From Bacteroidales bacterium (lineage in GTDB: Bacteria > Bacteroidota > Bacteroidia > Bacteroidales > UBA932), in the NCBI GenBank assembly GCA_017477245.1, contig JAFUWY010000023.1, positions 1 through 55,124 on the forward strand: a DNA stretch of 55,124 nt, given 5' to 3'. This document shows, one piece after another, positions 1 through 55,124 of the stretch. The translations under genes and the position numbers were made by a program. Numbering within the stretch: position 1 is the stretch's first letter; every line of letters starts with the position of its first letter. The notes beneath the pieces are model-generated. The model was given only the letters and a program-made list of their open reading frames with translations, was not told where the DNA came from and searched no databases.

Positions 1-437
1 CGGAGTGTTCCCCACTTCTTGACCGTATTCAGCGCCCACTTATGATTCAACTTACCATCAAGGATGAAAGCATCGAAATAGTGGAAGAAATTGACAGGGC
101 CATACTTCTCTGGTGTGTCCGACTCTTTTGCTGCACGACCGACCACTTCTGCAAGCTGCCTCTTGATCTGTTCCTTGGATAACTTGGCGTTATTCGCTTC
201 AAGGGTGTCGAACCTGGACGAAACAGCTGCGATCCTGGAATTGATGGTATTGAAAGGCACTTTGCGGGCATTGCTCGCGCCATGCTTCACTTTCATCTTT
301 TCGTCATCCCACTTTTCAGGGCTGATACTATACCCGATGCTGGAGCAGAACCTGCTCCCGTTCAGATAGATGGAAGTGTAGATCGGATGGTCGCCTTTCT
401 TGTCCGCTCTCGTGAAGAGATAGAAGGTTACAGCCAT
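1..437 (-). CDS. Tyrosine recombinase (integrase), N-terminal part, cut by window edge
   Basis: Reading from the ATG at 437 towards position 1 gives 145 codons without a stop, so the gene continues outside the window. The protein starts MAVTFYLFTRADKKGDHP and contains IYTSIYLNGSRF and SPEKWDDEKM, the pattern of the Arm-type DNA-binding domain found at the N-terminus of Bacteroidetes integrases. It then enters a helical region (FFHYFDAFILDG, WALNTVKKW) that looks like the SAM-like core-binding domain. The catalytic domain is not visible. The gene lies 150 bp beyond the 3' end of tRNA-Leu and reads away from it, the usual layout of an element integrated at a tRNA gene. Its base composition is clearly more AT-rich than the rest of the window. 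I am confident of the family, not of the element type. Confidence 0.85.
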   Translation of the reverse strand, partial: MAVTFYLFTRADKKGDHPIYTSIYLNGSRFCSSIGYSISPEKWDDEKMKVKHGASNARKVPFNTINSRIAAVSSRFDTLEANNAKLSKEQIKRQLAEVVGRAAKESDTPEKYGPVNFFHYFDAFILDGKLNHKWALNTVKKWGTL

Positions 438-461
438 AGCTTGTAAATTTTATTTCCAAGA

Positions 462-492
462 CAAAAATACAAGCTATTTTCCGAAATAGCAA
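462..492 (-). promoter_or_regulatory. Integrase promoter
   Basis: On the minus strand TATTTTTG (469-462) matches the Bacteroidetes -7 box TAnnTTTG, with TTG 20 bp upstream (492-490). Transcription would start close to the integrase ATG at 437. Two inverted repeats overlap it: AGCTTGTA (438-445) with TACAAGCT (468-475), and GCTATTT (473-479) with AAATAGC (484-490). These could be operators or recombinase arm sites, which is inference. Confidence 0.55.
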
Positions 493-500
493 GCACCAGC

Positions 501-543
501 TAAAAAAGTCCAACAACAGCAACTCGCTAATTGTTAGACTTTT
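501..543 (-). terminator. Terminator-like hairpin downstream of tRNA-Leu
   Basis: On the minus strand a 13-bp stem (arms 543-531 and 516-504, one mismatch) with a 14-nt loop is followed by a run of T. It would terminate tRNA-Leu transcription before the integrase. It could also be part of the attachment region. Confidence 0.55.
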
Positions 544-587
544 CCAATCTTTAGAAATGCTTGAAAACCTTCAAAAACATTCCTTTG

Positions 588-672
588 TGCCCCAAGCGGG
601 AATCGAACCCGCACGGCTTTAAAGGCCACTGGATTTTGAGTCCAGCGCGTCTACCAATTCCGCCATCAGGGC
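588..672 (-). tRNA. tRNA-Leu (anticodon CAA)
   Basis: The reverse complement begins GCCCTGATGGCGG and folds into a long-variable-arm tRNA of 85 nt. The anticodon stem CTGGA/TCCAG encloses loop CTCAAAA, giving anticodon CAA. The acceptor stem pairs GCCCTGA with TTGGGGC (with G-U pairs), and the discriminator is A. The T arm holds GGTTCGATTCC. CCA is not encoded. The 3' end faces the integrase, so this gene is the likely attachment site of the element at the left edge; NBU1-type Bacteroides elements are known to use a tRNA-Leu 3' end. Confidence 0.95.
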
Positions 673-723
673 TGGGTGGAGTGCAAAGGTATTCAAAAAA
701 CACGATTTATCAAATTTTTGGCG

Positions 724-731
724 TATCTTCG
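724..731 (+). promoter_or_regulatory. -7 box of aroB
   Basis: TATCTTCG resembles TAnnTTTG with one change and ends 8 nt before the aroB ATG at 740. No good TTTG is seen at the right distance upstream. If used, the mRNA would be leaderless or nearly so. Confidence 0.4.
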
Positions 732-739
732 CTAACTGT

Positions 740-1693
740 ATGGAGAAGAAACCCGTCTACGTCATCTACGACCGCAATGTCGAGCCGTTCGCGCTGAAAC
801 TCGCCGACGGACGCCCCGCACTCGCCATCACCGCCGACGAGGACCACAAGACCATGGATACCGTACTGGACATCTGCCGCTGGCTGCTCGCGCAGGGCGC
901 AGGGCGCGACGCGCTGGTCTGGGCTGTGGGCGGCGGCGTCACGACCGACATGGCCGGCTTCGCCGCCAGCATCTACAAGCGCGGCGTACGCTACGCTAAC
1001 TACCCCACGACCCTGCTCAGCCAGGTGGACGCGGGCGTGGGCGGCAAGACCGGCGTCAACCTCGACGGATATAAGAACATGATCGGCGTGACCAAGTTCC
1101 CCGTCTATACCCGCATCCTCCCGGAGGTCCTGCAGACCCTGCCCGCGCGCGAGCTCCGCTCCGGCGCGGCCGAGATGCTCAAGACCTTCATCATCGAGGA
1201 CAAGGGCGGCAACTACGACAAGGCCGTCAAGGTCCTCTCCGAGCCCGAGATCGATTTCGGCGCGCTCGCGCCGCTGATCGAGGCCGCCGCGGACGTCAAG
1301 CGCCGCATCGTGGAGCAGGACCCCTACGAGGAGGGACTCCGCCGCTGCCTCAACCTGGGCCACACCTTCGCCCACGCCATCGAGTGGTACCAGCACACCC
1401 ACGGCGCCGAGGATCCCATGACGCACGGCGAAGCCGTCGCCGTCGGGATCGTCCAGGCCGCCCTGCTCTCCGAGCGGCTGGAGACCTGCAAGCCCGGCCT
1501 CGCGGACAAACTCCGCGCGGACCTGTCCGCCTGCGGTCTGCCCACGGAACTCCCCTGCCCGGCGGAAGCCCTCGAAGACGCCCTCTGGAAAGACAAGAAA
1601 GCCGAGAAAGGCATCATCCACTTTGTCCTGATCAAGAAGATCGGCAAGGTGATAATCAAAGACTTGGATGATTTGCACCAGCCTGCAGAATAA
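740..1693 (+). CDS. aroB: 3-dehydroquinate synthase
   Basis: This cytoplasmic enzyme converts DAHP to 3-dehydroquinate, the second step of the shikimate pathway, using NAD and a divalent metal. The 317-residue protein has the NAD-binding GGGVTTDMAGFAAS (residues about 75-88), the loop GVGGKTGVN and the metal-site signature NLGHTFAHAIE with its histidines, so the active site looks intact. It is shorter than the usual 340-360 residues because the N-terminal Rossmann part is compact. The start ATG is the first after the -7 box. The last 26 bp overlap the following aroD-aroA gene in another frame, suggesting translational coupling of consecutive pathway steps. Confidence 0.93.
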   Translation: MEKKPVYVIYDRNVEPFALKLADGRPALAITADEDHKTMDTVLDICRWLLAQGAGRDALVWAVGGGVTTDMAGFAASIYKRGVRYANYPTTLLSQVDAGVGGKTGVNLDGYKNMIGVTKFPVYTRILPEVLQTLPARELRSGAAEMLKTFIIEDKGGNYDKAVKVLSEPEIDFGALAPLIEAAADVKRRIVEQDPYEEGLRRCLNLGHTFAHAIEWYQHTHGAEDPMTHGEAVAVGIVQAALLSERLETCKPGLADKLRADLSACGLPTELPCPAEALEDALWKDKKAEKGIIHFVLIKKIGKVIIKDLDDLHQPAE

Positions 1694-3647
1694 GACCTTC
1701 GAGCAGATCCTCGCGATCCTCGAAGACCCGGCGGTCGAGATGGCGGAGATCCGCCTGGACCGCTGTCCGCTCACGGACGACCAGATCGAAGAACTCTTCA
1801 GCGAGTCCGACACCCCGCTCATAGCGACCTGCCGCATCGCCGAATCGGCATCGCCCGAAGAAGCGGAGCGGCGCCTGCATCTCGCCATCGAGGCCGGGGC
1901 CCGCTTCGCGGACCTCGAGATCGAGGCCCCGGCGCCGCTGAGCAAGCGCTTCCAGCAGCTCTGCCACAAGACCGGCACCGAGATCATCCGCTCCTTCCAC
2001 GATTTCACGGGGACCCCGGACATCGAGGTCCTGCAGCGCGTACTCGCCCGCTGCTTCCGCTACGGCGCGGACATCGCCAAGATCGTCACCACCTGCCGCG
2101 ACGGCGAAGAGGCCGCGCGGATCGAGTCGCTCTACACCATCGTCCTCGAAGAGGTGGACTCGCTGCAGGGCCGGCTCGTCGCCTTCGGCATGGGCGAAGC
2201 AGGCCGCGGCACGCGGCTGGAATGCCTGCGCCGCGGCGCCCCCTTCAGCTACGCCGCCCTCAACGACGCAGAGGCCACGGCGCCGGGCCAGTGGTCCGTC
2301 GCCGAGATGCATGACGCCGTCTACGGCGGCCGCCAGCCCTACCGGGCGGAAGGCCGCACCATGCCCGCCTCCAAGAGCTTTGCCCAGCGGGCCATCCTGG
2401 CCGCCGCCCTGGCCGAAGGCACTTCGCACCTGGACGGCTACAGCCCCTGCGGCGACTCCGAGGCCGCCCTGCGCGTGGCGGAAGCGCTCGGCGCCACCGT
2501 CCGCAAGGACGGCGCCCTGCTCACCATCACCGGCACGGGCGCCCGTCCGGGCAGCCTCGACCTCGAACGCCTGGACGTGGGCGAATCCGGCCTGCTCACG
2601 CGCCTGTCCATCCCCGTGCTGGCCGCTGTCGGCAGCGGCCGTTTCGTCGTGGACGGACACGGCACCCTGCCCGGCAGGCCGCTCGCAGGCGCCGCCGACA
2701 TCATGGCAAGCTTCGGCGTCCTGCTCTCCAATGCCTCCGACCGCGAGGGCCGCGACGTCTACGTCCCCGCCAGCGTCAAGGGGCACCTCATCCCGGGCAT
2801 GGCCGATGTGCCCGGCCAGGGCGGTTCCCAGCTCATCTCGGGCCTGCTGATGGCCCTGCCGCTCTGCGACAAGGACTCCGTCCTGCACGTCAGCGACCCC
2901 AAGAGCATCCCCTACATGTACATCACGCTGGACGTCCTGCGCCACTTCGGCATCCAGACGCGCAGCGAGATGGAAGGCGACGCCGAGCTGCTCGAAGCGG
3001 ACGACTGGTCCGCCTGCTCCGGCATCACCTTCCGGGTCCGTGGCCGCCAGCACTACCGCGCGGCCGATTTCGCCATCGAGGGCGACTGGAGCGCCGCGGC
3101 CAACCTGCTCGTGGCCGGCGCCGTGTTCGGCTCGGCCGAACTCCGGGGCATGGACACCAAGTCCCTGCAGGCCGACCTCACCATCATCGACATCCTGGTC
3201 GAGGCCGGCGCCGTGGTCTCCCAGCTCGAGGAAGGGACCGTCTGCGTGCGCAAGGCCCCCCTGGAGGCATTCAGGCAGGACCTGAACCACGCCCCCGACC
3301 TCTTCCCCATTGTCTCCGTGCTGGCCGCCTTCTGCGCCGGAGAGAGCCGCCTCGGCGGCGTCGGCCGCCTGGCGGGCAAGGAGTCCAACCGCGCCGAAGC
3401 GATCCTGCAGATGCTTACCCAGATGGGCGTCGAGGCGCGCATCGAAGGCGACGACCTCGTCATCTTCGGCGAGTCGCTCAGCGCCCGCCTGCTGGGCGGC
3501 CGCCTGCTCAAGGGCGGCGCCTACACCTCGCGCCACGACCACCGCATGGTCATGGCCCTCAAGGTGGCCTCCCTGGGAACAGAAAGCCCCATCGTCATCG
3601 ACGATGAGGCTTGTGTCGGGAAATCCTTCCCGGAATTTAAGCTTTAG
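1668..3647 (+). CDS. Fused 3-dehydroquinate dehydratase / EPSP synthase
   Basis: This is one 659-residue reading frame with two enzymes. Residues 1 to about 218 are a type I dehydroquinate dehydratase (AroD): EIRLD near 27-31, SFHDF with the general-acid histidine at 111, ADIAKI with the Schiff-base lysine at 138, and FGMGEAGRGTR with arginine 183. From about 222 it is 5-enolpyruvylshikimate-3-phosphate synthase (AroA): ASKSFAQRAIL (Lys236, Ser237, Arg241), GESGLLTRL, PGRPL, GGSQLISGLLMALPL, EGDWSAAANLL, KESNRAEAI and the terminal DHRMVMAL. Both halves keep their catalytic residues, so it should catalyse steps 3 and 6 of the pathway; step 4, shikimate dehydrogenase, is not encoded here. It overlaps aroB by 26 bp and converges on rplQ with only 12 bp between stop codons. 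No terminator is evident. Confidence 0.92.
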   Translation: MICTSLQNKTFEQILAILEDPAVEMAEIRLDRCPLTDDQIEELFSESDTPLIATCRIAESASPEEAERRLHLAIEAGARFADLEIEAPAPLSKRFQQLCHKTGTEIIRSFHDFTGTPDIEVLQRVLARCFRYGADIAKIVTTCRDGEEAARIESLYTIVLEEVDSLQGRLVAFGMGEAGRGTRLECLRRGAPFSYAALNDAEATAPGQWSVAEMHDAVYGGRQPYRAEGRTMPASKSFAQRAILAAALAEGTSHLDGYSPCGDSEAALRVAEALGATVRKDGALLTITGTGARPGSLDLERLDVGESGLLTRLSIPVLAAVGSGRFVVDGHGTLPGRPLAGAADIMASFGVLLSNASDREGRDVYVPASVKGHLIPGMADVPGQGGSQLISGLLMALPLCDKDSVLHVSDPKSIPYMYITLDVLRHFGIQTRSEMEGDAELLEADDWSACSGITFRVRGRQHYRAADFAIEGDWSAAANLLVAGAVFGSAELRGMDTKSLQADLTIIDILVEAGAVVSQLEEGTVCVRKAPLEAFRQDLNHAPDLFPIVSVLAAFCAGESRLGGVGRLAGKESNRAEAILQMLTQMGVEARIEGDDLVIFGESLSARLLGGRLLKGGAYTSRHDHRMVMALKVASLGTESPIVIDDEACVGKSFPEFKL

Positions 3648-3659
3648 TACTGCTTAGAC

Positions 3660-4148
3660 TTACTCAGCCTTGGGTTCTTCCGCGGCGGGAGCCTCGGCCT
3701 TCGGAGCCTCCGGAGCGGCCTCGGCCTTCTTGGCGCGGCTGCGGCGGGTGTTCTTCTTGGCGGACTTGGGAGCGGAAGCGAGGGCGGCCTCGTTGAAGTC
3801 AACGAGCTCGATCAGCGCCATCTCGGCAGCGTCACCCTGACGGAAACCGGTGTGCAGCACGCGGGTGTATCCGCCCGGACGGTCGGCGACCTTCGGAGCG
3901 ATGGTGCGGAACAGTTCAGTCACGGCGTTCTTGTCCTTGAGGTAGCTGAACACGACGCGGCGGTTGTGGGTCGTATCCTCCTTGGACTTGGTGATCAGCG
4001 GCTCGACATAGCTCTTCAGCGCCTTGGCCTTGGCCACGGTGGTGTTGATGCGCTTGTGCATGATCAGGGAAGAAGCCATGTTGGCGAGGAGCGCCTTGCG
4101 GTGACCGCTCTGACGACCAAGATGATTGATAGCCTTATTGTGTCTCAT
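3660..4148 (-). CDS. rplQ: Ribosomal protein bL17
   Basis: bL17 is a protein of the large subunit. The start [20 protein letters not shown] and the core [19 protein letters not shown] and [11 protein letters not shown] are typical. At 162 residues it is longer than the roughly 120-residue bacterial core because of an Ala/Lys/Glu-rich tail from about residue 125 ([20 protein letters not shown]). It is the last gene of the alpha segment and starts 2 bp after rpoA, so the two are probably translationally coupled. Confidence 0.97.
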
Positions 4149-4150
4149 CT

Positions 4151-5158
4151 TTAAACGTTCTTTTTCTTGGGTTCGATATTATACTTGGTGACATCCATTC
4201 CAAACGAGAGCTTCATCTTCTCGACCAGGAGGTCGATCTCGTTGAGGGACTTGCGGCCGAAGTTGCGGAACTTCATCAGCTCGGGACGGGAATAGGACAC
4301 GAGGTCGGCGAACGTGTCGATCTCAGCTGCCTTGAGGCAGTTGAAGGCACGCACGGAGAGGCCCACGTCGGAGAGCTTCGTGAGGAGGAGGTGACGCATG
4401 TGCAGCGACTCCTCGTCCAGCTCCTTGTTCTCGGTCTCCACCGTGTTCTCGAGCGACATCTTCTTGTCGTCGGTGAACAGCTTGAAGTGGTAGATCAGGA
4501 TGTTGGCGGCGCCGTGGAGGGCGGCGTTCGGGGAGATGGAACCATCCGTCACGATCTCGAGGTTGAGCTTCTCGTAGTCCGTCTTCTGCTCGACGCGGTA
4601 GTTCTCCACACTCCAGTTGACCTTGCGGATCGGGGTGTAGATGGCGTCGATGGGAATCGTACCGATCGGCGTATTCTCGTCGCGGAGCTCCTCGGCGGGC
4701 ACGAAACCACGGCCCTTGGTGATGGTGAGCGTGATTTCAAGCTTGACCGACGGCTCGAGCGAGCAGATGTGCAATTCGGGATTCAACACCATGAAAGAAG
4801 ACAATCCCTTGGAGATATCTTCTGCCGTAAACTCCTGCTTGCCGCTGATGACGATGTTTGCCGTCTCGGTGTCAACGGTCTCGACCATGCGGCGGAAACG
4901 CACCTGCTTGAGGTTCAGGATGATGTCCTGCATCCCCTCGATGACGCCGGGGATGGTCTGGAACTCCTGGTCCACGCCGGAGATCTTGATCTGACTGATA
5001 GCAAACCCCTCCAAAGAGGCCAGCAAGATGCGACGAAGAGCGTTACCGATCGTCTGGCCGTAACCCGGCTCGAGGGGCCGGAATTCGAAACGGCCGACGG
5101 TGTCGGTGCTTTCGAGCATAATCACCTTGTCAGGTTTTTGAAATGCTAAGATTGCCAT
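4151..5158 (-). CDS. rpoA: RNA polymerase alpha subunit
   Basis: The 335-residue protein nucleates RNA polymerase assembly. The N-terminal dimerisation domain (to about residue 230) contains [20 protein letters not shown] and [10 protein letters not shown]. The C-terminal domain (about 250-320) contains [20 protein letters not shown] and [14 protein letters not shown], the helix-hairpin-helix region that contacts promoter DNA and activators. A short lysine-rich end (EPKKKNV) follows. It lies between rpsD and rplQ, its usual place in the alpha operon. Confidence 0.98.
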
Positions 5159-5178
5159 ATTGTTCGTGGTGTTAGATT

Positions 5179-5781
5179 TTATTTGGAGTAGAGGTCGACG
5201 ATGAGCTGCTCGTTGATGTTCTCAGGGATCTCCTCGCGGGTCGGGACGTTCAGATACTTGCCGGTGAGGGTCTTGGTATCGAAGTCGATCCAGGAGTACT
5301 TGGTCACGGAAGCCACGCTGTTCTGGATCACCTCCAGGCTCTTGGAGCGCTCACGGACGGCCACGGTGTCGCCGGCCTTCACCTGGGTGGAGGGGATGCT
5401 GCACACATTGCCGTTGAGGGTGATGTGGTGATGGGAAACGAGCTGGCGGGCGGCTGCACGCGTCGGGGCGATACCCATGCGGTACACGATGTTGTCCAGA
5501 CGGGACTCAAGGAGGAAGAGGAGGTTCTCACCCTTCTGGCCGGACATGCGGGAAGCCTTGTCGTAGGTGTTGTGGAACTGACGCTCGAGCACACCGTACA
5601 TGTACTTGACTTTCTGCTTCTCCTTCAGCTGGGTAGCATACTCCTTGGCCTTCTTGCGCTTGGCGGCGAGGCCATGCATTCCCGGAGGATAGTTGCGCTT
5701 CTCGAAATATTTGTCGGAACCGAAAATCGGCTCGCCGAACTTACGGGCGATCTTGGTGCTGGGACCTGTATATCTTGCCAT
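5179..5781 (-). CDS. rpsD: Ribosomal protein uS4
   Basis: uS4 is a primary 16S rRNA binder of the small subunit, 200 residues, the usual length. It begins [20 protein letters not shown] and has the S4 RNA-binding domain around residues 90-155 ([32 protein letters not shown]). It ends IDLYSK-like (IVDLYSK). In many bacteria uS4 represses its own operon; no such site is evident here. It sits 20 bp upstream of rpoA in the same direction. Confidence 0.97.
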
Positions 5782-5799
5782 AGTAACCTTGCTTTAAAA

Positions 5800-6186
5800 T
5801 TAAACTTTACGACGGCCTTTAGGACGGCACCCGTTGTGCGGCATCGGAGTGACGTCGACGATCTCGGTCACGGTGATACCGGCGTTGTTGATGGTGCGGA
5901 TGGCGGACTCACGGCCTGCACCCGGACCCTTGACGTAGCACTTGACCCTGCGCAGACCGGCGTCGAAAGCCGTCTTGGCGGCATCCTCGGCGGCCATCTG
6001 GGCAGCGTACGGGGTGTTCTTCTTGGAGCCTCTGAAACCGCACTTGCCTGCGGAACCCCAGCTGATCACCTGACCCTGGGCGTTGGTAAGAGACACGATG
6101 ACGTTGTTGAAGGTCGATGAAATATGGGCTTCGCCATAAGCTTCAACCTTGACAACCCTCTTGGATGTTGTAGTTTTCTTTGCCAT
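5800..6186 (-). CDS. rpsK: Ribosomal protein uS11
   Basis: uS11 is a small-subunit platform protein of 128 residues. Recognisable segments are [37 protein letters not shown] and the basic C-terminus [13 protein letters not shown]. It lies between rpsM and rpsD with spacings of 13 and 18 bp, the standard alpha-operon order. Confidence 0.97.
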
Positions 6187-6199
6187 AATTCATCAGATT

Positions 6200-6577
6200 T
6201 TACTTGGTCGCCTTCTTCTTGTTGGCAACGGTCTTCTTGCGGCCCTTGCGGGTACGGGCGTTGTTCTTGGTGCTCTGACCGCGGACGGGAAGTCCGAGAC
6301 GATGACGGATACCACGATAGCAACCGATATCCATCAGTCGCTTGATGTCCATCTGGACGGTGGAACGGAGCTCGCCTTCGATCTTGTACTCTTCGTTGAT
6401 CTCGGTACGGATCTTGGCAATCTGGTCGTCGTTCCAGTCACCCACTTTGATGGTAGGGTCGATACCGCACTTTTCGAGGATCTTCTTCGCGGAAGAGCGA
6501 CCGATACCGAAGATATAGGTCAGGCCTATCTCTCCCTGTTTGTTGTTCGGTAAATCTACACCGGCTATTCTTGCCAT
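6200..6577 (-). CDS. rpsM: Ribosomal protein uS13
   Basis: uS13 is a small-subunit head protein that contacts the P-site tRNA, 125 residues. It starts [19 protein letters not shown], has the helix-turn region [14 protein letters not shown] and ends with [14 protein letters not shown] followed by a basic tail ending VANKKKATK. It lies directly downstream of rpmJ. Confidence 0.97.
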
Positions 6578-6609
6578 AATTATACTTTACTTAATTTGTT
6601 ACTGGTTGA

Positions 6610-6726
6610 TTATCCTTGGCGCATCTTGAACTTGGGGTTCTTCTTGCAGATGACGTACAGGCGGCCTTTGCGTCTGACGATCTTGCAATCCTCGCTGCGC
6701 TTCTTGATGGATGTCTTGACTTTCAT
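6610..6726 (-). CDS. rpmJ: Ribosomal protein bL36
   Basis: This short 38-codon gene sits between infA and rpsM. The protein starts [20 protein letters not shown] and continues [18 protein letters not shown]. In zinc-binding bL36 the ligands are C11, C14, C27 and H33; here the positions read S11, C14, C27 and F33, so only two of four remain and zinc binding is doubtful. The start at 6726 follows infA by 12 bp. Confidence 0.95.
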
Positions 6727-6738
6727 ATCTATGAGTTT

Positions 6739-6957
6739 TTATTTGTATCTGAAAGATATTCTGCCTTTGGTTAAATCGTACGGTGAAATTTCAACTCTCA
6801 CTTTGTCGCCGAGAAGAATATGGATGAAGTTCATGCGCATCTTGCCCGAGATGTTGCAGAGCAGGACGTGACCGTTCTCAAGCTCGACCTTGAACATCGC
6901 GTTCGGAAGGGTCTCGATGACCTTCCCATCTTGTTCTATTGCTACTTGTTTTGACAT
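6739..6957 (-). CDS. infA: Translation initiation factor IF-1
   Basis: This is a 72-residue OB-fold protein that binds the 30S A site during initiation. It reads [20 protein letters not shown], then [20 protein letters not shown] and ends KGRISFRYK, all typical of IF-1. It is placed between map and rpmJ, as in many Bacteroidetes and Firmicutes spc operons. Confidence 0.97.
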
Positions 6958-6970
6958 TAAAAATTACACT

Positions 6971-7750
6971 TTAAAATTTAATCGTGCCATCTTTCTCGAT
7001 AAAATCGAAGGTTGAGAGCTGCTCGGCCCGGCCTTTCCGGACAACAATCGTAAGCTCGTAGTGGGCCGAATTCTTGTGGTCGGCGGTATGCACGGCCCAT
7101 CCGTTTCTGTCCAGATAGACCGCCCGGCCGCCGGCGTTGATCATCGGCTCGATACACAGGACCATTCCGTCCACCAGGTGGGTGCCGCGGCCCGGACGCC
7201 CGTAGTTGGGCACGCCCGGATTCTCGTGCATCTCCCGGCCGATTCCGTGTCCCTCGAGTTCGCGGACCACGGAGAAACCGAATGATTCAGCGTACGATTG
7301 CACCGCGTATCCGATATCTCCGATCCGCGCACCCGCCACAGCCGCCGCTATGCCCCGATAGAGCGATTCCTTCGTCACATCCAGGAGCTTACGGGTCTCG
7401 GGCGACACCTCCCCCACGGGGAAGGTGTAGCACGAGTCACCGTTGTAGCCCTTGTAGAGCGTGCCGATATCGGCGCTCACGATGTCGCCCTCCTTGAGGA
7501 CATAGTCGGACGGGAATCCGTGGACCACGACATCGTTGACAGAGGCACAGATGGCTGCGGGGAAACCCTCGAAACCGAGGAAGCTGGGGATCGCTCCGTT
7601 GTCGCGGATGAAAGTCTCGGCTACCTTATTCAACTGTTTCGTTGTCACACCAGGGGCAACCGCTTTACCGACTTCGGCCAACGTCTTCGAGACGATGATG
7701 GCATTCTCGCGCAACAGCTCGATCTCTTCTTCAGTCTTGGGCTTGATCAC
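6971..7750 (-). CDS. map: Type I methionine aminopeptidase
   Basis: The enzyme removes the initiator methionine from nascent proteins. The 259-residue protein has the pita-bread fold signatures: VNDVVVHGFPSD, the metal-binding aspartates in IVSADIGTLYKGYNGDSC, histidine in LEGHGIGREMHENP, glutamate in MVLCIEPM and the final glutamate in AHYELTIVV. All five metal ligands are present. It lies between secY and infA within the spc segment. Confidence 0.97.
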   Translation of the reverse strand: MIKPKTEEEIELLRENAIIVSKTLAEVGKAVAPGVTTKQLNKVAETFIRDNGAIPSFLGFEGFPAAICASVNDVVVHGFPSDYVLKEGDIVSADIGTLYKGYNGDSCYTFPVGEVSPETRKLLDVTKESLYRGIAAAVAGARIGDIGYAVQSYAESFGFSVVRELEGHGIGREMHENPGVPNYGRPGRGTHLVDGMVLCIEPMINAGGRAVYLDRNGWAVHTADHKNSAHYELTIVVRKGRAEQLSTFDFIEKDGTIKF

Positions 7751-7774
7751 AACCGTTCAATTTAATTCAAAGAA

Positions 7775-9112
7775 CTACATACCTGAGCGCCCGCTGAGCC
7801 GGCCGGTCTTCATGAGGCCGTCGTAGTGGCGCATCAGCAAATAACTTTCCACCTGCTGGAGCGTATCGAGAACCACACCCACAAGGATCAACAGGGAGGT
7901 ACCGCCGTAGAAGCTTGCGAAGGCGTTGGTGACGCCGAAAATCATCGCGATGGCAGGGAGGATGGCAATGATGCCGAGGAAGATGGAGCCCGGGAGGGTC
8001 ACCTTGGACATGATGCTGTCGAGGTACTCCACGGTCTTCTTGCCCGGCTTCACACCAGGAATGAATCCTCCATCCCGCTTCATGCTCTCAGCCATCATCG
8101 TCGGGTTGACGGTCACGGCGGTGTAGAAGTACGTGAAGATCACGATCAGGATGAAGAAGATGAAGTTGTACCAGAAACCCTGGTAGTTGCCCAGCGTCGC
8201 TGCAAGTCCGCGGGTAGCATCCCAGCGGGAGAAGATGAGCGGGAAGAGCATCAGGGCCTGGGCGAAGATGATCGGCATGACGCCGGCGGCGTTGATCTTC
8301 AACGGGATGTACTGGCGGACACCGCCGTACTGCCGGTTGCCGATCACGCGCTTGGCGTACTGCACGGGGACGCGGCGCACGGCCTGGACCAGCGCGATCG
8401 CAGCCACGACCACGAAGAACCAGAGCACGAGCTCCACGATGAGCAGGATGGCGCCGCCGCTGCCGGCGGTCATCTTGCCCTGGATCTCAGCCATGAGGGC
8501 GTACGGCAGACGGGCCACGATACCGATCATGATGATCAGGGAGATACCGTTGCCGATACCGCGGTCGGTGATGCGCTCGCCGAGCCACATCACGAACATC
8601 GAACCGGCCATCAGGATGATGGTGGAGACGATGTTGAACATGAAGTTGCTCCAGCCGAGCTGGTTCACGGCCACGAAGGCAGCGGCAGGAATCTGGCTGT
8701 GCAGGGCGGCCATGTAGGCCGGACCCTGGATGCAGATGATCACGAGGGTCAGCCAACGGGTCATCTGGTTCATCTTCTTGCGTCCGCTCTCGCCCTCCAT
8801 CTGGAGTTTGCGGAAATACGGGACGAAGACGCCGAGCAGCTGGATGACGATGGATGCCGAGATGTACGGCATCACGCCCAGCGCAAAGATCGAAGCGTTA
8901 CCGAAGGCGCCACCGGAGAACATGTTCAGGAGGCCGACGAGGCCTTCCTGGGTCCTGCTCTGCAGACCGGCCAGCAGGGTCGCGTCGATGCCCGGGAGCA
9001 CCACGAAGCAGCCGAACCGGTATACAAGGATCAGCAGGAACGTGTAGACGAGACGCTTACGGAGTTCCTCGATCTTGAAGATGTTCTTGATTGTTTCGAT
9101 CAGTTTCTTCAT
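7775..9112 (-). CDS. secY: Protein translocase subunit SecY
   Basis: SecY forms the channel of the SecYEG translocon in the inner membrane. The 445-residue protein has about ten hydrophobic helices, beginning KLVYTFLLILVYRFG-like (KRLVYTFLLILVYRFGCFVV), the plug-region LLNMFSGGAFGNASIF, GERITDRGIGNGISLIIM, and the cytoplasmic loop RRVPVQYAKRVIGNRQYGG. It starts 4 bp after rplO. Its partner secG is in the same window near 47.3 kb; secE is not seen. Confidence 0.97.
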   Translation of the reverse strand: MKKLIETIKNIFKIEELRKRLVYTFLLILVYRFGCFVVLPGIDATLLAGLQSRTQEGLVGLLNMFSGGAFGNASIFALGVMPYISASIVIQLLGVFVPYFRKLQMEGESGRKKMNQMTRWLTLVIICIQGPAYMAALHSQIPAAAFVAVNQLGWSNFMFNIVSTIILMAGSMFVMWLGERITDRGIGNGISLIIMIGIVARLPYALMAEIQGKMTAGSGGAILLIVELVLWFFVVVAAIALVQAVRRVPVQYAKRVIGNRQYGGVRQYIPLKINAAGVMPIIFAQALMLFPLIFSRWDATRGLAATLGNYQGFWYNFIFFILIVIFTYFYTAVTVNPTMMAESMKRDGGFIPGVKPGKKTVEYLDSIMSKVTLPGSIFLGIIAILPAIAMIFGVTNAFASFYGGTSLLILVGVVLDTLQQVESYLLMRHYDGLMKTGRLSGRSGM

Positions 9113-9116
9113 CGTA

Positions 9117-9566
9117 CTATTCGATTACGACCGCCTTGCCACCGGCGGCTTCGATTTTGGCGACAGCGGTCTTGGAGAAGGCGTTCGCAGTCACGTTGAC
9201 CGTGGCCTTGATCTCACCGTTACCAAGCACCTTGACGAGGTCGTTCTTGCCGGCGAGGCCGGCGGCGACGATCTCGGCGAGGCCGAGCTCCTGCAAGCCG
9301 GTAGCGGCTGCCAGGGCCTCGATGTCAGCGACATTGACGGCTTTGTACTCGACGCGGGTCGGGTTCTTGAAACCGAACTTCGGCAGACGGCGCTGGATAG
9401 GCATCTGGCCGCCTTCGAAACCGATCTTGTGCTCATAGCCGGCGCGGGCCTGGGCGCCCTTGGTACCACGGGTGGCAGTGCCACCCTTGCCGGAGCCCTG
9501 TCCGCGGCCTAATCTCTTGCTGGTATGGGTAGAACCTGTAGCAGGTGTCAAATTATTGAGTTTCAT
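9117..9566 (-). CDS. rplO: Ribosomal protein uL15
   Basis: uL15 is a late-assembly large-subunit protein, 149 residues from the start chosen here. I chose the ATG at 9566 (MKLNNLTPATGSTHTSKRLG) rather than an upstream in-frame ATG at 9599, because the latter lies inside rpmD and an AGGAGG sequence sits about 10 nt before 9566. The glycine/arginine-rich segment GRGQGSGKGGTATRGTKGAQ and YEHKIGFEGGQMPIQRRLPK are diagnostic. Confidence 0.96.
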   Translation of the reverse strand: MKLNNLTPATGSTHTSKRLGRGQGSGKGGTATRGTKGAQARAGYEHKIGFEGGQMPIQRRLPKFGFKNPTRVEYKAVNVADIEALAAATGLQELGLAEIVAAGLAGKNDLVKVLGNGEIKATVNVTANAFSKTAVAKIEAAGGKAVVIE

Positions 9567-9582
9567 CTCTTGGGTCCTCCTC

Positions 9583-9765
9583 TTAGTCAATAACTTCAAC
9601 TTTGCAGAGATGGGCGATCTTGGCGACCTGGCCCTCGGTGACGGGGGTCTTCTCCACCTCTACGGTCTTGTGCATGCGGCGGACGCCGAGGCAACGAAGG
9701 TTGTCCTTCTGGCGGCGGGTCTCACCGTTGCTGCTGATGATCTGGGTAATTCTGTACTTTGCCAT
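9583..9765 (-). CDS. rpmD: Ribosomal protein uL30
   Basis: uL30 is a 60-residue large-subunit protein: MAKYRITQIISSNGETRRQK, then LRCLGVRRMHKTVEVEKTP. An AAGGAG sequence precedes the ATG. It lies between rpsE and rplO, its standard place. Confidence 0.96.
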   Translation of the reverse strand: MAKYRITQIISSNGETRRQKDNLRCLGVRRMHKTVEVEKTPVTEGQVAKIAHLCKVEVID

Positions 9766-9783
9766 AGTCGTGTCTCCTTCTCG

Positions 9784-10302
9784 TTAACCGTTGAACACCT
9801 TGGACATGGGCACGCCGCGGAGACCGGCCACGGTATAGGCATCGCGCATCTGGGTCAGCGCGGCGACGGTCGCCTTGACGAGGTTGTGGGGGTTGGAAGA
9901 ACCCTTGGACTTCGCGAGGACGTTCTGCACGCCGGCAGACTCGAACACGGCACGCATGGCGCCGCCGGCCTTGACACCGGTACCGGGCGCTGCGGGCTTC
10001 ATGAACACGCGGGAACCACCGAACTTCGCCTCCTGCTCGTGCGGGATGGTCGTGTTGATGACGGGAATCTTCACCAGATTCTTCTTTGCGTCCTCCACGC
10101 CCTTCGCAATCGCGGCGGTGACTTCGTTCGCCTTGCCAAGACCATAGCCTACGACACCGTTCTCGTCACCGACGACGACGATGGCAGCAAAGCGGAAGTG
10201 ACGGCCACCCTTGGTCACCTTGGTGACGCGCTGGATGGCGACCAGTCTGTCCTTGAGCTCAAGGTCAGAAGTCTTTACTCTCTTAACATTAGTATTTGCC
10301 AT
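9784..10302 (-). CDS. rpsE: Ribosomal protein uS5
   Basis: uS5 is a small-subunit protein important for decoding fidelity, 172 residues. The N-terminal double-stranded-RNA-binding-like domain holds [20 protein letters not shown] and [20 protein letters not shown]; the C-terminal domain holds [20 protein letters not shown] and [13 protein letters not shown]. It starts 11 bp after rplR. Confidence 0.97.
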
Positions 10303-10313
10303 AGTCTTAACTC

Positions 10314-10676
10314 TTAGAATACGAGGCCGCCTTCACGGGCAGCGTCTGCCAAACTTTTAACTCTACCGTGGAAAAGGTAGCCGCCGCGGTCGAAGCAGAT
10401 CGTGGTGATACCTTTAGCGAGACAGCGCTCTGCAATGGCCTTGCCGACCAGGGCAGCAGCTTCGATACCGGACTTGCCCTTGCACTGCGCGGCAAGCGAC
10501 TTGTCGTTGGAAGCGGCAGCGCAAAGGGTCTTGCCCTGCTCGTCATCGACCACCTGCACGTAAATCTGCTTGTTGCTGCGGAAGACCACCATGCGGGGTT
10601 TCTCGGCAGTGCCGTTGACGTGCTTGCGTATGCGGTAATGAATCCTTCTTCTTCTTTCAATTCTAGTGAGTGCCAT
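10314..10676 (-). CDS. rplR: Ribosomal protein uL18
   Basis: uL18 binds 5S rRNA. The 120-residue protein begins [20 protein letters not shown] and ends with the family's [20 protein letters not shown] and EGGLVF. A clear AGGAGG lies 10-15 nt upstream of the ATG, unusual for this phylum. Confidence 0.97.
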
Positions 10677-10691
10677 AATTCAATCCTCCTA

Positions 10692-11252
10692 TTATTTAGC
10701 TGCGGCGGTCTTACCGGCCTTACGGCGAAGCGTCTCGCCAACGAACTTGATACCCTTGCCCTTGTACGGTTCAGGCTTGCGGAAAGAACGGATCTTGGCT
10801 GCCACCTGGCCGAGAAGCTGCTTATCGCAGCTCTTGAGCACAAGCTTCGGGTTCTCGCCCTTGCGGACATCGGGAACCTCGGCGGTGACTTCCTTCGGAA
10901 GCAACAGCTGGATTTCGTGGGAATAACCAAGGGAGAAGGTCAGCAGCTGGCCGTTCACGGCCACGCGGTAACCGACGCCCACCAGCTCCTGCTGGGTGGT
11001 GAACTGCTCGGAGACACCGACGACCATGTTGTGCACCAGCGCGCGGTAGAGACCGTGCATGGAGCGGTGACGGGGCTGGTCGGTCGGACGCTCGAACTTG
11101 ATCTGATTGTCCTCAACGGTCACCTTGATGTCCGGATCAACTTTCTGGCACATCTCACCGTGAGGTCCTTTAACCTTCAGCACGTTGCCGTCGAGGAGCT
11201 CCACGCTCACGCCGGTCGGAAGGCTTACAGGCAATTTACCAATTCGTGACAT
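10692..11252 (-). CDS. rplF: Ribosomal protein uL6
   Basis: uL6 sits near the factor-binding site of the large subunit. The 186-residue protein begins MSRIGKLPVSLPTGVSVELL and has the duplicated alpha/beta fold, ending with the signature PEPYKGKGIKFVGETLRRKA and GKTAAAK. It lies between rpsH and rplR with spacings of 21 and 15 bp. Confidence 0.97.
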   Translation of the reverse strand: MSRIGKLPVSLPTGVSVELLDGNVLKVKGPHGEMCQKVDPDIKVTVEDNQIKFERPTDQPRHRSMHGLYRALVHNMVVGVSEQFTTQQELVGVGYRVAVNGQLLTFSLGYSHEIQLLLPKEVTAEVPDVRKGENPKLVLKSCDKQLLGQVAAKIRSFRKPEPYKGKGIKFVGETLRRKAGKTAAAK

Positions 11253-11273
11253 TATTTATAATTCTTTTGTGGA

Positions 11274-11669
11274 TTAATAAACGTAGCAAATAACCTCACC
11301 GCCGACGCCGAGCTCCTTGGCTTCCTTGTCGGTGATGACACCCTTCGGCGTGGAGAGGATAGCGATGCCGAGTCCGTTCAGGACGCGCGGCATGTCCTCG
11401 ACACCGGTGTACCGGCGGAGACCCGGAGTGGAGACGCGCTCGATCTTCTTGATAGCGGCGGCCTTGGTCTGCGGATGGTACTTCAGGGCGATTTTGATGG
11501 TATTGTAAGGGGTGCCCTCCACTACCTTGTAGCTGAGGATGTAACCCTTCTCGCACAGGATCTGGGTGATGGCGACCTTCATCTTGGAGGAAGGAACTTC
11601 CACGACCTTCTTGCCGGCCATATAGGCGTTGCGGACCCTGGTGAGATAATCTGCGATCGGATCAGTCAT
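11274..11669 (-). CDS. rpsH: Ribosomal protein uS8
   Basis: uS8 is a central-domain 16S rRNA binder, 131 residues. It starts MTDPIADYLTRVRNAYMAGK and ends STPKGVITDKEAKELGVGGE followed by VICYVY, the conserved C-terminus. In E. coli uS8 represses the spc operon by binding rplE leader RNA; no matching structure was identified here. Confidence 0.97.
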   Translation of the reverse strand: MTDPIADYLTRVRNAYMAGKKVVEVPSSKMKVAITQILCEKGYILSYKVVEGTPYNTIKIALKYHPQTKAAAIKKIERVSTPGLRRYTGVEDMPRVLNGLGIAILSTPKGVITDKEAKELGVGGEVICYVY

Positions 11670-11690
11670 ATCGTTATTCTTCTTTTAATA

Positions 11691-11960
11691 TTACCAACTT
11701 GCCTTCTTGACACCCGGGATGAGGCCGTTGCTGGCCATCTCGCGGAACTGGATACGGCTGAGGCCGAATGCACGCATGTAGCCCTTCGGGCGACCCGTCA
11801 GGGAGCAGCGGTTGTGAAGGCGGACGGAAGAGGAGTTCTTCGGGAGCTTGTCGAGGGCGGCCCAATCGCCGGCCTCTTTGAGCGCCTTCCGCTTCTCAGC
11901 ATACTTAGCAACCATTTTCGCGCGTTTTACCTCGCGGGCTTTCATTGATTCTTTTGCCAT
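11691..11960 (-). CDS. rpsN: Ribosomal protein uS14
   Basis: This is an 89-residue uS14 of the long form without the zinc-binding cysteine pairs of the short form. It begins [20 protein letters not shown] and ends with [20 protein letters not shown] and [19 protein letters not shown]. It is only 6 bp downstream of rplE. Confidence 0.97.
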
Positions 11961-11966
11961 AGTATC

Positions 11967-12563
11967 TTATTTGTTATGTTTCTTGAAAGGCAGACCGAAT
12001 GCGGCGAGCAGCGCGTGGCACTCCTCGTCCGTGCGGGCGGTGGTCACGAAGGTGATCTCCAGGCCGTGGATCCGGGGGTTCTTGTCGATGTCGATCTCCG
12101 GGAAGATGATCTGCTCCTTGAGACCGAGGGTGTAGTTGCCCTGGCCGTCCATGTTCTCGGCGACGCCGTTGAAGTCGCGGATACGCGGCAGGGCGACGCG
12201 GATGAGCTTCTCGAGGAACTCGTACATCTTGACATTGCGGAGGGTCACCTTGGTGCCGATCGGCATGCCGCGACGGAGCTTGAAGTTGGAAACGTCCTTC
12301 TTGGACAGGGTGATGACAGCCTTCTGGCCGGTGATGATGGAGAGCTCCTCGGCGGCCTCCTCGACGATCTTCTTGTCCTGAGTGGCGTCGCCGACACCCT
12401 CGTTGATCGTGATCTTGAGCAGGCGGGGAACCTGCATCGGGGTAGTATAGGAGAACTGCTTGGTCAGCTTCTCCACGATTTCCTCGTTGTAGACCTTCTT
12501 AAGGGCAGGGACATAACCTGCAGGCAGTTTCTGAGCCTCTACGGGTGCATTTTTCTTTGCCAT
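11967..12563 (-). CDS. rplE: Ribosomal protein uL5
   Basis: uL5 binds 5S rRNA and touches the P-site tRNA. The 198-residue protein is longer than the usual 180 because of an N-terminal extension (MAKKNAPVEAQKLPAGYVPA) before the conserved YNEEIVEKLTKQFSYTTPMQ. KAVITLSKKDVSNFKLRRGM and RDFNGVAENMDGQGNYTLGL identify the family. A GGAGGAG sequence lies upstream of its ATG, inside the end of rplX. Confidence 0.97.
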   Translation of the reverse strand: MAKKNAPVEAQKLPAGYVPALKKVYNEEIVEKLTKQFSYTTPMQVPRLLKITINEGVGDATQDKKIVEEAAEELSIITGQKAVITLSKKDVSNFKLRRGMPIGTKVTLRNVKMYEFLEKLIRVALPRIRDFNGVAENMDGQGNYTLGLKEQIIFPEIDIDKNPRIHGLEITFVTTARTDEECHALLAAFGLPFKKHNK

Positions 12564-12565
12564 AA

Positions 12566-12883
12566 TTACTTGATCTCCTCCCCAGATTTTTTAGCGAAAC
12601 GGACCTTCTTGTCACCGTCCATCCGGTAACCCACGCGGGTCGGGGTGTTGGTCTTGGGGTCAAGAAGATTGAGATTGGAAATGTGAATGGGAGCCTCCTG
12701 CTTGATGATACCGCCCTGAGGCTGCTTGGAATTCGGCTTGGTGTGCTTGCTGACCATGTTGATGCCTTCGACCACGGCGCGGTCGGCCTGCGGATCGACG
12801 GAGAGCACCTTACCGGTCTTGCCCTTGTCGTTACCGGCATTGACGTACACGGTGTCGCCTTTCTTGATATGGAGTTTTTTCAT
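12566..12883 (-). CDS. rplX: Ribosomal protein uL24
   Basis: uL24 initiates large-subunit assembly. The 105-residue protein starts [20 protein letters not shown], the KOW motif, and continues [20 protein letters not shown]. It ends 2 bp before the rplE start, so the pair is probably coupled. Confidence 0.97.
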
Positions 12884-12895
12884 GATGCTGATGAA

Positions 12896-13261
12896 TTAAA
12901 GGACCTCCGGTGCCAGTGAAACGATTTTCATATAGTTCTCGCGGAGCTCGCGGGCCACAGGGCCGAAGATACGGGTACCGCGGAGTTCGCCTGCATTGTT
13001 CAGAAGGACGCAAGCGTTGTCGTCGAAACGGATGTAGGAACCGTCAGCACGGCGGATTTCCTTCTTCGTGCGGACCACGACAGCCCTTGAGACGGTGCCC
13101 TTCTTGGCGTCGGCGCCAGGGATAGCACTCTTGATTGCGACGACGATGGTGTCGCCGACCGTCGCATAACGATGGTGGGTTCCGCCAAGTACGCGGATGC
13201 AGAGGACTTCCTTCGCACCGCTGTTGTCGGCCACCTGTAAACGTGTTTCCTGCTGTATCAT
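12896..13261 (-). CDS. rplN: Ribosomal protein uL14
   Basis: uL14 is at the subunit interface. The 121-residue protein begins [20 protein letters not shown] and ends [20 protein letters not shown] followed by SLAPEVL, exactly the family pattern. It lies 12 bp upstream of rplX. Confidence 0.98.
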
Positions 13262-13267
13262 ACTATG

Positions 13268-13522
13268 CTATTTTGCTTTTTCAACGATTTCAACTAATCT
13301 CCAGTTCTTGGTCTTGCTCAGCGGACGGGTCTCCATGATGCGGACGGTATCACCCTCACCGCACTCATTCTTGTCGTCCTGGGCAACGAACTTGGTGGTC
13401 TTCTTGACGAATTTACCGTACAAGGGATGTTTCTCTTTTCTTTCAACGGCAACGACGATGGTCTTGTCCATCTTGCTGCTGACCACCACTCCGATTCTTT
13501 CCTTACGAAGATTTCTTTCCAT
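13268..13522 (-). CDS. rpsQ: Ribosomal protein uS17
   Basis: uS17 is an 84-residue OB-fold protein of the small subunit. It begins [20 protein letters not shown] and contains [20 protein letters not shown] and [20 protein letters not shown]. It lies 6 bp upstream of rplN. Confidence 0.97.
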
Positions 13523-13536
13523 AAGATTGCTCTGAT

Positions 13537-13731
13537 TTAGTTCTGTTTTTCTTTCTCAGCAAGGATAGTGATCATGAGAGCGATATCCCTTCTGGTCTTA
13601 CTGATTTTGGAAGTGTCCTCCAACGGAGAAATCGCGTGATTGATTTTCATGGTGTCGAGATTGTCCTTCTCGATCTGGATGCGGTCGCGCAGGTCTGCTA
13701 CAGACATTTCGCGGGCTTCAGCTGCTTTCAT
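13537..13731 (-). CDS. rpmC: Ribosomal protein uL29
   Basis: uL29 is a small alpha-helical protein near the peptide exit, 64 residues: [20 protein letters not shown] and [20 protein letters not shown]. It lies between rplP and rpsQ, the standard order. Confidence 0.95.
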
Positions 13732-13748
13732 TACTCTTTCTCCATTAA

Positions 13749-14168
13749 TTATTCGACATAGTCTCTGCGCACGACGAACTTCGTCGCGATCGGGAGCTTG
13801 TTGGCACCGAGGCGCATGGCCTCCTTGGCGGTCTCGAGGGAGACACCCTCGGCCTCGAAGATGATGCGGCCCGGGGTGATCGGGGCGACGAACGCATACG
13901 GGTCACCCTTACCTTTACCCATACGGGTATCGAGCGGCTTCTTGGTGATCGGCTTCACAGGGAAGACGCGGATCCAGATCTGGCCCTCACGGTTCATCCT
14001 ACGGGAAATCGCCTGACGTGCAGCTTCAATCTGCTGGGCGGTAAGCCAACAATTTTCAAGGGTCTTGATACCGAAGGAACCGAAAGCGAGCTGGTTGCCA
14101 CGCTGGGCGTTGCCCTTCATGCGGTTCTTCTGTTCCCTTCTAAACTTTGTTCTCTTAGGTTGTAACAT
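13749..14168 (-). CDS. rplP: Ribosomal protein uL16
   Basis: uL16 organises the A-site side of the peptidyl transferase centre. I start it at 14168 ([20 protein letters not shown]), giving 139 residues, the usual length. The open frame extends 60 codons further upstream, but that part does not resemble uL16. [20 protein letters not shown] and [20 protein letters not shown] are diagnostic. In most bacteria rpsC directly precedes this gene; here rpsC is 10.5 kb away and rplP is the first gene of its segment. Confidence 0.96.
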
Positions 14169-14251
14169 CTCAGTATTACTTTTAAAATAAAAATCAGTTA
14201 AATCCCTCAGAATCAGCCTCATACGCGGCAAGAAGCCGATTTTTGGGACTG

Positions 14252-14259
14252 CAAATTTA
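14252..14259 (-). promoter_or_regulatory. -7 box for the rplP-rplQ segment
   Basis: On the minus strand TAAATTTG (14259-14252) fits TAnnTTTG. No clear TTTG lies at -33. Transcription would start near 14245, leaving a leader of about 75 nt before rplP. Confidence 0.45.
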
Positions 14260-14466
14260 GTAAAAATTCCGGAAATAACATCATGTTTTGCAAAATATTT
14301 TAAACTTTTTCGACACGGAATCCAACCACCCAACTCCGGATTCCTCAATCACTTACACGACCCGTTGAAAACTTTTTTCCGTCATTTTCGACCGGAGCTC
14401 GAACCCCGTAACTCGACGCCCGCCCCCGATCGCCCCCGATCGCCCCGACCTCCCGGACCCGGCGTA

Positions 14467-14568
14467 CATATCGTCCCACGCCTTGGACCCATATGCGCAT
14501 TTTAAGCCATTTTTGCGCATATCGTCCCAAAGTTTGGACCCATATGCACACCTGCCCGCATGTCCCGT
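14467..14568. repeat. Two-unit 51-bp hairpin repeat
   Basis: CATATCGTCCCA begins at 14467 and again at 14518, exactly 51 bp apart, and each is followed by TTGGACCCATATGC, which is roughly complementary to it. The linker between the units is T-rich. The second unit loses similarity after its hairpin. Confidence 0.8.
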
Positions 14569-14746
14569 CATCACGGCTCGCAGGCAGGTTGCCGGGAGAC
14601 GGTGCCTCCGGCGAAGGCTCGGCCGGAGCAGGATCCGTGGCGCCGGATCCGGTTCCCGCGCAGCGGGAAGCGAGGACGGAAGCCGAGACGGAGGCACCGT
14701 CTTCCGGCAAACCTGCCTGCAGATCCTGTCGGTCCCGTCATCATGG
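14563..14746. repeat. Long inverted repeat flanked by direct repeats
   Basis: Arms 14581-14610 and 14689-14719 are complementary over about 30 bp with one bulge and one mismatch. Inside are further hairpins (GGATCCG/CGGATCC at 14631-14650; TTCCCGC/GCGGGAA at 14653-14669). A 14-bp direct repeat (13 of 14 identical) flanks it at 14563-14576 and 14733-14746. This looks like a small non-coding mobile element or a structured RNA. Confidence 0.75.
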
Positions 14747-14834
14747 TGAGACAGGCATGACCCCCGGAAAACCGTGGCCGCCCGTGATCTTATGAACGGG
14801 AGGGGACCGGAAGCGGTCTGCGCACGAAAATTGC

Positions 14835-14842
14835 TATATTTG
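14835..14842 (+). promoter_or_regulatory. -7 box of the DUF4294 gene
   Basis: TATATTTG matches TAnnTTTG and ends 9 nt before the ATG at 14852, so the leader would be at most a few nucleotides. Confidence 0.5.
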
Positions 14843-14851
14843 CAGGCTGTG

Positions 14852-15607
14852 ATGACGAGACGCACGATGCTCATACCGATGCTGGCGACGCTGGCGGCCC
14901 TGCTGCTGGCGGGCGCGCCGGCGCGTGCGCAGAGCCAGGAGGCGCGCGAAGGCGCCCGCGAGGCCGTCCGGCAGGCCCGCCGCCCCCTGCGCGGCACCCC
15001 GATGTATTTCGAGCTGGACGAACACGGCGACACCGTCTTCATGGAGACGCTCGAGCCCGTCTGGATCTTCCCCCGGGGCCGCCGCATGCGCGACGGGGAC
15101 TGGCGCCGCTTCTACAAGCTCGTCTTCAACTTCAACAAGGTCTACCCCTACGCCCTCGTGGGCCGCAAGATGATGGCCCAGGTCGACAGCACCCTCGCCG
15201 CCGACGTCACCAAGCGCTCCGAACGCAACCGCTACATCAACGACGTGGAGAAGGAGCTCTTCCGCCTGTTCGAGAAAGACATCCGCAACATGACGATCTC
15301 CCAGGGCCTCGTGCTGATGCGCCTGGTCGACCGCGAATGCGGCATGAGCGCATTCAGCATCATCAAGACCTACGAAAACGGATTCGCCGCCAACTTCTGG
15401 CAGCTCGTGGCCCGCATCTTCTCCCAGAACCTCAAGACACGCTACGACCCCTCGAAAGGCGAAGACGCCAAAATCGAGGAACTCTGCAAGATCTGGGACT
15501 CGGGGCAATGGGACTCCTTCTACTTCTCCATCTTCATGGAGCCGCCCCGCAAGACGGTCATTCAGCGGGAAACGCTGGATTCCGAAGTTCAAAGGAAGAA
15601 CCGTTGA
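14852..15607 (+). CDS. DUF4294 family exported protein
   Basis: The protein has 251 residues. I chose the ATG at 14852 because it follows a -7 box and opens a signal peptide (MTRRTMLIPMLATLAALLLA, cleavage near ARAQS). The mature part matches the Bacteroidetes family DUF4294: PVWIFPRGRRMRDGDWRRFY, FNKVYPYALVGRKMM, LFRLFEKDIRNMTISQGLVL and DRECGMSAFSIIKTYENGFA. The family has no established function; it is expected in the periplasm. The last 50 bp overlap the 3' end of the convergent LpxH-like gene. Confidence 0.8.
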   Translation: MTRRTMLIPMLATLAALLLAGAPARAQSQEAREGAREAVRQARRPLRGTPMYFELDEHGDTVFMETLEPVWIFPRGRRMRDGDWRRFYKLVFNFNKVYPYALVGRKMMAQVDSTLAADVTKRSERNRYINDVEKELFRLFEKDIRNMTISQGLVLMRLVDRECGMSAFSIIKTYENGFAANFWQLVARIFSQNLKTRYDPSKGEDAKIEELCKIWDSGQWDSFYFSIFMEPPRKTVIQRETLDSEVQRKNR

Positions 15608-16310
15608 ACACCCCGCAGGGCATCCCCCCGTCGACCCAGTCCTTCAGGACGAACAGCCGGGAGCCCGACGGAAGCGTGAGGTCCACGGCGTCGTGGAAGT
15701 GCCCGAACACGAAGTAATCCACATGGCTGCGCGCCGCCTCCGCCTCGCACCAGCGGTACAGCGGCTCCTCCGCCCCGCGGAAATGGTAGGTCGTGTGCTT
15801 GCGGCGGTTGGAATTGGACCAGCCCAGCCCGATCCGGAAGCCCAGCCAGGGATGCAGCGTGCTGAAGAGCCGCTGCAGCGGCCGGCAATGGAAGATGTTC
15901 AGCATCAGCTTGTAGTTCCAGCGCGCCCCGCCCAGCAGGTCGCCGTGGCCCAGGCAGAAATCCTTGCCGTCGATGCGCACATGGTACGGCTGGTCGAAAC
16001 GGTGCATCCCCAGCTCCTCGAAGAACGAATAGGTCCACACGTCATGGTTGCCGGGACAGAACCACACTTCGACGCCTTTGTCCATCAGACCGATCAGCAA
16101 CGCCACCACCCGCGCGCCTATGCGCGGCACCACGTCGCGGTATTCGTACCAGAAATCCCAGATGTCACCGAGCAGGTAGAGCGCCCGGGTCCGCTCCTCG
16201 GGGATTGCTTTCAGAAAGGCGATGAAACGTTCCTCGCGCTCCGCGGGATCCTTGATTCCGAGTCCGAGATGGACGTCGGACACGAAGTAGATGTCGCCCT
16301 GCGCCGCCAT
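15558..16310 (-). CDS. lpxH: UDP-2,3-diacylglucosamine diphosphatase, LpxH-type
   Basis: This is a 250-residue calcineurin-like metallophosphoesterase. The five metal-site motifs are present in order: YFVSDVHLG, LGDIWDFW, CPGNHD, LGHGD and VFGHFHDAV. In Bacteroidetes such proteins are taken to cleave UDP-2,3-diacylglucosamine to lipid X in lipid A synthesis at the inner membrane. The open frame runs further upstream, but the ATG at 16310 opens the recognisable MAAQGDIYFVSDVH and overlaps the uppP stop by 1 bp, which argues for coupling. It could also be a related phosphoesterase of other substrate. Confidence 0.8.
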   Translation of the reverse strand: MAAQGDIYFVSDVHLGLGIKDPAEREERFIAFLKAIPEERTRALYLLGDIWDFWYEYRDVVPRIGARVVALLIGLMDKGVEVWFCPGNHDVWTYSFFEELGMHRFDQPYHVRIDGKDFCLGHGDLLGGARWNYKLMLNIFHCRPLQRLFSTLHPWLGFRIGLGWSNSNRRKHTTYHFRGAEEPLYRWCEAEAARSHVDYFVFGHFHDAVDLTLPSGSRLFVLKDWVDGGMPCGVFNGSSFELRNPAFPAE

Positions 16311-17113
16311 TATGCCAGGAAGATCAGTACCGCCAGGCCAGCCAGCAGGCAATAGAGTCCGAACCACTTGAGCTGGGCCTTGCGCACCAGGGCGATCATC
16401 ACCCGGCAGGCAAACAGGCCGGAGAGGAACGCGGCGGCGAAGCCGAGCAGCAGGGGCAGCGCCCCGACCGTCGACGCCGCCATCTCCCCGCCCACCAGGT
16501 CGAGGAAGGTCTCGCCGAGGATGGGCACCAGCACCATCAGGAAGGAGAACTGGGCCATGTGCTCGCGCTTCACGCCGCACAGCAGGCCGGTAGAAATGGT
16601 CGTGCCGGAGCGGGACAGGCCGGGCAGCACCGCGCAGGCCTGGCCGACACCGACCAAAAAAGCCTGCCAGAAAGAAATCCCGTTGCGGCTGGCCTTCACG
16701 GCGGCGCTCACGCGCCCCGCGAGCCAGTCGGAGAGCGCCAGCAGCGCCGCGGTGACGAGCAGGCAGACGCCCACGACCCGCATCGAGCTGAACGCAGCCT
16801 CCACCTGGTCCTTGAAGAACATCCCGACGACGAATACCGGGATCATGGACACGCAGATCTTGGCGATGTAGTCCGTCTCGTCGTTATACCGGAACTTGAA
16901 CAATCCGCACAGCAGCTTCCAGATCTCCTTGCGGAAGACCACGATGGTCGCCAGGACCGTCGCTGCGTGGACGGTGACTTCGAAAATAAGGTCGCCCGAA
17001 GGCTCGACGCCGAGCAGCGCCTTGCCGATGGCCAGGTGCCCGCTGCTGCTGACGGGCAGGAACTCGGTCAGGCCCTGGACCAGGCCGAGGATGATCGCTT
17101 CAAACCACTCCAT
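16310..17113 (-). CDS. uppP: Undecaprenyl-diphosphatase
   Basis: This inner-membrane enzyme (BacA family) recycles the undecaprenyl carrier for peptidoglycan and O-antigen synthesis. The 267-residue protein has the catalytic segments GLVQGLTEFLPVSSSGHLAI (residues about 10-29) and LPGLSRSGTTISTGLL, plus about eight hydrophobic helices. It lies between the DUF3098 gene and lpxH, a common Bacteroidetes arrangement downstream of ftsX. Confidence 0.95.
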   Translation of the reverse strand: MEWFEAIILGLVQGLTEFLPVSSSGHLAIGKALLGVEPSGDLIFEVTVHAATVLATIVVFRKEIWKLLCGLFKFRYNDETDYIAKICVSMIPVFVVGMFFKDQVEAAFSSMRVVGVCLLVTAALLALSDWLAGRVSAAVKASRNGISFWQAFLVGVGQACAVLPGLSRSGTTISTGLLCGVKREHMAQFSFLMVLVPILGETFLDLVGGEMAASTVGALPLLLGFAAAFLSGLFACRVMIALVRKAQLKWFGLYCLLAGLAVLIFLA

Positions 17114-17114
17114 G

Positions 17115-17351
17115 TCACTCAGACTTCTTGTTCTTGCCGAAAAGACCGGCGATTGCCACGATCTCGACCACGATGCCGGCGACGATCACCACGGGAGCGG
17201 CGACCAGCCGGCGGAAGTCAAACATAGCTTCATTGAACACCTGCGGGTCGTCCGAGCCGCCACCCATCATCAGGATGTACCCGGCAATCATCACGACCAC
17301 GCCCGCAAGCATCAGTTTCAACCCCTTCGGGGTAAGGGCCATTTTATCCAT
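17115..17351 (-). CDS. DUF3098 family membrane protein
   Basis: This 78-residue protein has two hydrophobic helices: LMLAGVVVMIAGYILMMGGG and VAAPVVIVAGIVVEIVAIAG. FNEAMFDFRRLVAAPVVI between them is typical of DUF3098, a Bacteroidetes family found next to ftsX and uppP. Function is unknown; the context suggests a role near cell-envelope synthesis. It starts 3 bp after ftsX and ends 1 bp before uppP. Confidence 0.85.
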   Translation of the reverse strand: MDKMALTPKGLKLMLAGVVVMIAGYILMMGGGSDDPQVFNEAMFDFRRLVAAPVVIVAGIVVEIVAIAGLFGKNKKSE

Positions 17352-17354
17352 AAA

Positions 17355-18233
17355 TCAATAATATAAATCATCTTTGGACGCGGCGACAAGCTTGTTCACC
17401 ACGAAATAGGTAGACACCACGCACAGGAGCACGCCGCAGACCACGACGATCCCGCACACGATCAGCAGCTGCCGGGTCTCGAAGATCGAGAACAGCTCCG
17501 GGAAGGACTTGCGCACCGCCGAGAGCAGGCCCCAGAGCATGCCGACCGCCAGGGCGGAGGCCACGAGGCCCTGCACCACGGCGGCGCGCATGAACGGGGC
17601 GCGGATGAACCCGCGGGTCGCGCCGACCAGCTTCATCGTGTGGATCGTGAAGCGGCGCGCGAAGACGTTGACGCGGACCGTGTTGTTGATCAGCACGAAG
17701 GAGATGAAGAGCAGCAGCAGGATGAAGATGCCCAGCACGACCGAGATCTTGGCCAGGTTGGTCGTCAGGGCCTCCACCAGCGACTGCTGCGCCCCGACCT
17801 CCTCGACCAGCGGGGAGGCTTCCAGGGCACGGGTCACGGCCGCCAGGCTGTCCGGATGGACGTAGTCCGCCTGGAGGTTCACGTCCACGGAGATGGGGAC
17901 CGGGGAGGTCTCGAACACGTCCAGGAAATCCTCGCCCAGCATGTCCTTGAGCTCCTGCGCACCCTCTTCGCGCGTGATAACGCGCGCGCCATGAACATAA
18001 GGACGTCCCTCCAGCGAGGCGGCGAAGCTGCGGGCCTGGTCCTCCGTGACGTCGTCGCGGAGCAGGACGTTGACCTGCATGTTCTCCTTGAGATACCGGG
18101 TCACGCTGCCTGCATTGACGATGAGCAAGGCGGCGATGCCGGTCAGCAGCAGCACGAGGCTGATGCTGATCACGCTGGAAAGGTATGCGTTGATGATGCG
18201 CTTCCTGATCGACTGTTTCTCCTGTCGGGGCAT
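17355..18233 (-). CDS. ftsX: Cell division protein FtsX
   Basis: FtsX is the permease of the FtsEX complex, which controls peptidoglycan hydrolases at the septum. The 292-residue protein has one N-terminal helix (ISLVLLLTGIAALLIVNAGS), an extracytoplasmic domain (about 55-165) and three C-terminal helices with VNVFARRFTIHTMKLVGATR and GFIRAPFMRAAVVQGLVAS. No ftsE is adjacent. GGAGG lies just before the ATG. Confidence 0.92.
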   Translation of the reverse strand: MPRQEKQSIRKRIINAYLSSVISISLVLLLTGIAALLIVNAGSVTRYLKENMQVNVLLRDDVTEDQARSFAASLEGRPYVHGARVITREEGAQELKDMLGEDFLDVFETSPVPISVDVNLQADYVHPDSLAAVTRALEASPLVEEVGAQQSLVEALTTNLAKISVVLGIFILLLLFISFVLINNTVRVNVFARRFTIHTMKLVGATRGFIRAPFMRAAVVQGLVASALAVGMLWGLLSAVRKSFPELFSIFETRQLLIVCGIVVVCGVLLCVVSTYFVVNKLVAASKDDLYY

Positions 18234-18252
18234 AATCCTCCAAATTAGACCT

Positions 18253-18260
18253 CAAAGATA
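18253..18260 (-). promoter_or_regulatory. -7 box of the ftsX operon
   Basis: On the minus strand TATCTTTG (18260-18253) fits the consensus and would start a short leader before ftsX that includes GGAGG. It is back to back with the promoter at 18292. Confidence 0.5.
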
Positions 18261-18291
18261 GTGAAAAGACGAATAATTGTAAAAAAATTCT

Positions 18292-18299
18292 TATCTTTG
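18292..18299 (+). promoter_or_regulatory. -7 box of the glycogen-synthase-like gene
   Basis: TATCTTTG is a perfect TAnnTTTG and ends 5 nt before the ATG at 18305. Transcription would begin at or next to the start codon, predicting a leaderless mRNA. Confidence 0.6.
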
Positions 18300-18304
18300 T
18301 GGTT

Positions 18305-19123
18305 ATGAGCGATATTAAGCAGAAAATACTCTTTGTCAACTCCGAGATCTATCCTTATCTGCCGGAGTCCGATATCGCCAATATCGGCCGCTACCTGCCC
18401 CAGGGCGTCCAGGAACGCAAGCGGGAGATCCGTTCGTTCATGCCCCGGTTCGGCTGCATCAACGAGCGGAAGAACCAGCTCCACGAGGTCATCCGCCTCT
18501 CGGGAATGAACATCATCATCTCGGACGTGGACCGGCCGCTCATCATCAAGGTCGCCTCCATTTCCTCTGCCCGCATTCAGGTATATTTCATTGATAATGA
18601 GGATTATTTCCGGCGCAAGCAGACCTTCAGCGACGCCTCCGGCAAGTTCTTCGAGGACAACGACGAGCGCGCCATCTTCTTCGCGCGCGGCGTGCTCGAG
18701 ACCGTCAAGAAATCCCGCTGGGCCCCGGACGTCATCCACTGCCAGGGCTGGATCTCGCAGATGATCCCCGCCTACCTGAAGAAGGCCTACAAAGACGATC
18801 CCATCTTCTCGGGCAGCAAAGTGGTCCTGTCCCTGTACGACGATACCCCGAAATGCAGTTTCCATCCCGACTTCGCAGCCAAGGCCGCTTTCGGAGGCCT
18901 CGCCCAGTCGGACCTGCCCTTCCTTGCGGACCCCACTGGCATAAATCTTGCTAAAACCGCCGTCCAGTACGCCGATGGCATCATCCTGGGCGCGGAGCAG
19001 GTTGAACCGGAGATTGTCAGCCACTGCCAATCCCTCGGTCTCCCGATCCTCCCCTTCGACCGCAAGGCCCTGGAGGACGGAAGCTATGTCGATGCGTACT
19101 GCAGTTTTTACGATGAACTTTAA
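18305..19123 (+). CDS. Glycogen/starch synthase-like protein, single-domain
   Basis: The 272-residue protein resembles only the N-terminal (GT5 acceptor) half of glycogen synthase: ILFVNSEIYPYLPESDIANI, RYLPQGVQERKREIRSFMPR, DVIHCQGWISQMIPAYLKKA and VVLSLYDD. The C-terminal ADP-glucose-binding domain is absent, so synthase activity alone is doubtful. Short proteins of this type are common in Bacteroidetes next to a DUF4270 lipoprotein, as here. I start at 18305 rather than the GTG at 18299 because that GTG lies within the -7 box. It ends 1 bp before the DUF4270 start. Confidence 0.8.
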   Translation: MSDIKQKILFVNSEIYPYLPESDIANIGRYLPQGVQERKREIRSFMPRFGCINERKNQLHEVIRLSGMNIIISDVDRPLIIKVASISSARIQVYFIDNEDYFRRKQTFSDASGKFFEDNDERAIFFARGVLETVKKSRWAPDVIHCQGWISQMIPAYLKKAYKDDPIFSGSKVVLSLYDDTPKCSFHPDFAAKAAFGGLAQSDLPFLADPTGINLAKTAVQYADGIILGAEQVEPEIVSHCQSLGLPILPFDRKALEDGSYVDAYCSFYDEL

Positions 19124-19124
19124 G

Positions 19125-20795
19125 ATGAAAACCCACATTCTCGCGCTGGCGGCAGCCTCTCTCTGCTGCCTGGCCTGCATTGAGACCAACAGCACCCTCG
19201 GCGGCAGCCTCGTGCCCGCCGTGGAGACCTATACCTTCCACACGGTGGAGATCCCCATCGAGGGCATCTCCCTGCAGATGGCCGACAAACTGTCCGGCTA
19301 CTCCGACTCCCGCATCACCATCGGCGCCATCCAGGAGGACACCTACGGGATGACCACGCGCGCCAGCGCCTTCCCCCTCGTCCCGCTGATCGCGGACTAC
19401 GATGACTTCGACCTCGGCAAGAACCCGGAGTTCAAGCGCTTCCACTTCGCCGTGGCGCGCGACACGCTGTCCTGCCTGACCGCGGACCAGGAGAACATCC
19501 TGCAGAACGTCCGCGTCTACGAACTGGCGCAGGCGCTGGATCCCGAAGAGGATTTCGACTGCAACAAGCCCGTCGACCATCTCGACGCCGCGATCACGAA
19601 GGGCGTCCCCGTCTACAAGGGCACGGACTCCCTCGCCTTCGACTTCTCCGAGGAGTTCGGCCGCAAATACCTCAAGCTCACCCGCAGCGACGTCGCCGAC
19701 ATGGAGACCTACCTGTCCAAGTTCCCGGGCATCTACCTGGAGACCGACAAGCCCGAGAGCGACGGCGGACGCATCGACATGTTCGACGTCCAGCTGGACT
19801 ACGATGCCAACTACAAGGCCATCATCGGCAACTACGCCACCCTGTACTACACCGCCGAGTTCGACGGCGTGCGCAAGGACACCTCGCTCGTCTTCTACTA
19901 CGGAGCCACGGACCTCTACAAGATCGACTCGCTGATGAACAGCTACACCGGCAGCTTCCCGCAGTACGCCCTCAACATGACGGGCCAGCAGACGCGCGAC
20001 CGCGTCGGCGTGGCCACCGACAAGATCCAGGTCGAAGGCGGCGGCGGACTCAAGCCCGTCATCTCCGCCCTGACCCTCAAGCACCAGGTCGAGAAGGCCA
20101 TCTCCGCGCTGGGCGGCAATCCCAAGGAGGCCATCATCAACAAGGCTTCCCTCATCTTCCCCTTCGAGTTCCCGGAGGATTTCGAGGAGATGGAGTTCTG
20201 GCCCTACCGGCTCTCGCCGACCTGCCGGATGACCTACGGCGACGAAGACAACGAGCACACCTCCTTCATGGGCCTGACCGACGCCAGTTCCAGCAACGAG
20301 AACCAGGGCGACCTCGACCGCTCGCTGCTGCGCTACGCGCCGGACATCACCTACCACATGCAGGAGATCCTCAAGATCGACGAATCGCAGACCGACAAGA
20401 CCGGCACCAAATACCTGATGAAGGGCAACTATGACATCTGGCTGCTCGTGATGGCCGAGGAGATCATCTCTTCCGTCAGCACCACCAGCGAGGAGACGCA
20501 GGAGATGCTCAACTACCTCGCCTACTCCAGCTACTACAACAGCATGTACGGCGGCTATGGCGGGTACGGATACGGCGGATACGGATACGGCGGCTATGGC
20601 GGATACGGAAGCTACTACAGCAACTACCTCAACTACGCCATGATGGCCCAGATGGCCAGCCAGTCGCAGACCACCTATTCCACCCAGGTCAAACTGGACA
20701 AGGACCGCTTCTACCGCGCCTCGCTCAACGGCCCCACGGCGAACGGCGACGTCCCGACCCTGAAGCTGACCTTCGCGCTGCCCAACGAGGAATAG
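19125..20795 (+). CDS. DUF4270 family lipoprotein
   Basis: The 556-residue protein begins with a lipoprotein signal (MKTHILALAAASLCCLACIE, lipidated Cys about 18). ETNSTLGGSLVP directly after the cysteine, the repeated strand-rich segments and the length fit DUF4270, a Bacteroidetes outer-surface lipoprotein family of unknown function. A Gly/Tyr-rich stretch near residues 475-495 (YGGYGGYGYGGYGYGGYGGY) is unusual and is encoded by a near-perfect GGCTAYGG/GGATACGG microrepeat around 20550-20612. An alternative ATG at 19113 overlaps the preceding gene. A bidirectional terminator follows. Confidence 0.8.
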   Translation: MKTHILALAAASLCCLACIETNSTLGGSLVPAVETYTFHTVEIPIEGISLQMADKLSGYSDSRITIGAIQEDTYGMTTRASAFPLVPLIADYDDFDLGKNPEFKRFHFAVARDTLSCLTADQENILQNVRVYELAQALDPEEDFDCNKPVDHLDAAITKGVPVYKGTDSLAFDFSEEFGRKYLKLTRSDVADMETYLSKFPGIYLETDKPESDGGRIDMFDVQLDYDANYKAIIGNYATLYYTAEFDGVRKDTSLVFYYGATDLYKIDSLMNSYTGSFPQYALNMTGQQTRDRVGVATDKIQVEGGGGLKPVISALTLKHQVEKAISALGGNPKEAIINKASLIFPFEFPEDFEEMEFWPYRLSPTCRMTYGDEDNEHTSFMGLTDASSSNENQGDLDRSLLRYAPDITYHMQEILKIDESQTDKTGTKYLMKGNYDIWLLVMAEEIISSVSTTSEETQEMLNYLAYSSYYNSMYGGYGGYGYGGYGYGGYGGYGSYYSNYLNYAMMAQMASQSQTTYSTQVKLDKDRFYRASLNGPTANGDVPTLKLTFALPNEE

Positions 20796-20824
20796 CCCTT
20801 CCGGACCAGGTCCGGAACGACGAC

Positions 20825-20860
20825 AAAAAACCGACCTGCTTTCGCGGGTCGGTTTTGTTT
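20825..20860. terminator. Bidirectional terminator
   Basis: CCGACC (20831-20836) pairs with GGTCGG (20847-20852), with A-run before and T-run after, so it can stop transcription from the DUF4270 gene and from acpP on the other strand. Confidence 0.85.
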
Positions 20861-20879
20861 TCGGATCTTCTAACCGGAA

Positions 20880-21122
20880 TTAGGCGAGCTTCTCAGCAAC
20901 CTTGTCGCAAGCGTCCTTGACGGTAGCGATCGTGCTGGTCTCCTCATCGGGAATCTTGATGCCGAACACCTTCTCGAACTCCATGAGGAGCTCCACGGTG
21001 TCGAGGGAGTCAGCGCCCAGGTCATTGGTGAAATTGGCGGTCTCGGTAACCTCGGAAGGCTCCACGCCGAGCTTGTCGACGATGATCGCTTTCACTTTCT
21101 CTACGATTTCTGCGTATTCCAT
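20880..21122 (-). CDS. acpP: Acyl carrier protein
   Basis: The 80-residue acidic protein carries growing acyl chains in fatty acid and lipid A synthesis. The phosphopantetheine attachment serine is in [16 protein letters not shown] (Ser about 39). It starts [20 protein letters not shown] and ends [12 protein letters not shown]. It is monocistronic here, with its own promoter and terminator; the usual neighbour fabF is not present. Confidence 0.96.
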
Positions 21123-21175
21123 AATGATTTTAGATATTAAGGTTTTATTAGTACATTCAAAGCCAAAAATCTGTG

Positions 21176-21206
21176 CAAAGTAAGCAAAAATAAATCATAT
21201 TTGCAA
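21176..21206 (-). promoter_or_regulatory. acpP promoter
   Basis: On the minus strand TTACTTTG (21183-21176) lies 20 bp downstream of TTG (21206-21204). The leader would be about 45 nt. Confidence 0.5.
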
Positions 21207-21218
21207 GCACTGGCAAGA

Positions 21219-21950
21219 TTACTCCTTCCTGCTTAAATCCAGCCAGATACGCAATCCGTTGAGGGAGTTGAGCAGGTAGAAGGCGTATTTGACGACGTAG
21301 ATGAGCGCGTAGGAGGAATCCGGCGACTGGCGCAGGGTCAGCACCCACATGGCCACAGAGGCGATGTTGACGCCGATCCAGAAGATCCACTGCTCCATGT
21401 AGGCCGTGGACATCAGCCACTGCCCCAGGATATTGCACATCATCGAGAAGGCGTCCAGCAGCACGAGCCAGCGGACCGCCTCGGCGGCCGCGGTCTTGTC
21501 GAGTGCGGCGAGGACGAAGTAGGCGATGACCAGCCCGACGAGGAAGACCGATCCGTAGAGCAGCCAGCCCCGGCTGTCGAGCCGGCGCGCGCGGACGCGT
21601 TCGCCGTCGCCGGCTCCGCGCCGGCGCCACTGGAAGAAGCCGATGAACTGCATCGGCAGGAAGTAGAGCAGGTGCATGGCGGCGTTGCCGTACCGGGCGC
21701 TCGTCAGGCACATCACGCCGTAGATGGTCACGTCGATCAGTCCGAAGAGGAACGTCAGGATGCGGCCGTTGGCCGAGAAGACGTTGGCGAGCACGCCGCA
21801 GACCGAACCCACGGCGGCGATGATCAGCAGGGCCTGCCCGCTGTCGGCGTCGCGCAGCTTCCAGGCGGTCACGATGAGGGTCACCACCACCATCCCGATG
21901 AGGATGAAGGCGTTGAACCAGCGGTTGAATCTGTCAGTCTTGGTGTCCAT
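21219..21950 (-). CDS. pnuC: PnuC-family nicotinamide riboside transporter
   Basis: The 243-residue inner-membrane protein has about seven or eight hydrophobic helices and the PnuC hallmarks FLPMQFIGFFQWRR, LLDAFSMMCNILGQWLMST and EQWIFWIGVNIASVAMW. The family moves vitamins such as nicotinamide riboside or thiamine by facilitated diffusion; the substrate cannot be told from sequence alone. No riboswitch is seen upstream. It overlaps the 3' end of uvrC by 17 bp. Confidence 0.85.
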   Translation of the reverse strand: MDTKTDRFNRWFNAFILIGMVVVTLIVTAWKLRDADSGQALLIIAAVGSVCGVLANVFSANGRILTFLFGLIDVTIYGVMCLTSARYGNAAMHLLYFLPMQFIGFFQWRRRGAGDGERVRARRLDSRGWLLYGSVFLVGLVIAYFVLAALDKTAAAEAVRWLVLLDAFSMMCNILGQWLMSTAYMEQWIFWIGVNIASVAMWVLTLRQSPDSSYALIYVVKYAFYLLNSLNGLRIWLDLSRKE

Positions 21951-23781
21951 GGTTCAGTTGTTCTTGGATGCGCTCCGCCAGCTGGGGGCCGACGAGCGCG
22001 GCGAGTTCTTCGCGGGGCGCGGCCGCGATGCGCGCCACGCTCCCGAAATGCATCAGCAGGCGCTGCTCCGTCTGCGCGCCCACGCCCTTGATCTCCCGCA
22101 GCGCGGACTGGATGGCGGCCTTGCTGCGCAGCGACCGGTGGAAGGTGATGCCAAAGCGGTGCGCCTCGTCGCGGATCTGCTGCAGCACCTTGAGGGCGCG
22201 CGAGTTGCGGTCGAGGAACAAGGGGTACGGATCTCCCACACGGATCACTTCCTCCAGGCGCTTCGCCAGGCCCACGACCGTCAGCCGGTCCTGGATGCCC
22301 AGTTCGCAGAGGGCCTGGTACGCGAAGTCCAGCTGGCCCTTGCCGCCGTCGATGACCACCAGCTGCGGGAGGTCGTCCGGCGCCTCGGCCAGCATGCGGG
22401 AGTAGCGGCGGTTCACGACCTCCTTCATCGAGGCGTAGTCGTTGGCGCCGACCACCGTCTTGATCTTGAATTTGCGGTAGTCCTTCTTGGAGGGTTCCGC
22501 GTTGCGGAACACCACGCACGAGGCTACGGGGTTGGTACCCTGGATGTTGGAGTTGTCGAAGCACTCCATGTGCACGGGCAGCTCCTTCATGCCCAGGGCC
22601 TTGCGCAGCTCTTCGAGCACGGCGGCCCGGTATTCGTCCGGGTTGGTGTGCTCGCGCTGCTTGAGGGAGTTGGCCCGGAACTCCCGGGCGTTCTTGCTGC
22701 CCAGCTCCAGCAGGGCCAGCTTGTCCCCGCGGACCGGGATCCTGAACTCGACCCCGTCCATTTCCACGTCGGGCAGGAACGGGACGATGACCTCGCCCTT
22801 CAGGGCGCCGAACTTGGAGGAGATCTCCGCGATGAACTCGCTCAGCACGGCCGCGCGGTCCTCCTCGATATTGAGCTTGAAACCCAGGTTGAGCGACTGA
22901 ATGATGGCGCCGCCCCGGATGCGCAGGAAACTGCCGTAGGCCTCCCCGCTGTCGGTTTCGAGTGCGAAGACATCCACGTCGCGGTCCCCGGCCGCCGTGA
23001 TGATGGATTTGGCGTAGTGCTTCTGCAGGGCTTCGATCCGCAGCTTGTAGGCCTGGGCCGTCTCGAAGTCCAGGGCGTCGGCGGCTGCGCCCATCCGCGC
23101 CTTGTAGTCGCGGATGATGCTGTTGACGCCGCCCGACAGCAGGCGGACGATCTCGTCGATGTAGGCGTTGTAGTCCTCGCGCGAGACGCCCCCGATGCAG
23201 CAGCCTTCGCAGCGGCCGAGGTGGAAGTCCAGGCAGGGCCGGAACTTGCGGCGCAGGATGGCGTCGGAGGTGATCTTGAGGTTGCAGGAGCGCAGCGGAT
23301 AGGTCTCGCGGAAGAACTCCAGCAGCGCCTTGGCGTGCATCACGGAGCTGTAGGGCCCGAAATAGCGGGAGCCGTTCTTCACGACCCGGCGCGTCAGGAA
23401 GACCTTGGGGAATTCGTCCCCGGTCACGCAGATCCACGGGTAGGTCTTGGAGTCCTTCAGGAGGATATTGTAGCGCGGCTTGTACTGCTTGATGAGGTTG
23501 TTCTCCAGCAGCAGGGCGTCGGCCTCCGTATCGACCACGGAGTACTGCACGTCCGCGATGCGGGAGACCAGCAGGCGGGTCTTGACATTGAGCCGATCCG
23601 GGTCCACGAAATACTGGGCCACGCGCTTGCTCAGGTCCTTGGCCTTGCCTACATAGATCACATTCCCCGCAGCGTCGTAATAACGGTAGACGCCCGGGGA
23701 ATGCGGTAGGAGTTGTATTTTCTGCCTAACGTCCAAGGACCTCGGCGACGGCCTTCGCCGTCTTTTCGCCACGCAGGTCAT
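21934..23781 (-). CDS. uvrC: Excinuclease ABC subunit C
   Basis: UvrC makes both incisions in nucleotide excision repair. From this ATG the protein is 615 residues: a GIY-YIG nuclease domain (SPGVYRYYDAAGNVIYVGKA, about 28-47), a UVR region, the RNase H-like nuclease (CFDNSNIQGTNPVASCVVF; VVIDGGKGQLDFA) and C-terminal helix-hairpin-helix motifs (REIKGVGAQTEQRLLMHFG). The ATG at 23781 lies inside the preceding lipoprotein gene and adds 15 basic residues; a TTG at 23736 (then DVRQKIQLLPHSPG) is an equally likely start. Confidence 0.95.
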   Translation of the reverse strand: MTCVAKRRRRPSPRSLDVRQKIQLLPHSPGVYRYYDAAGNVIYVGKAKDLSKRVAQYFVDPDRLNVKTRLLVSRIADVQYSVVDTEADALLLENNLIKQYKPRYNILLKDSKTYPWICVTGDEFPKVFLTRRVVKNGSRYFGPYSSVMHAKALLEFFRETYPLRSCNLKITSDAILRRKFRPCLDFHLGRCEGCCIGGVSREDYNAYIDEIVRLLSGGVNSIIRDYKARMGAAADALDFETAQAYKLRIEALQKHYAKSIITAAGDRDVDVFALETDSGEAYGSFLRIRGGAIIQSLNLGFKLNIEEDRAAVLSEFIAEISSKFGALKGEVIVPFLPDVEMDGVEFRIPVRGDKLALLELGSKNAREFRANSLKQREHTNPDEYRAAVLEELRKALGMKELPVHMECFDNSNIQGTNPVASCVVFRNAEPSKKDYRKFKIKTVVGANDYASMKEVVNRRYSRMLAEAPDDLPQLVVIDGGKGQLDFAYQALCELGIQDRLTVVGLAKRLEEVIRVGDPYPLFLDRNSRALKVLQQIRDEAHRFGITFHRSLRSKAAIQSALREIKGVGAQTEQRLLMHFGSVARIAAAPREELAALVGPQLAERIQEQLNHGHQD

Positions 23782-24604
23782 CCCCGCGCTTGAGGATGGT
23801 ACCGTCCTTGTCGAAGAGGATCATGTGCGGGATGCCTTCGATGCCGTAGAGGGCGGCGGGCTCCTGGTGGCCGTTGTTGAGCTGGTTCCACTTCATGCCG
23901 AAGAAGGCGGCCGTATCGATGGTGTTGTGCCAGTCCATCTTGCGGCTCTCCTCCCAGACAGCGACGCTCAGCACGTCGAAGTCCTCGCCGGCATACTTCT
24001 CCCAGATGGCCTTGATGTTGGGGATCTCGGCCTTGCAGGGCGGGCACCAGGGGGACCAGAAGTCCACGAGCATCACCTTGCCCTTGCCGACGAAGTCGGA
24101 CAGGCTCTTCTTCTCGTAGATGGGGTTGCCGTCCTTGTCGACACCGGCGACATGGTCCACCGTGAAGTCGGTGAACTTCTTGCCGACGGCCGTAGCCTGC
24201 TTGGCTGCGGAGCTCTCGACCAGGCGGGCGACGAACTTGTCGGCCTTGACCGGCTCGGAGAGCTTGTCCAGGATGGAAGCCAGCTCGTCATCCTCGAGGT
24301 AGCCGTACAGCTCGCCGAGCACGGCGGGGGCCACCAGCGTATCGGAAGGATACTTGTCGAGCAGGGCGCGGCCTGCATCGGTGATCTTGCCGATCACGGT
24401 CTCCTGCAGGGTGCTGAACTTCTCCCGCTTCTGTTCGTCGGAAAGGGTCGCGTCGGCGTCGACCGCCTTGGCGGACTCAGTGTACTCATCGATCCAGGTC
24501 TCCATGTTGGTCTTGAAGGCGGCCAGGGCCTCGGCAGGAGTCTGCTGCTTGCAGCCGGCCAGCACGGACAGTGCGGCGACTGCGATCAAAAGGATTTTCT
24601 TCAT
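23726..24604 (-). CDS. TlpA-like thioredoxin-fold lipoprotein
   Basis: This is a 292-residue envelope protein with a lipoprotein signal (MKKILLIAVAALSVLAGCKQ, Cys about 18). An alpha-helical N-terminal half (about 20-140) is followed by a thioredoxin-like domain with VMLVDFWSPWCPPCKAEIPN; the CPPC pair is the redox site. Such TlpA/ResA-like proteins reduce or isomerise disulfides of exported proteins. I use the ATG at 24604 rather than 24613 because the signal peptide begins there. The end overlaps uvrC by up to 56 bp depending on the uvrC start. Confidence 0.85.
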   Translation of the reverse strand: MKKILLIAVAALSVLAGCKQQTPAEALAAFKTNMETWIDEYTESAKAVDADATLSDEQKREKFSTLQETVIGKITDAGRALLDKYPSDTLVAPAVLGELYGYLEDDELASILDKLSEPVKADKFVARLVESSAAKQATAVGKKFTDFTVDHVAGVDKDGNPIYEKKSLSDFVGKGKVMLVDFWSPWCPPCKAEIPNIKAIWEKYAGEDFDVLSVAVWEESRKMDWHNTIDTAAFFGMKWNQLNNGHQEPAALYGIEGIPHMILFDKDGTILKRGDDLRGEKTAKAVAEVLGR

Positions 24605-24633
24605 GGTATGCATTGTTTTACACTACTGTCACA

Positions 24634-24665
24634 CAAAAACCGGTTTCGGAATCCCGAAACCGGCC
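24634..24665 (-). terminator. Terminator of the rplC-rpsC segment
   Basis: On the minus strand CCGGTTTCGG pairs with CCGAAACCGG around a short loop and is followed by TTTTTGTG. It lies 35 bp after the rpsC stop. Confidence 0.85.
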
Positions 24666-24700
24666 GTAAATATAGTAATTTTCTTGAAGTTATCAATCAA

Positions 24701-25462
24701 TTACCGGTTGCTGTCGCGGCGCGGCCGACGGTCGCGGTCGCCATCGCGGCGGGGACGGCGGTCGCCGCGTCCGCCACCACGGTTCTGGCCCGTAGCCTGG
24801 GCGTTGGCGGCAGCCAGGGCGGCAGGAGTGAGGTCCTGCTTGCCGTAGCGCTCACCGTTGCAGATCCAGACCTTGATGCCAAGGGTACCGACCTTGGTGT
24901 TGGCGACTGCCAGCGCATAGTCGATATCGGCACGGAAGGTGTGGAGCGGGGTGCGGCCTTCCTTGAACATCTCGCTGCGGGCCATTTCGGCGCCGCCGAC
25001 GCGGCCAGCGATCTGGACCTTGATGCCCTCGGCACCGACGCGCATCGTGTTGGCGATGGCCATCTTGATGGCGCGGCGATAGGACACGCGGCCCTCGATC
25101 TGACGGGCGATGCTGTCAGCCACGATGTTCGCGTCGACCTCGGGACGCTTCACCTCGTAGATGTTGATCTGGACATCCTTCTTGGTGACCTTCTTGAGCT
25201 CTTCCTTGAGTTTGTCGACCTCGGTGCCGCCCTTGCCGATGATGAAACCGGGACGGGCTGCGTAGATCGTGACGGTGATGAGCTTGAGGGTACGCTCGAT
25301 GACGATGCGGCTCAGGCTGGCCTTCGCCAGACGGCTGCTCAGATACTTGCGGATCTCGTAGTCCTCGGCGATCTTCTCTGCATAGTTACCACCACACCAG
25401 TTAGAATCCCAACCACGGGTGATACCGATTCTGTTGCTGATAGGATTAGTTTTCTGTCCCAT
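24701..25462 (-). CDS. rpsC: Ribosomal protein uS3
   Basis: uS3 lines the mRNA entry channel. The protein begins [20 protein letters not shown] and has the KH domain with the GXXG-type [15 protein letters not shown] near residues 73-87. [20 protein letters not shown] is in the C-terminal domain. At 253 residues it is longer than the usual 210-235 because of an Arg/Asp/Gly-rich tail ([20 protein letters not shown]) encoded by a simple repeat. It is the last gene of this segment; rplP, normally next, is 10.5 kb away. Confidence 0.97.
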
Positions 25463-25464
25463 AA

Positions 25465-25881
25465 TTACTTATTCTCCACTGGTTGTTTGACATCAAGGAT
25501 GACGGTGACGTGGTTGGAACGCTTGCGGATGCGGCCGGCGCGGCCCTGCGGGCACGGACGGATGCGCTTCAGCGTGCGGCCTTCGTCGACCATGATGGTC
25601 TTGACGTAGACGTTGCCGTTGTCCAGTTCTTTGCTCTGCTCGGGGTTCTTGGCTTCCCAGTTCGCGACGGCGCTGCGGATGAGCTTCTCGAGACGCACGG
25701 AGGCCTCTCTCTTCGAGAACTTCAGCAGATCGAGAGCGCGGTTGACCTCGACGCCACGGACGGTGTCGGCCACCAGACGCATCTTGCGGGGAGAGGTGGG
25801 AGCATCATTCAGCTTGGCAACAGCTGTAACCTTCTTCGCCTCCTTGAGGCGCTCGGCCATAAGTCTTTTACGCTTTCCCAT
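25465..25881 (-). CDS. rplV: Ribosomal protein uL22
   Basis: uL22 extends into the peptide exit tunnel. The 138-residue protein has [20 protein letters not shown], the tunnel loop [20 protein letters not shown] and [10 protein letters not shown]. It has a basic N-terminal extension ([18 protein letters not shown]). It ends 2 bp before rpsC. Confidence 0.97.
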
Positions 25882-25886
25882 AATGA

Positions 25887-26159
25887 TTACTTCTTATTGT
25901 TACCTGAATGACCTCTAAAGTTGCGGGTGGGGGCGAACTCGCCCAGCTTGTGGCCTACCATCTGCTCGGTGACGTAAACAGGGATGAACTTGTTTCCGTT
26001 GTGAACAGCGATCGTATGGCCGATGAAGTCAGGAGAGATCATGCTGGCACGGGACCAGGTCTTGACCACTTCCTTCTTCTTGCTACCATCATTCATAGCA
26101 AGAACTCTCTTCTCCAGGGCTTCCTGGATATAGGGACCTTTTCTTAAAGAACGACTCAT
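25887..26159 (-). CDS. rpsS: Ribosomal protein uS19
   Basis: uS19 is in the head of the small subunit, 90 residues: [40 protein letters not shown] and [20 protein letters not shown]. It lies 5 bp upstream of rplV. Confidence 0.97.
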
Positions 26160-26181
26160 AATCTCTTAAGTTAATTCCTGT

Positions 26182-27006
26182 TTATTTCTTTCTTCTCTCG
26201 ATGATGAACTTGTTGGAAGATGCCTTCGGATTACGCGTCTTGTAGCCCTTTGCAGGAAGACCCTTGCGGGAACGCGGATGTCCACCGGAAGCGCGGCCTT
26301 CACCACCACCCATCGGGTGATCGTGCGGGTTCATCACGACACCACGGTTGTGCGGGCGCTTGCCCAGCCAGCGACGACGGCCGGCCTTGCCGTGGCTCTC
26401 CAGGTTGTGGTCGGTGTTGGAAACCTCACCGACGGTGGCGCGGCAGGTCACGAGCACCATGCGGGTCTCGCCGGAGGGCAGACGGAGCACGGCGTGGGAG
26501 CCTTCGCGCGCAGCAAGCTGTGCGAACGTACCGGCGGAGCGGGCCATAGCGGCGCCCTGACCGGGACGGAGCTCGATGCAGTGAACGAGGGTACCAACAG
26601 GAATTTCACTGAGGGGAAGGCAGTTGCCGACCTCCGGAGCGACGCCGCTGCCGGAAGCGATCACCTGACCGACCTTGAGTCCTTTCGGAGCGATGATGTA
26701 TCTCTTCTCTCCGTCTTCGTACTGCACGAGGGCGATGCGGGCGCTGCGGTTCGGATCATACTCGATGGTCTGGACCGTGGCGGTGCACTCGTCCTTGGCG
26801 CGGCGGAAGTCGATGATGCGGTACATTCTCTTGTGGCCGCCACCGAGGTAACGCACGGTCATCTGACCGGTGTTGTTGCGTCCGCCCGTGCTCTTGAGGG
26901 GCTCCAACAATGATTTCTGGGGTTTCTTAGCGGTGATCTCCTCGAAGGTGCTGATCACTTTGTTCCTTTGACCGGGAGTAACCGGTTTGAATTTTCTTAC
27001 TGCCAT
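26182..27006 (-). CDS. rplB: Ribosomal protein uL2
   Basis: uL2 is needed for peptidyl transferase activity. The 274-residue protein begins [20 protein letters not shown] and carries the conserved histidine segment [20 protein letters not shown] and [16 protein letters not shown]. The start follows GGGAGGG, a Shine-Dalgarno-like sequence. Confidence 0.98.
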
Positions 27007-27020
27007 TGTCTGTCCCTCCC

Positions 27021-27311
27021 TTAAATATTAGCGTAGAAATCGATCTTGTCCTCACCGGCGAGGGTGATGTACGCCTTCTTGAAGTGATTCATCCGGCCGC
27101 GGAGCAGGCCCGCCTTGGTGTAGCGGCTCTTGCGCTTGCCATGATAATTCACGGTATTGACATCGGCCACGGAGACATTGTACATCTTCTCCACGGCTTC
27201 CTTGATCTGAAGTTTGTTGGCTTTACGATCCACGATAAAGCCGTAACGGTTCAACTTTTCGCCCTGATCCGTCAACTTCTCTGTAACGATTGGCTTAATG
27301 ATAATTCCCAT
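27021..27311 (-). CDS. rplW: Ribosomal protein uL23
   Basis: uL23 forms part of the docking site for trigger factor and SRP at the tunnel exit. The 96-residue protein has [40 protein letters not shown] and [20 protein letters not shown]. It lies 14 bp upstream of rplB. Confidence 0.97.
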
Positions 27312-27323
27312 CTTCGTGTACTT

Positions 27324-27953
27324 TTAGCGCATGTTCCGCTCGGCGAGGATGTCCTGCACACCGTCCACGAGCACCAGGGTGTTGGCGTTCATGATGGCGT
27401 AGGTGTTGATCTCGTCAACGGAGATCACGTCGACCTGCGGGAGATTGCGGGATGAAAGATAGATGTTGGTTGAATTCTGAGGGAGCACGTAGAGCACCTT
27501 GCGGTCGCCGGCCTTGATGGCGTTGGTGATGCCGAGGAGTTCCTTGGTCTTGGGTGCATCCATCGTGAACGGCTCGAGGACGATGATGGCGTTCTCCTGG
27601 GCCTTGTAGGTCAGCGCGGACTTGCGGGCAAGGGCCTTGACCTTCTTGTTCAACTTGTTATGATAGAAACGCGGCTGGGGACCGAAGACGCGGCCGCCGC
27701 CGACGAAGATATTGGCCTTGAGGGAACCGTGGCGTGCACCGCCGCCGCCCTTCTGGCGACCGAGCTTCTTGGTGCTGTGCGCGATCTCGCTGCGGTCCTT
27801 GGTCTTGGCGTTGCCATGGCGCTGGTTGGCGAGGTACTGGACGACGTCGAGGTAGACGGCGTGGTCGTTGGGCTCGATACCGAAGACGTTCTCTTCGAGA
27901 GTCACCTTCTTGCCGGACTGGGTACCGTCAATTTTCAAAACTGCTAATTCCAT
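27324..27953 (-). CDS. rplD: Ribosomal protein uL4
   Basis: uL4 is a large-subunit protein with a tunnel loop; in E. coli it also represses the S10 operon. The 209-residue protein has KTKDRSEIAHSTKKLGRQKG, GGGARHGSLKANIFVGGGRV and FGPQPRFYHNKLNKKVKALA. It ends 12 bp before rplW. Confidence 0.97.
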   Translation of the reverse strand: MELAVLKIDGTQSGKKVTLEENVFGIEPNDHAVYLDVVQYLANQRHGNAKTKDRSEIAHSTKKLGRQKGGGGARHGSLKANIFVGGGRVFGPQPRFYHNKLNKKVKALARKSALTYKAQENAIIVLEPFTMDAPKTKELLGITNAIKAGDRKVLYVLPQNSTNIYLSSRNLPQVDVISVDEINTYAIMNANTLVLVDGVQDILAERNMR

Positions 27954-27957
27954 AACG

Positions 27958-28584
27958 CTAAGCCTCCAAAATTACATAAGAACCTTTGGCTCCGGGGACG
28001 GAACCCTTGACGACGATGAGATTGTTCTCAGGAAGCACCTTGAGCACCTGCAGGTTCTCGACCTTGACGCGCTCGCTGCCCATGTGGCCTGCCATGCGCA
28101 TTCCGGGGAGGACGCGGGACGGCCAGGAGGATGCTCCCATGGAACCGGGGTGACGAAGGCGGTTGTGCTGGCCGTGGGTCTGTCCGCCGACACCGGCGAA
28201 ATGATGACGGTGCACAACACCCTGGAAGCCCTTGCCCTTGGAGGTTCCGGTCACGTCCACGAACTTGACATCCTCGGTGAAGATGTCGGCGACCGTGAAG
28301 GTGGTCCCGAGCTTCAGCTCGCCCTCGAAGTCGGCCTTGAACTCGACCAACTTGCGCTTGGGAGTGGTTCCTGCCTTTTTGAAGTGCCCCATCAGGGGCG
28401 CGCTGGTGTGCTTTTCGGAGGTTTCGCCATAGGCAAGCTGTACAGCGGCATAGCCGTCTTTTTCAACTGTACGGAGCTGCGTAACTACGCACGGACCAGC
28501 CTCGATGACGGTGCACGGTATGTTCTTACCGTCGGCACCGAAAACGGAAGTCATTCCGATTTTCTTTCCAATTAATCCAGGCAT
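27958..28584 (-). CDS. rplC: Ribosomal protein uL3
   Basis: uL3 initiates large-subunit assembly. The 208-residue protein begins [20 protein letters not shown] and has the central extension [20 protein letters not shown] followed by [20 protein letters not shown] and [10 protein letters not shown]. It is the first gene of its segment; rpsJ, normally directly upstream, is 11.2 kb away. Confidence 0.97.
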
Positions 28585-28644
28585 TGGTTTGTTAATTAAT
28601 TGTTTATAAACACTTTATAAGTTTCCGCCTATTTTTGCGGGCTG

Positions 28645-28675
28645 CAAATATACAACTATTTTCTCAATTTACAAA
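28645..28675 (-). promoter_or_regulatory. Promoter of the rplC-rpsC segment
   Basis: On the minus strand TTTG (28675-28672) is followed after 19 bp by TATATTTG (28652-28645), a perfect Bacteroidetes primary promoter. The leader would be about 55 nt. Confidence 0.75.
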
Positions 28676-28678
28676 CAC

Positions 28679-28707
28679 TTGATTTCCAAGATTTTCATCT
28701 ATCTTTG
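28679..28707 (+). promoter_or_regulatory. Promoter of the cdaA operon
   Basis: TTG (28679-28681) and TATCTTTG (28700-28707) are separated by 18 bp. It overlaps the -33 region of the divergent rplC promoter, so the two may compete. Confidence 0.6.
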
Positions 28708-28726
28708 TATCGTAATACGTACGGAG

Positions 28727-29515
28727 ATGTTGGAATTCTTACATTTTTCATGGGTCGATATCCTCGACATCCTGATGGTTGCAGCCATCATCTATCTCGT
28801 ATTCCGCTGGATCCGCGGGTCGACCGCCATCAACATCTTCATCGCCATCATCATCGTGATCGTGATCCGCGTCATCGCGGAAGCCCTCGGCATGAAGATG
28901 ATCTCCTCGCTGCTGGGCACCCTCATCGACATGGGCGCCGTGGCCCTGGTCGTCATCTTCCAGCCGGAGGTGCGGCGCTTCCTCAGCACGGTGGGCCGCA
29001 CGGCCGGCAGCACGCTGGAGAAGCAGACCTTCCTGCAGCGGATCTTCCCCGGCTGGCAGCAGCACCGCAACGTGGACACCCGCTCCCTGCAGGAGATCTC
29101 GGAGGCCTGCCGCGAGATGTCCGCCCAGAAGACCGGCGCCCTCATCCTCATCCAGAACAAGAATTCCCTGGAGGACATCGTCGCCACGGGCGACATCGTG
29201 GACGCCGAGATCGGCCGGCGCCTGATCATGAACATCTTCTTCAAGAACTCCCCGCTCCATGACGGGGCGATGGTCATCGGCGGCAACCGCATCGTGGCCG
29301 CGCGCTGCACCCTCCCCATCACCGAGCGCACCGACCTGCCGGCCCGCTACGGCATGCGCCACAAGGCCGCCATCGGCATCTCCGAGCAGTGCGACGCCGA
29401 CGTGGTCGTCGTCAGCGAGGAGACCGGCGGCATCTCGTTCGTCCGCGGCGGGCAGATCACGCCCATCGACACCATCAACACCCTCAACCTGCTGCTCGGA
29501 GAGAAGACACCATGA
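28727..29515 (+). CDS. cdaA: Diadenylate cyclase, CdaA type
   Basis: It makes cyclic di-AMP from two ATP. The 262-residue protein has three N-terminal membrane helices (IVIVIRVIAEALGMKMI region) and a DAC domain with DGAMVIGGNRIVAARCTLPI (DGA near residue 178) and GMRHKAAIGISE near 208-219. The second motif is RHR in most characterised enzymes and reads RHK here, a conservative change. I start at 28727 (MLEFLHFSWVDILDILM), downstream of the -7 box; the open frame begins earlier. It overlaps mutS2 by 4 bp (ATGA). Confidence 0.92.
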   Translation: MLEFLHFSWVDILDILMVAAIIYLVFRWIRGSTAINIFIAIIIVIVIRVIAEALGMKMISSLLGTLIDMGAVALVVIFQPEVRRFLSTVGRTAGSTLEKQTFLQRIFPGWQQHRNVDTRSLQEISEACREMSAQKTGALILIQNKNSLEDIVATGDIVDAEIGRRLIMNIFFKNSPLHDGAMVIGGNRIVAARCTLPITERTDLPARYGMRHKAAIGISEQCDADVVVVSEETGGISFVRGGQITPIDTINTLNLLLGEKTP

Positions 29516-31971
29516 CGGACGCCCGGCTCGAAAGCAAACTCGGATTCGACAAGATCCGCAAGGTCATCTCCGACCGCTGCCTGACCGACTACGCGGCCGG
29601 GCGCGTGGCGGAGGAGGCCTTCTCGACGGACCCCGACATCATCCGGCGCCGGCTCGCCCTGACGGACGAGATGCGCCTCATCCTGATGTTCGAGGACAGC
29701 TTCCCCACGACCGGCTACATCGACGCCATCCCCTTCCTGTCCTCCCTGGAGCGGGAAGGCTCGTGCATCGACGTCCTGTCCCTGGGCAAGCTCAAGACCG
29801 TCACGGACACCCTGCGCCGCATCCTGCATTTCTTCGCCAGCATCAAGAGCGGGATCTACCCGCAGCTGGAGCGGCTCGTCGCCCCGGTGCGGTCCTTCCC
29901 GGAAGTGCAGCGGCGCATCGAGAACATCCTCGACAAATACGGCGACATCAAGGATTCCGCCTCCGACCGGCTCTTCGAGATCCGGCGGGACCTCCGGTCC
30001 AAGGAAGCCGCGATCTCCAAGCGCGCCGGCGCGATCCTCCGCAAGGCGCAGGAGGACGGCGTGGTGGACGCCGACGCCGACGTGACCATCCGCGACGGCA
30101 AGTACCTCATCCCGGTGGGCACGTCCGCCAAGCGCAAGCTGCAGGGCTTCGTCTACGACGTCTCCGCCTCCGGCAAGACGGCCTTCGTCGAGCCCGCCGA
30201 GATCATCGAACTCGAGAACGACATCAGCGAGCTGCATTTCGAGGAGCTCCGCGAGATCCAGCGCATCCTGCTGGAATTCACCGACTTCCTCCGCCCCTAC
30301 CTGCCCGACCTGCTGGGCGGCGCCGCCTTCATCGGCGAGGTGGACTTCCTGATGGCCAAGGCCCAGACGGCGCTGGACATCGTGGCGGGTATGCCCGTCA
30401 TCTCCACGGACGGCAGCCTGTCGCTGCGCAAGGCGCGCCACCCGCTGCTGGAGAAGGCCCTCGCGCGCGAAGGCCGCAGCATCGTCCCGCTGACCGTCAC
30501 CCTGACGCCCGGCAAGCGCATCCTGCTCATCTCCGGCCCCAACGCCGGCGGCAAGTCCGTCTGTCTCAAGACCGTCGGACTGCTCCAATACATGTTCCAG
30601 TGGGGCATGCTCATCCCCACGTCCGAGAGTTCCGAGCTGCCGGTCTTCGACCGCATCGCGGTCAGCATCGGCGACGACCAGAACCTCGAGGACGACCTGA
30701 GCACTTACAGTTCGTTCCTCGCGGACATGCGCGACCTGCTCGCCACCGCGGACGAGCGGGCGCTCGTGCTCATCGACGAGTTCGGCTCCGGCACGGAGCC
30801 GGCGGCGGGCGGCGCGATCGCCGAGGCGATCCTCGCCGAGATCGACCGCCGCGGCGTCTACGGCGTCATCACCACGCACTACACCAACCTTAAATTATAT
30901 GCCTCCGGGGCGGAGACGCACGTGATCAACGGCGCCATGCTCTACGACGCCGCCCGCATCGCCCCGATGTTCAAGCTGGAGATCGGCCTGCCCGGCAACT
31001 CCTTCGCCTTCGAGCTGGCGCGCAAGATGCGCCTGCCGGAAGCGATCGTCAAGGACGCCGAGACGCGCGCCGGCGAGGAGTTCGTCGGCATCGAGCGCAA
31101 CCTGCGCAAAATCGCGCGCAACCGCCGCGCCCTCGACGAGAAGCTCCAGAAGATCAAGCACACCGACAAGGCCCTCGAAGGGATCACGGAGCGCTACCAG
31201 CGCGAGCTCGAGGACATCCAGCAGCAGAAGAAGACCATCCTGGACGAGGCCCGCAAGGAAGCCGAGAAGATCGTCAAGGGCGCCGGCAAGCAGGTCGAGA
31301 AGACCATCCGCGACATCCGCGAGGCCCAGGCCGGGAAGGAGCAGACCAAGGCCGCGCGCCAGGAGCTCCAGGGGTTCCTGGGCGCGCTGGAGGAGCGCAA
31401 GACCCGCGAGAAGAAGACCCGCGACGCCTACATCGACCGCAAGATCGAGCAGCTCAAGAAGCGCAAGAAACCCGAGGCCCCGGCCCAGGAGCAGGTCAAG
31501 GCCGCGCCCCTGAAGGTCGGCGAGAAGGTCCGCATCAAGGACAACGGCCTCGTGGGCGAAGTGTCCAAGATCAGCAGCAAGTCCGTCACGGTCATCGTCG
31601 GCAACATCACGAGCACGATGGCCCCGGACCGCGTAGAGCGCATCTCCTCCAACGAATTCCGCGAAGCCGCCCGCAAGGTCTTCAAGCCCGTGCAGCAGAA
31701 GGTCGACAGCGCCATCACCGAGCGCAAGCTCGCCTTCTCGCCGGAGCTGGACGTGCGCGGGGAGCGCCTCAGCGACGCCCTCGACATCGTCACGCACTAC
31801 ATCGACGACGCCATCATGCTGAACATCGGCTCCGTGCGCATCATCCACGGCAAGGGCACGGGCGTGCTGCGCGAGGAGATCCAGAAATACCTCCGGACCA
31901 TCCCGGGCCTGACCGTCAGCGACGAAGACATCCGCAACGGCGGCACGGGCGTAACCATCGTCAAGCTATGA
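29512..31971 (+). CDS. mutS2: Endonuclease MutS2
   Basis: The 819-residue protein belongs to the MutS2 family, linked to suppression of recombination and to rescue of collided ribosomes. It lacks the mismatch-recognition domain of MutS. The ATPase has Walker A GPNAGGKSVCLKTVGLL (near 342) and Walker B ALVLIDEFGSGTEP; a long charged coiled coil follows (about 535-660); the C-terminal Smr domain (about 745-819) keeps LDVRGERL and IIHGKGTG. The start at 29512 overlaps the cdaA stop. Confidence 0.96.
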   Translation: MTDARLESKLGFDKIRKVISDRCLTDYAAGRVAEEAFSTDPDIIRRRLALTDEMRLILMFEDSFPTTGYIDAIPFLSSLEREGSCIDVLSLGKLKTVTDTLRRILHFFASIKSGIYPQLERLVAPVRSFPEVQRRIENILDKYGDIKDSASDRLFEIRRDLRSKEAAISKRAGAILRKAQEDGVVDADADVTIRDGKYLIPVGTSAKRKLQGFVYDVSASGKTAFVEPAEIIELENDISELHFEELREIQRILLEFTDFLRPYLPDLLGGAAFIGEVDFLMAKAQTALDIVAGMPVISTDGSLSLRKARHPLLEKALAREGRSIVPLTVTLTPGKRILLISGPNAGGKSVCLKTVGLLQYMFQWGMLIPTSESSELPVFDRIAVSIGDDQNLEDDLSTYSSFLADMRDLLATADERALVLIDEFGSGTEPAAGGAIAEAILAEIDRRGVYGVITTHYTNLKLYASGAETHVINGAMLYDAARIAPMFKLEIGLPGNSFAFELARKMRLPEAIVKDAETRAGEEFVGIERNLRKIARNRRALDEKLQKIKHTDKALEGITERYQRELEDIQQQKKTILDEARKEAEKIVKGAGKQVEKTIRDIREAQAGKEQTKAARQELQGFLGALEERKTREKKTRDAYIDRKIEQLKKRKKPEAPAQEQVKAAPLKVGEKVRIKDNGLVGEVSKISSKSVTVIVGNITSTMAPDRVERISSNEFREAARKVFKPVQQKVDSAITERKLAFSPELDVRGERLSDALDIVTHYIDDAIMLNIGSVRIIHGKGTGVLREEIQKYLRTIPGLTVSDEDIRNGGTGVTIVKL

Positions 31972-32357
31972 AAACCGACAGACCCACCGTAGGCCGCAAA
32001 GGAGAAGAGGAAGCGAGCCACTACCTGGCCCGCCTGGGCCACCGCATCCTCGCCCGCAACTGGCGGGGCGGCCATCTCGAACTCGACATCATCACCCTGC
32101 TCGGCAACGAACTCCACGTCGTCGAGGTCAAGAGCCGCGTGGCCCCGGTCATGGCGGAGCCGAGCCGCAACGTCGGCCGCGACAAGCAGCGGCGCATGGT
32201 CGCCGCCGCCCAGGCCTTCCTGCACTCCGAGGAGCGCAAGCACCTCCCGGCCGACCTCGAGATCTTTTTCGACGTGATGTCGGTCGTCTTCTACGGGACT
32301 GGCGCAGACTTTGATATTGAATACTTTCCCAAAGCCTTTATACCACTATATGCTTAA
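31968..32357 (+). CDS. YraN family (UPF0102) nuclease-like protein
   Basis: The 129-residue protein has the restriction-endonuclease-like core of UPF0102: GRKGEEEASHYLARLGHRIL, then the putative metal site in NWRGGHLELDIITLLGNELH and VVEVKSR (E, D, ExK pattern). Activity has not been settled for the family. ATGA overlap with mutS2 and an 8-bp overlap with manC indicate one operon. Confidence 0.9.
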   Translation: MKTDRPTVGRKGEEEASHYLARLGHRILARNWRGGHLELDIITLLGNELHVVEVKSRVAPVMAEPSRNVGRDKQRRMVAAAQAFLHSEERKHLPADLEIFFDVMSVVFYGTGADFDIEYFPKAFIPLYA

Positions 32358-33441
32358 TAACCACTGTTACTGTATAATCATGGCCGGCGGCATCGGATCC
32401 CGCTTCTGGCCCATCAGCCGCGCGGGACTGCCCAAGCAGTTCCTGGATTTCAGCATCCAGGGCCGGTCGTTCCTGCGGCGCACCTTCGACCGGATGAAGG
32501 CCATCGTCCCGGAGGAGAACATCCTCGTGGTGAGCCTCGAACGCTACCGGGAGCTCGTCCGCACCCAGCTCCCCGAACTGCCGGAGAGCAACCTCCTGCT
32601 GGAGCCCTACAACCGAAACACGGCCCCCTGCATCGCCTTCGCGACCTACACGATCCTGCAGCGCGACCCGGAAGCCATCACCATCGTGACGCCTTCCGAC
32701 CACGCCATCGCGCACCACGACGCCTTCAACAAGACCCTGGAGAACGCCCTCGCCTACGCCGCCGGCTCCGACGCCCTCATCACGCTGGGCGTGATCCCGA
32801 CGCGTCCGGACCCCAATTTCGGCTACATCCAGATGGCCGGCAAGGCCGAGCCCGGATGCCCGGTCAAGATCAAGACCTTCACGGAGAAGCCCGACATCGA
32901 GCTGGCGCGCGTCTTCCTCGAGACGGGCGAGTTCCTCTGGAACTCCGGCATCTTCGTCTGGCGTGCCGACGCCATCCGCGCCGCGCTCGAACGCTACGCC
33001 CCCCAGATCACGCGCCTCTGGGACGGCTGGCAGGAGGTGCTCGGCTCCGACAACCAGGGCGCGTTCCTGGAGCGCATCTACACCGACATGCCCCGGACCT
33101 CCATCGACTACGCCGTCATGGAGAAGACGGACAAGGCCTGGGTCTACCCCGCCGATTTCCGCTGGGCGGACATCGGCAACTGGGACTCCCTCTACGAATA
33201 CCTCGCCTACCACGACGACCAGGGCAACGCCCTCAACCGCACCAGCCGCCGGCTGCTGCGCGACAGCCGCGACAACATCGTCTACTCCACCCGCGACGAC
33301 AAGCTCCTCGCGGTCCGCGGCCTGGAGGACTTCATCGTCATCGACACCGACGACGTGCTGATGATCTGCCCGCGCGACGAGGAGAAGCTCAAGGAGTTCC
33401 TCCTCCAGCTCGCGATGCCCGAATACGAGGAGTACCGCTAA
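32350..33441 (+). CDS. manC: Mannose-1-phosphate guanylyltransferase
   Basis: It makes GDP-mannose from mannose-1-phosphate and GTP for surface glycans. The 363-residue protein has the nucleotidyltransferase signature CIIMAGGIGSRFWPISRAGL with PKQFLD, then TPSDHAI, KTFTEKPD, FLWNSGIFVW, SIDYAVMEKTD and RWADIGNWDSL. The C-terminal isomerase domain of the bifunctional type is absent. The ATG at 32350 overlaps the yraN stop by 8 bp; an upstream in-frame ATG at 32311 lies deeper in yraN and is less likely. Confidence 0.92.
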   Translation: MLNNHCYCIIMAGGIGSRFWPISRAGLPKQFLDFSIQGRSFLRRTFDRMKAIVPEENILVVSLERYRELVRTQLPELPESNLLLEPYNRNTAPCIAFATYTILQRDPEAITIVTPSDHAIAHHDAFNKTLENALAYAAGSDALITLGVIPTRPDPNFGYIQMAGKAEPGCPVKIKTFTEKPDIELARVFLETGEFLWNSGIFVWRADAIRAALERYAPQITRLWDGWQEVLGSDNQGAFLERIYTDMPRTSIDYAVMEKTDKAWVYPADFRWADIGNWDSLYEYLAYHDDQGNALNRTSRRLLRDSRDNIVYSTRDDKLLAVRGLEDFIVIDTDDVLMICPRDEEKLKEFLLQLAMPEYEEYR

Positions 33442-33459
33442 GGTCCCCCTCCCAGACGG

Positions 33460-33494
33460 AAAATCCCCGCGGAGCGCTGCTCCGCGGGGATTTT
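33460..33494. terminator. Bidirectional terminator between manC and susD
   Basis: AAAATCCCCGCGGAGC pairs with GCTCCGCGGGGATTTT around a short loop, with A-run and T-run in the stem ends, serving both convergent operons. Confidence 0.9.
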
Positions 33495-33516
33495 CGTTGT
33501 CGGAAGGGTGACGGGA

Positions 33517-35385
33517 TCAATAACCCGGAACCTGCTGCTCCTTCAGGCCCACGTTGACGTCCATCACGGTCGTCGCGAGCGGGAGGATCTCGGAGTGCTG
33601 GCGGGTCAGGCCGCCGAAGAGGTTGACGTAGCGGACATTCTTCTCGTAGCCGTCCTTGCCCTTGTAGAGGCGGACGCCGTCGGGACCGGTCTCGAAGACA
33701 CCGTAGGACATGATCTCGTTGCCGTCGGCGTGGGTGCACGGTGACACGGAATCCTGCATATCCACCACCACGTAGCCGTCCGCCTTGTAGGCGTCGATCT
33801 CAGCCTTGGTGAGCTGGAGGGTCTTGAGGGCCGTGTAGGGGATGTTGTTGTCGGCGAAGAGCCATTCGCCGGCCACGGGCTTGAACACGCGGTAGCGGTC
33901 CACGTCGGCGTAGCGGCCCTCGCGGCCGGCGAGCTTCATCAGCTCCTCCTTGTTGGCGGTCAGGGTCTCGTAGAGGATACCCCAGCGGGCCAGCTCGGTG
34001 CGGCGCCAGGACTCACCGGCGAACTCGAAGCGGTTCTCGGCGATGATGGCCTTCAGGAACTCGTCGTGGGAGGTCGGGATGTCACCGATCTTGGAGGCGT
34101 CGCCGCCGAAGGCGCGGGTGCGGACCTCCTTGAGGGCGTTCACGGCCTCGGTGGTCGGGGCGCCATTGTACTCGTTGGCAGCCTCGGCGTACATCAGCAG
34201 GATGTGGTCGTAGCGGAGCCAGGGCCAGTTGACGTCACGGGCGCTGGTGCCGGTGCCGATCGTGCTCTTCCAGTTCGGGCGGAACTTGCCGATGTAGAAG
34301 CAGCCGTAAGGCATCTCGTAGAGGTCGCTGTTGGCATCCACGGCATACTGGCAGATCGTCACGTCGCGGCGGGTGTCCCCTTCGGCATAGTCGAAGTAGA
34401 GGATCGGGTTGATGCGCATCTGCGGGAAGGCCTTGCCGAACATGGAGCTGGCGTGGCAGGAGGCGCCGTTGGTGTAGCCGACGTTGCACTTCACGTTGTT
34501 GCCGTACTTGCCCTGCTCGAGCATGGACTCCTGGTTGTAGCGGCCGTTGACGAGGTCGCGGAAGATGTCGTCATACTTGGGGGACAGGGAGAAGGAACGG
34601 CGGTCGATGACGGCCTTGCAGGCGTCCATCGCGATCTTGTTGAGCTCCTTCACGCGGGCGGCGTCGTCGCGCTTCGCGATCTTGAGGGAGGACTCGGCAT
34701 AGGTGTCGAGGTCCCAGCGGAGGGAGTAACCGGCGGCGTACAGGGCCACGCGGGCCAGCAGGCCGTACGCGGACTCCTTGCAGTAGCGCTCCGGGGTGAA
34801 GTTGGCGATCTCGCTCTTCCAGGGCAGCAGGTCGACGGCTTCCTGGAGATCCTTGACGATGCCGTCATAGACGACGTCGCGGCTCTCGCGGGAAGAGTAG
34901 AAGGAGGACTGCTTCGCAACCGGCTCGGTCATGTAGGGGACGTCGCCCCAGTAGCGGAGGAGGTTGAGGTAGGAAGCGGCGCGGATGGCGAGGCTCTCGC
35001 CCAGCAGGCGCTTGACGTTGTCGGTCTGGTCCGGCATGGCGCGCAGGCCCTCGATGCAGTTGTTGGCCTGCTCGACCGCCTTGTAGAACGTGGAGAAGCA
35101 ACCGCCGGTACGGCCGGCAGAGAGGACATAGTTGCCCAGCTGGTACTTGGAGTTGGTCACGCCCTCGGTCGAGTAGACCTCGTCGGTACCCATGCCGAGC
35201 TGATACCAGATCTCGTCGCTCCAGCCCACCTGGTAGGCACCCAGGACGGCCATTTCGGCGCGGGCCTCGGTCTGGAAGACCGTATCGCTGTCGAATTTCG
35301 TGGCGGACGGGATCTCCAGGAACTCGTTGCAGGAGACGAGGGCCGCGGACGCTGCGATGGCGAGGAAAATATATTTCGTTTTCAT
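33517..35385 (-). CDS. SusD/RagB-family nutrient-binding lipoprotein
   Basis: This outer-membrane lipoprotein acts as the lid of a SusC channel. The 622-residue protein starts MKTKYIFLAIAASAALVSCN with lipidated Cys 19, followed by NEFLEIPSATKFD. Family features are the helical repeats (LGAYQVGW; EQANNCIEGLRAMP; GESLAIRAASYLNLLRYWGD) and the C-terminal WPWLRYDHILLMYAEAANEY and FAGESWRRTELARWG. I prefer the ATG at 35385 over a GTG at 35394. It is 13 bp downstream of susC. No hydrolase genes flank the pair, so the substrate is unknown. Confidence 0.93.
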   Translation of the reverse strand: MKTKYIFLAIAASAALVSCNEFLEIPSATKFDSDTVFQTEARAEMAVLGAYQVGWSDEIWYQLGMGTDEVYSTEGVTNSKYQLGNYVLSAGRTGGCFSTFYKAVEQANNCIEGLRAMPDQTDNVKRLLGESLAIRAASYLNLLRYWGDVPYMTEPVAKQSSFYSSRESRDVVYDGIVKDLQEAVDLLPWKSEIANFTPERYCKESAYGLLARVALYAAGYSLRWDLDTYAESSLKIAKRDDAARVKELNKIAMDACKAVIDRRSFSLSPKYDDIFRDLVNGRYNQESMLEQGKYGNNVKCNVGYTNGASCHASSMFGKAFPQMRINPILYFDYAEGDTRRDVTICQYAVDANSDLYEMPYGCFYIGKFRPNWKSTIGTGTSARDVNWPWLRYDHILLMYAEAANEYNGAPTTEAVNALKEVRTRAFGGDASKIGDIPTSHDEFLKAIIAENRFEFAGESWRRTELARWGILYETLTANKEELMKLAGREGRYADVDRYRVFKPVAGEWLFADNNIPYTALKTLQLTKAEIDAYKADGYVVVDMQDSVSPCTHADGNEIMSYGVFETGPDGVRLYKGKDGYEKNVRYVNLFGGLTRQHSEILPLATTVMDVNVGLKEQQVPGY

Positions 35386-35398
35386 CTTGGTCACAATA

Positions 35399-38300
35399 TT
35401 AGAAGTTCAAATTGATACCGAGCACGCAACCGCGGGTCTTCGGGAAGGAGGAGCTGTCCACGCCCTTCGTCATGATACTGCCGTTGGTGGAGACCTCGGG
35501 ATCGTATCCGGTGTACTTGGTGAAGGTGTAGAGGTTGTTGAGGGTCACGTAGAAGCGGAGACCTTCGATGTGGGCCTTGCGGGTCAGGTCCTTGGGCAGG
35601 GTGTAGCCCAGGGTGATGGTGGCGAGGCGCAGGAAGGAGGCGTCTTCGGAGAAGAGGTCCATCGGGCAGGACACGGAGTAGTTGTTGTAGGAACTCAGGC
35701 TCCACAGCATGTTCTTGTCGTGCTGGTTGGGGTTGAGCTCGGCCAGGCGGGCCAGGTCGGTGGTCTCCTTGCCGGTGGCAGGGTCGATCAGGGTGAAGCG
35801 GCCGGCCATCTCGCCGAAGGCGTTCATGTTGCCCAGGTACGGGCCGTAGTAACGGACCTTGTTGAGGTTCCAGACCCGGTTGCCCACGCTGAAGTTCATG
35901 AATACGGAGAGGTCGAAGCCCTTATAGGTGAAGGTGTTGGACAGACCGCCGCTGAAGAGCGGGTTGGAGTTGCCCACCACGGCGCGGTCGGCGTCGGAGG
36001 AGAGCTTGTAGGTCGGGTTGCCCTCGGCGTCCTTGGAGTCGGTCTGCGGGACGAACTTCATGTCGCCCGGCTTGACCTGCTCGCGCTTGCGGTTGGAGTC
36101 GTACGGGATGCCCGGCTTCAGGATGTAGGATCCGTCGGCGTTCTGGGTAAAGTCATCCGTGGTGTAGACACCGTCGTAGACATAGCCGAAGAACTGACCG
36201 ATCGGCTGGCCCACCTTCACGAGGAACTGGGCGCTCCAGTTCTCGTAGGAGTCGCCGCGGCTGGCGTACATGTAGTCCTTGCCGCCCTGGCCGTAGAGGG
36301 ACAGGACCTTGGAGCGGTTGAAGGAGACGTTGAAGTCGGTCGTCCAGCGGAAGTCCTTGCCGTCGATGTTGACCGTGTTGAGCACGATCTCGACGCCGCG
36401 GTTGCGGATGGAACCGAGGTTCTGGTACTGCGTGGTGTAACCGGTCGTGTTCGGGATGTCGTTGAGGATGATCAGGTCGTTGGACTGGTTGTTGTACCAG
36501 TCGGCGCTGAGGTTCACGCGGTCGCGGGCCAGACCGAGGTCGAGACCGACGTTGAAGGACGTCGTGGTCTCCCACTTCAGGTCGGGGTTGCCGAGGGTGG
36601 AGCTGGGCACGAGCGTGGAGACATCGGTGTTGTTGATGGCATAGTGGCCGGCACCGTAGGCGGTCGTGTAGATGTAGTCCTCGACGTTGCAGTTACCGGA
36701 AGTACCGTAACCGATACGGAGTTTCATGCGGTTGATGACGTTGCTCAGGCCGCTGTCCTTGTAGAAGTCCTCCTGGGAGATGCGCCATGCGGCGGAAGCG
36801 GACGGGAAGAAGCCCCACTTGTGGCCCTTGGCGAACTTGGAAGTACCGTCGGCACGGGCCGAGACGGTCAGCAGGTAGCGGTCGTCGTAGTTGTACATGA
36901 GACGGCCGAAGAAGGACACGATGGCGTTCTCGGACAGGCCGGAGGAGCGGGAGTAGGACTGCGCCATGCTGACGTTGTTGAGGCCGAAGTTGTTCTCCGG
37001 GAAGCCGTAGTAGACGTTGCTCTCGTTCTGGGAGTGGTTGAAGACCGTCTCCTGGCCGAGCAGGGCGTTGAGCGTGCTCTTGCCGAACGAGGTGTTATAA
37101 TTGAGGGTATTGGTGATCTGCCAGGTGTAACGCTCGGTATTCGCACGGGAACCGTAGGGATACACGGAATCCTGGGTGTCCGTCTTGTAGCTCTCGGCGG
37201 CACGGGTGGTACCGTTGTCCCAGTAGTCGGAACGGATGGAGTTCCAGGTGTAGCTGCCGGCGGTGCGCCAGGTCAGGTTGGGGAGGAAGTCGATCTCGAT
37301 GCCGCCGTTCAGGACGACCTGGCGGTTGTAGCTGTTGTTGTCGACCGCCTCGTTCTCGAGGATCGGGTTGTCGAGGTCGTACTGGCCTTCGATCTTCTTG
37401 AACTCCTCGGTCAGGCGCTTGTTGATGAGGTCGTCATCGGTGAAGCGGACGCCGCCGGTCGGGGGCTGGAGGAGGGTCTTGCGGAGGGCGGAGCTCATGC
37501 GGCCGCCACCCTGCACGTTGGTGCTGGAGAAGGCGGTGTTGAAGTCCAGGCGGACGCCCTTCCAGAGCTCATGGTTGATCTTGGCGCGGACGGCGTTGCG
37601 CTTGTAGCCGTGCTTGGCCATGATACCGTCCTGGTCGTTGAAGTTGTAGCTGAGCATGAAGCGGGTCTTCTCGTTGCCGCCGGTCACGTTGACGTTGTGG
37701 GACTGCGTGAAGGCCGTCTTGCCGAAGACCAGGTCCTGCCAGTCGATGCCGGCCTTGCCGCCGTACTGGTTGTGGATGTTGGAGTAGGCATTGGCGTAGA
37801 AGTTCGGATCCGACAGGGAGCCGCCGAACATGTCGGCCCAGGCGTCGATCTTGCCGCTGGTGTTGAGCATGGCGAACTCATACTGATACTTGACGTAATC
37901 CTCGACGCCGAGCATCGGGAGGGTCTTGCTGATCTGCTCGAACTGGCCGTAGGCGTTGTAGGTCACCTGGGTCTTGCCGGCCTTGCCGGACTTCGTAGTG
38001 ATCAGGATGACGCCGTTGGAGCCCTGCGCACCGTAGATGGCGGTGGCGGAAGCGTCCTTCAGGACATCGATGCTCTCGATGTCGTTGATGTCGACCATCC
38101 GCAGGCCATCTTCCATGGCGAAGCCGTCGACGATGTAGAGCGGGGTGGTGGACTGGGTGATGGAGTTGCCGCCACGGACGGTGATGTTGATCTCGGCACC
38201 CGGGGCGCCGCTCTGGGTGGTGATGTTCACACCGGCGGCCTTGCCGGTAAGGGCCTGGGCAGCCGTGGTCACAGGCACCTGTGCGAGGTCGTTGCCGGTC

Positions 38301-38692
38301 ACGGACACGGACGATCCGGTGAGGTCCTTGCGCTTGACCTTGGCATAGCCGATGGACACGGCCTCATCCAGGAAGAGGGAGGAATCCTTCATCACGACGT
38401 CGATCACGCTGCGGCCGCCGATTGTCTCGACGGCATCCTCGTAGCTGAGCATCGTGAAGGTAAGGGAGGTGACGGAAGCGGGGACGGAGATCGTGTAACG
38501 GCCGTCCAGGTCCGTCGTCTGTCCGATCGCTGTCGCGCCCGTACGGGCCACCACGGCGACACCCGGGATCGGGTCGCCGTTGGCATCGGTCACCTTGCCG
38601 CTGATCGTCCTGTTCTGCGCGAAGGAGAGCACGCTCCCGAGCAGCAGCATTCCCATCATCAGCAATGACTTGCAAAACTGGTTGGTTTTCAT
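35399..38692 (-). CDS. SusC/RagA-family TonB-dependent transporter
   Basis: The 1097-residue outer-membrane barrel imports large nutrients with TonB energy. In order: signal peptide (MKTNQFCKSLLMMGMLLLGS, cleavage near SFAQ), a carboxypeptidase-regulatory-like beta domain (ISGKVTDANGDPIPGVAVVA, about 27-105), a plug domain with QALTGKAAGVNITTQSGAPG and INITVRGGNSITQ, then the barrel ending GCVLGINLNF. No N-terminal signalling (STN) domain and no sigma/anti-sigma pair are present, so it is not of the trans-envelope signalling type. The ATG at 38692 is chosen because it opens the signal peptide. Confidence 0.94.
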   Translation of the reverse strand: MKTNQFCKSLLMMGMLLLGSVLSFAQNRTISGKVTDANGDPIPGVAVVARTGATAIGQTTDLDGRYTISVPASVTSLTFTMLSYEDAVETIGGRSVIDVVMKDSSLFLDEAVSIGYAKVKRKDLTGSSVSVTGNDLAQVPVTTAAQALTGKAAGVNITTQSGAPGAEINITVRGGNSITQSTTPLYIVDGFAMEDGLRMVDINDIESIDVLKDASATAIYGAQGSNGVILITTKSGKAGKTQVTYNAYGQFEQISKTLPMLGVEDYVKYQYEFAMLNTSGKIDAWADMFGGSLSDPNFYANAYSNIHNQYGGKAGIDWQDLVFGKTAFTQSHNVNVTGGNEKTRFMLSYNFNDQDGIMAKHGYKRNAVRAKINHELWKGVRLDFNTAFSSTNVQGGGRMSSALRKTLLQPPTGGVRFTDDDLINKRLTEEFKKIEGQYDLDNPILENEAVDNNSYNRQVVLNGGIEIDFLPNLTWRTAGSYTWNSIRSDYWDNGTTRAAESYKTDTQDSVYPYGSRANTERYTWQITNTLNYNTSFGKSTLNALLGQETVFNHSQNESNVYYGFPENNFGLNNVSMAQSYSRSSGLSENAIVSFFGRLMYNYDDRYLLTVSARADGTSKFAKGHKWGFFPSASAAWRISQEDFYKDSGLSNVINRMKLRIGYGTSGNCNVEDYIYTTAYGAGHYAINNTDVSTLVPSSTLGNPDLKWETTTSFNVGLDLGLARDRVNLSADWYNNQSNDLIILNDIPNTTGYTTQYQNLGSIRNRGVEIVLNTVNIDGKDFRWTTDFNVSFNRSKVLSLYGQGGKDYMYASRGDSYENWSAQFLVKVGQPIGQFFGYVYDGVYTTDDFTQNADGSYILKPGIPYDSNRKREQVKPGDMKFVPQTDSKDAEGNPTYKLSSDADRAVVGNSNPLFSGGLSNTFTYKGFDLSVFMNFSVGNRVWNLNKVRYYGPYLGNMNAFGEMAGRFTLIDPATGKETTDLARLAELNPNQHDKNMLWSLSSYNNYSVSCPMDLFSEDASFLRLATITLGYTLPKDLTRKAHIEGLRFYVTLNNLYTFTKYTGYDPEVSTNGSIMTKGVDSSSFPKTRGCVLGINLNF

Positions 38693-38927
38693 TAGAATGT
38701 TTTTAAGAATTTGGTTATTGGGTTGATAAGTATTGACACGGAAAGCGGTGTCCACAGGGAATCCTGCAGGCACCGCATGCTATAATGGGATAAACGATTG
38801 GTCGTACAAATTGGTTTTAGCTGCATTATAGATTCACGCGCGCGGGCGCGCGTTGCATCACGGACCAAAAAATTGTGAAACAACTGCGCACTCTCCGCCA
38901 CATTTTTCCACTGCCGCACCCTGCCCG

Positions 38928-38978
38928 GACAAGTGCCCACGATTTCTACACCGGACATGCTTTTTGTGGGCACCTGTC
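38928..38978. repeat. 51-nt hairpin repeat, copy 1
   Basis: GACAAGTGCCCAC (38928-38940) pairs with GTGGGCACCTGTC (38966-38978) with one mismatch. It is homologous to the copy at 39210 including the loop (ACACCG, CTTTTTGTGG). Confidence 0.8.
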
Positions 38979-39053
38979 AGCTGACCATCCCGGCTCCGGA
39001 CCCAGGATGCCCGGCCCAGGGTATCGCTTTTCTTTTTCGGGCCATCCCCTCGG

Positions 39054-39170
39054 TGGACCAGGTCCACTTTGAATGCCTGTACCAGGTCCACCACCCTCGC
39101 CCCAGAGGCCCTTCAGAGCCACACCAGGTGGACCAGGTACACCCCCTGAAATCCGACCTGGTCCACCTGT
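39054..39170. repeat. Dispersed 117-bp repeat, copy 1
   Basis: It is homologous over its whole length, about 80% identical by eye, to 53534-53651. It contains two hairpins: GGTGGACC/AGGTCCACC (39052-39092) and the perfect GGTGGACCAGGT/ACCTGGTCCACC (39127-39167). Confidence 0.8.
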
Positions 39171-39209
39171 GGACTCCCTCCGGACAAGTCCAGCCGCCTG
39201 ATTCACCAT

Positions 39210-39260
39210 GACAGGTGTCCACTATTCCTGCACCGAACAAGTTTTTTGTGGACACCTGTC
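39210..39260. repeat. 51-nt hairpin repeat, copy 2
   Basis: GACAGGTGTCCAC (39210-39222) and GTGGACACCTGTC (39248-39260) form a perfect 13-bp stem. Relative to copy 1 a T-A pair replaces a C-G pair in the stem, a compensatory change. Confidence 0.85.
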
Positions 39261-39627
39261 AGCCAAAAGGGCGCGAAACGCTGAACTCACCGGGGAGGTA
39301 TCCAAAAATAACGCATATAACGGCACTTTCCCGGACACCTGTCATCTGACAGTCGCAGCCACGATGGCCCGGAGCGAAGCGACCAAGGGGGTTAATCCGT
39401 AAAGAGCCGCTCCGTCCGGGCACGCAAGGTGGCTGATTCCTGCCCGAAAGCCAATATTTCACCATTCCGGCACACAAAGGGTCGTTTCCCTGCCCGGAAT
39501 GGGGAGGAACGGCCAGAATGAGCGGAACGAGCGAAGTAGCGAAACCGCCGGTCGGAACGAAGTGGAGACCGTATTCCCCCTGAAAGGGGGATGTCGCGTA
39601 GCGACAGGGGGTTGGATATAGGACCGC

Positions 39628-39653
39628 AAAAGGACGGCCTTTGCCGTCCTTTT
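39628..39653 (-). terminator. Terminator downstream of tRNA-Met
   Basis: On the minus strand AAAAGGACGGC pairs with GCCGTCCTTTT around a short loop directly after the tRNA 3' end. Confidence 0.75.
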
Positions 39654-39654
39654 G

Positions 39655-39729
39655 TGGTCCCTGCAGGACTTGAACCTGCGACCCGCTGATTATGAGTCAG
39701 CTGCTGCTAACCAACTGAGCTAAGGGACC
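39655..39729 (-). tRNA. tRNA-Met (anticodon CAT)
   Basis: The reverse complement GGTCCCTTAGCTCAGTTGG... is a 75-nt cloverleaf with acceptor pairs GGTCCCT/AGGGACC, D loop AGTTGGTTAG, anticodon loop CTCATAA and T arm GGTTCAAGTCC; discriminator A; CCA not encoded. It looks like elongator tRNA-Met; a tRNA-Ile with lysidine-modified CAT cannot be fully excluded. It lies directly after rpsJ on the same strand. Confidence 0.93.
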
Positions 39730-39731
39730 AA

Positions 39732-39760
39732 ATGCAGGACCGCGCTCCGCGGTCCTGCAT
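39732..39760 (-). terminator. Strong hairpin between rpsJ and tRNA-Met
   Basis: ATGCAGGACCGCG pairs perfectly with CGCGGTCCTGCAT around 3 nt. There is no T-run, so it may be a pause or processing site rather than a full terminator. Confidence 0.6.
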
Positions 39761-39787
39761 AATCACTGTGCTGTCTGCCGGTCAGGC

Positions 39788-40093
39788 TCAGACCTTGATC
39801 TCAACCTCGACGCCGGAGGGGAGCTCAAGCTTCATCAGGGCGTCCACCGTCTTGGCGTTGGACTCCTCGATGTCGAGCAGTCTGCGGTAAGAGTCGAGCT
39901 CGAACTGCTCGCGGGCCTTCTTGTTGACGAAGGTCGAGCGGTTGACGGTGAAGATCTTCTTGTTGGTGGGAAGAGGAATAGGGCCATTCACCTTCGCGCC
40001 GGTAGACTTCACGGTCTCGACGATCTTGGACGCGGACTTGTCCACGAGCATATGGTCGAAAGACTTGAGTTTGATTCTAATTTTTTGACTCAT
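39788..40093 (-). CDS. rpsJ: Ribosomal protein uS10
   Basis: uS10 is in the head of the small subunit and also partners NusB in antitermination. The 101-residue protein has [40 protein letters not shown] and the C-terminal [11 protein letters not shown]. Here it closes the str operon; rplC, which normally follows, is 11.2 kb downstream. Confidence 0.97.
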
Positions 40094-40122
40094 ATCGAAA
40101 ATGTTTTTTTACAATTCAATAC

Positions 40123-42240
40123 TTATTCGTCGTCAGATGGCATGTGATAGCCGCTCTTCTCCACGATGTCCTTGGCCATGGCGGCCGGTACTTCGGCGTA
40201 GTGGTCGAACGACATCGTACTCGTGGCACGGCCCGAAGAGAGGGTGCGGAGCACGGTGACGTAGCCGAACTGCTCGGAGAGCGGGACGAAAGCCTTCACG
40301 ATACGGGCTCCGTTGGTCGTCGAGTCCATCGCGACAATCTGTCCGCGGCGGCGGTTGAGGTCGCCGACGATGTCGCCCATGTAGTCCTCCGGTGTGACCA
40401 CCTCGAGGTTCATGATGGGCTCCATGATGACAGGCTTGCACTTCGGACACGCGTGACGGAACGCCATACGCGCGGCAAGTTCGAAGGAGAGCTGGTCGGA
40501 ATCCACCGGGTGGAAGGAACCGTCCAGGAGAGTGACCTTCAGGGAAGGCACCTCGTAACCGGCCAGGACGCCGTTGACCATCGCGGATTCGAAACCCTTC
40601 TGTACGGCGGGTACGAATTCCTTCGGCACGTTGCCGCCCTTGACCTGGTTGTCGAACTGAAGGCCGGATACGCCTTCGTCCGCCGGACCGATCTCGACGA
40701 TGATATCCGCAAACTTACCGCGGCCGCCCGTCTGCTTCTTGAACACTTCACGATGCTGGACAGAAGCGGTGATTGCCTCCTTGTAGTTGACCTGCGGGGC
40801 ACCCTGGTTGATCTCCACGCCGAACTCCCGGCGCAGACGGTCCACGATGATGTCGAGATGGAGCTCGCCCATGCCGCTGATGACGGTCTGGCCCGTGTCC
40901 GGGTCGGACTTCACGGTAAAGGTCGGGTCCTCCTCGGCGAGCTTGCCGAGCGCAACGCCCAGCTTGTCGAGGTCCTTCTGCGTCTTGGGCTCCACGGCGA
41001 TGCCGATCACCGGATCCGGGAACTCCATGGACTCCAGCGAATAGCGGTGGTCCTCCGAGCAGATGGTATCACCCGTACGGAGGTCCTTGAAGCCGACCGC
41101 CGCGCAGATGTCTCCGGCCTCCACGAACTCGATCGGGTTCTGGTGGTTGGAGTGCATCTGGTAGAGACGGGCCACGCGCTCCTTCTTCCCGGAACGGGAA
41201 TTGAGCACGTAGGAACCGGCATCAAGGTGACCGGAATAGACGCGGATGTATGCCAGACGGCCCACGAAGGGGTCGGTCGCGATCTTGAACACCAGGCCGC
41301 AGAACGGCTGGGTCGCCTCGGGCTTGAGCGAAACTTCCTTGTCATTCGCCAGGTTCGTCGCCTTCGTGTCGCCGATGTCGAGCGGCGAAGGAAGGTAACG
41401 CATCACGGCGTCCAGCAGGAACTGGACACCCTTGTTCTTGAACGAGGAACCGCAGCATGCAGGAACGATCTGCATGGCGATGGTACCCTTGCGGAGCGCA
41501 GCGATCAGCTCCTCCTCCGTAATGGATTCGGGCGCTTCGAAATACTTGTCCATCAGGGCGTCGTCGCACTCGGCGGCGGCCTCGATCAGCTTGTCCCTCC
41601 AGAAAGCGACGGCGTCCTGCATGTCAGCGGGGACGTCCTGGTATTCGTAGTTCACCAGCTCTTCGCCGGGTTTGTACACGATCGCTTTCCGGGAAATCAG
41701 GTCAACAATCCCTTCGAATTTCTCCTCTGCCCCGATCGGGAGGCAGATGGGAACGGCGGTGGCACCGAGCTTGGTCTTGATTTCCTCGACACAGGCGAGG
41801 AAGTCGGCACCGACCCGGTCCATCTTGTTCACGTAGGCAATCTTCGGCACGTGGTACTTGTCCGCCTGGCGCCATACGGTCTCGGACTGAGGCTGTACGC
41901 GTCCGACGGCGCAGAACGTTGCGATCGTACCATCCAGGACACGCAGGGAACGCTCGACCTCCACCGTGAAGTCGACGTGGCCGGGAGTATCGATCAGGTT
42001 GATCTGATAGGTATCCCCGCCGTAGTGCCAGAAGGCGGTGGTAGCAGCAGAAGTGATGGTAATACCACGCTCCTGCTCCTGGACCATCCAGTCCATCGTC
42101 GCAGCACCTTCGTGGACCTCACCGATCTTGTGCGTCTTGCCCGTATAGAACAGGATACGCTCGGACGTGGTGGTCTTGCCGGCATCGATGTGCGCCATGA
42201 TGCCGATGTTCCGCGTGTACTTGAGATCTCTCTTAGCCAT
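40123..42240 (-). CDS. fusA: Elongation factor G
   Basis: EF-G is the GTPase that drives translocation. The 705-residue protein has the G motifs [40 protein letters not shown] and [11 protein letters not shown], the switch region [14 protein letters not shown], and domains II-V ending with [20 protein letters not shown]. Length and motifs are those of a housekeeping EF-G. It lies between rpsG and rpsJ. Confidence 0.98.
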
Positions 42241-42262
42241 CTAACTAACTAACCAAAATCAA

Positions 42263-42739
42263 TTAAAAGCGGAAATGGGCGAATGCCTTGTTGGCCTCTG
42301 CCATTCTGTGCATGTCTTCCTTGCGTTTGAATGCACCACCTTCATTGTTGTAAGCTGCGATGATCTCAGCACACAGTTTTTCAGCCATCGAGCGGCCGGA
42401 ACGCTTGCGGGCGAAGGATATCATATTCTTCATGGAGAGTGAAACTTTCCGCTCCGGGCGCAACTCGGTAGGCACCTGGAAGTTGGCGCCGCCGATACGG
42501 CGGGACTTGACCTCGATCTGCGGGGTCACGTTCTCGAGCGCCTTCCTCCAAATATCCAGAGGAGCCTTGTCAGAATCTTTCATCTTCTCGCCTACCATGT
42601 CAATGGCATCGTAAAAAATAGAATACGCGATACTCTTCTTCCCCTGCAACATAAGGTTGTTCACGAAACGGGTAACCTGCGTGTCGTGATACTTAGGATC
42701 AGGAAGTAGAATCCTCTTCTTAGGCTTTGCTTTTCTCAT
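42263..42739 (-). CDS. rpsG: Ribosomal protein uS7
   Basis: uS7 nucleates assembly of the small-subunit head. The 158-residue protein has [40 protein letters not shown] and the C-terminal [20 protein letters not shown]. It is second in the str operon. Confidence 0.97.
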
Positions 42740-42778
42740 TGTTGTGAAAAATTAAAAATTTAACCATCCTTTCCGCAA

Positions 42779-43150
42779 TTACTTCGGCCTCTTGGCGCCG
42801 TAGAGCGAACGGGACTGGGTCCGTCCTTCCACGCCGGCAGTATCCAAAGCACCGCGGAGGATGTGGTAACGTACACCAGGGAGGTCCTTGACACGGCCAC
42901 CGCGCACGAGCACGATGGAGTGCTCCTGCAGGTTGTGTCCCTCACCCGGGATGTAGGCATTGACCTCTTTGGAATTCGTGAGACGTACACGCGCGACCTT
43001 ACGCATAGCGGAGTTCGGCTTCTTGGGAGTCGTCGTATAGACTCTCAGGCATACGCCACGCTTCTGAGGGCAAGCATCCAACGCACGAGATTTCGACTTC
43101 ACTTCGATCACCTCGCGTCCTTTGCGAACCAATTGTTGAATAGTTGGCAT
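42779..43150 (-). CDS. rpsL: Ribosomal protein uS12
   Basis: uS12 controls decoding accuracy. The 123-residue protein begins [20 protein letters not shown] and contains [20 protein letters not shown] and [20 protein letters not shown]. The lysines in TPKKPNS and RVKDLPG, whose mutation gives streptomycin resistance in other bacteria, are the wild-type residues. It is the first gene of the str operon. Confidence 0.98.
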
Positions 43151-43173
43151 AAATAGTTGTTAATAAATAAGTT

Positions 43174-43201
43174 ATAAAAAGCCCCCGGTTTTCGGGGGCT
43201 G
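43174..43201 (-). terminator. Terminator of the OmpA/TPR lipoprotein gene
   Basis: On the minus strand AGCCCCCG pairs with CGGGGGCT and is followed by TTTTTATAA. It overlaps the predicted start of str-operon transcription. Confidence 0.8.
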
Positions 43202-43232
43202 CAAATATACGGAAAAATCCGCAAATCACAAA
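43202..43232 (-). promoter_or_regulatory. str operon promoter
   Basis: On the minus strand TTTG (43232-43229) is followed after 19 bp by TATATTTG (43209-43202). The start would fall near 43195, inside the hairpin of the upstream gene's terminator. Confidence 0.75.
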
Positions 43233-43247
43233 ATCTCAGCGCGATAA

Positions 43248-44891
43248 CTACCTGTAGTTGGCGAACTCGACGTCGGTCTGGGAACGCTTGTACAGGGCCT
43301 CGTCCTTCTCTTTGACGGCGTCGAGGTGGGCCTTGACGCCGGAGGCGCTGCCGCGGCGGGCGGCGATGATGGCCCGGAGGTACTCGGCCTTGGCGCAGTT
43401 GCACTTGATGGCGGCTTCGGCGGCATCGAGGTTGCCGGCGAGGATGTTGGCGACGGCGGCGTTCAGCCCGCCGTTGTCCTTGAGCTGGCGGGCGGCGGCG
43501 TCATAGTTGCCGTCCAGGATGTCGATCAGGCCGAGGTTGGCCTTGGCCTCCGGCGTGCCGGAGCGGCGGAAGTAGTCGGCGGCAGCCTTGCGGTCGCCCC
43601 GCTGCAGCTCCACGACACCGAGGGCGTTGAGCACGTCGGCATCCTGCTCCTTGATCTGCCTGAGCTGGCGGGCGGCGGCGTCGGGACGCTCGTCATCCAG
43701 GGCCAGGGCAGCGAGGTTGAAGCGGGCACGGTCGGAATCGAAGCGCTTGACGGCCTGCTCGTAGAGCTCAGCCTTGCGGGCCGGCTTCTCGGCGATGGAG
43801 GCCACGCGCAGGATACCTTCCTCGTCCAGGGCCTCGATGGCGCGGTTGGACAGCTCGACCAGCTCCTCGTCGGTGTAGTTCTGGTAGTCCACATCCGTGA
43901 TGAAACGGGCGCGGCGCAGCTCCGGGAAGACGTTCTTGTTGATCTCGGTGTAGACCTGGGACATGTTGCGGATCTCGCGCTCGCGCACGGCCGGGTCACT
44001 ATACATGGAAAGCACGCGCAGGATCAGGTCCTTGTCGGAGAGGTTGGACTTCTCGATGGCTTCCTTGAAGCCTTCCCAGTCCTGGCCGACGCTGCGGATC
44101 TCGATGTTGTCCGGAGTATCCTCGCCCGTGACCTTGCTCCAGGCCTCCTTGGCGGAGGCGGCACGCTGGTCGGAGAGCTTGGCGTTGTAGGCCTGGCCGC
44201 CTTCCGGGGAAGCGTAAGCGACCACGCGGGAGCCCTTCACGCTGTAGCGCGGGTCTGCGGCGATCGCCTCGAGGGCGGCCTGCAGCTCCTTGACGGACTG
44301 GGAGCGGAGCTCGTTGTTCTTGACCACGGAGGAGTTGTAGTCGTACATCACCTGGCCTTCGGCCTGCTGGTGGAGGACGGACTGGTAGGCATCCTGCTTG
44401 TAGCTGTAGGAGCCGTGCGGCTTGGCCAGCATCTGGGTCAGGATGGTGCCGTCGGCGACCTTCAGGGTCGGGATGGCGATGTCGCGGCCCTTGTAGTGGG
44501 CGACGCTGCGGAGCTCGAGGTGGGCGTTCTCGACGCCTTCCTCATAGGCGAAGTCCACGTGCTGGCGGACCGTGCCGCCGCTGGTGGGGACGACCTGGTA
44601 GTTGTCCAGGACCTTCTCGCCCTGGTAGTTGAAGGTGGGACCGACCTGCTCGCCGCCGGCATAGACCAGCACGGGGGTCACGTCGAGGGTGGCCTTGGGA
44701 TGGAAGTAGCCGGCCGGATACGTGACGGTGAGGTTGGCGGGAATCTTGTCACCCACCAGCGCAAGGATCTCCGGATCGCAGTCGATCAGGATGTTCTCCG
44801 CCAGTTTCATCTGTTCGGCACGGGAGCGGCCGCAGGAGGCGGCAGCGACGACCATGGCACAAAGGCCGATCAATCTGAAAATATTCTTCAT
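43248..44891 (-). CDS. OmpA-like / TPR lipoprotein
   Basis: The 547-residue envelope protein starts MKNIFRLIGLCAMVVAAASC (lipidated Cys about 20). Strand-rich segments occupy about 25-170. An OmpA-C-like region follows (about 185-270) with LQAALEAIAADPRYSVKGSR and VVAYASPEGGQAYNAKLSDQ, the usual peptidoglycan-binding fold. TPR-like helices fill the C-terminal half (RFNLAALALDDERPDAAARQ; ADVLNALGVVELQRGDRKAA). The role is probably structural; there is no close assignment. I use the ATG at 44891 because it opens the signal peptide. Confidence 0.8.
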   Translation of the reverse strand: MKNIFRLIGLCAMVVAAASCGRSRAEQMKLAENILIDCDPEILALVGDKIPANLTVTYPAGYFHPKATLDVTPVLVYAGGEQVGPTFNYQGEKVLDNYQVVPTSGGTVRQHVDFAYEEGVENAHLELRSVAHYKGRDIAIPTLKVADGTILTQMLAKPHGSYSYKQDAYQSVLHQQAEGQVMYDYNSSVVKNNELRSQSVKELQAALEAIAADPRYSVKGSRVVAYASPEGGQAYNAKLSDQRAASAKEAWSKVTGEDTPDNIEIRSVGQDWEGFKEAIEKSNLSDKDLILRVLSMYSDPAVREREIRNMSQVYTEINKNVFPELRRARFITDVDYQNYTDEELVELSNRAIEALDEEGILRVASIAEKPARKAELYEQAVKRFDSDRARFNLAALALDDERPDAAARQLRQIKEQDADVLNALGVVELQRGDRKAAADYFRRSGTPEAKANLGLIDILDGNYDAAARQLKDNGGLNAAVANILAGNLDAAEAAIKCNCAKAEYLRAIIAARRGSASGVKAHLDAVKEKDEALYKRSQTDVEFANYR

Positions 44892-44932
44892 TACTGAAAA
44901 CGGTTTTAATGGTGTTATCAATGTTCGAAACA

Positions 44933-44940
44933 CAAATATA
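44933..44940 (-). promoter_or_regulatory. -7 box of the OmpA/TPR lipoprotein gene
   Basis: On the minus strand TATATTTG (44940-44933) fits the consensus, about 40 nt before the ATG at 44891. It is divergent from the box at 44953. Confidence 0.5.
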
Positions 44941-44952
44941 AAGAAAAATCCT

Positions 44953-44960
44953 TAACTTTG
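44953..44960 (+). promoter_or_regulatory. -7 box of the sigma-54 activator gene
   Basis: TAACTTTG fits TAnnTTTG and ends 6 nt before the ATG at 44967, predicting a leaderless mRNA. Confidence 0.6.
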
Positions 44961-44966
44961 CTCACC

Positions 44967-46199
44967 ATGGAAATGCTAGAACTCCAGAGACTCAAAAATA
45001 AATTCGACATCATCGGCAACGACGCCGGCCTCAACCGCGCCCTGGAGACCGCCGTGGCCGTCGCCCCGACGGACCTGACGGTCCTGATCACGGGCGAGAG
45101 CGGCGTCGGCAAGGAGAACCTCCCGCAGATCATCCACCAGTACAGCCGGCGCCGCACCGGCAAGTACCTGGCCGTCAACTGCGGAGCCATCCCGGAAGGG
45201 ACGATCAACGCCGAGCTCTTCGGCCACGAGAAGGGAGCCTTCACCGGCGCCATCGGCGAGCGGAAAGGCTACTTCGAGGAGGCCGACGGCGGCACCCTCT
45301 TCCTCGACGAGATCGGCGAGCTGCCCAAGGAGACCCAGGCCCTGCTGCTGCGCGTCCTGCAAAACGGCGAGTTCATGAAGGTCGGCTCCTCCAAGGTGGA
45401 GAAGACCGACGTCCGCGTGATCGCCGCCACCAACGTCAACCTCGCCTACGCCGTGGCCACGGGCAAGTTCCGCGAGGACCTCTACTACCGCCTCACCGGC
45501 ATCCAGATCCAGATGCCCGCCCTGCGCGAGCGCAACAAGGACGACATCTACCTGCTGTTCCGCAAGTTCACCTCCGATTTCTCGGAGAAATACAACCTCT
45601 GCAAGGTCAGCCTCAGCCACGATGCCATCTCGCTGCTCACCGCCTACCGTTGGCCCGGCAACATCCGCCAGCTCAAGAACATCGCCGAGACGGTCACGGC
45701 CCTCGAATCCCGGCCCGTGACCCCGTCTTCCGAGCGCATCGAGATCGGCCCCGCCGCCCTGATGCGCTACCTGCCCGACGAGAAGGACTCGATGCTGCCC
45801 GCACCGGCCGGCCCCGCCCCCGCCGGCGGCGGCATGTCCGACAACGACAAGCAGATGATCGTCAAGGCCCTGCTCGACCTCAAGCAGGAAGTGGACCGGC
45901 TCAAGTCCATCGTGGAAGCCGGCCCGGGGGCGGCCCCGGCCACCGGCCCCGCCGCGCTGCCGCACTACATGGGCATCCCCCAGGAGAACGAGCCTGAGGA
46001 GCAGATGATCGAACCCGAGGCGGCCGCCGCATCCGTGCCCGAAGGGCTGTCCATGCGCAAGGCCGGCGACGAACTCATCGAGCGCGCGCTCGCCAAGCAC
46101 GGCGGCAAGGTCAAGCCCGCGGCCGCCGAACTGGGCATCTCCGAGCGCACGATCTACCGCAAGCTCGCGGAGTGGAAAGAAAAAGGCCGGAAACCATGA
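44967..46199 (+). CDS. Sigma-54-dependent transcriptional activator without receiver domain
   Basis: This is a 410-residue bacterial enhancer-binding protein. It has no N-terminal sensory domain. The AAA+ domain starts almost at once: Walker A VLITGESGVGKENL (near 38-51), the sigma-54 contact loop GAFTGA near residue 90, Walker B GGTLFLDEIGELP and the arginine-finger region FREDLYYRL. A Pro/Gly/Ala-rich linker (about 265-350) leads to a Fis-type helix-turn-helix (LAKHGGKVKPAAAELGISER, TIYRKLAEW). In Bacteroidetes it is commonly followed by lptE and secG, as here; its targets are unknown. ATGA overlap with lptE. Confidence 0.92.
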   Translation: MEMLELQRLKNKFDIIGNDAGLNRALETAVAVAPTDLTVLITGESGVGKENLPQIIHQYSRRRTGKYLAVNCGAIPEGTINAELFGHEKGAFTGAIGERKGYFEEADGGTLFLDEIGELPKETQALLLRVLQNGEFMKVGSSKVEKTDVRVIAATNVNLAYAVATGKFREDLYYRLTGIQIQMPALRERNKDDIYLLFRKFTSDFSEKYNLCKVSLSHDAISLLTAYRWPGNIRQLKNIAETVTALESRPVTPSSERIEIGPAALMRYLPDEKDSMLPAPAGPAPAGGGMSDNDKQMIVKALLDLKQEVDRLKSIVEAGPGAAPATGPAALPHYMGIPQENEPEEQMIEPEAAAASVPEGLSMRKAGDELIERALAKHGGKVKPAAAELGISERTIYRKLAEWKEKGRKP

Positions 46200-46705
46200 G
46201 ACCCTTCGCCCGCATCCTCGTCCTGCTGCTCGCCGCGCTCTCCCTGAGCGCGTGCGGCATCTACTCGTTCACGGGCACCTCCATCCAGAACGATGTCAAT
46301 TCCATCACGATCAATTACTTCGAGTATCGCGCCGAGAAGGTCAACCCGTCCCTGAGCAACGACCTCACCGAGGCCCTGCGCACCCGCTTCCGCCGCTCCA
46401 CGCGCCTGGAGCAGGTGGACCAGGACGGCGACCTCGAGATCACCGGCGAGATCACCGGCTACAGCGTCTCGGCCGCCGCCGTCACGGCGGACGAAGTCGC
46501 CGCGCGCAACCGCCTCACCGTCACGGTCCGGGTCAGCTTCACCAACCGCAAGCACTCCGAGGACGACTTCGAGAATCAAAGTTTCTCCGGCTACGCCGAA
46601 TACGACTCCATGAACTCCCTGGACTCCGTCGAATCGACCCTCTGCGCCGAGATCATCGACAAGATCGTCGAAGACATCTTCAACGCCACCGTAGCACAAT
46701 GGTAA
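46196..46705 (+). CDS. lptE: LptE family lipoprotein
   Basis: The 169-residue protein begins MRPFARILVLLLAALSLSAC, a lipoprotein signal with Cys 20, then GIYSFTGTSIQNDVNSITIN, typical of Bacteroidetes LptE-like (LptE/LPS-assembly) proteins. It should plug and assist LptD in moving LPS to the outer leaflet. It overlaps the activator gene by 4 bp and the next gene by 7 bp. Confidence 0.85.
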   Translation: MRPFARILVLLLAALSLSACGIYSFTGTSIQNDVNSITINYFEYRAEKVNPSLSNDLTEALRTRFRRSTRLEQVDQDGDLEITGEITGYSVSAAAVTADEVAARNRLTVTVRVSFTNRKHSEDDFENQSFSGYAEYDSMNSLDSVESTLCAEIIDKIVEDIFNATVAQW

Positions 46706-47280
46706 ACAACAAGATAGATATCCACAAGCTCACCCTCGAGGAGCTCTCCGGCGTGATCGGCCTGTACCCCTGGTACGGCGGTGCCCGGATGGAGCTCTGC
46801 CGGCGCATGTCCGGACTCGGGGCCCTGTCCGAAAGCCAGATCGCCGAGACGGCCCTGCACCTGGGCGAGCGCAGCATCCTCGCCGGCCTCCTCCGCTCGG
46901 GACGGGCCGTGGACTGCTCGGACCGCGACGCCCGCCGCCTCGTGGACGCCTTCATCCCGAAGGAAGAGCCCGAGGAGCCCCGCCGCCGCGTCTACGTGGC
47001 GGGCGGCGACTTCTTCTCCCAGGAGCAGTACGAAGGCGCCCGGCGCGACGCGGACAACCTCTTCCCCCGCTTCGCCGCGCAGGCCGCCGGGAGCGAACCC
47101 GCCGAAGGGCCGGGCGCGGACACCGACGGATTCTGCACCGAAACGCTCGCCCGGATCTACCTCGAACAGGGCTACCGGCAGGAGGCTTTGGACATTTATT
47201 CGAAACTAAGTTTGCGATATCCGGAAAAAAGTGTTTACTTTGCAGCCCTTATTGAGGAAATAAATAAAAAAGATAATTGA
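46699..47280 (+). CDS. Tetratricopeptide-like protein of the lptE-secG operon
   Basis: The 193-residue cytoplasmic-looking protein starts MVNNKIDIHKLTLEELSGVI, with the ATG at 46699 overlapping lptE by 7 bp. The C-terminal TLARIYLEQGYRQEALDIYS and KLSLRYPEKSVYFAALIEEI form one TPR-like hairpin. The middle is charged and disordered. Similar small proteins sit between lptE and secG in many Bacteroidetes; function unknown. Its 3' end contains the secG promoter. Confidence 0.75.
   Translation: MVNNKIDIHKLTLEELSGVIGLYPWYGGARMELCRRMSGLGALSESQIAETALHLGERSILAGLLRSGRAVDCSDRDARRLVDAFIPKEEPEEPRRRVYVAGGDFFSQEQYEGARRDADNLFPRFAAQAAGSEPAEGPGADTDGFCTETLARIYLEQGYRQEALDIYSKLSLRYPEKSVYFAALIEEINKKDN
47211..47242 (+). 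promoter_or_regulatory. secG promoter inside the preceding gene
   Basis: TTTG (47211-47214) and TTACTTTG (47235-47242) are 20 bp apart. secG could thus be transcribed separately, with a leader of about 33 nt. Confidence 0.6.
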
Positions 47281-47282
47281 TT

Positions 47283-47642
47283 ATGAATACACTGTTTGTG
47301 ATTTTGACCGTGCTCATCGTGCTTGCCGCCGCACTGCTCATCATCGTGGTGCTGCTGCAGAACGGCAAGGGAGAGGGACTGGCCAGCAACTTCGTGGCCG
47401 GCAACCAGACCTTCGGCGTCCGCCAGACCGCTGACATCCTCGAGAAGATCACCTGGGGCCTCGTGGCCTTCATCCTGGTCGTCGCCATCATCTCCTCCTT
47501 CACCACCGGTACCAACGGCACCGCCATCGACGTCACCGACCAGATCGAGAACGTCGCCGGCGACGAGCAGCCTGCCTTCCCTTCCGCTCCGATCCAGCAG
47601 GAAGCCCCGACCGCAGACCCGACCACCGCACCGGCAGAGTAG
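47283..47642 (+). CDS. secG: Protein translocase subunit SecG
   Basis: SecG assists the SecYE channel. The 119-residue protein has two membrane helices: LFVILTVLIVLAAALLIIVV followed by LLQNGKGEGLASNFVAGNQT, and WGLVAFILVVAIISSF. The conserved loop QNGKGEGL is present. A Pro/Ala/Thr-rich tail of about 40 residues follows. The start is the ATG at 47283, not the TTG at 47277. Confidence 0.93.
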   Translation: MNTLFVILTVLIVLAAALLIIVVLLQNGKGEGLASNFVAGNQTFGVRQTADILEKITWGLVAFILVVAIISSFTTGTNGTAIDVTDQIENVAGDEQPAFPSAPIQQEAPTADPTTAPAE

Positions 47643-47680
47643 TCTGACATTTTGTCACTGGCTCAACATTTGAGCGCAAG

Positions 47681-47713
47681 ATCGTCGGCCCACACAAGGG
47701 CCGGCGATTTTGA
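47681..47713 (+). terminator. Terminator after secG
   Basis: GATCGTCGGCCC pairs with GGGCCGGCGATT (one G-U) around 6 nt and is followed by TTTTG. It ends 3 nt before the clpB-like ATG, so it may also modulate that gene. Confidence 0.7.
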
Positions 47714-47715
47714 TT

Positions 47716-49767
<2,052 letters not shown>

Positions 49768-49787
49768 TCCCGGGGCGTTGCAGTTTT

Positions 49788-49835
49788 CGGGGGTTACTGC
49801 GGGGCGTTTTGCCCGCGGTAACCCCCGATTTTTTT
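49788..49835 (+). terminator. Terminator after the clpB-like gene
   Basis: TCGGGGGTTAC (49787-49797) pairs with GTAACCCCCGA in a long stem with an inner GGGC/GCCC helix and is followed by seven T. Confidence 0.9.
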
Positions 49836-49837
49836 AT

Positions 49838-49845
49838 TATATTTG
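49838..49845 (+). promoter_or_regulatory. -7 box of the esterase-lactonase operon
   Basis: TATATTTG fits the consensus and lies 22 nt before the ATG at 49868. No TTTG at ideal distance was found. Confidence 0.5.
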
Positions 49846-49867
49846 TAGAGATTAACCACCAACCGTT

Positions 49868-51268
49868 ATGTCGCTTCCCCTTTTCTTCCAGATCCTTGCG
49901 GTGGTGATGCCGCAGATCTTCTCCGACCACATGGTCCTGCAGCAGGGCCGCAACGTGCCCGTATGGGGCACGGCCGATCCCAAGGAACAGATCGTCGTCA
50001 CGCTGACCCCGGAAGCCGGGGCCAAGGCCGTCGCTACCGTCAAGGTCCGCGCCGACAAGGCCGGCGCCTGGCGCGTGGAGCTGCCCGCCGGGCAGGCCGA
50101 CGGCCAGGCCTACGTCCTGCAGGTCAAGGGCCGGAAGGAGACCCTCCGGTTCTCCGACGTCGTCTACGGCGAGGTATGGCTCGCCTCCGGACAGTCCAAC
50201 ATGGCCTATGAGATGCGCCGCAGCTGGCAGGCTCCGCCCCGCAAGGGCGAAGACCTGGCCACGGCCGAGCTCGGCAAGCCCGCCAACCCGCAGATCCGCG
50301 TCTACCTGAGCGGCAGCCGGCCGGCGCAGCGCGGCGTGCCGGCCCGCGACAGCTGGAAGATCGCGGACGGGGAGTCCCTCGCGCCCGTTTCCGCCGCAGG
50401 CTATTTCTTCGCCAAGAAGGTCCAGGAAGAGCTGGGCGTGCCCGTGGGGCTCATTTCCGCCGCCGTGGGCGGCTCCGCCATCGCCCAGTGGCTGCCGGGC
50501 GGCAACCTGGGCTCCCGCATGGTCGAGCCGCTGATGCCCTACGCGCTCGCCGGGTTCCTGTGGTACCAGGGCGAGACCGACCTGGCCCAGCGCAACGACC
50601 ACTACCAGGGTGACTATGAGCAGCTGATCGCCTTCTGGCGGGAAAGATTTGCGTCTCCGGACGCTCCCGCCTACAGCGTGATGCTCGCGCCGCACACTTT
50701 CTCCGACCGCATGCACCGGCAGTCCAAGGTCACGGCCGCCGCCCTGCCGCTCTTCTGGCAGACGCAGCTCCGCACCGAGAAGACGATTCCGAACAGCGCG
50801 CAGATCTATATTTCCGACCTGGTGGACAACCTCGAGGACATCCATCCTTCGTACAAGTGGTTCGTCGGCGAGCGTCTCGCCCGGGTCGCGCTGGTCCGCC
50901 ACTACGGGCGCACCGCCCTCGGCGAGTGGTGCGGGCCGCGGGCGGAGTCGCTCCGCGCCGAGGCGGACCCGGAGGGGCCCGGACGGCGCCTGGTGGTGAA
51001 GTTCAGCCACTGCGGCGAAGGCCTGAGCGGCCGCAGCAATTCCGTGGAGCCGCGCAGCATCGCCCGGCTCAAGTGGTTCGAGATCGCGGGCGCCGACGGC
51101 GTCTGGCACCAGGCTTTCGCGGACATCATCTCCAAGGACGAGGTGGCCGTCTACAACTCCGTGGTGCCGGCCCCCGTGGCCGTACGCTTCGCCTGGCGCG
51201 AGACCGCCCAGCCCAACCTGTTCAACGATGCCGGCCTGCCGGCCTATCCCTTCAAACTGAACCTGTAA
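49868..51268 (+). CDS. Sialate O-acetylesterase-like SGNH hydrolase
   Basis: The 466-residue protein matches the family that removes O-acetyl groups from sialic acids or other glycans. The N-terminal beta part (MPQIFSDHMVLQQGRNVPVW) is followed by the catalytic GEVWLASGQSNM, with the nucleophile serine near residue 110, LISAAVGGSAIAQWLPG, GFLWYQGETD and the catalytic NLEDIHPSYKWFVGERLARV (Asp-x-His). A weak hydrophobic N-terminus may serve as signal peptide. Stop and the next ATG are 3 bp apart, so it forms an operon with the lactonase-like gene. The real substrate is not known. Confidence 0.88.
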   Translation: MSLPLFFQILAVVMPQIFSDHMVLQQGRNVPVWGTADPKEQIVVTLTPEAGAKAVATVKVRADKAGAWRVELPAGQADGQAYVLQVKGRKETLRFSDVVYGEVWLASGQSNMAYEMRRSWQAPPRKGEDLATAELGKPANPQIRVYLSGSRPAQRGVPARDSWKIADGESLAPVSAAGYFFAKKVQEELGVPVGLISAAVGGSAIAQWLPGGNLGSRMVEPLMPYALAGFLWYQGETDLAQRNDHYQGDYEQLIAFWRERFASPDAPAYSVMLAPHTFSDRMHRQSKVTAAALPLFWQTQLRTEKTIPNSAQIYISDLVDNLEDIHPSYKWFVGERLARVALVRHYGRTALGEWCGPRAESLRAEADPEGPGRRLVVKFSHCGEGLSGRSNSVEPRSIARLKWFEIAGADGVWHQAFADIISKDEVAVYNSVVPAPVAVRFAWRETAQPNLFNDAGLPAYPFKLNL

Positions 51269-51271
51269 GCG

Positions 51272-52351
51272 ATGACCCGGAAATTCTGTCTGTTCGCCGC
51301 CCTGCTGCTGGCGGCGACGCTCCTGCGGGCCCAGGACCTGCGCCTGCTGGTCGGCACATTCACGGGGGACGGCACGGCCTCCGGCGCCTGGCTATGGCGC
51401 TTCGACCCGGCCACCGGCGCCAGCGCGGAGCTGGACTTCGCCGCGGCGGCCAACCCGGCCTTCATCATCCCGTCGGCGGACCGCACGCGCGCCTGGTCCG
51501 TGTGCGAGTTCAACGACGGCCGGCAGGGCGCCTACGCCTATACGCTGGGGCCGGACCGGCTCGAACTGATCAACTACCAGCCGGCCACCCCCGACGGCAA
51601 GGGTAGCGGGAATCCCTGCAATATCTTATATTTCAACGGATTCATCTTCACGGCCGATTATTTCGGCGGCACCGTCACCCTGTATCCCGTCCAGGCTGAC
51701 GGCAGCCTCGGGCCGATGCGGCGCAACTTCTATTTCGGGCCGGAGTCCCGGATGCACTGCTGCCGCCTCTCGCCCGACGGGCGCTGGATCTTCGCCTCCG
51801 ACCTGGGATGCGACGCCATCCGGCGCTTCCCGGTGCTCCCTTCCGGCGAGATTCCGGTCGGCGAGCCGGACATCGCCTACCGGGCCACGCCGGGCAGCGG
51901 GCCGCGCCACTTCGTATTCAGCGCGGACGGGCGCTTCTGCTACCTGCTGGGCGAACTGGGTGACACGCTGACCGTGCTGCGCTATGAGGACGGCACGCTG
52001 ACCCCGGTCCAGGAGCTCAAGGCCTACCGCGGGCGCGGCAAAGGCAGCGCCGACGTCCACCTCAGCCCGGACGGGCGCTTCCTCTACACCAGCCACCGGC
52101 TGCGCGGCGAGGGCATCGCCATCTTCGCCGTGGATCCGCAGGACGGCACGGTGCGCCGCGCGGGCTTCCAGCCCACCGGGCGGCATCCGCGCAACTTCGT
52201 CCTCTCGCCGGACGGCCGCTGGCTGCTCTGCGCCTGCCGTGACGACAACGCCATCGAAGTCTACGCGCGCGACGTCGCCACCGGCGCCCTGACGCTGAAA
52301 AAAGACAGGACGATCCGGGTGAACCATCCTGTCTGTCTGCAACTGTTCTGA
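51272..52351 (+). CDS. Lactonase-family beta-propeller protein, exported
   Basis: The 359-residue protein has a signal peptide (MTRKFCLFAALLLAATLLRA) and repeated blades of the 7-bladed propeller of 6-phosphogluconolactonase-like proteins: LRLLVGTFTGDG, GPMRRNFYFGPESRMHCCRL, SPDGRWIFASDLGCDAIRRF, GSGPRHFVFSADGRFCYLLG and GRHPRNFVLSPDGRWLLCAC. Because it is exported, it probably acts on an extracytoplasmic sugar lactone, or only binds. It is the second gene of a two-gene operon. Confidence 0.87.
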   Translation: MTRKFCLFAALLLAATLLRAQDLRLLVGTFTGDGTASGAWLWRFDPATGASAELDFAAAANPAFIIPSADRTRAWSVCEFNDGRQGAYAYTLGPDRLELINYQPATPDGKGSGNPCNILYFNGFIFTADYFGGTVTLYPVQADGSLGPMRRNFYFGPESRMHCCRLSPDGRWIFASDLGCDAIRRFPVLPSGEIPVGEPDIAYRATPGSGPRHFVFSADGRFCYLLGELGDTLTVLRYEDGTLTPVQELKAYRGRGKGSADVHLSPDGRFLYTSHRLRGEGIAIFAVDPQDGTVRRAGFQPTGRHPRNFVLSPDGRWLLCACRDDNAIEVYARDVATGALTLKKDRTIRVNHPVCLQLF

Positions 52352-52385
52352 GAAGCCGCCCCGCGGCCTTCGCCGCGCAGCGCGG

Positions 52386-53027
52386 CTACTCGCCGCAATA
52401 GCCGACCGTCTGGCCGAGCACAGCCACCAGGGACGGCTTGATGCCGAGGGTCTCGACGAGCTTCTGCTGGTCCCAGCCGCCGCGGGCGCGGCTGCCGATG
52501 CCTGCGTTGGCGCAGGCCAGGTAGACGTTCTGGGACACATAGCCCACGTCCACATAGGACACGGTGGCAGCTCCGCCGCCGGCCGGGTTCTCGCCCTTCG
52601 TCTTGTCGGTGTCCGCGAAGAACACCAGGTTCAGCGCGGCGTTCGCCGCCTCGCCGCGGCCGGACAGGGTCCGGTAGTCCCCTTCCTTGACCAGGTCGAG
52701 AGTGTGGTTCTTGTAATTGTAGTAGTAGACGCCCGTCTTGAAGAAGGCGTACACCTCTATCTCCTGCCGGTTGGAGCCGGTCGGGGAAGTGCGCTTGCCG
52801 TCGGGACGGTTCACGCCCACGGCGGCCCAGAGGATGTTGGAGAGATCCTGCAGGGGGATCTCCTTGTCCGTAAAACCGGAAGAAGACTTGCGCTCCTTGA
52901 GCGCCTGCATGAGGGTCATGCCTTCGTTGTAGGAAGGCTCGAGCAGTTGGATGGTCTTGGGTGCCTTCTGGGCACAGGCGGACAGGCTCAGAAGCGCCAC
53001 CGCCAGGAGGGTACAGATTCGTTTCAT
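52386..53027 (-). CDS. Nitroreductase-like (SagB-type) lipoprotein
   Basis: The 213-residue protein has a lipoprotein signal (MKRICTLLAVALLSLSACAQ) and a nitroreductase-fold flavin domain: LMQALKERKSSSGFTDKEIP, LSNILWAAVGVNRPDGKRTS and VGYVSQNVYLACANAGIGSR. Similar exported proteins are annotated as SagB/ThcOx-type dehydrogenases; no peptide-modification genes are nearby, so a redox role in the envelope is only inferred. The ATG at 53027 opens the signal peptide and lies 5 nt after a -7 box. It converges with the lactonase-like gene. Confidence 0.83.
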   Translation of the reverse strand: MKRICTLLAVALLSLSACAQKAPKTIQLLEPSYNEGMTLMQALKERKSSSGFTDKEIPLQDLSNILWAAVGVNRPDGKRTSPTGSNRQEIEVYAFFKTGVYYYNYKNHTLDLVKEGDYRTLSGRGEAANAALNLVFFADTDKTKGENPAGGGAATVSYVDVGYVSQNVYLACANAGIGSRARGGWDQQKLVETLGIKPSLVAVLGQTVGYCGE

Positions 53028-53031
53028 GCAA

Positions 53032-53039
53032 CAAATATA
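53032..53039 (-). promoter_or_regulatory. -7 box of the nitroreductase-like gene
   Basis: On the minus strand TATATTTG (53039-53032) ends 4 nt before the ATG at 53027, again predicting a leaderless mRNA. Confidence 0.55.
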
Positions 53040-53189
53040 ACGAATAATTCCCAAGTTACGCCCTCCCGCACCCGGCATCCGGCCGGCGGGGAGACCTCCC
53101 GCCGGCGCCCGCCCGGGGCGCGCCATCTCCCGTTCCTCGGCCCGGATTGCCCCCAAAAGGCCCGCAAACCTCAAAAAAGTCAAAAAAAT

Positions 53190-53220
53190 TTTGGTGTTTC
53201 AAAAAATGTCTCTATCTTTG
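53190..53220 (+). promoter_or_regulatory. tRNA-Gly promoter
   Basis: TTTG (53190-53193) is followed after 19 bp by TATCTTTG (53213-53220), a full-consensus promoter 29 bp before the tRNA. Confidence 0.8.
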
Positions 53221-53248
53221 TGGTCCCAACGCTAAGCAATAAGGTTTT

Positions 53249-53321
53249 GCGGAAATAGCTCAGTTGGTAGAGCGCAACCTTGCCAAGGTTGAGGTCGCGG
53301 GTCCGAGCCCCGTTTTCCGCT
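53249..53321 (+). tRNA. tRNA-Gly (anticodon GCC)
   Basis: This is a 73-nt cloverleaf: acceptor GCGGAAA/TTTCCGC, D arm AGCTCAGTTGGTAGAGC, anticodon stem CAACC/GGTTG with loop TTGCCAA giving GCC, T arm GGGTCCGAGCCCC, discriminator T, CCA not encoded. Confidence 0.96.
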
Positions 53322-53421
53322 CAAAGTCAAGCAGTTAGCCATCAGAATCACTCTGGTGGCTTTCTTGTTTTATAGGCCCGACCCGTTCCCGCGCCCCAAA
53401 CAACTCTTTCCCCCTCCGTCA

Positions 53422-53987
53422 GGGGCAACTCCTTCCCCCTCCGTCAGGGGCACTGAGCCCCCTTCTCTGCCCCCGGCAACTGGTTATTCTTGCCACCGGG
53501 GGCACCGAGCCACCTCTCGCTTTAGGCACCGCAGTGGACCAGGTCCACTTTGAAAGCCTGTACCAAGTCCACCGACCCCGCCTCAAAACCCCTTCAGATC
53601 CACACTGGGTGTACCTGGTACACCCCCCCGAAATCCAACCTCGTCCACCTGACAAGGAAGACAACCACATTATCCCCCGCCCGGGACACCGCGGTCTTTC
53701 TCCGTCCCGGTAACCGCTTTTCCCATCCATCAGGGGCACCACGCCCCCTCTCCGCCCCCGGTAGCCGCTTTTCCTGTCCGCCCGGGGCGCCAGAGCCCTT
53801 CTCCGCCCTCGGCAACTGGTTTTTTTCCCTACCAGGGGCGCAGAGCCGCTTCTATGCCCCTGATAACCGGTTTTTCTTCCCACCAGGGGCGTTATGACCC
53901 TTCTATGTCCCTAGCAGCCAGACTTCTTTGTCACGAGGGGCGCTGAAGTTCTTCTCCGTCCCCCGGGAACCGGATCCTCCAACGGCT
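53422..53987. repeat. 51-bp tandem array A, about eight units
   Basis: GGGG-C cores begin at 53447, 53498, (53682), 53733, 53784, 53835, 53886 and 53937: steps of exactly 51 bp on each side of an interruption at 53534-53681. A 25-bp partial unit starts at 53422. Each unit carries GGGGC pairing with a GCCCC-type arm about 20 nt later, then a CCGGTTTTTC-like T-rich linker. Units differ from each other at many positions. Confidence 0.85.
53534..53651. repeat. Dispersed 117-bp repeat, copy 2
   Basis: It begins TGGACCAGGTCCACTTTGAA and ends CTCGTCCACCTG, matching the copy at 39054. It sits inside array A, as if inserted in one of its units. Confidence 0.8.
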
Positions 53988-54032
53988 AAAGGTGCTGAGG
54001 GCCAAAACGGAAAGCCGAAGGGACTGCCTAGC

Positions 54033-54134
54033 GTTCACAACGTCCGTAAAACCGGGACGTTATGAACGAAAACGGCCGAAATCGTGCATAACGTCCGGAT
54101 AACAGGGACGTTGTGCACGGTGCGACAACGATTC
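54033..54134. repeat. Two-unit 51-bp hairpin repeat C
   Basis: GTTCACAACGTCC (54033) pairs with GGACGTTATGAAC (54055-54067); GTGCATAACGTCC (54084) pairs with GGACGTTGTGCAC (54106-54118). The two units start exactly 51 bp apart, and each stem has one mismatch. Confidence 0.85.
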
Positions 54135-54252
54135 CGCGTACTGAGTTCGAGGGCAAGAGAATGTCGGAGGGTACCTGCCGGAGAAGGTTCGGGTAGGTCA
54201 AGACCCTCCTCCAATCTGAACGTCAAGTAGCGTCAAGCCGAATGTCAAGCAG

Positions 54253-54405
54253 CATCAAGCCGGATTCCGACCATTTCCTGCTCGACCTGCCATTTTTCTT
54301 TGGGGTCGAGCCGGATATCGGCCTTTTCCGGCTCGACCCTCTGTTTTCTCCGAAGGTCAAGCAGGATTTCCGCCCTTTCCGGCTCGACCTCTTCTGCTTT
54401 GTATA
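54253..54405. repeat. Three-unit 51-bp hairpin repeat D
   Basis: GCTCGACC occurs at 54280, 54331 and 54382, and its partner arm (ATCAAGCCGG, GGTCGAGCCGG, GGTCAAGCAGG) at 54254, 54304 and 54355. The middle unit forms a perfect 11-bp stem. T-rich linkers follow each hairpin. Short GTCAAG repeats precede the array (54222-54258). Confidence 0.85.
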
Positions 54406-54453
54406 CTGCCACCGGGCAAGCACGGCTATATTCTGCCGCAGGGCAAGCGCGGC

Positions 54454-54602
54454 CGCCGGGAGTTCCAAAACTCCCGGCGAGCCACGCTAACCGCCGCGCT
54501 TGGTTATGCGCGGCGGTGGTGCACCATCGAAACCCTTCATTCCAGAATGAAACACCTAACGTCTCCCCGCAGGGAACAGCCGCGCCGCATATTGCGCGGC
54601 TG
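54454..54602. repeat. Three successive perfect hairpins
   Basis: CGCCGGGAGTT/AACTCCCGGCG (54454-54479), ACCGCCGCGC/GCGCGGCGGT (54490-54517) and CAGCCGCGC/GCGCGGCTG (54577-54602) all pair without mismatch. None has a T-run. Confidence 0.8.
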
Positions 54603-54655
54603 TGATTCGCCCATTGGCATCCCATTTCAAATCCCATCTGCTTCCTTCCCAAAAA

Positions 54656-54764
54656 GCGTGATGAGGAACTAGCTGATTATCAATAAAAACGAAAATCTCT
54701 CGTCCCTCCGGGAGGTACTAGAGATTTCATAAAACATTTATTGTCAATTGTTTGCTCATCACGC
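54656..54764. repeat. 109-nt long nested hairpin
   Basis: Four nested pairs line up in order: GCGTGATGAG/CTCATCACGC (54656-54665, 54755-54764), CAATAAA/TTTATTG (54681-54687, 54737-54743), AAATCTCT/AGAGATTT (54693-54700, 54720-54727) and CCTCC/GGAGG (54705-54715). It could be a structured RNA or the end of a mobile element. Confidence 0.75.
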
Positions 54765-55124
54765 CCACGAAGGAGTAAGATGTCAGGGGGCGGGGAATGG
54801 TTAGATGTATGGTTGGGTGCATGGATGAATGAGTATTTGGTCTATGAGCTACGATAAGAAGGTGAGTCGTCCGCATAGCATAGCATGCTCTCTCCTTTCG
54901 TCACAAGGATCAGATAGCGTGAGGAGGAAAACGTTGATATTCAACAATAATCGAAATAAGGGGTTCTCGTTTCGAGCACCCGATATTTTCCTTTTCATTG
55001 ATTATCAACCTATTAACGCTCACACTTCTTTGAGAGAGGAGGGGCAGGGTGTATGTGTACGTAACGAGGAGTGGTGAGAGGGTATGAAACTACGTGGATG
55101 TGTGGGAGAGACTATGCAGGGCGA

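Follow-up and report, generated by a model that had tools for sequence, protein, structure and literature searches.

Hairpin repeats with a 51-bp step in a Bacteroidales genome and the 51–53-bp spacing of hairpins beside probable REP-associated tyrosine transposases in related genomes

The window analyzed here, a stretch of 55,124 nucleotides from the genome of a Bacteroidales bacterium, ends 3' of a tRNA-Gly gene in a mosaic of short palindromic repeats; further hairpins lie near 14.46 kb and upstream of susC. The features referred to below are:

14463–14549: hairpin pair (14.46/14.47 kb) with a step of 51; the hairpins that precede the RAYT gene C26:180839 as a pair belong to its family
38924–38978: 51-nt hairpin upstream of susC, matching one flank of the Y1 gene C15:15055
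39201–39344: second hairpin stretch upstream of susC, matching both flanks of the Y1 gene C15:15055
53249–53322, + strand: tRNA-Gly(gcc) (ARAGORN, Rfam), with the repeat cluster directly downstream
53431–53532: degenerate units of array A that do not keep the register of its main run (sequence reading)
about 53533–53680: interruption of array A by a different hairpin family (GGTGGACCAGGTCCACC type), found also at about 39052–39169
53681–53991: main run of array A, about six 51-bp units, in register from about 53686 to about 53991
54032–54119: pair C, a REPIN-like doublet of the C16 RAYT, 88 bp in total with a 14-nt spacer
54253–54405: triplet D, three 51-bp units beginning at 54253, 54304 and 54355
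54434–54612: palindromic repeat common to both flanks of the Y1 gene C28:37417
54653–54764: palindromic element of about 110 bp common to one flank of the Y1 gene C43:8278
54916–55027: another, weaker hit of the C43-type element (5e-5)

Tandem Repeats Finder assigned a period of 51 to triplet D and to parts of array A, and the autocorrelation of positions 53401–54420 was highest at lag 51 (0.453), followed by lag 102 (0.35) and lag 25 (0.337). Pair C consists of two 37-nt hairpins (54032–54068 and 54083–54119) with a center-to-center step of 51; triplet D can be written in another register, in which the segment between arms is ATATCGGCCTTTT; and the arms of array A alternate about every 25–26 bp, by sequence reading and autocorrelation, in a BIME-type alternating orientation. 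A first-pass annotation had reported an exact 51-bp step for eight units of array A, for pair C, for triplet D and for the pair at 14467/14518. Sequence reading bears this out for the last three, while in array A about six units are in register and the array is interrupted, with its degenerate units out of register. The two hairpins upstream of susC, described there as each exactly 51 nt long, were called at 51 and 53 nt; this is a hairpin length rather than a step, and these hairpins are of another family. Hairpins of the GGTGGACCAGGTCCACC type, which interrupt array A, recur genome-wide, and two of them, about 75 bp apart, lie at 39052–39169. At the gathering threshold, an Rfam search of the window returned three tRNAs and nothing else.

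The 88-bp doublet is the dispersed unit of family C. Matches to the repeat-cluster stretch number 54 in its own genome, where the C doublet is found at 14 places (13 complete pairs and one single hairpin); one further single C hairpin (C21:7793–7830) appears in a separate listing. About half of the C-family places have unrelated flanks, with similarity stopping at the doublet edge, and seven have flanks in common and look like copies of a larger A–C–D cluster. Three copies of the cluster sit at contig ends of the assembly.

Individual hairpin families are associated with individual transposases. When the flanks of 12 RAYT-like Y1 (HUH/tyrosine) loci of the same genome were compared with the window (all 81 hits being listed), six of eight hairpin families examined in the window matched flanks of one of the 12 genes. 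Array A matches both flanks of the C7 gene (6e-33), which occupies 27034–28017 and has an A-type array on either side, one of 14 and one of 7 units; pair C matches both flanks of the C16 gene (best 1e-22), with a C-type doublet on each side of the gene; and the 14.46 kb pair goes with the C26 gene (3e-27). Both flanks were likewise matched for the susC-upstream hairpins (C15:15055 gene, 1e-8) and for 54434–54612 (C28 gene, 1e-46), and one flank for 54653–54764 (C43 gene, 1e-14). There are weak cross-hits as well: the C26 flank also matches C (6e-7), that of C16 the 14.46 kb pair (0.004) and that of C7 the repeat at 54434–54612 (4e-4). For triplet D no convincing partner was found among the 12 Y1 genes, the best hit being a 21-nt match (E 0.001) to one flank, and the GGTGGACCAGGTCCACC/GGTGGACC hairpin family has no match in the flanks of these genes.

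A period of 51 characterizes particular families rather than the genome at large, as periods of 43, 72–73, 104, 117 and 209 are also present among intergenic repeats. Tandem arrays of 72–73 bp are formed by the GTGGGAAACA hairpin family (L012 2266–2481, L015 1863–2064), which the flanks of the Y1 gene C15:25138 resemble by eye, and arrays of 117 and 209 bp containing GCTCATCACGC (L021 3730–3960, L018 3244–3859) are like the window element at 54653–54764. A 43-bp array of about ten copies (L325 3149–3570) has no hairpin called in its unit, short arrays of about 25 bp of the GTCAAGCCGGCGAATGACGGGG type are seen at L105, beside the C27 Y1 gene, and at L053 16267–16383, and a 51-bp tandem repeat of different make-up (L051 8627–8892), equivalent to 17 codons, is possibly protein-coding. 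A coding origin for the hairpin repeats (51 being 17 codons) was considered and rejected by argument, since the 52- and 53-bp arrays described below would shift the frame.

The two main subfamilies of the transposases are 26–30% identical and homologous (E 1e-15 and 4e-21). Residues H57 and H59 (the histidines of an HUH pair), Y119 and N123 are invariant in 54 stop-free sequences of subfamily 1, and H92, H94, Y150 and N154 in 15 stop-free sequences of subfamily 2; the invariant tyrosine is probably the catalytic one. The class-2 signature Y---NP is absent from both, Y---N being followed by C or S in subfamily 1 and by G in subfamily 2; NP is present, as judged by eye, in the proteins of C27 and C43. 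The NCBIfam model REP_Tyr_transpos (NF047646) matches five of eight proteins at 31.8–38.3 bits, below its curated cut-off of 80, and gives nothing in the other three; the C16 protein matches it at 6.7e-8, under the curated cut-off, and within the C7 subfamily one of 15 proteins matches in a family search, at 0.009. The cut-off of Pfam Y1_Tnp is passed by four matches in the genome, two of which drop just below it in a separate protein scan (two of eight proteins passing there), and further Y1 homologues in the genome were found by similarity. Scanned alone, the C7, C38 and C15 proteins hit no Pfam or NCBIfam family. The structure model of the C16 protein has a mean pLDDT of 87.9 and that of the C7 protein a moderate 74.2; the strand–helix order of the C16 model appears to fit the Y1 core. 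Transposase matches in a sequence/profile search of the PDB were weak (E 0.08–0.09).

Of 250 genomes from the genus, 183 contain proteins related to C16, with distant relatives included (E up to 1e-20), and 145 contain proteins related to C7 at 1e-25. Among 295 genomes of the order, a sample that held few genera of the same family, C16 (E up to 1e-25) matched two, the genome it comes from and, at 30% identity, a congeneric one, so that at the cut-offs used C16-type proteins occur in none of the 293 sampled genomes outside the genus; C7 at 1e-20 matched its own genome alone.

Beside these transposases the step is held at 51–53 in two diverged Y1 subfamilies while the stems turn over. Around 92 subfamily-1 loci (L143–L232 and two from the own genome, taken from best-scoring matches), whose 184 flanks make up the first set, 81 of 198 hairpin pairs lie at a center-to-center distance of 51 (40 pairs), 52 (30) or 53 (11), as against 4.5 under a flat distribution, and every other distance up to 160 was seen at most five times; a pair at 50–53 is present at 53 of the 92 loci and in 71 of the 184 flanks. 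Additional loci, taken from named genomes whose titles mostly point to ruminant-gut Bacteroidales (45 of 80 kept, 35 dropped as already included), gave 30 of 64 pairs at 51–53 (flat expectation 1.5), with a pair at 21 of 45 loci. Subfamily 2 gave 36 of 110 (flat 2.5), a count that comes partly from loci with common TTTGTTCC stems and from arrays, with a pair at 17 of 30 loci. Taken together, 147 of 372 pairs beside the gene with centers 30–160 apart fall at 51–53 against 8.5 expected; distances near 77 (11 pairs) and at 102–106 (34 pairs) also occur, which a lattice with alternating arms would lead one to expect. The caller found no pair at 50–53 at 39 of 92, 24 of 45 and 13 of 30 loci, respectively. 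It sometimes reads the two hairpins of a doublet as a single long one (e.g., at L144 and L156), which lowers the counts; a few counted pairs combine dissimilar hairpins (e.g., L185, L190, L201/L204), loci are partly non-independent (near-identical ones such as L191/L192), and pairs within one array are counted several times. A base-pairing profile around called hairpins, which needs no second hairpin call, has its maximum at 51 among distances 35–79 in all three sets (0.375, 0.378 and 0.479 vs. background means of 0.251, 0.248 and 0.256), with 52 second in two sets.

Stretches of 450 bp located 700–1150 bp from the gene gave 6 of 39 pairs at 51–53 (flat 0.9), a control that is itself somewhat raised, and the other controls gave 0 of 16 (RAYT gene interiors), 1 of 37 (the window), 2 of 56 (G016), 5 of 106 (G065) and 0 of 15 (G013). 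On whole contigs the excess is modest (C26, 3 of 79 vs. 1.8 flat; C42, 9 of 112 vs. 2.6), and we therefore restrict the claim to RAYT flanks rather than the whole genome. It had been proposed earlier that a survey finding periods near 51 bp no more common than others among intergenic repeats would speak against the idea of a shared period; the strong excess beside RAYT genes upholds the idea there, but the two contigs and the existence of other periods do not extend it genome-wide. At 27 loci of other subfamilies retrieved with PF01797, only 1 of 57 pairs lies at 51–53, and the rule is thus not general to Y1 proteins; for five subfamily-1 loci from the same search the figure was only 1 of 14. 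The relative G016 has two 52-bp arrays, of which one, GCCAGGTGG..CCACCTGGC, carries a stem present beside that genome's own RAYT. The second 52-bp hairpin array of G016, GGTGGTCTGC..GCAGACCTCC, lies at L064 3302–3530.

A consensus of 38 non-redundant 51-step pairs from relatives reads (A)GTGC..TAATGTCC-loop-GGACATTA..GCA, then A/T-rich–GGCC–A/T-rich, then a second hairpin ending in GCAC(T). By majority the outer feet read GTGC and GCAC, inverted; the letters G, T, G and C occur in 26, 30, 37 and 23 of the 38 units, which gives three of the four letters of GTGG, and the canonical GT[AG]G tetranucleotide is absent as a majority foot in these units. The GGCC letters of the spacer are present in 32, 28, 28 and 29 of 38 units. 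In subfamily 2, several (but not all) units have the A/T–GGCC–A/T segment in the loop. In the stem, base pairing at columns ±9 to ±14 and at ±16 is seen in 0.74–0.97 of the 38 units vs. 0.28–0.53 expected from column composition, and stem positions outside a conserved GTCC show up to four pair types; the units having been picked by a hairpin caller, the pairing excess is partly built in, and the variety of pair types is not. The stems vary between loci and track the transposase: stem similarity correlates with transposase identity (Mantel r 0.40; none of 2000 permutations as high; 68 loci), its mean being 0.46–0.50 at 45–55% protein identity and 0.98 above 85%. The earlier impression of a shared period without shared sequence is accordingly right for the stems, which are unrelated, and too strong for the feet and the spacer, which the 38 pairs have in common.

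We consider the 51-bp hairpin repeats to be, very probably, REP/REPIN-type elements linked to RAYTs, whereas the first-pass annotation knew of no named element with such properties. Own-genome Y1 (HUH-tyrosine) transposases of the RAYT kind would move and amplify non-autonomous repeats of this type, most families here presumably having a transposase of their own, and RAYTs are the best candidate enzymes for the copying mechanism that had been suggested. The basic unit of subfamily 1 is the 88-bp doublet of two hairpins of about 37 nt with GTGC/GCAC outer feet and an A/T–GGCC–A/T spacer of about 14 nt, and arrays such as A are hairpin plus spacer repeated. We infer that the transposase works on single-stranded DNA and engages the two hairpins simultaneously, a protein complex fixing their distance and the stem drifting with its partner transposase. 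If one complex holds both hairpins, spacing is constrained and the stem is free to drift, which fits steps of 51–53 with strongly diverged stems. It is a tentative but serious possibility that RAYTs in this genus serve as molecular rulers, holding two hairpins on one strand at a fixed 51–53-nt step, and, with the same reserve, that the feature conserved for recognition is length instead of the sequence of the stem. The earlier suggestion that a shared length means that something measures length gains support from the persistence of 51–53 beside two diverged subfamilies.

A step of this kind could also have been inherited without any ruler, from one ancestral doublet of about 51 bp whose stems drifted with compensating changes while its length was kept, indels being rarer than substitutions. 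The homology of the two transposase subfamilies and the A/T–GGCC–A/T segment common to some units are in keeping with such descent, and so is the clade structure of the step: on a FastTree protein tree (129 of 137 proteins kept, 71 with a step label), the label changes 20 times vs. a mean of 27.1 and a minimum of 22 in 500 shuffles. Yet mean stem similarity is down to 0.38–0.50 below 55% protein identity with the step still at 51–53, and other families of the same genome, some of them beside Y1 genes, have other periods, so that length can change; we regard inheritance alone as rather unlikely, though as deserving real weight. Helical phasing on duplex DNA, in which a protein or cruciform array needs hairpins on one helix face five turns apart, draws on the fact that 51–53 bp is about five turns, as the first-pass annotation had pointed out, and on pairing at offset 41, which in each of the three sets exceeds that at every other background distance (0.275, 0.298 and 0.339). 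However, among the 372 pairs, distances of 40–43 (8 pairs) and 61–64 (4 pairs) are at or below the flat level of about 11 per four bins, and offset 62 is outside the five best in every set. By pair counts, helical phase is a poorer fit than a strict length, the small offset-41 signal being a caveat that slightly raises its odds; the five-turn idea is weakened, and we hold it to be very unlikely.

Were the hairpins instead transcribed structures (small RNAs, tandem terminators or mRNA stabilizers), their stability, their T-rich stretches and their position 3' of tRNA genes in two places would be natural; against this stand the Rfam result for the window and the strong link to transposase genes, and an RNA function as the primary explanation seems highly improbable, a secondary RNA role being conceivable. 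Coincidence or cherry-picking of one period among many might appeal to the other periods and to the low counts on contigs C26 and C42, but the first-set excess in RAYT flanks was followed by excesses in both further sets; these counts refute the explanation for RAYT flanks, and we give it almost no credence. The reading we prefer remains that of RAYT-moved elements, with a transposase complex as the possible keeper of distance. An attempt to find an empty site yielded a syntenic tRNA locus without the doublet, but its left flank alone aligned. In two genomes, repeats follow immediately after tRNA genes (window 53249–53322; L079 9820–10270), and a G000 locus matching the left side of L079 has no such doublet in the stretch read.

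Overall, RAYT recognition and movement of REPs, as well as the reason for REP doublets, are unsettled questions that these observations touch. Should the ruler be real, stem specificity would be free to diversify, leading to many private transposase–hairpin pairs per genome. A clade with several private RAYT–hairpin pairs per genome, varied stems and near-constant spacing offers a natural experiment on sequence vs. length recognition, and the RAYT link would explain a class of puzzling intergenic arrays in rumen Bacteroidales genomes.

Several known systems resemble the one described here in part. As far as the available text of PMC3116915 goes, the REPINs of Pseudomonas fluorescens SBW25 share with our repeats the unit of two inverted REPs plus spacer, the RAYT partner and the tandem arrays; the doublets behave as a unit, and distances are fixed within a family (71 bp in GI, 110 bp in GII). 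The two families there have different distances, whereas here 51–53 is common to unrelated stems and two subfamilies, and the foot is GTAG/GTGG there as against a majority GTGC here. The accessible portion of PMC3733652 mentions REP dimers with spacers of differing sequence and similar length. In GTAG/CGTC REP dimers, as described in the text available to us, HH dimers (outward feet) predominate, as they do here, but most spacers there vary between 20 and 100 bp, in contrast to a center step of 51–53 across many stems and transposases; CGTC repeats are reported, in the same partial account, without association to transposase genes, unlike the hairpins here, which flank transposases. BIMEs, in the available part of PMC2817692, have regularly spaced REPs of alternating orientation, as in array A, but several of the families described here have a single lattice of about 25.5/51 bp in common. 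Also similar is subclass 2.6 of TnpAREP/TnpAY1 (mostly Bacteroidetes), for which the accessible text of PMC6006769 describes Y1 proteins flanked by atypical hairpins that lack GT[AG]G and recur at other places of the genome, and gives no step; compared by description only, these proteins have a median of 179 aa and the motif YIH[QN]NP, while ours are about 290–330 aa long with Y---N[SCG]. TnpAREP enzymes cut single-stranded REP substrates near the hairpin in vitro, according to the portion of PMC8266576 available. A literature search with subscription papers and preprints mostly outside its scope returned neither one step across REP families, nor 51-bp Bacteroidales arrays, nor this transposase radiation. 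Thus, the REP, REPIN, BIME and RAYT kinds and fixed spacing within a family are already known; what appears to be new is that families whose stems are unrelated keep one near-constant step, in a transposase radiation of one Bacteroidales genus.
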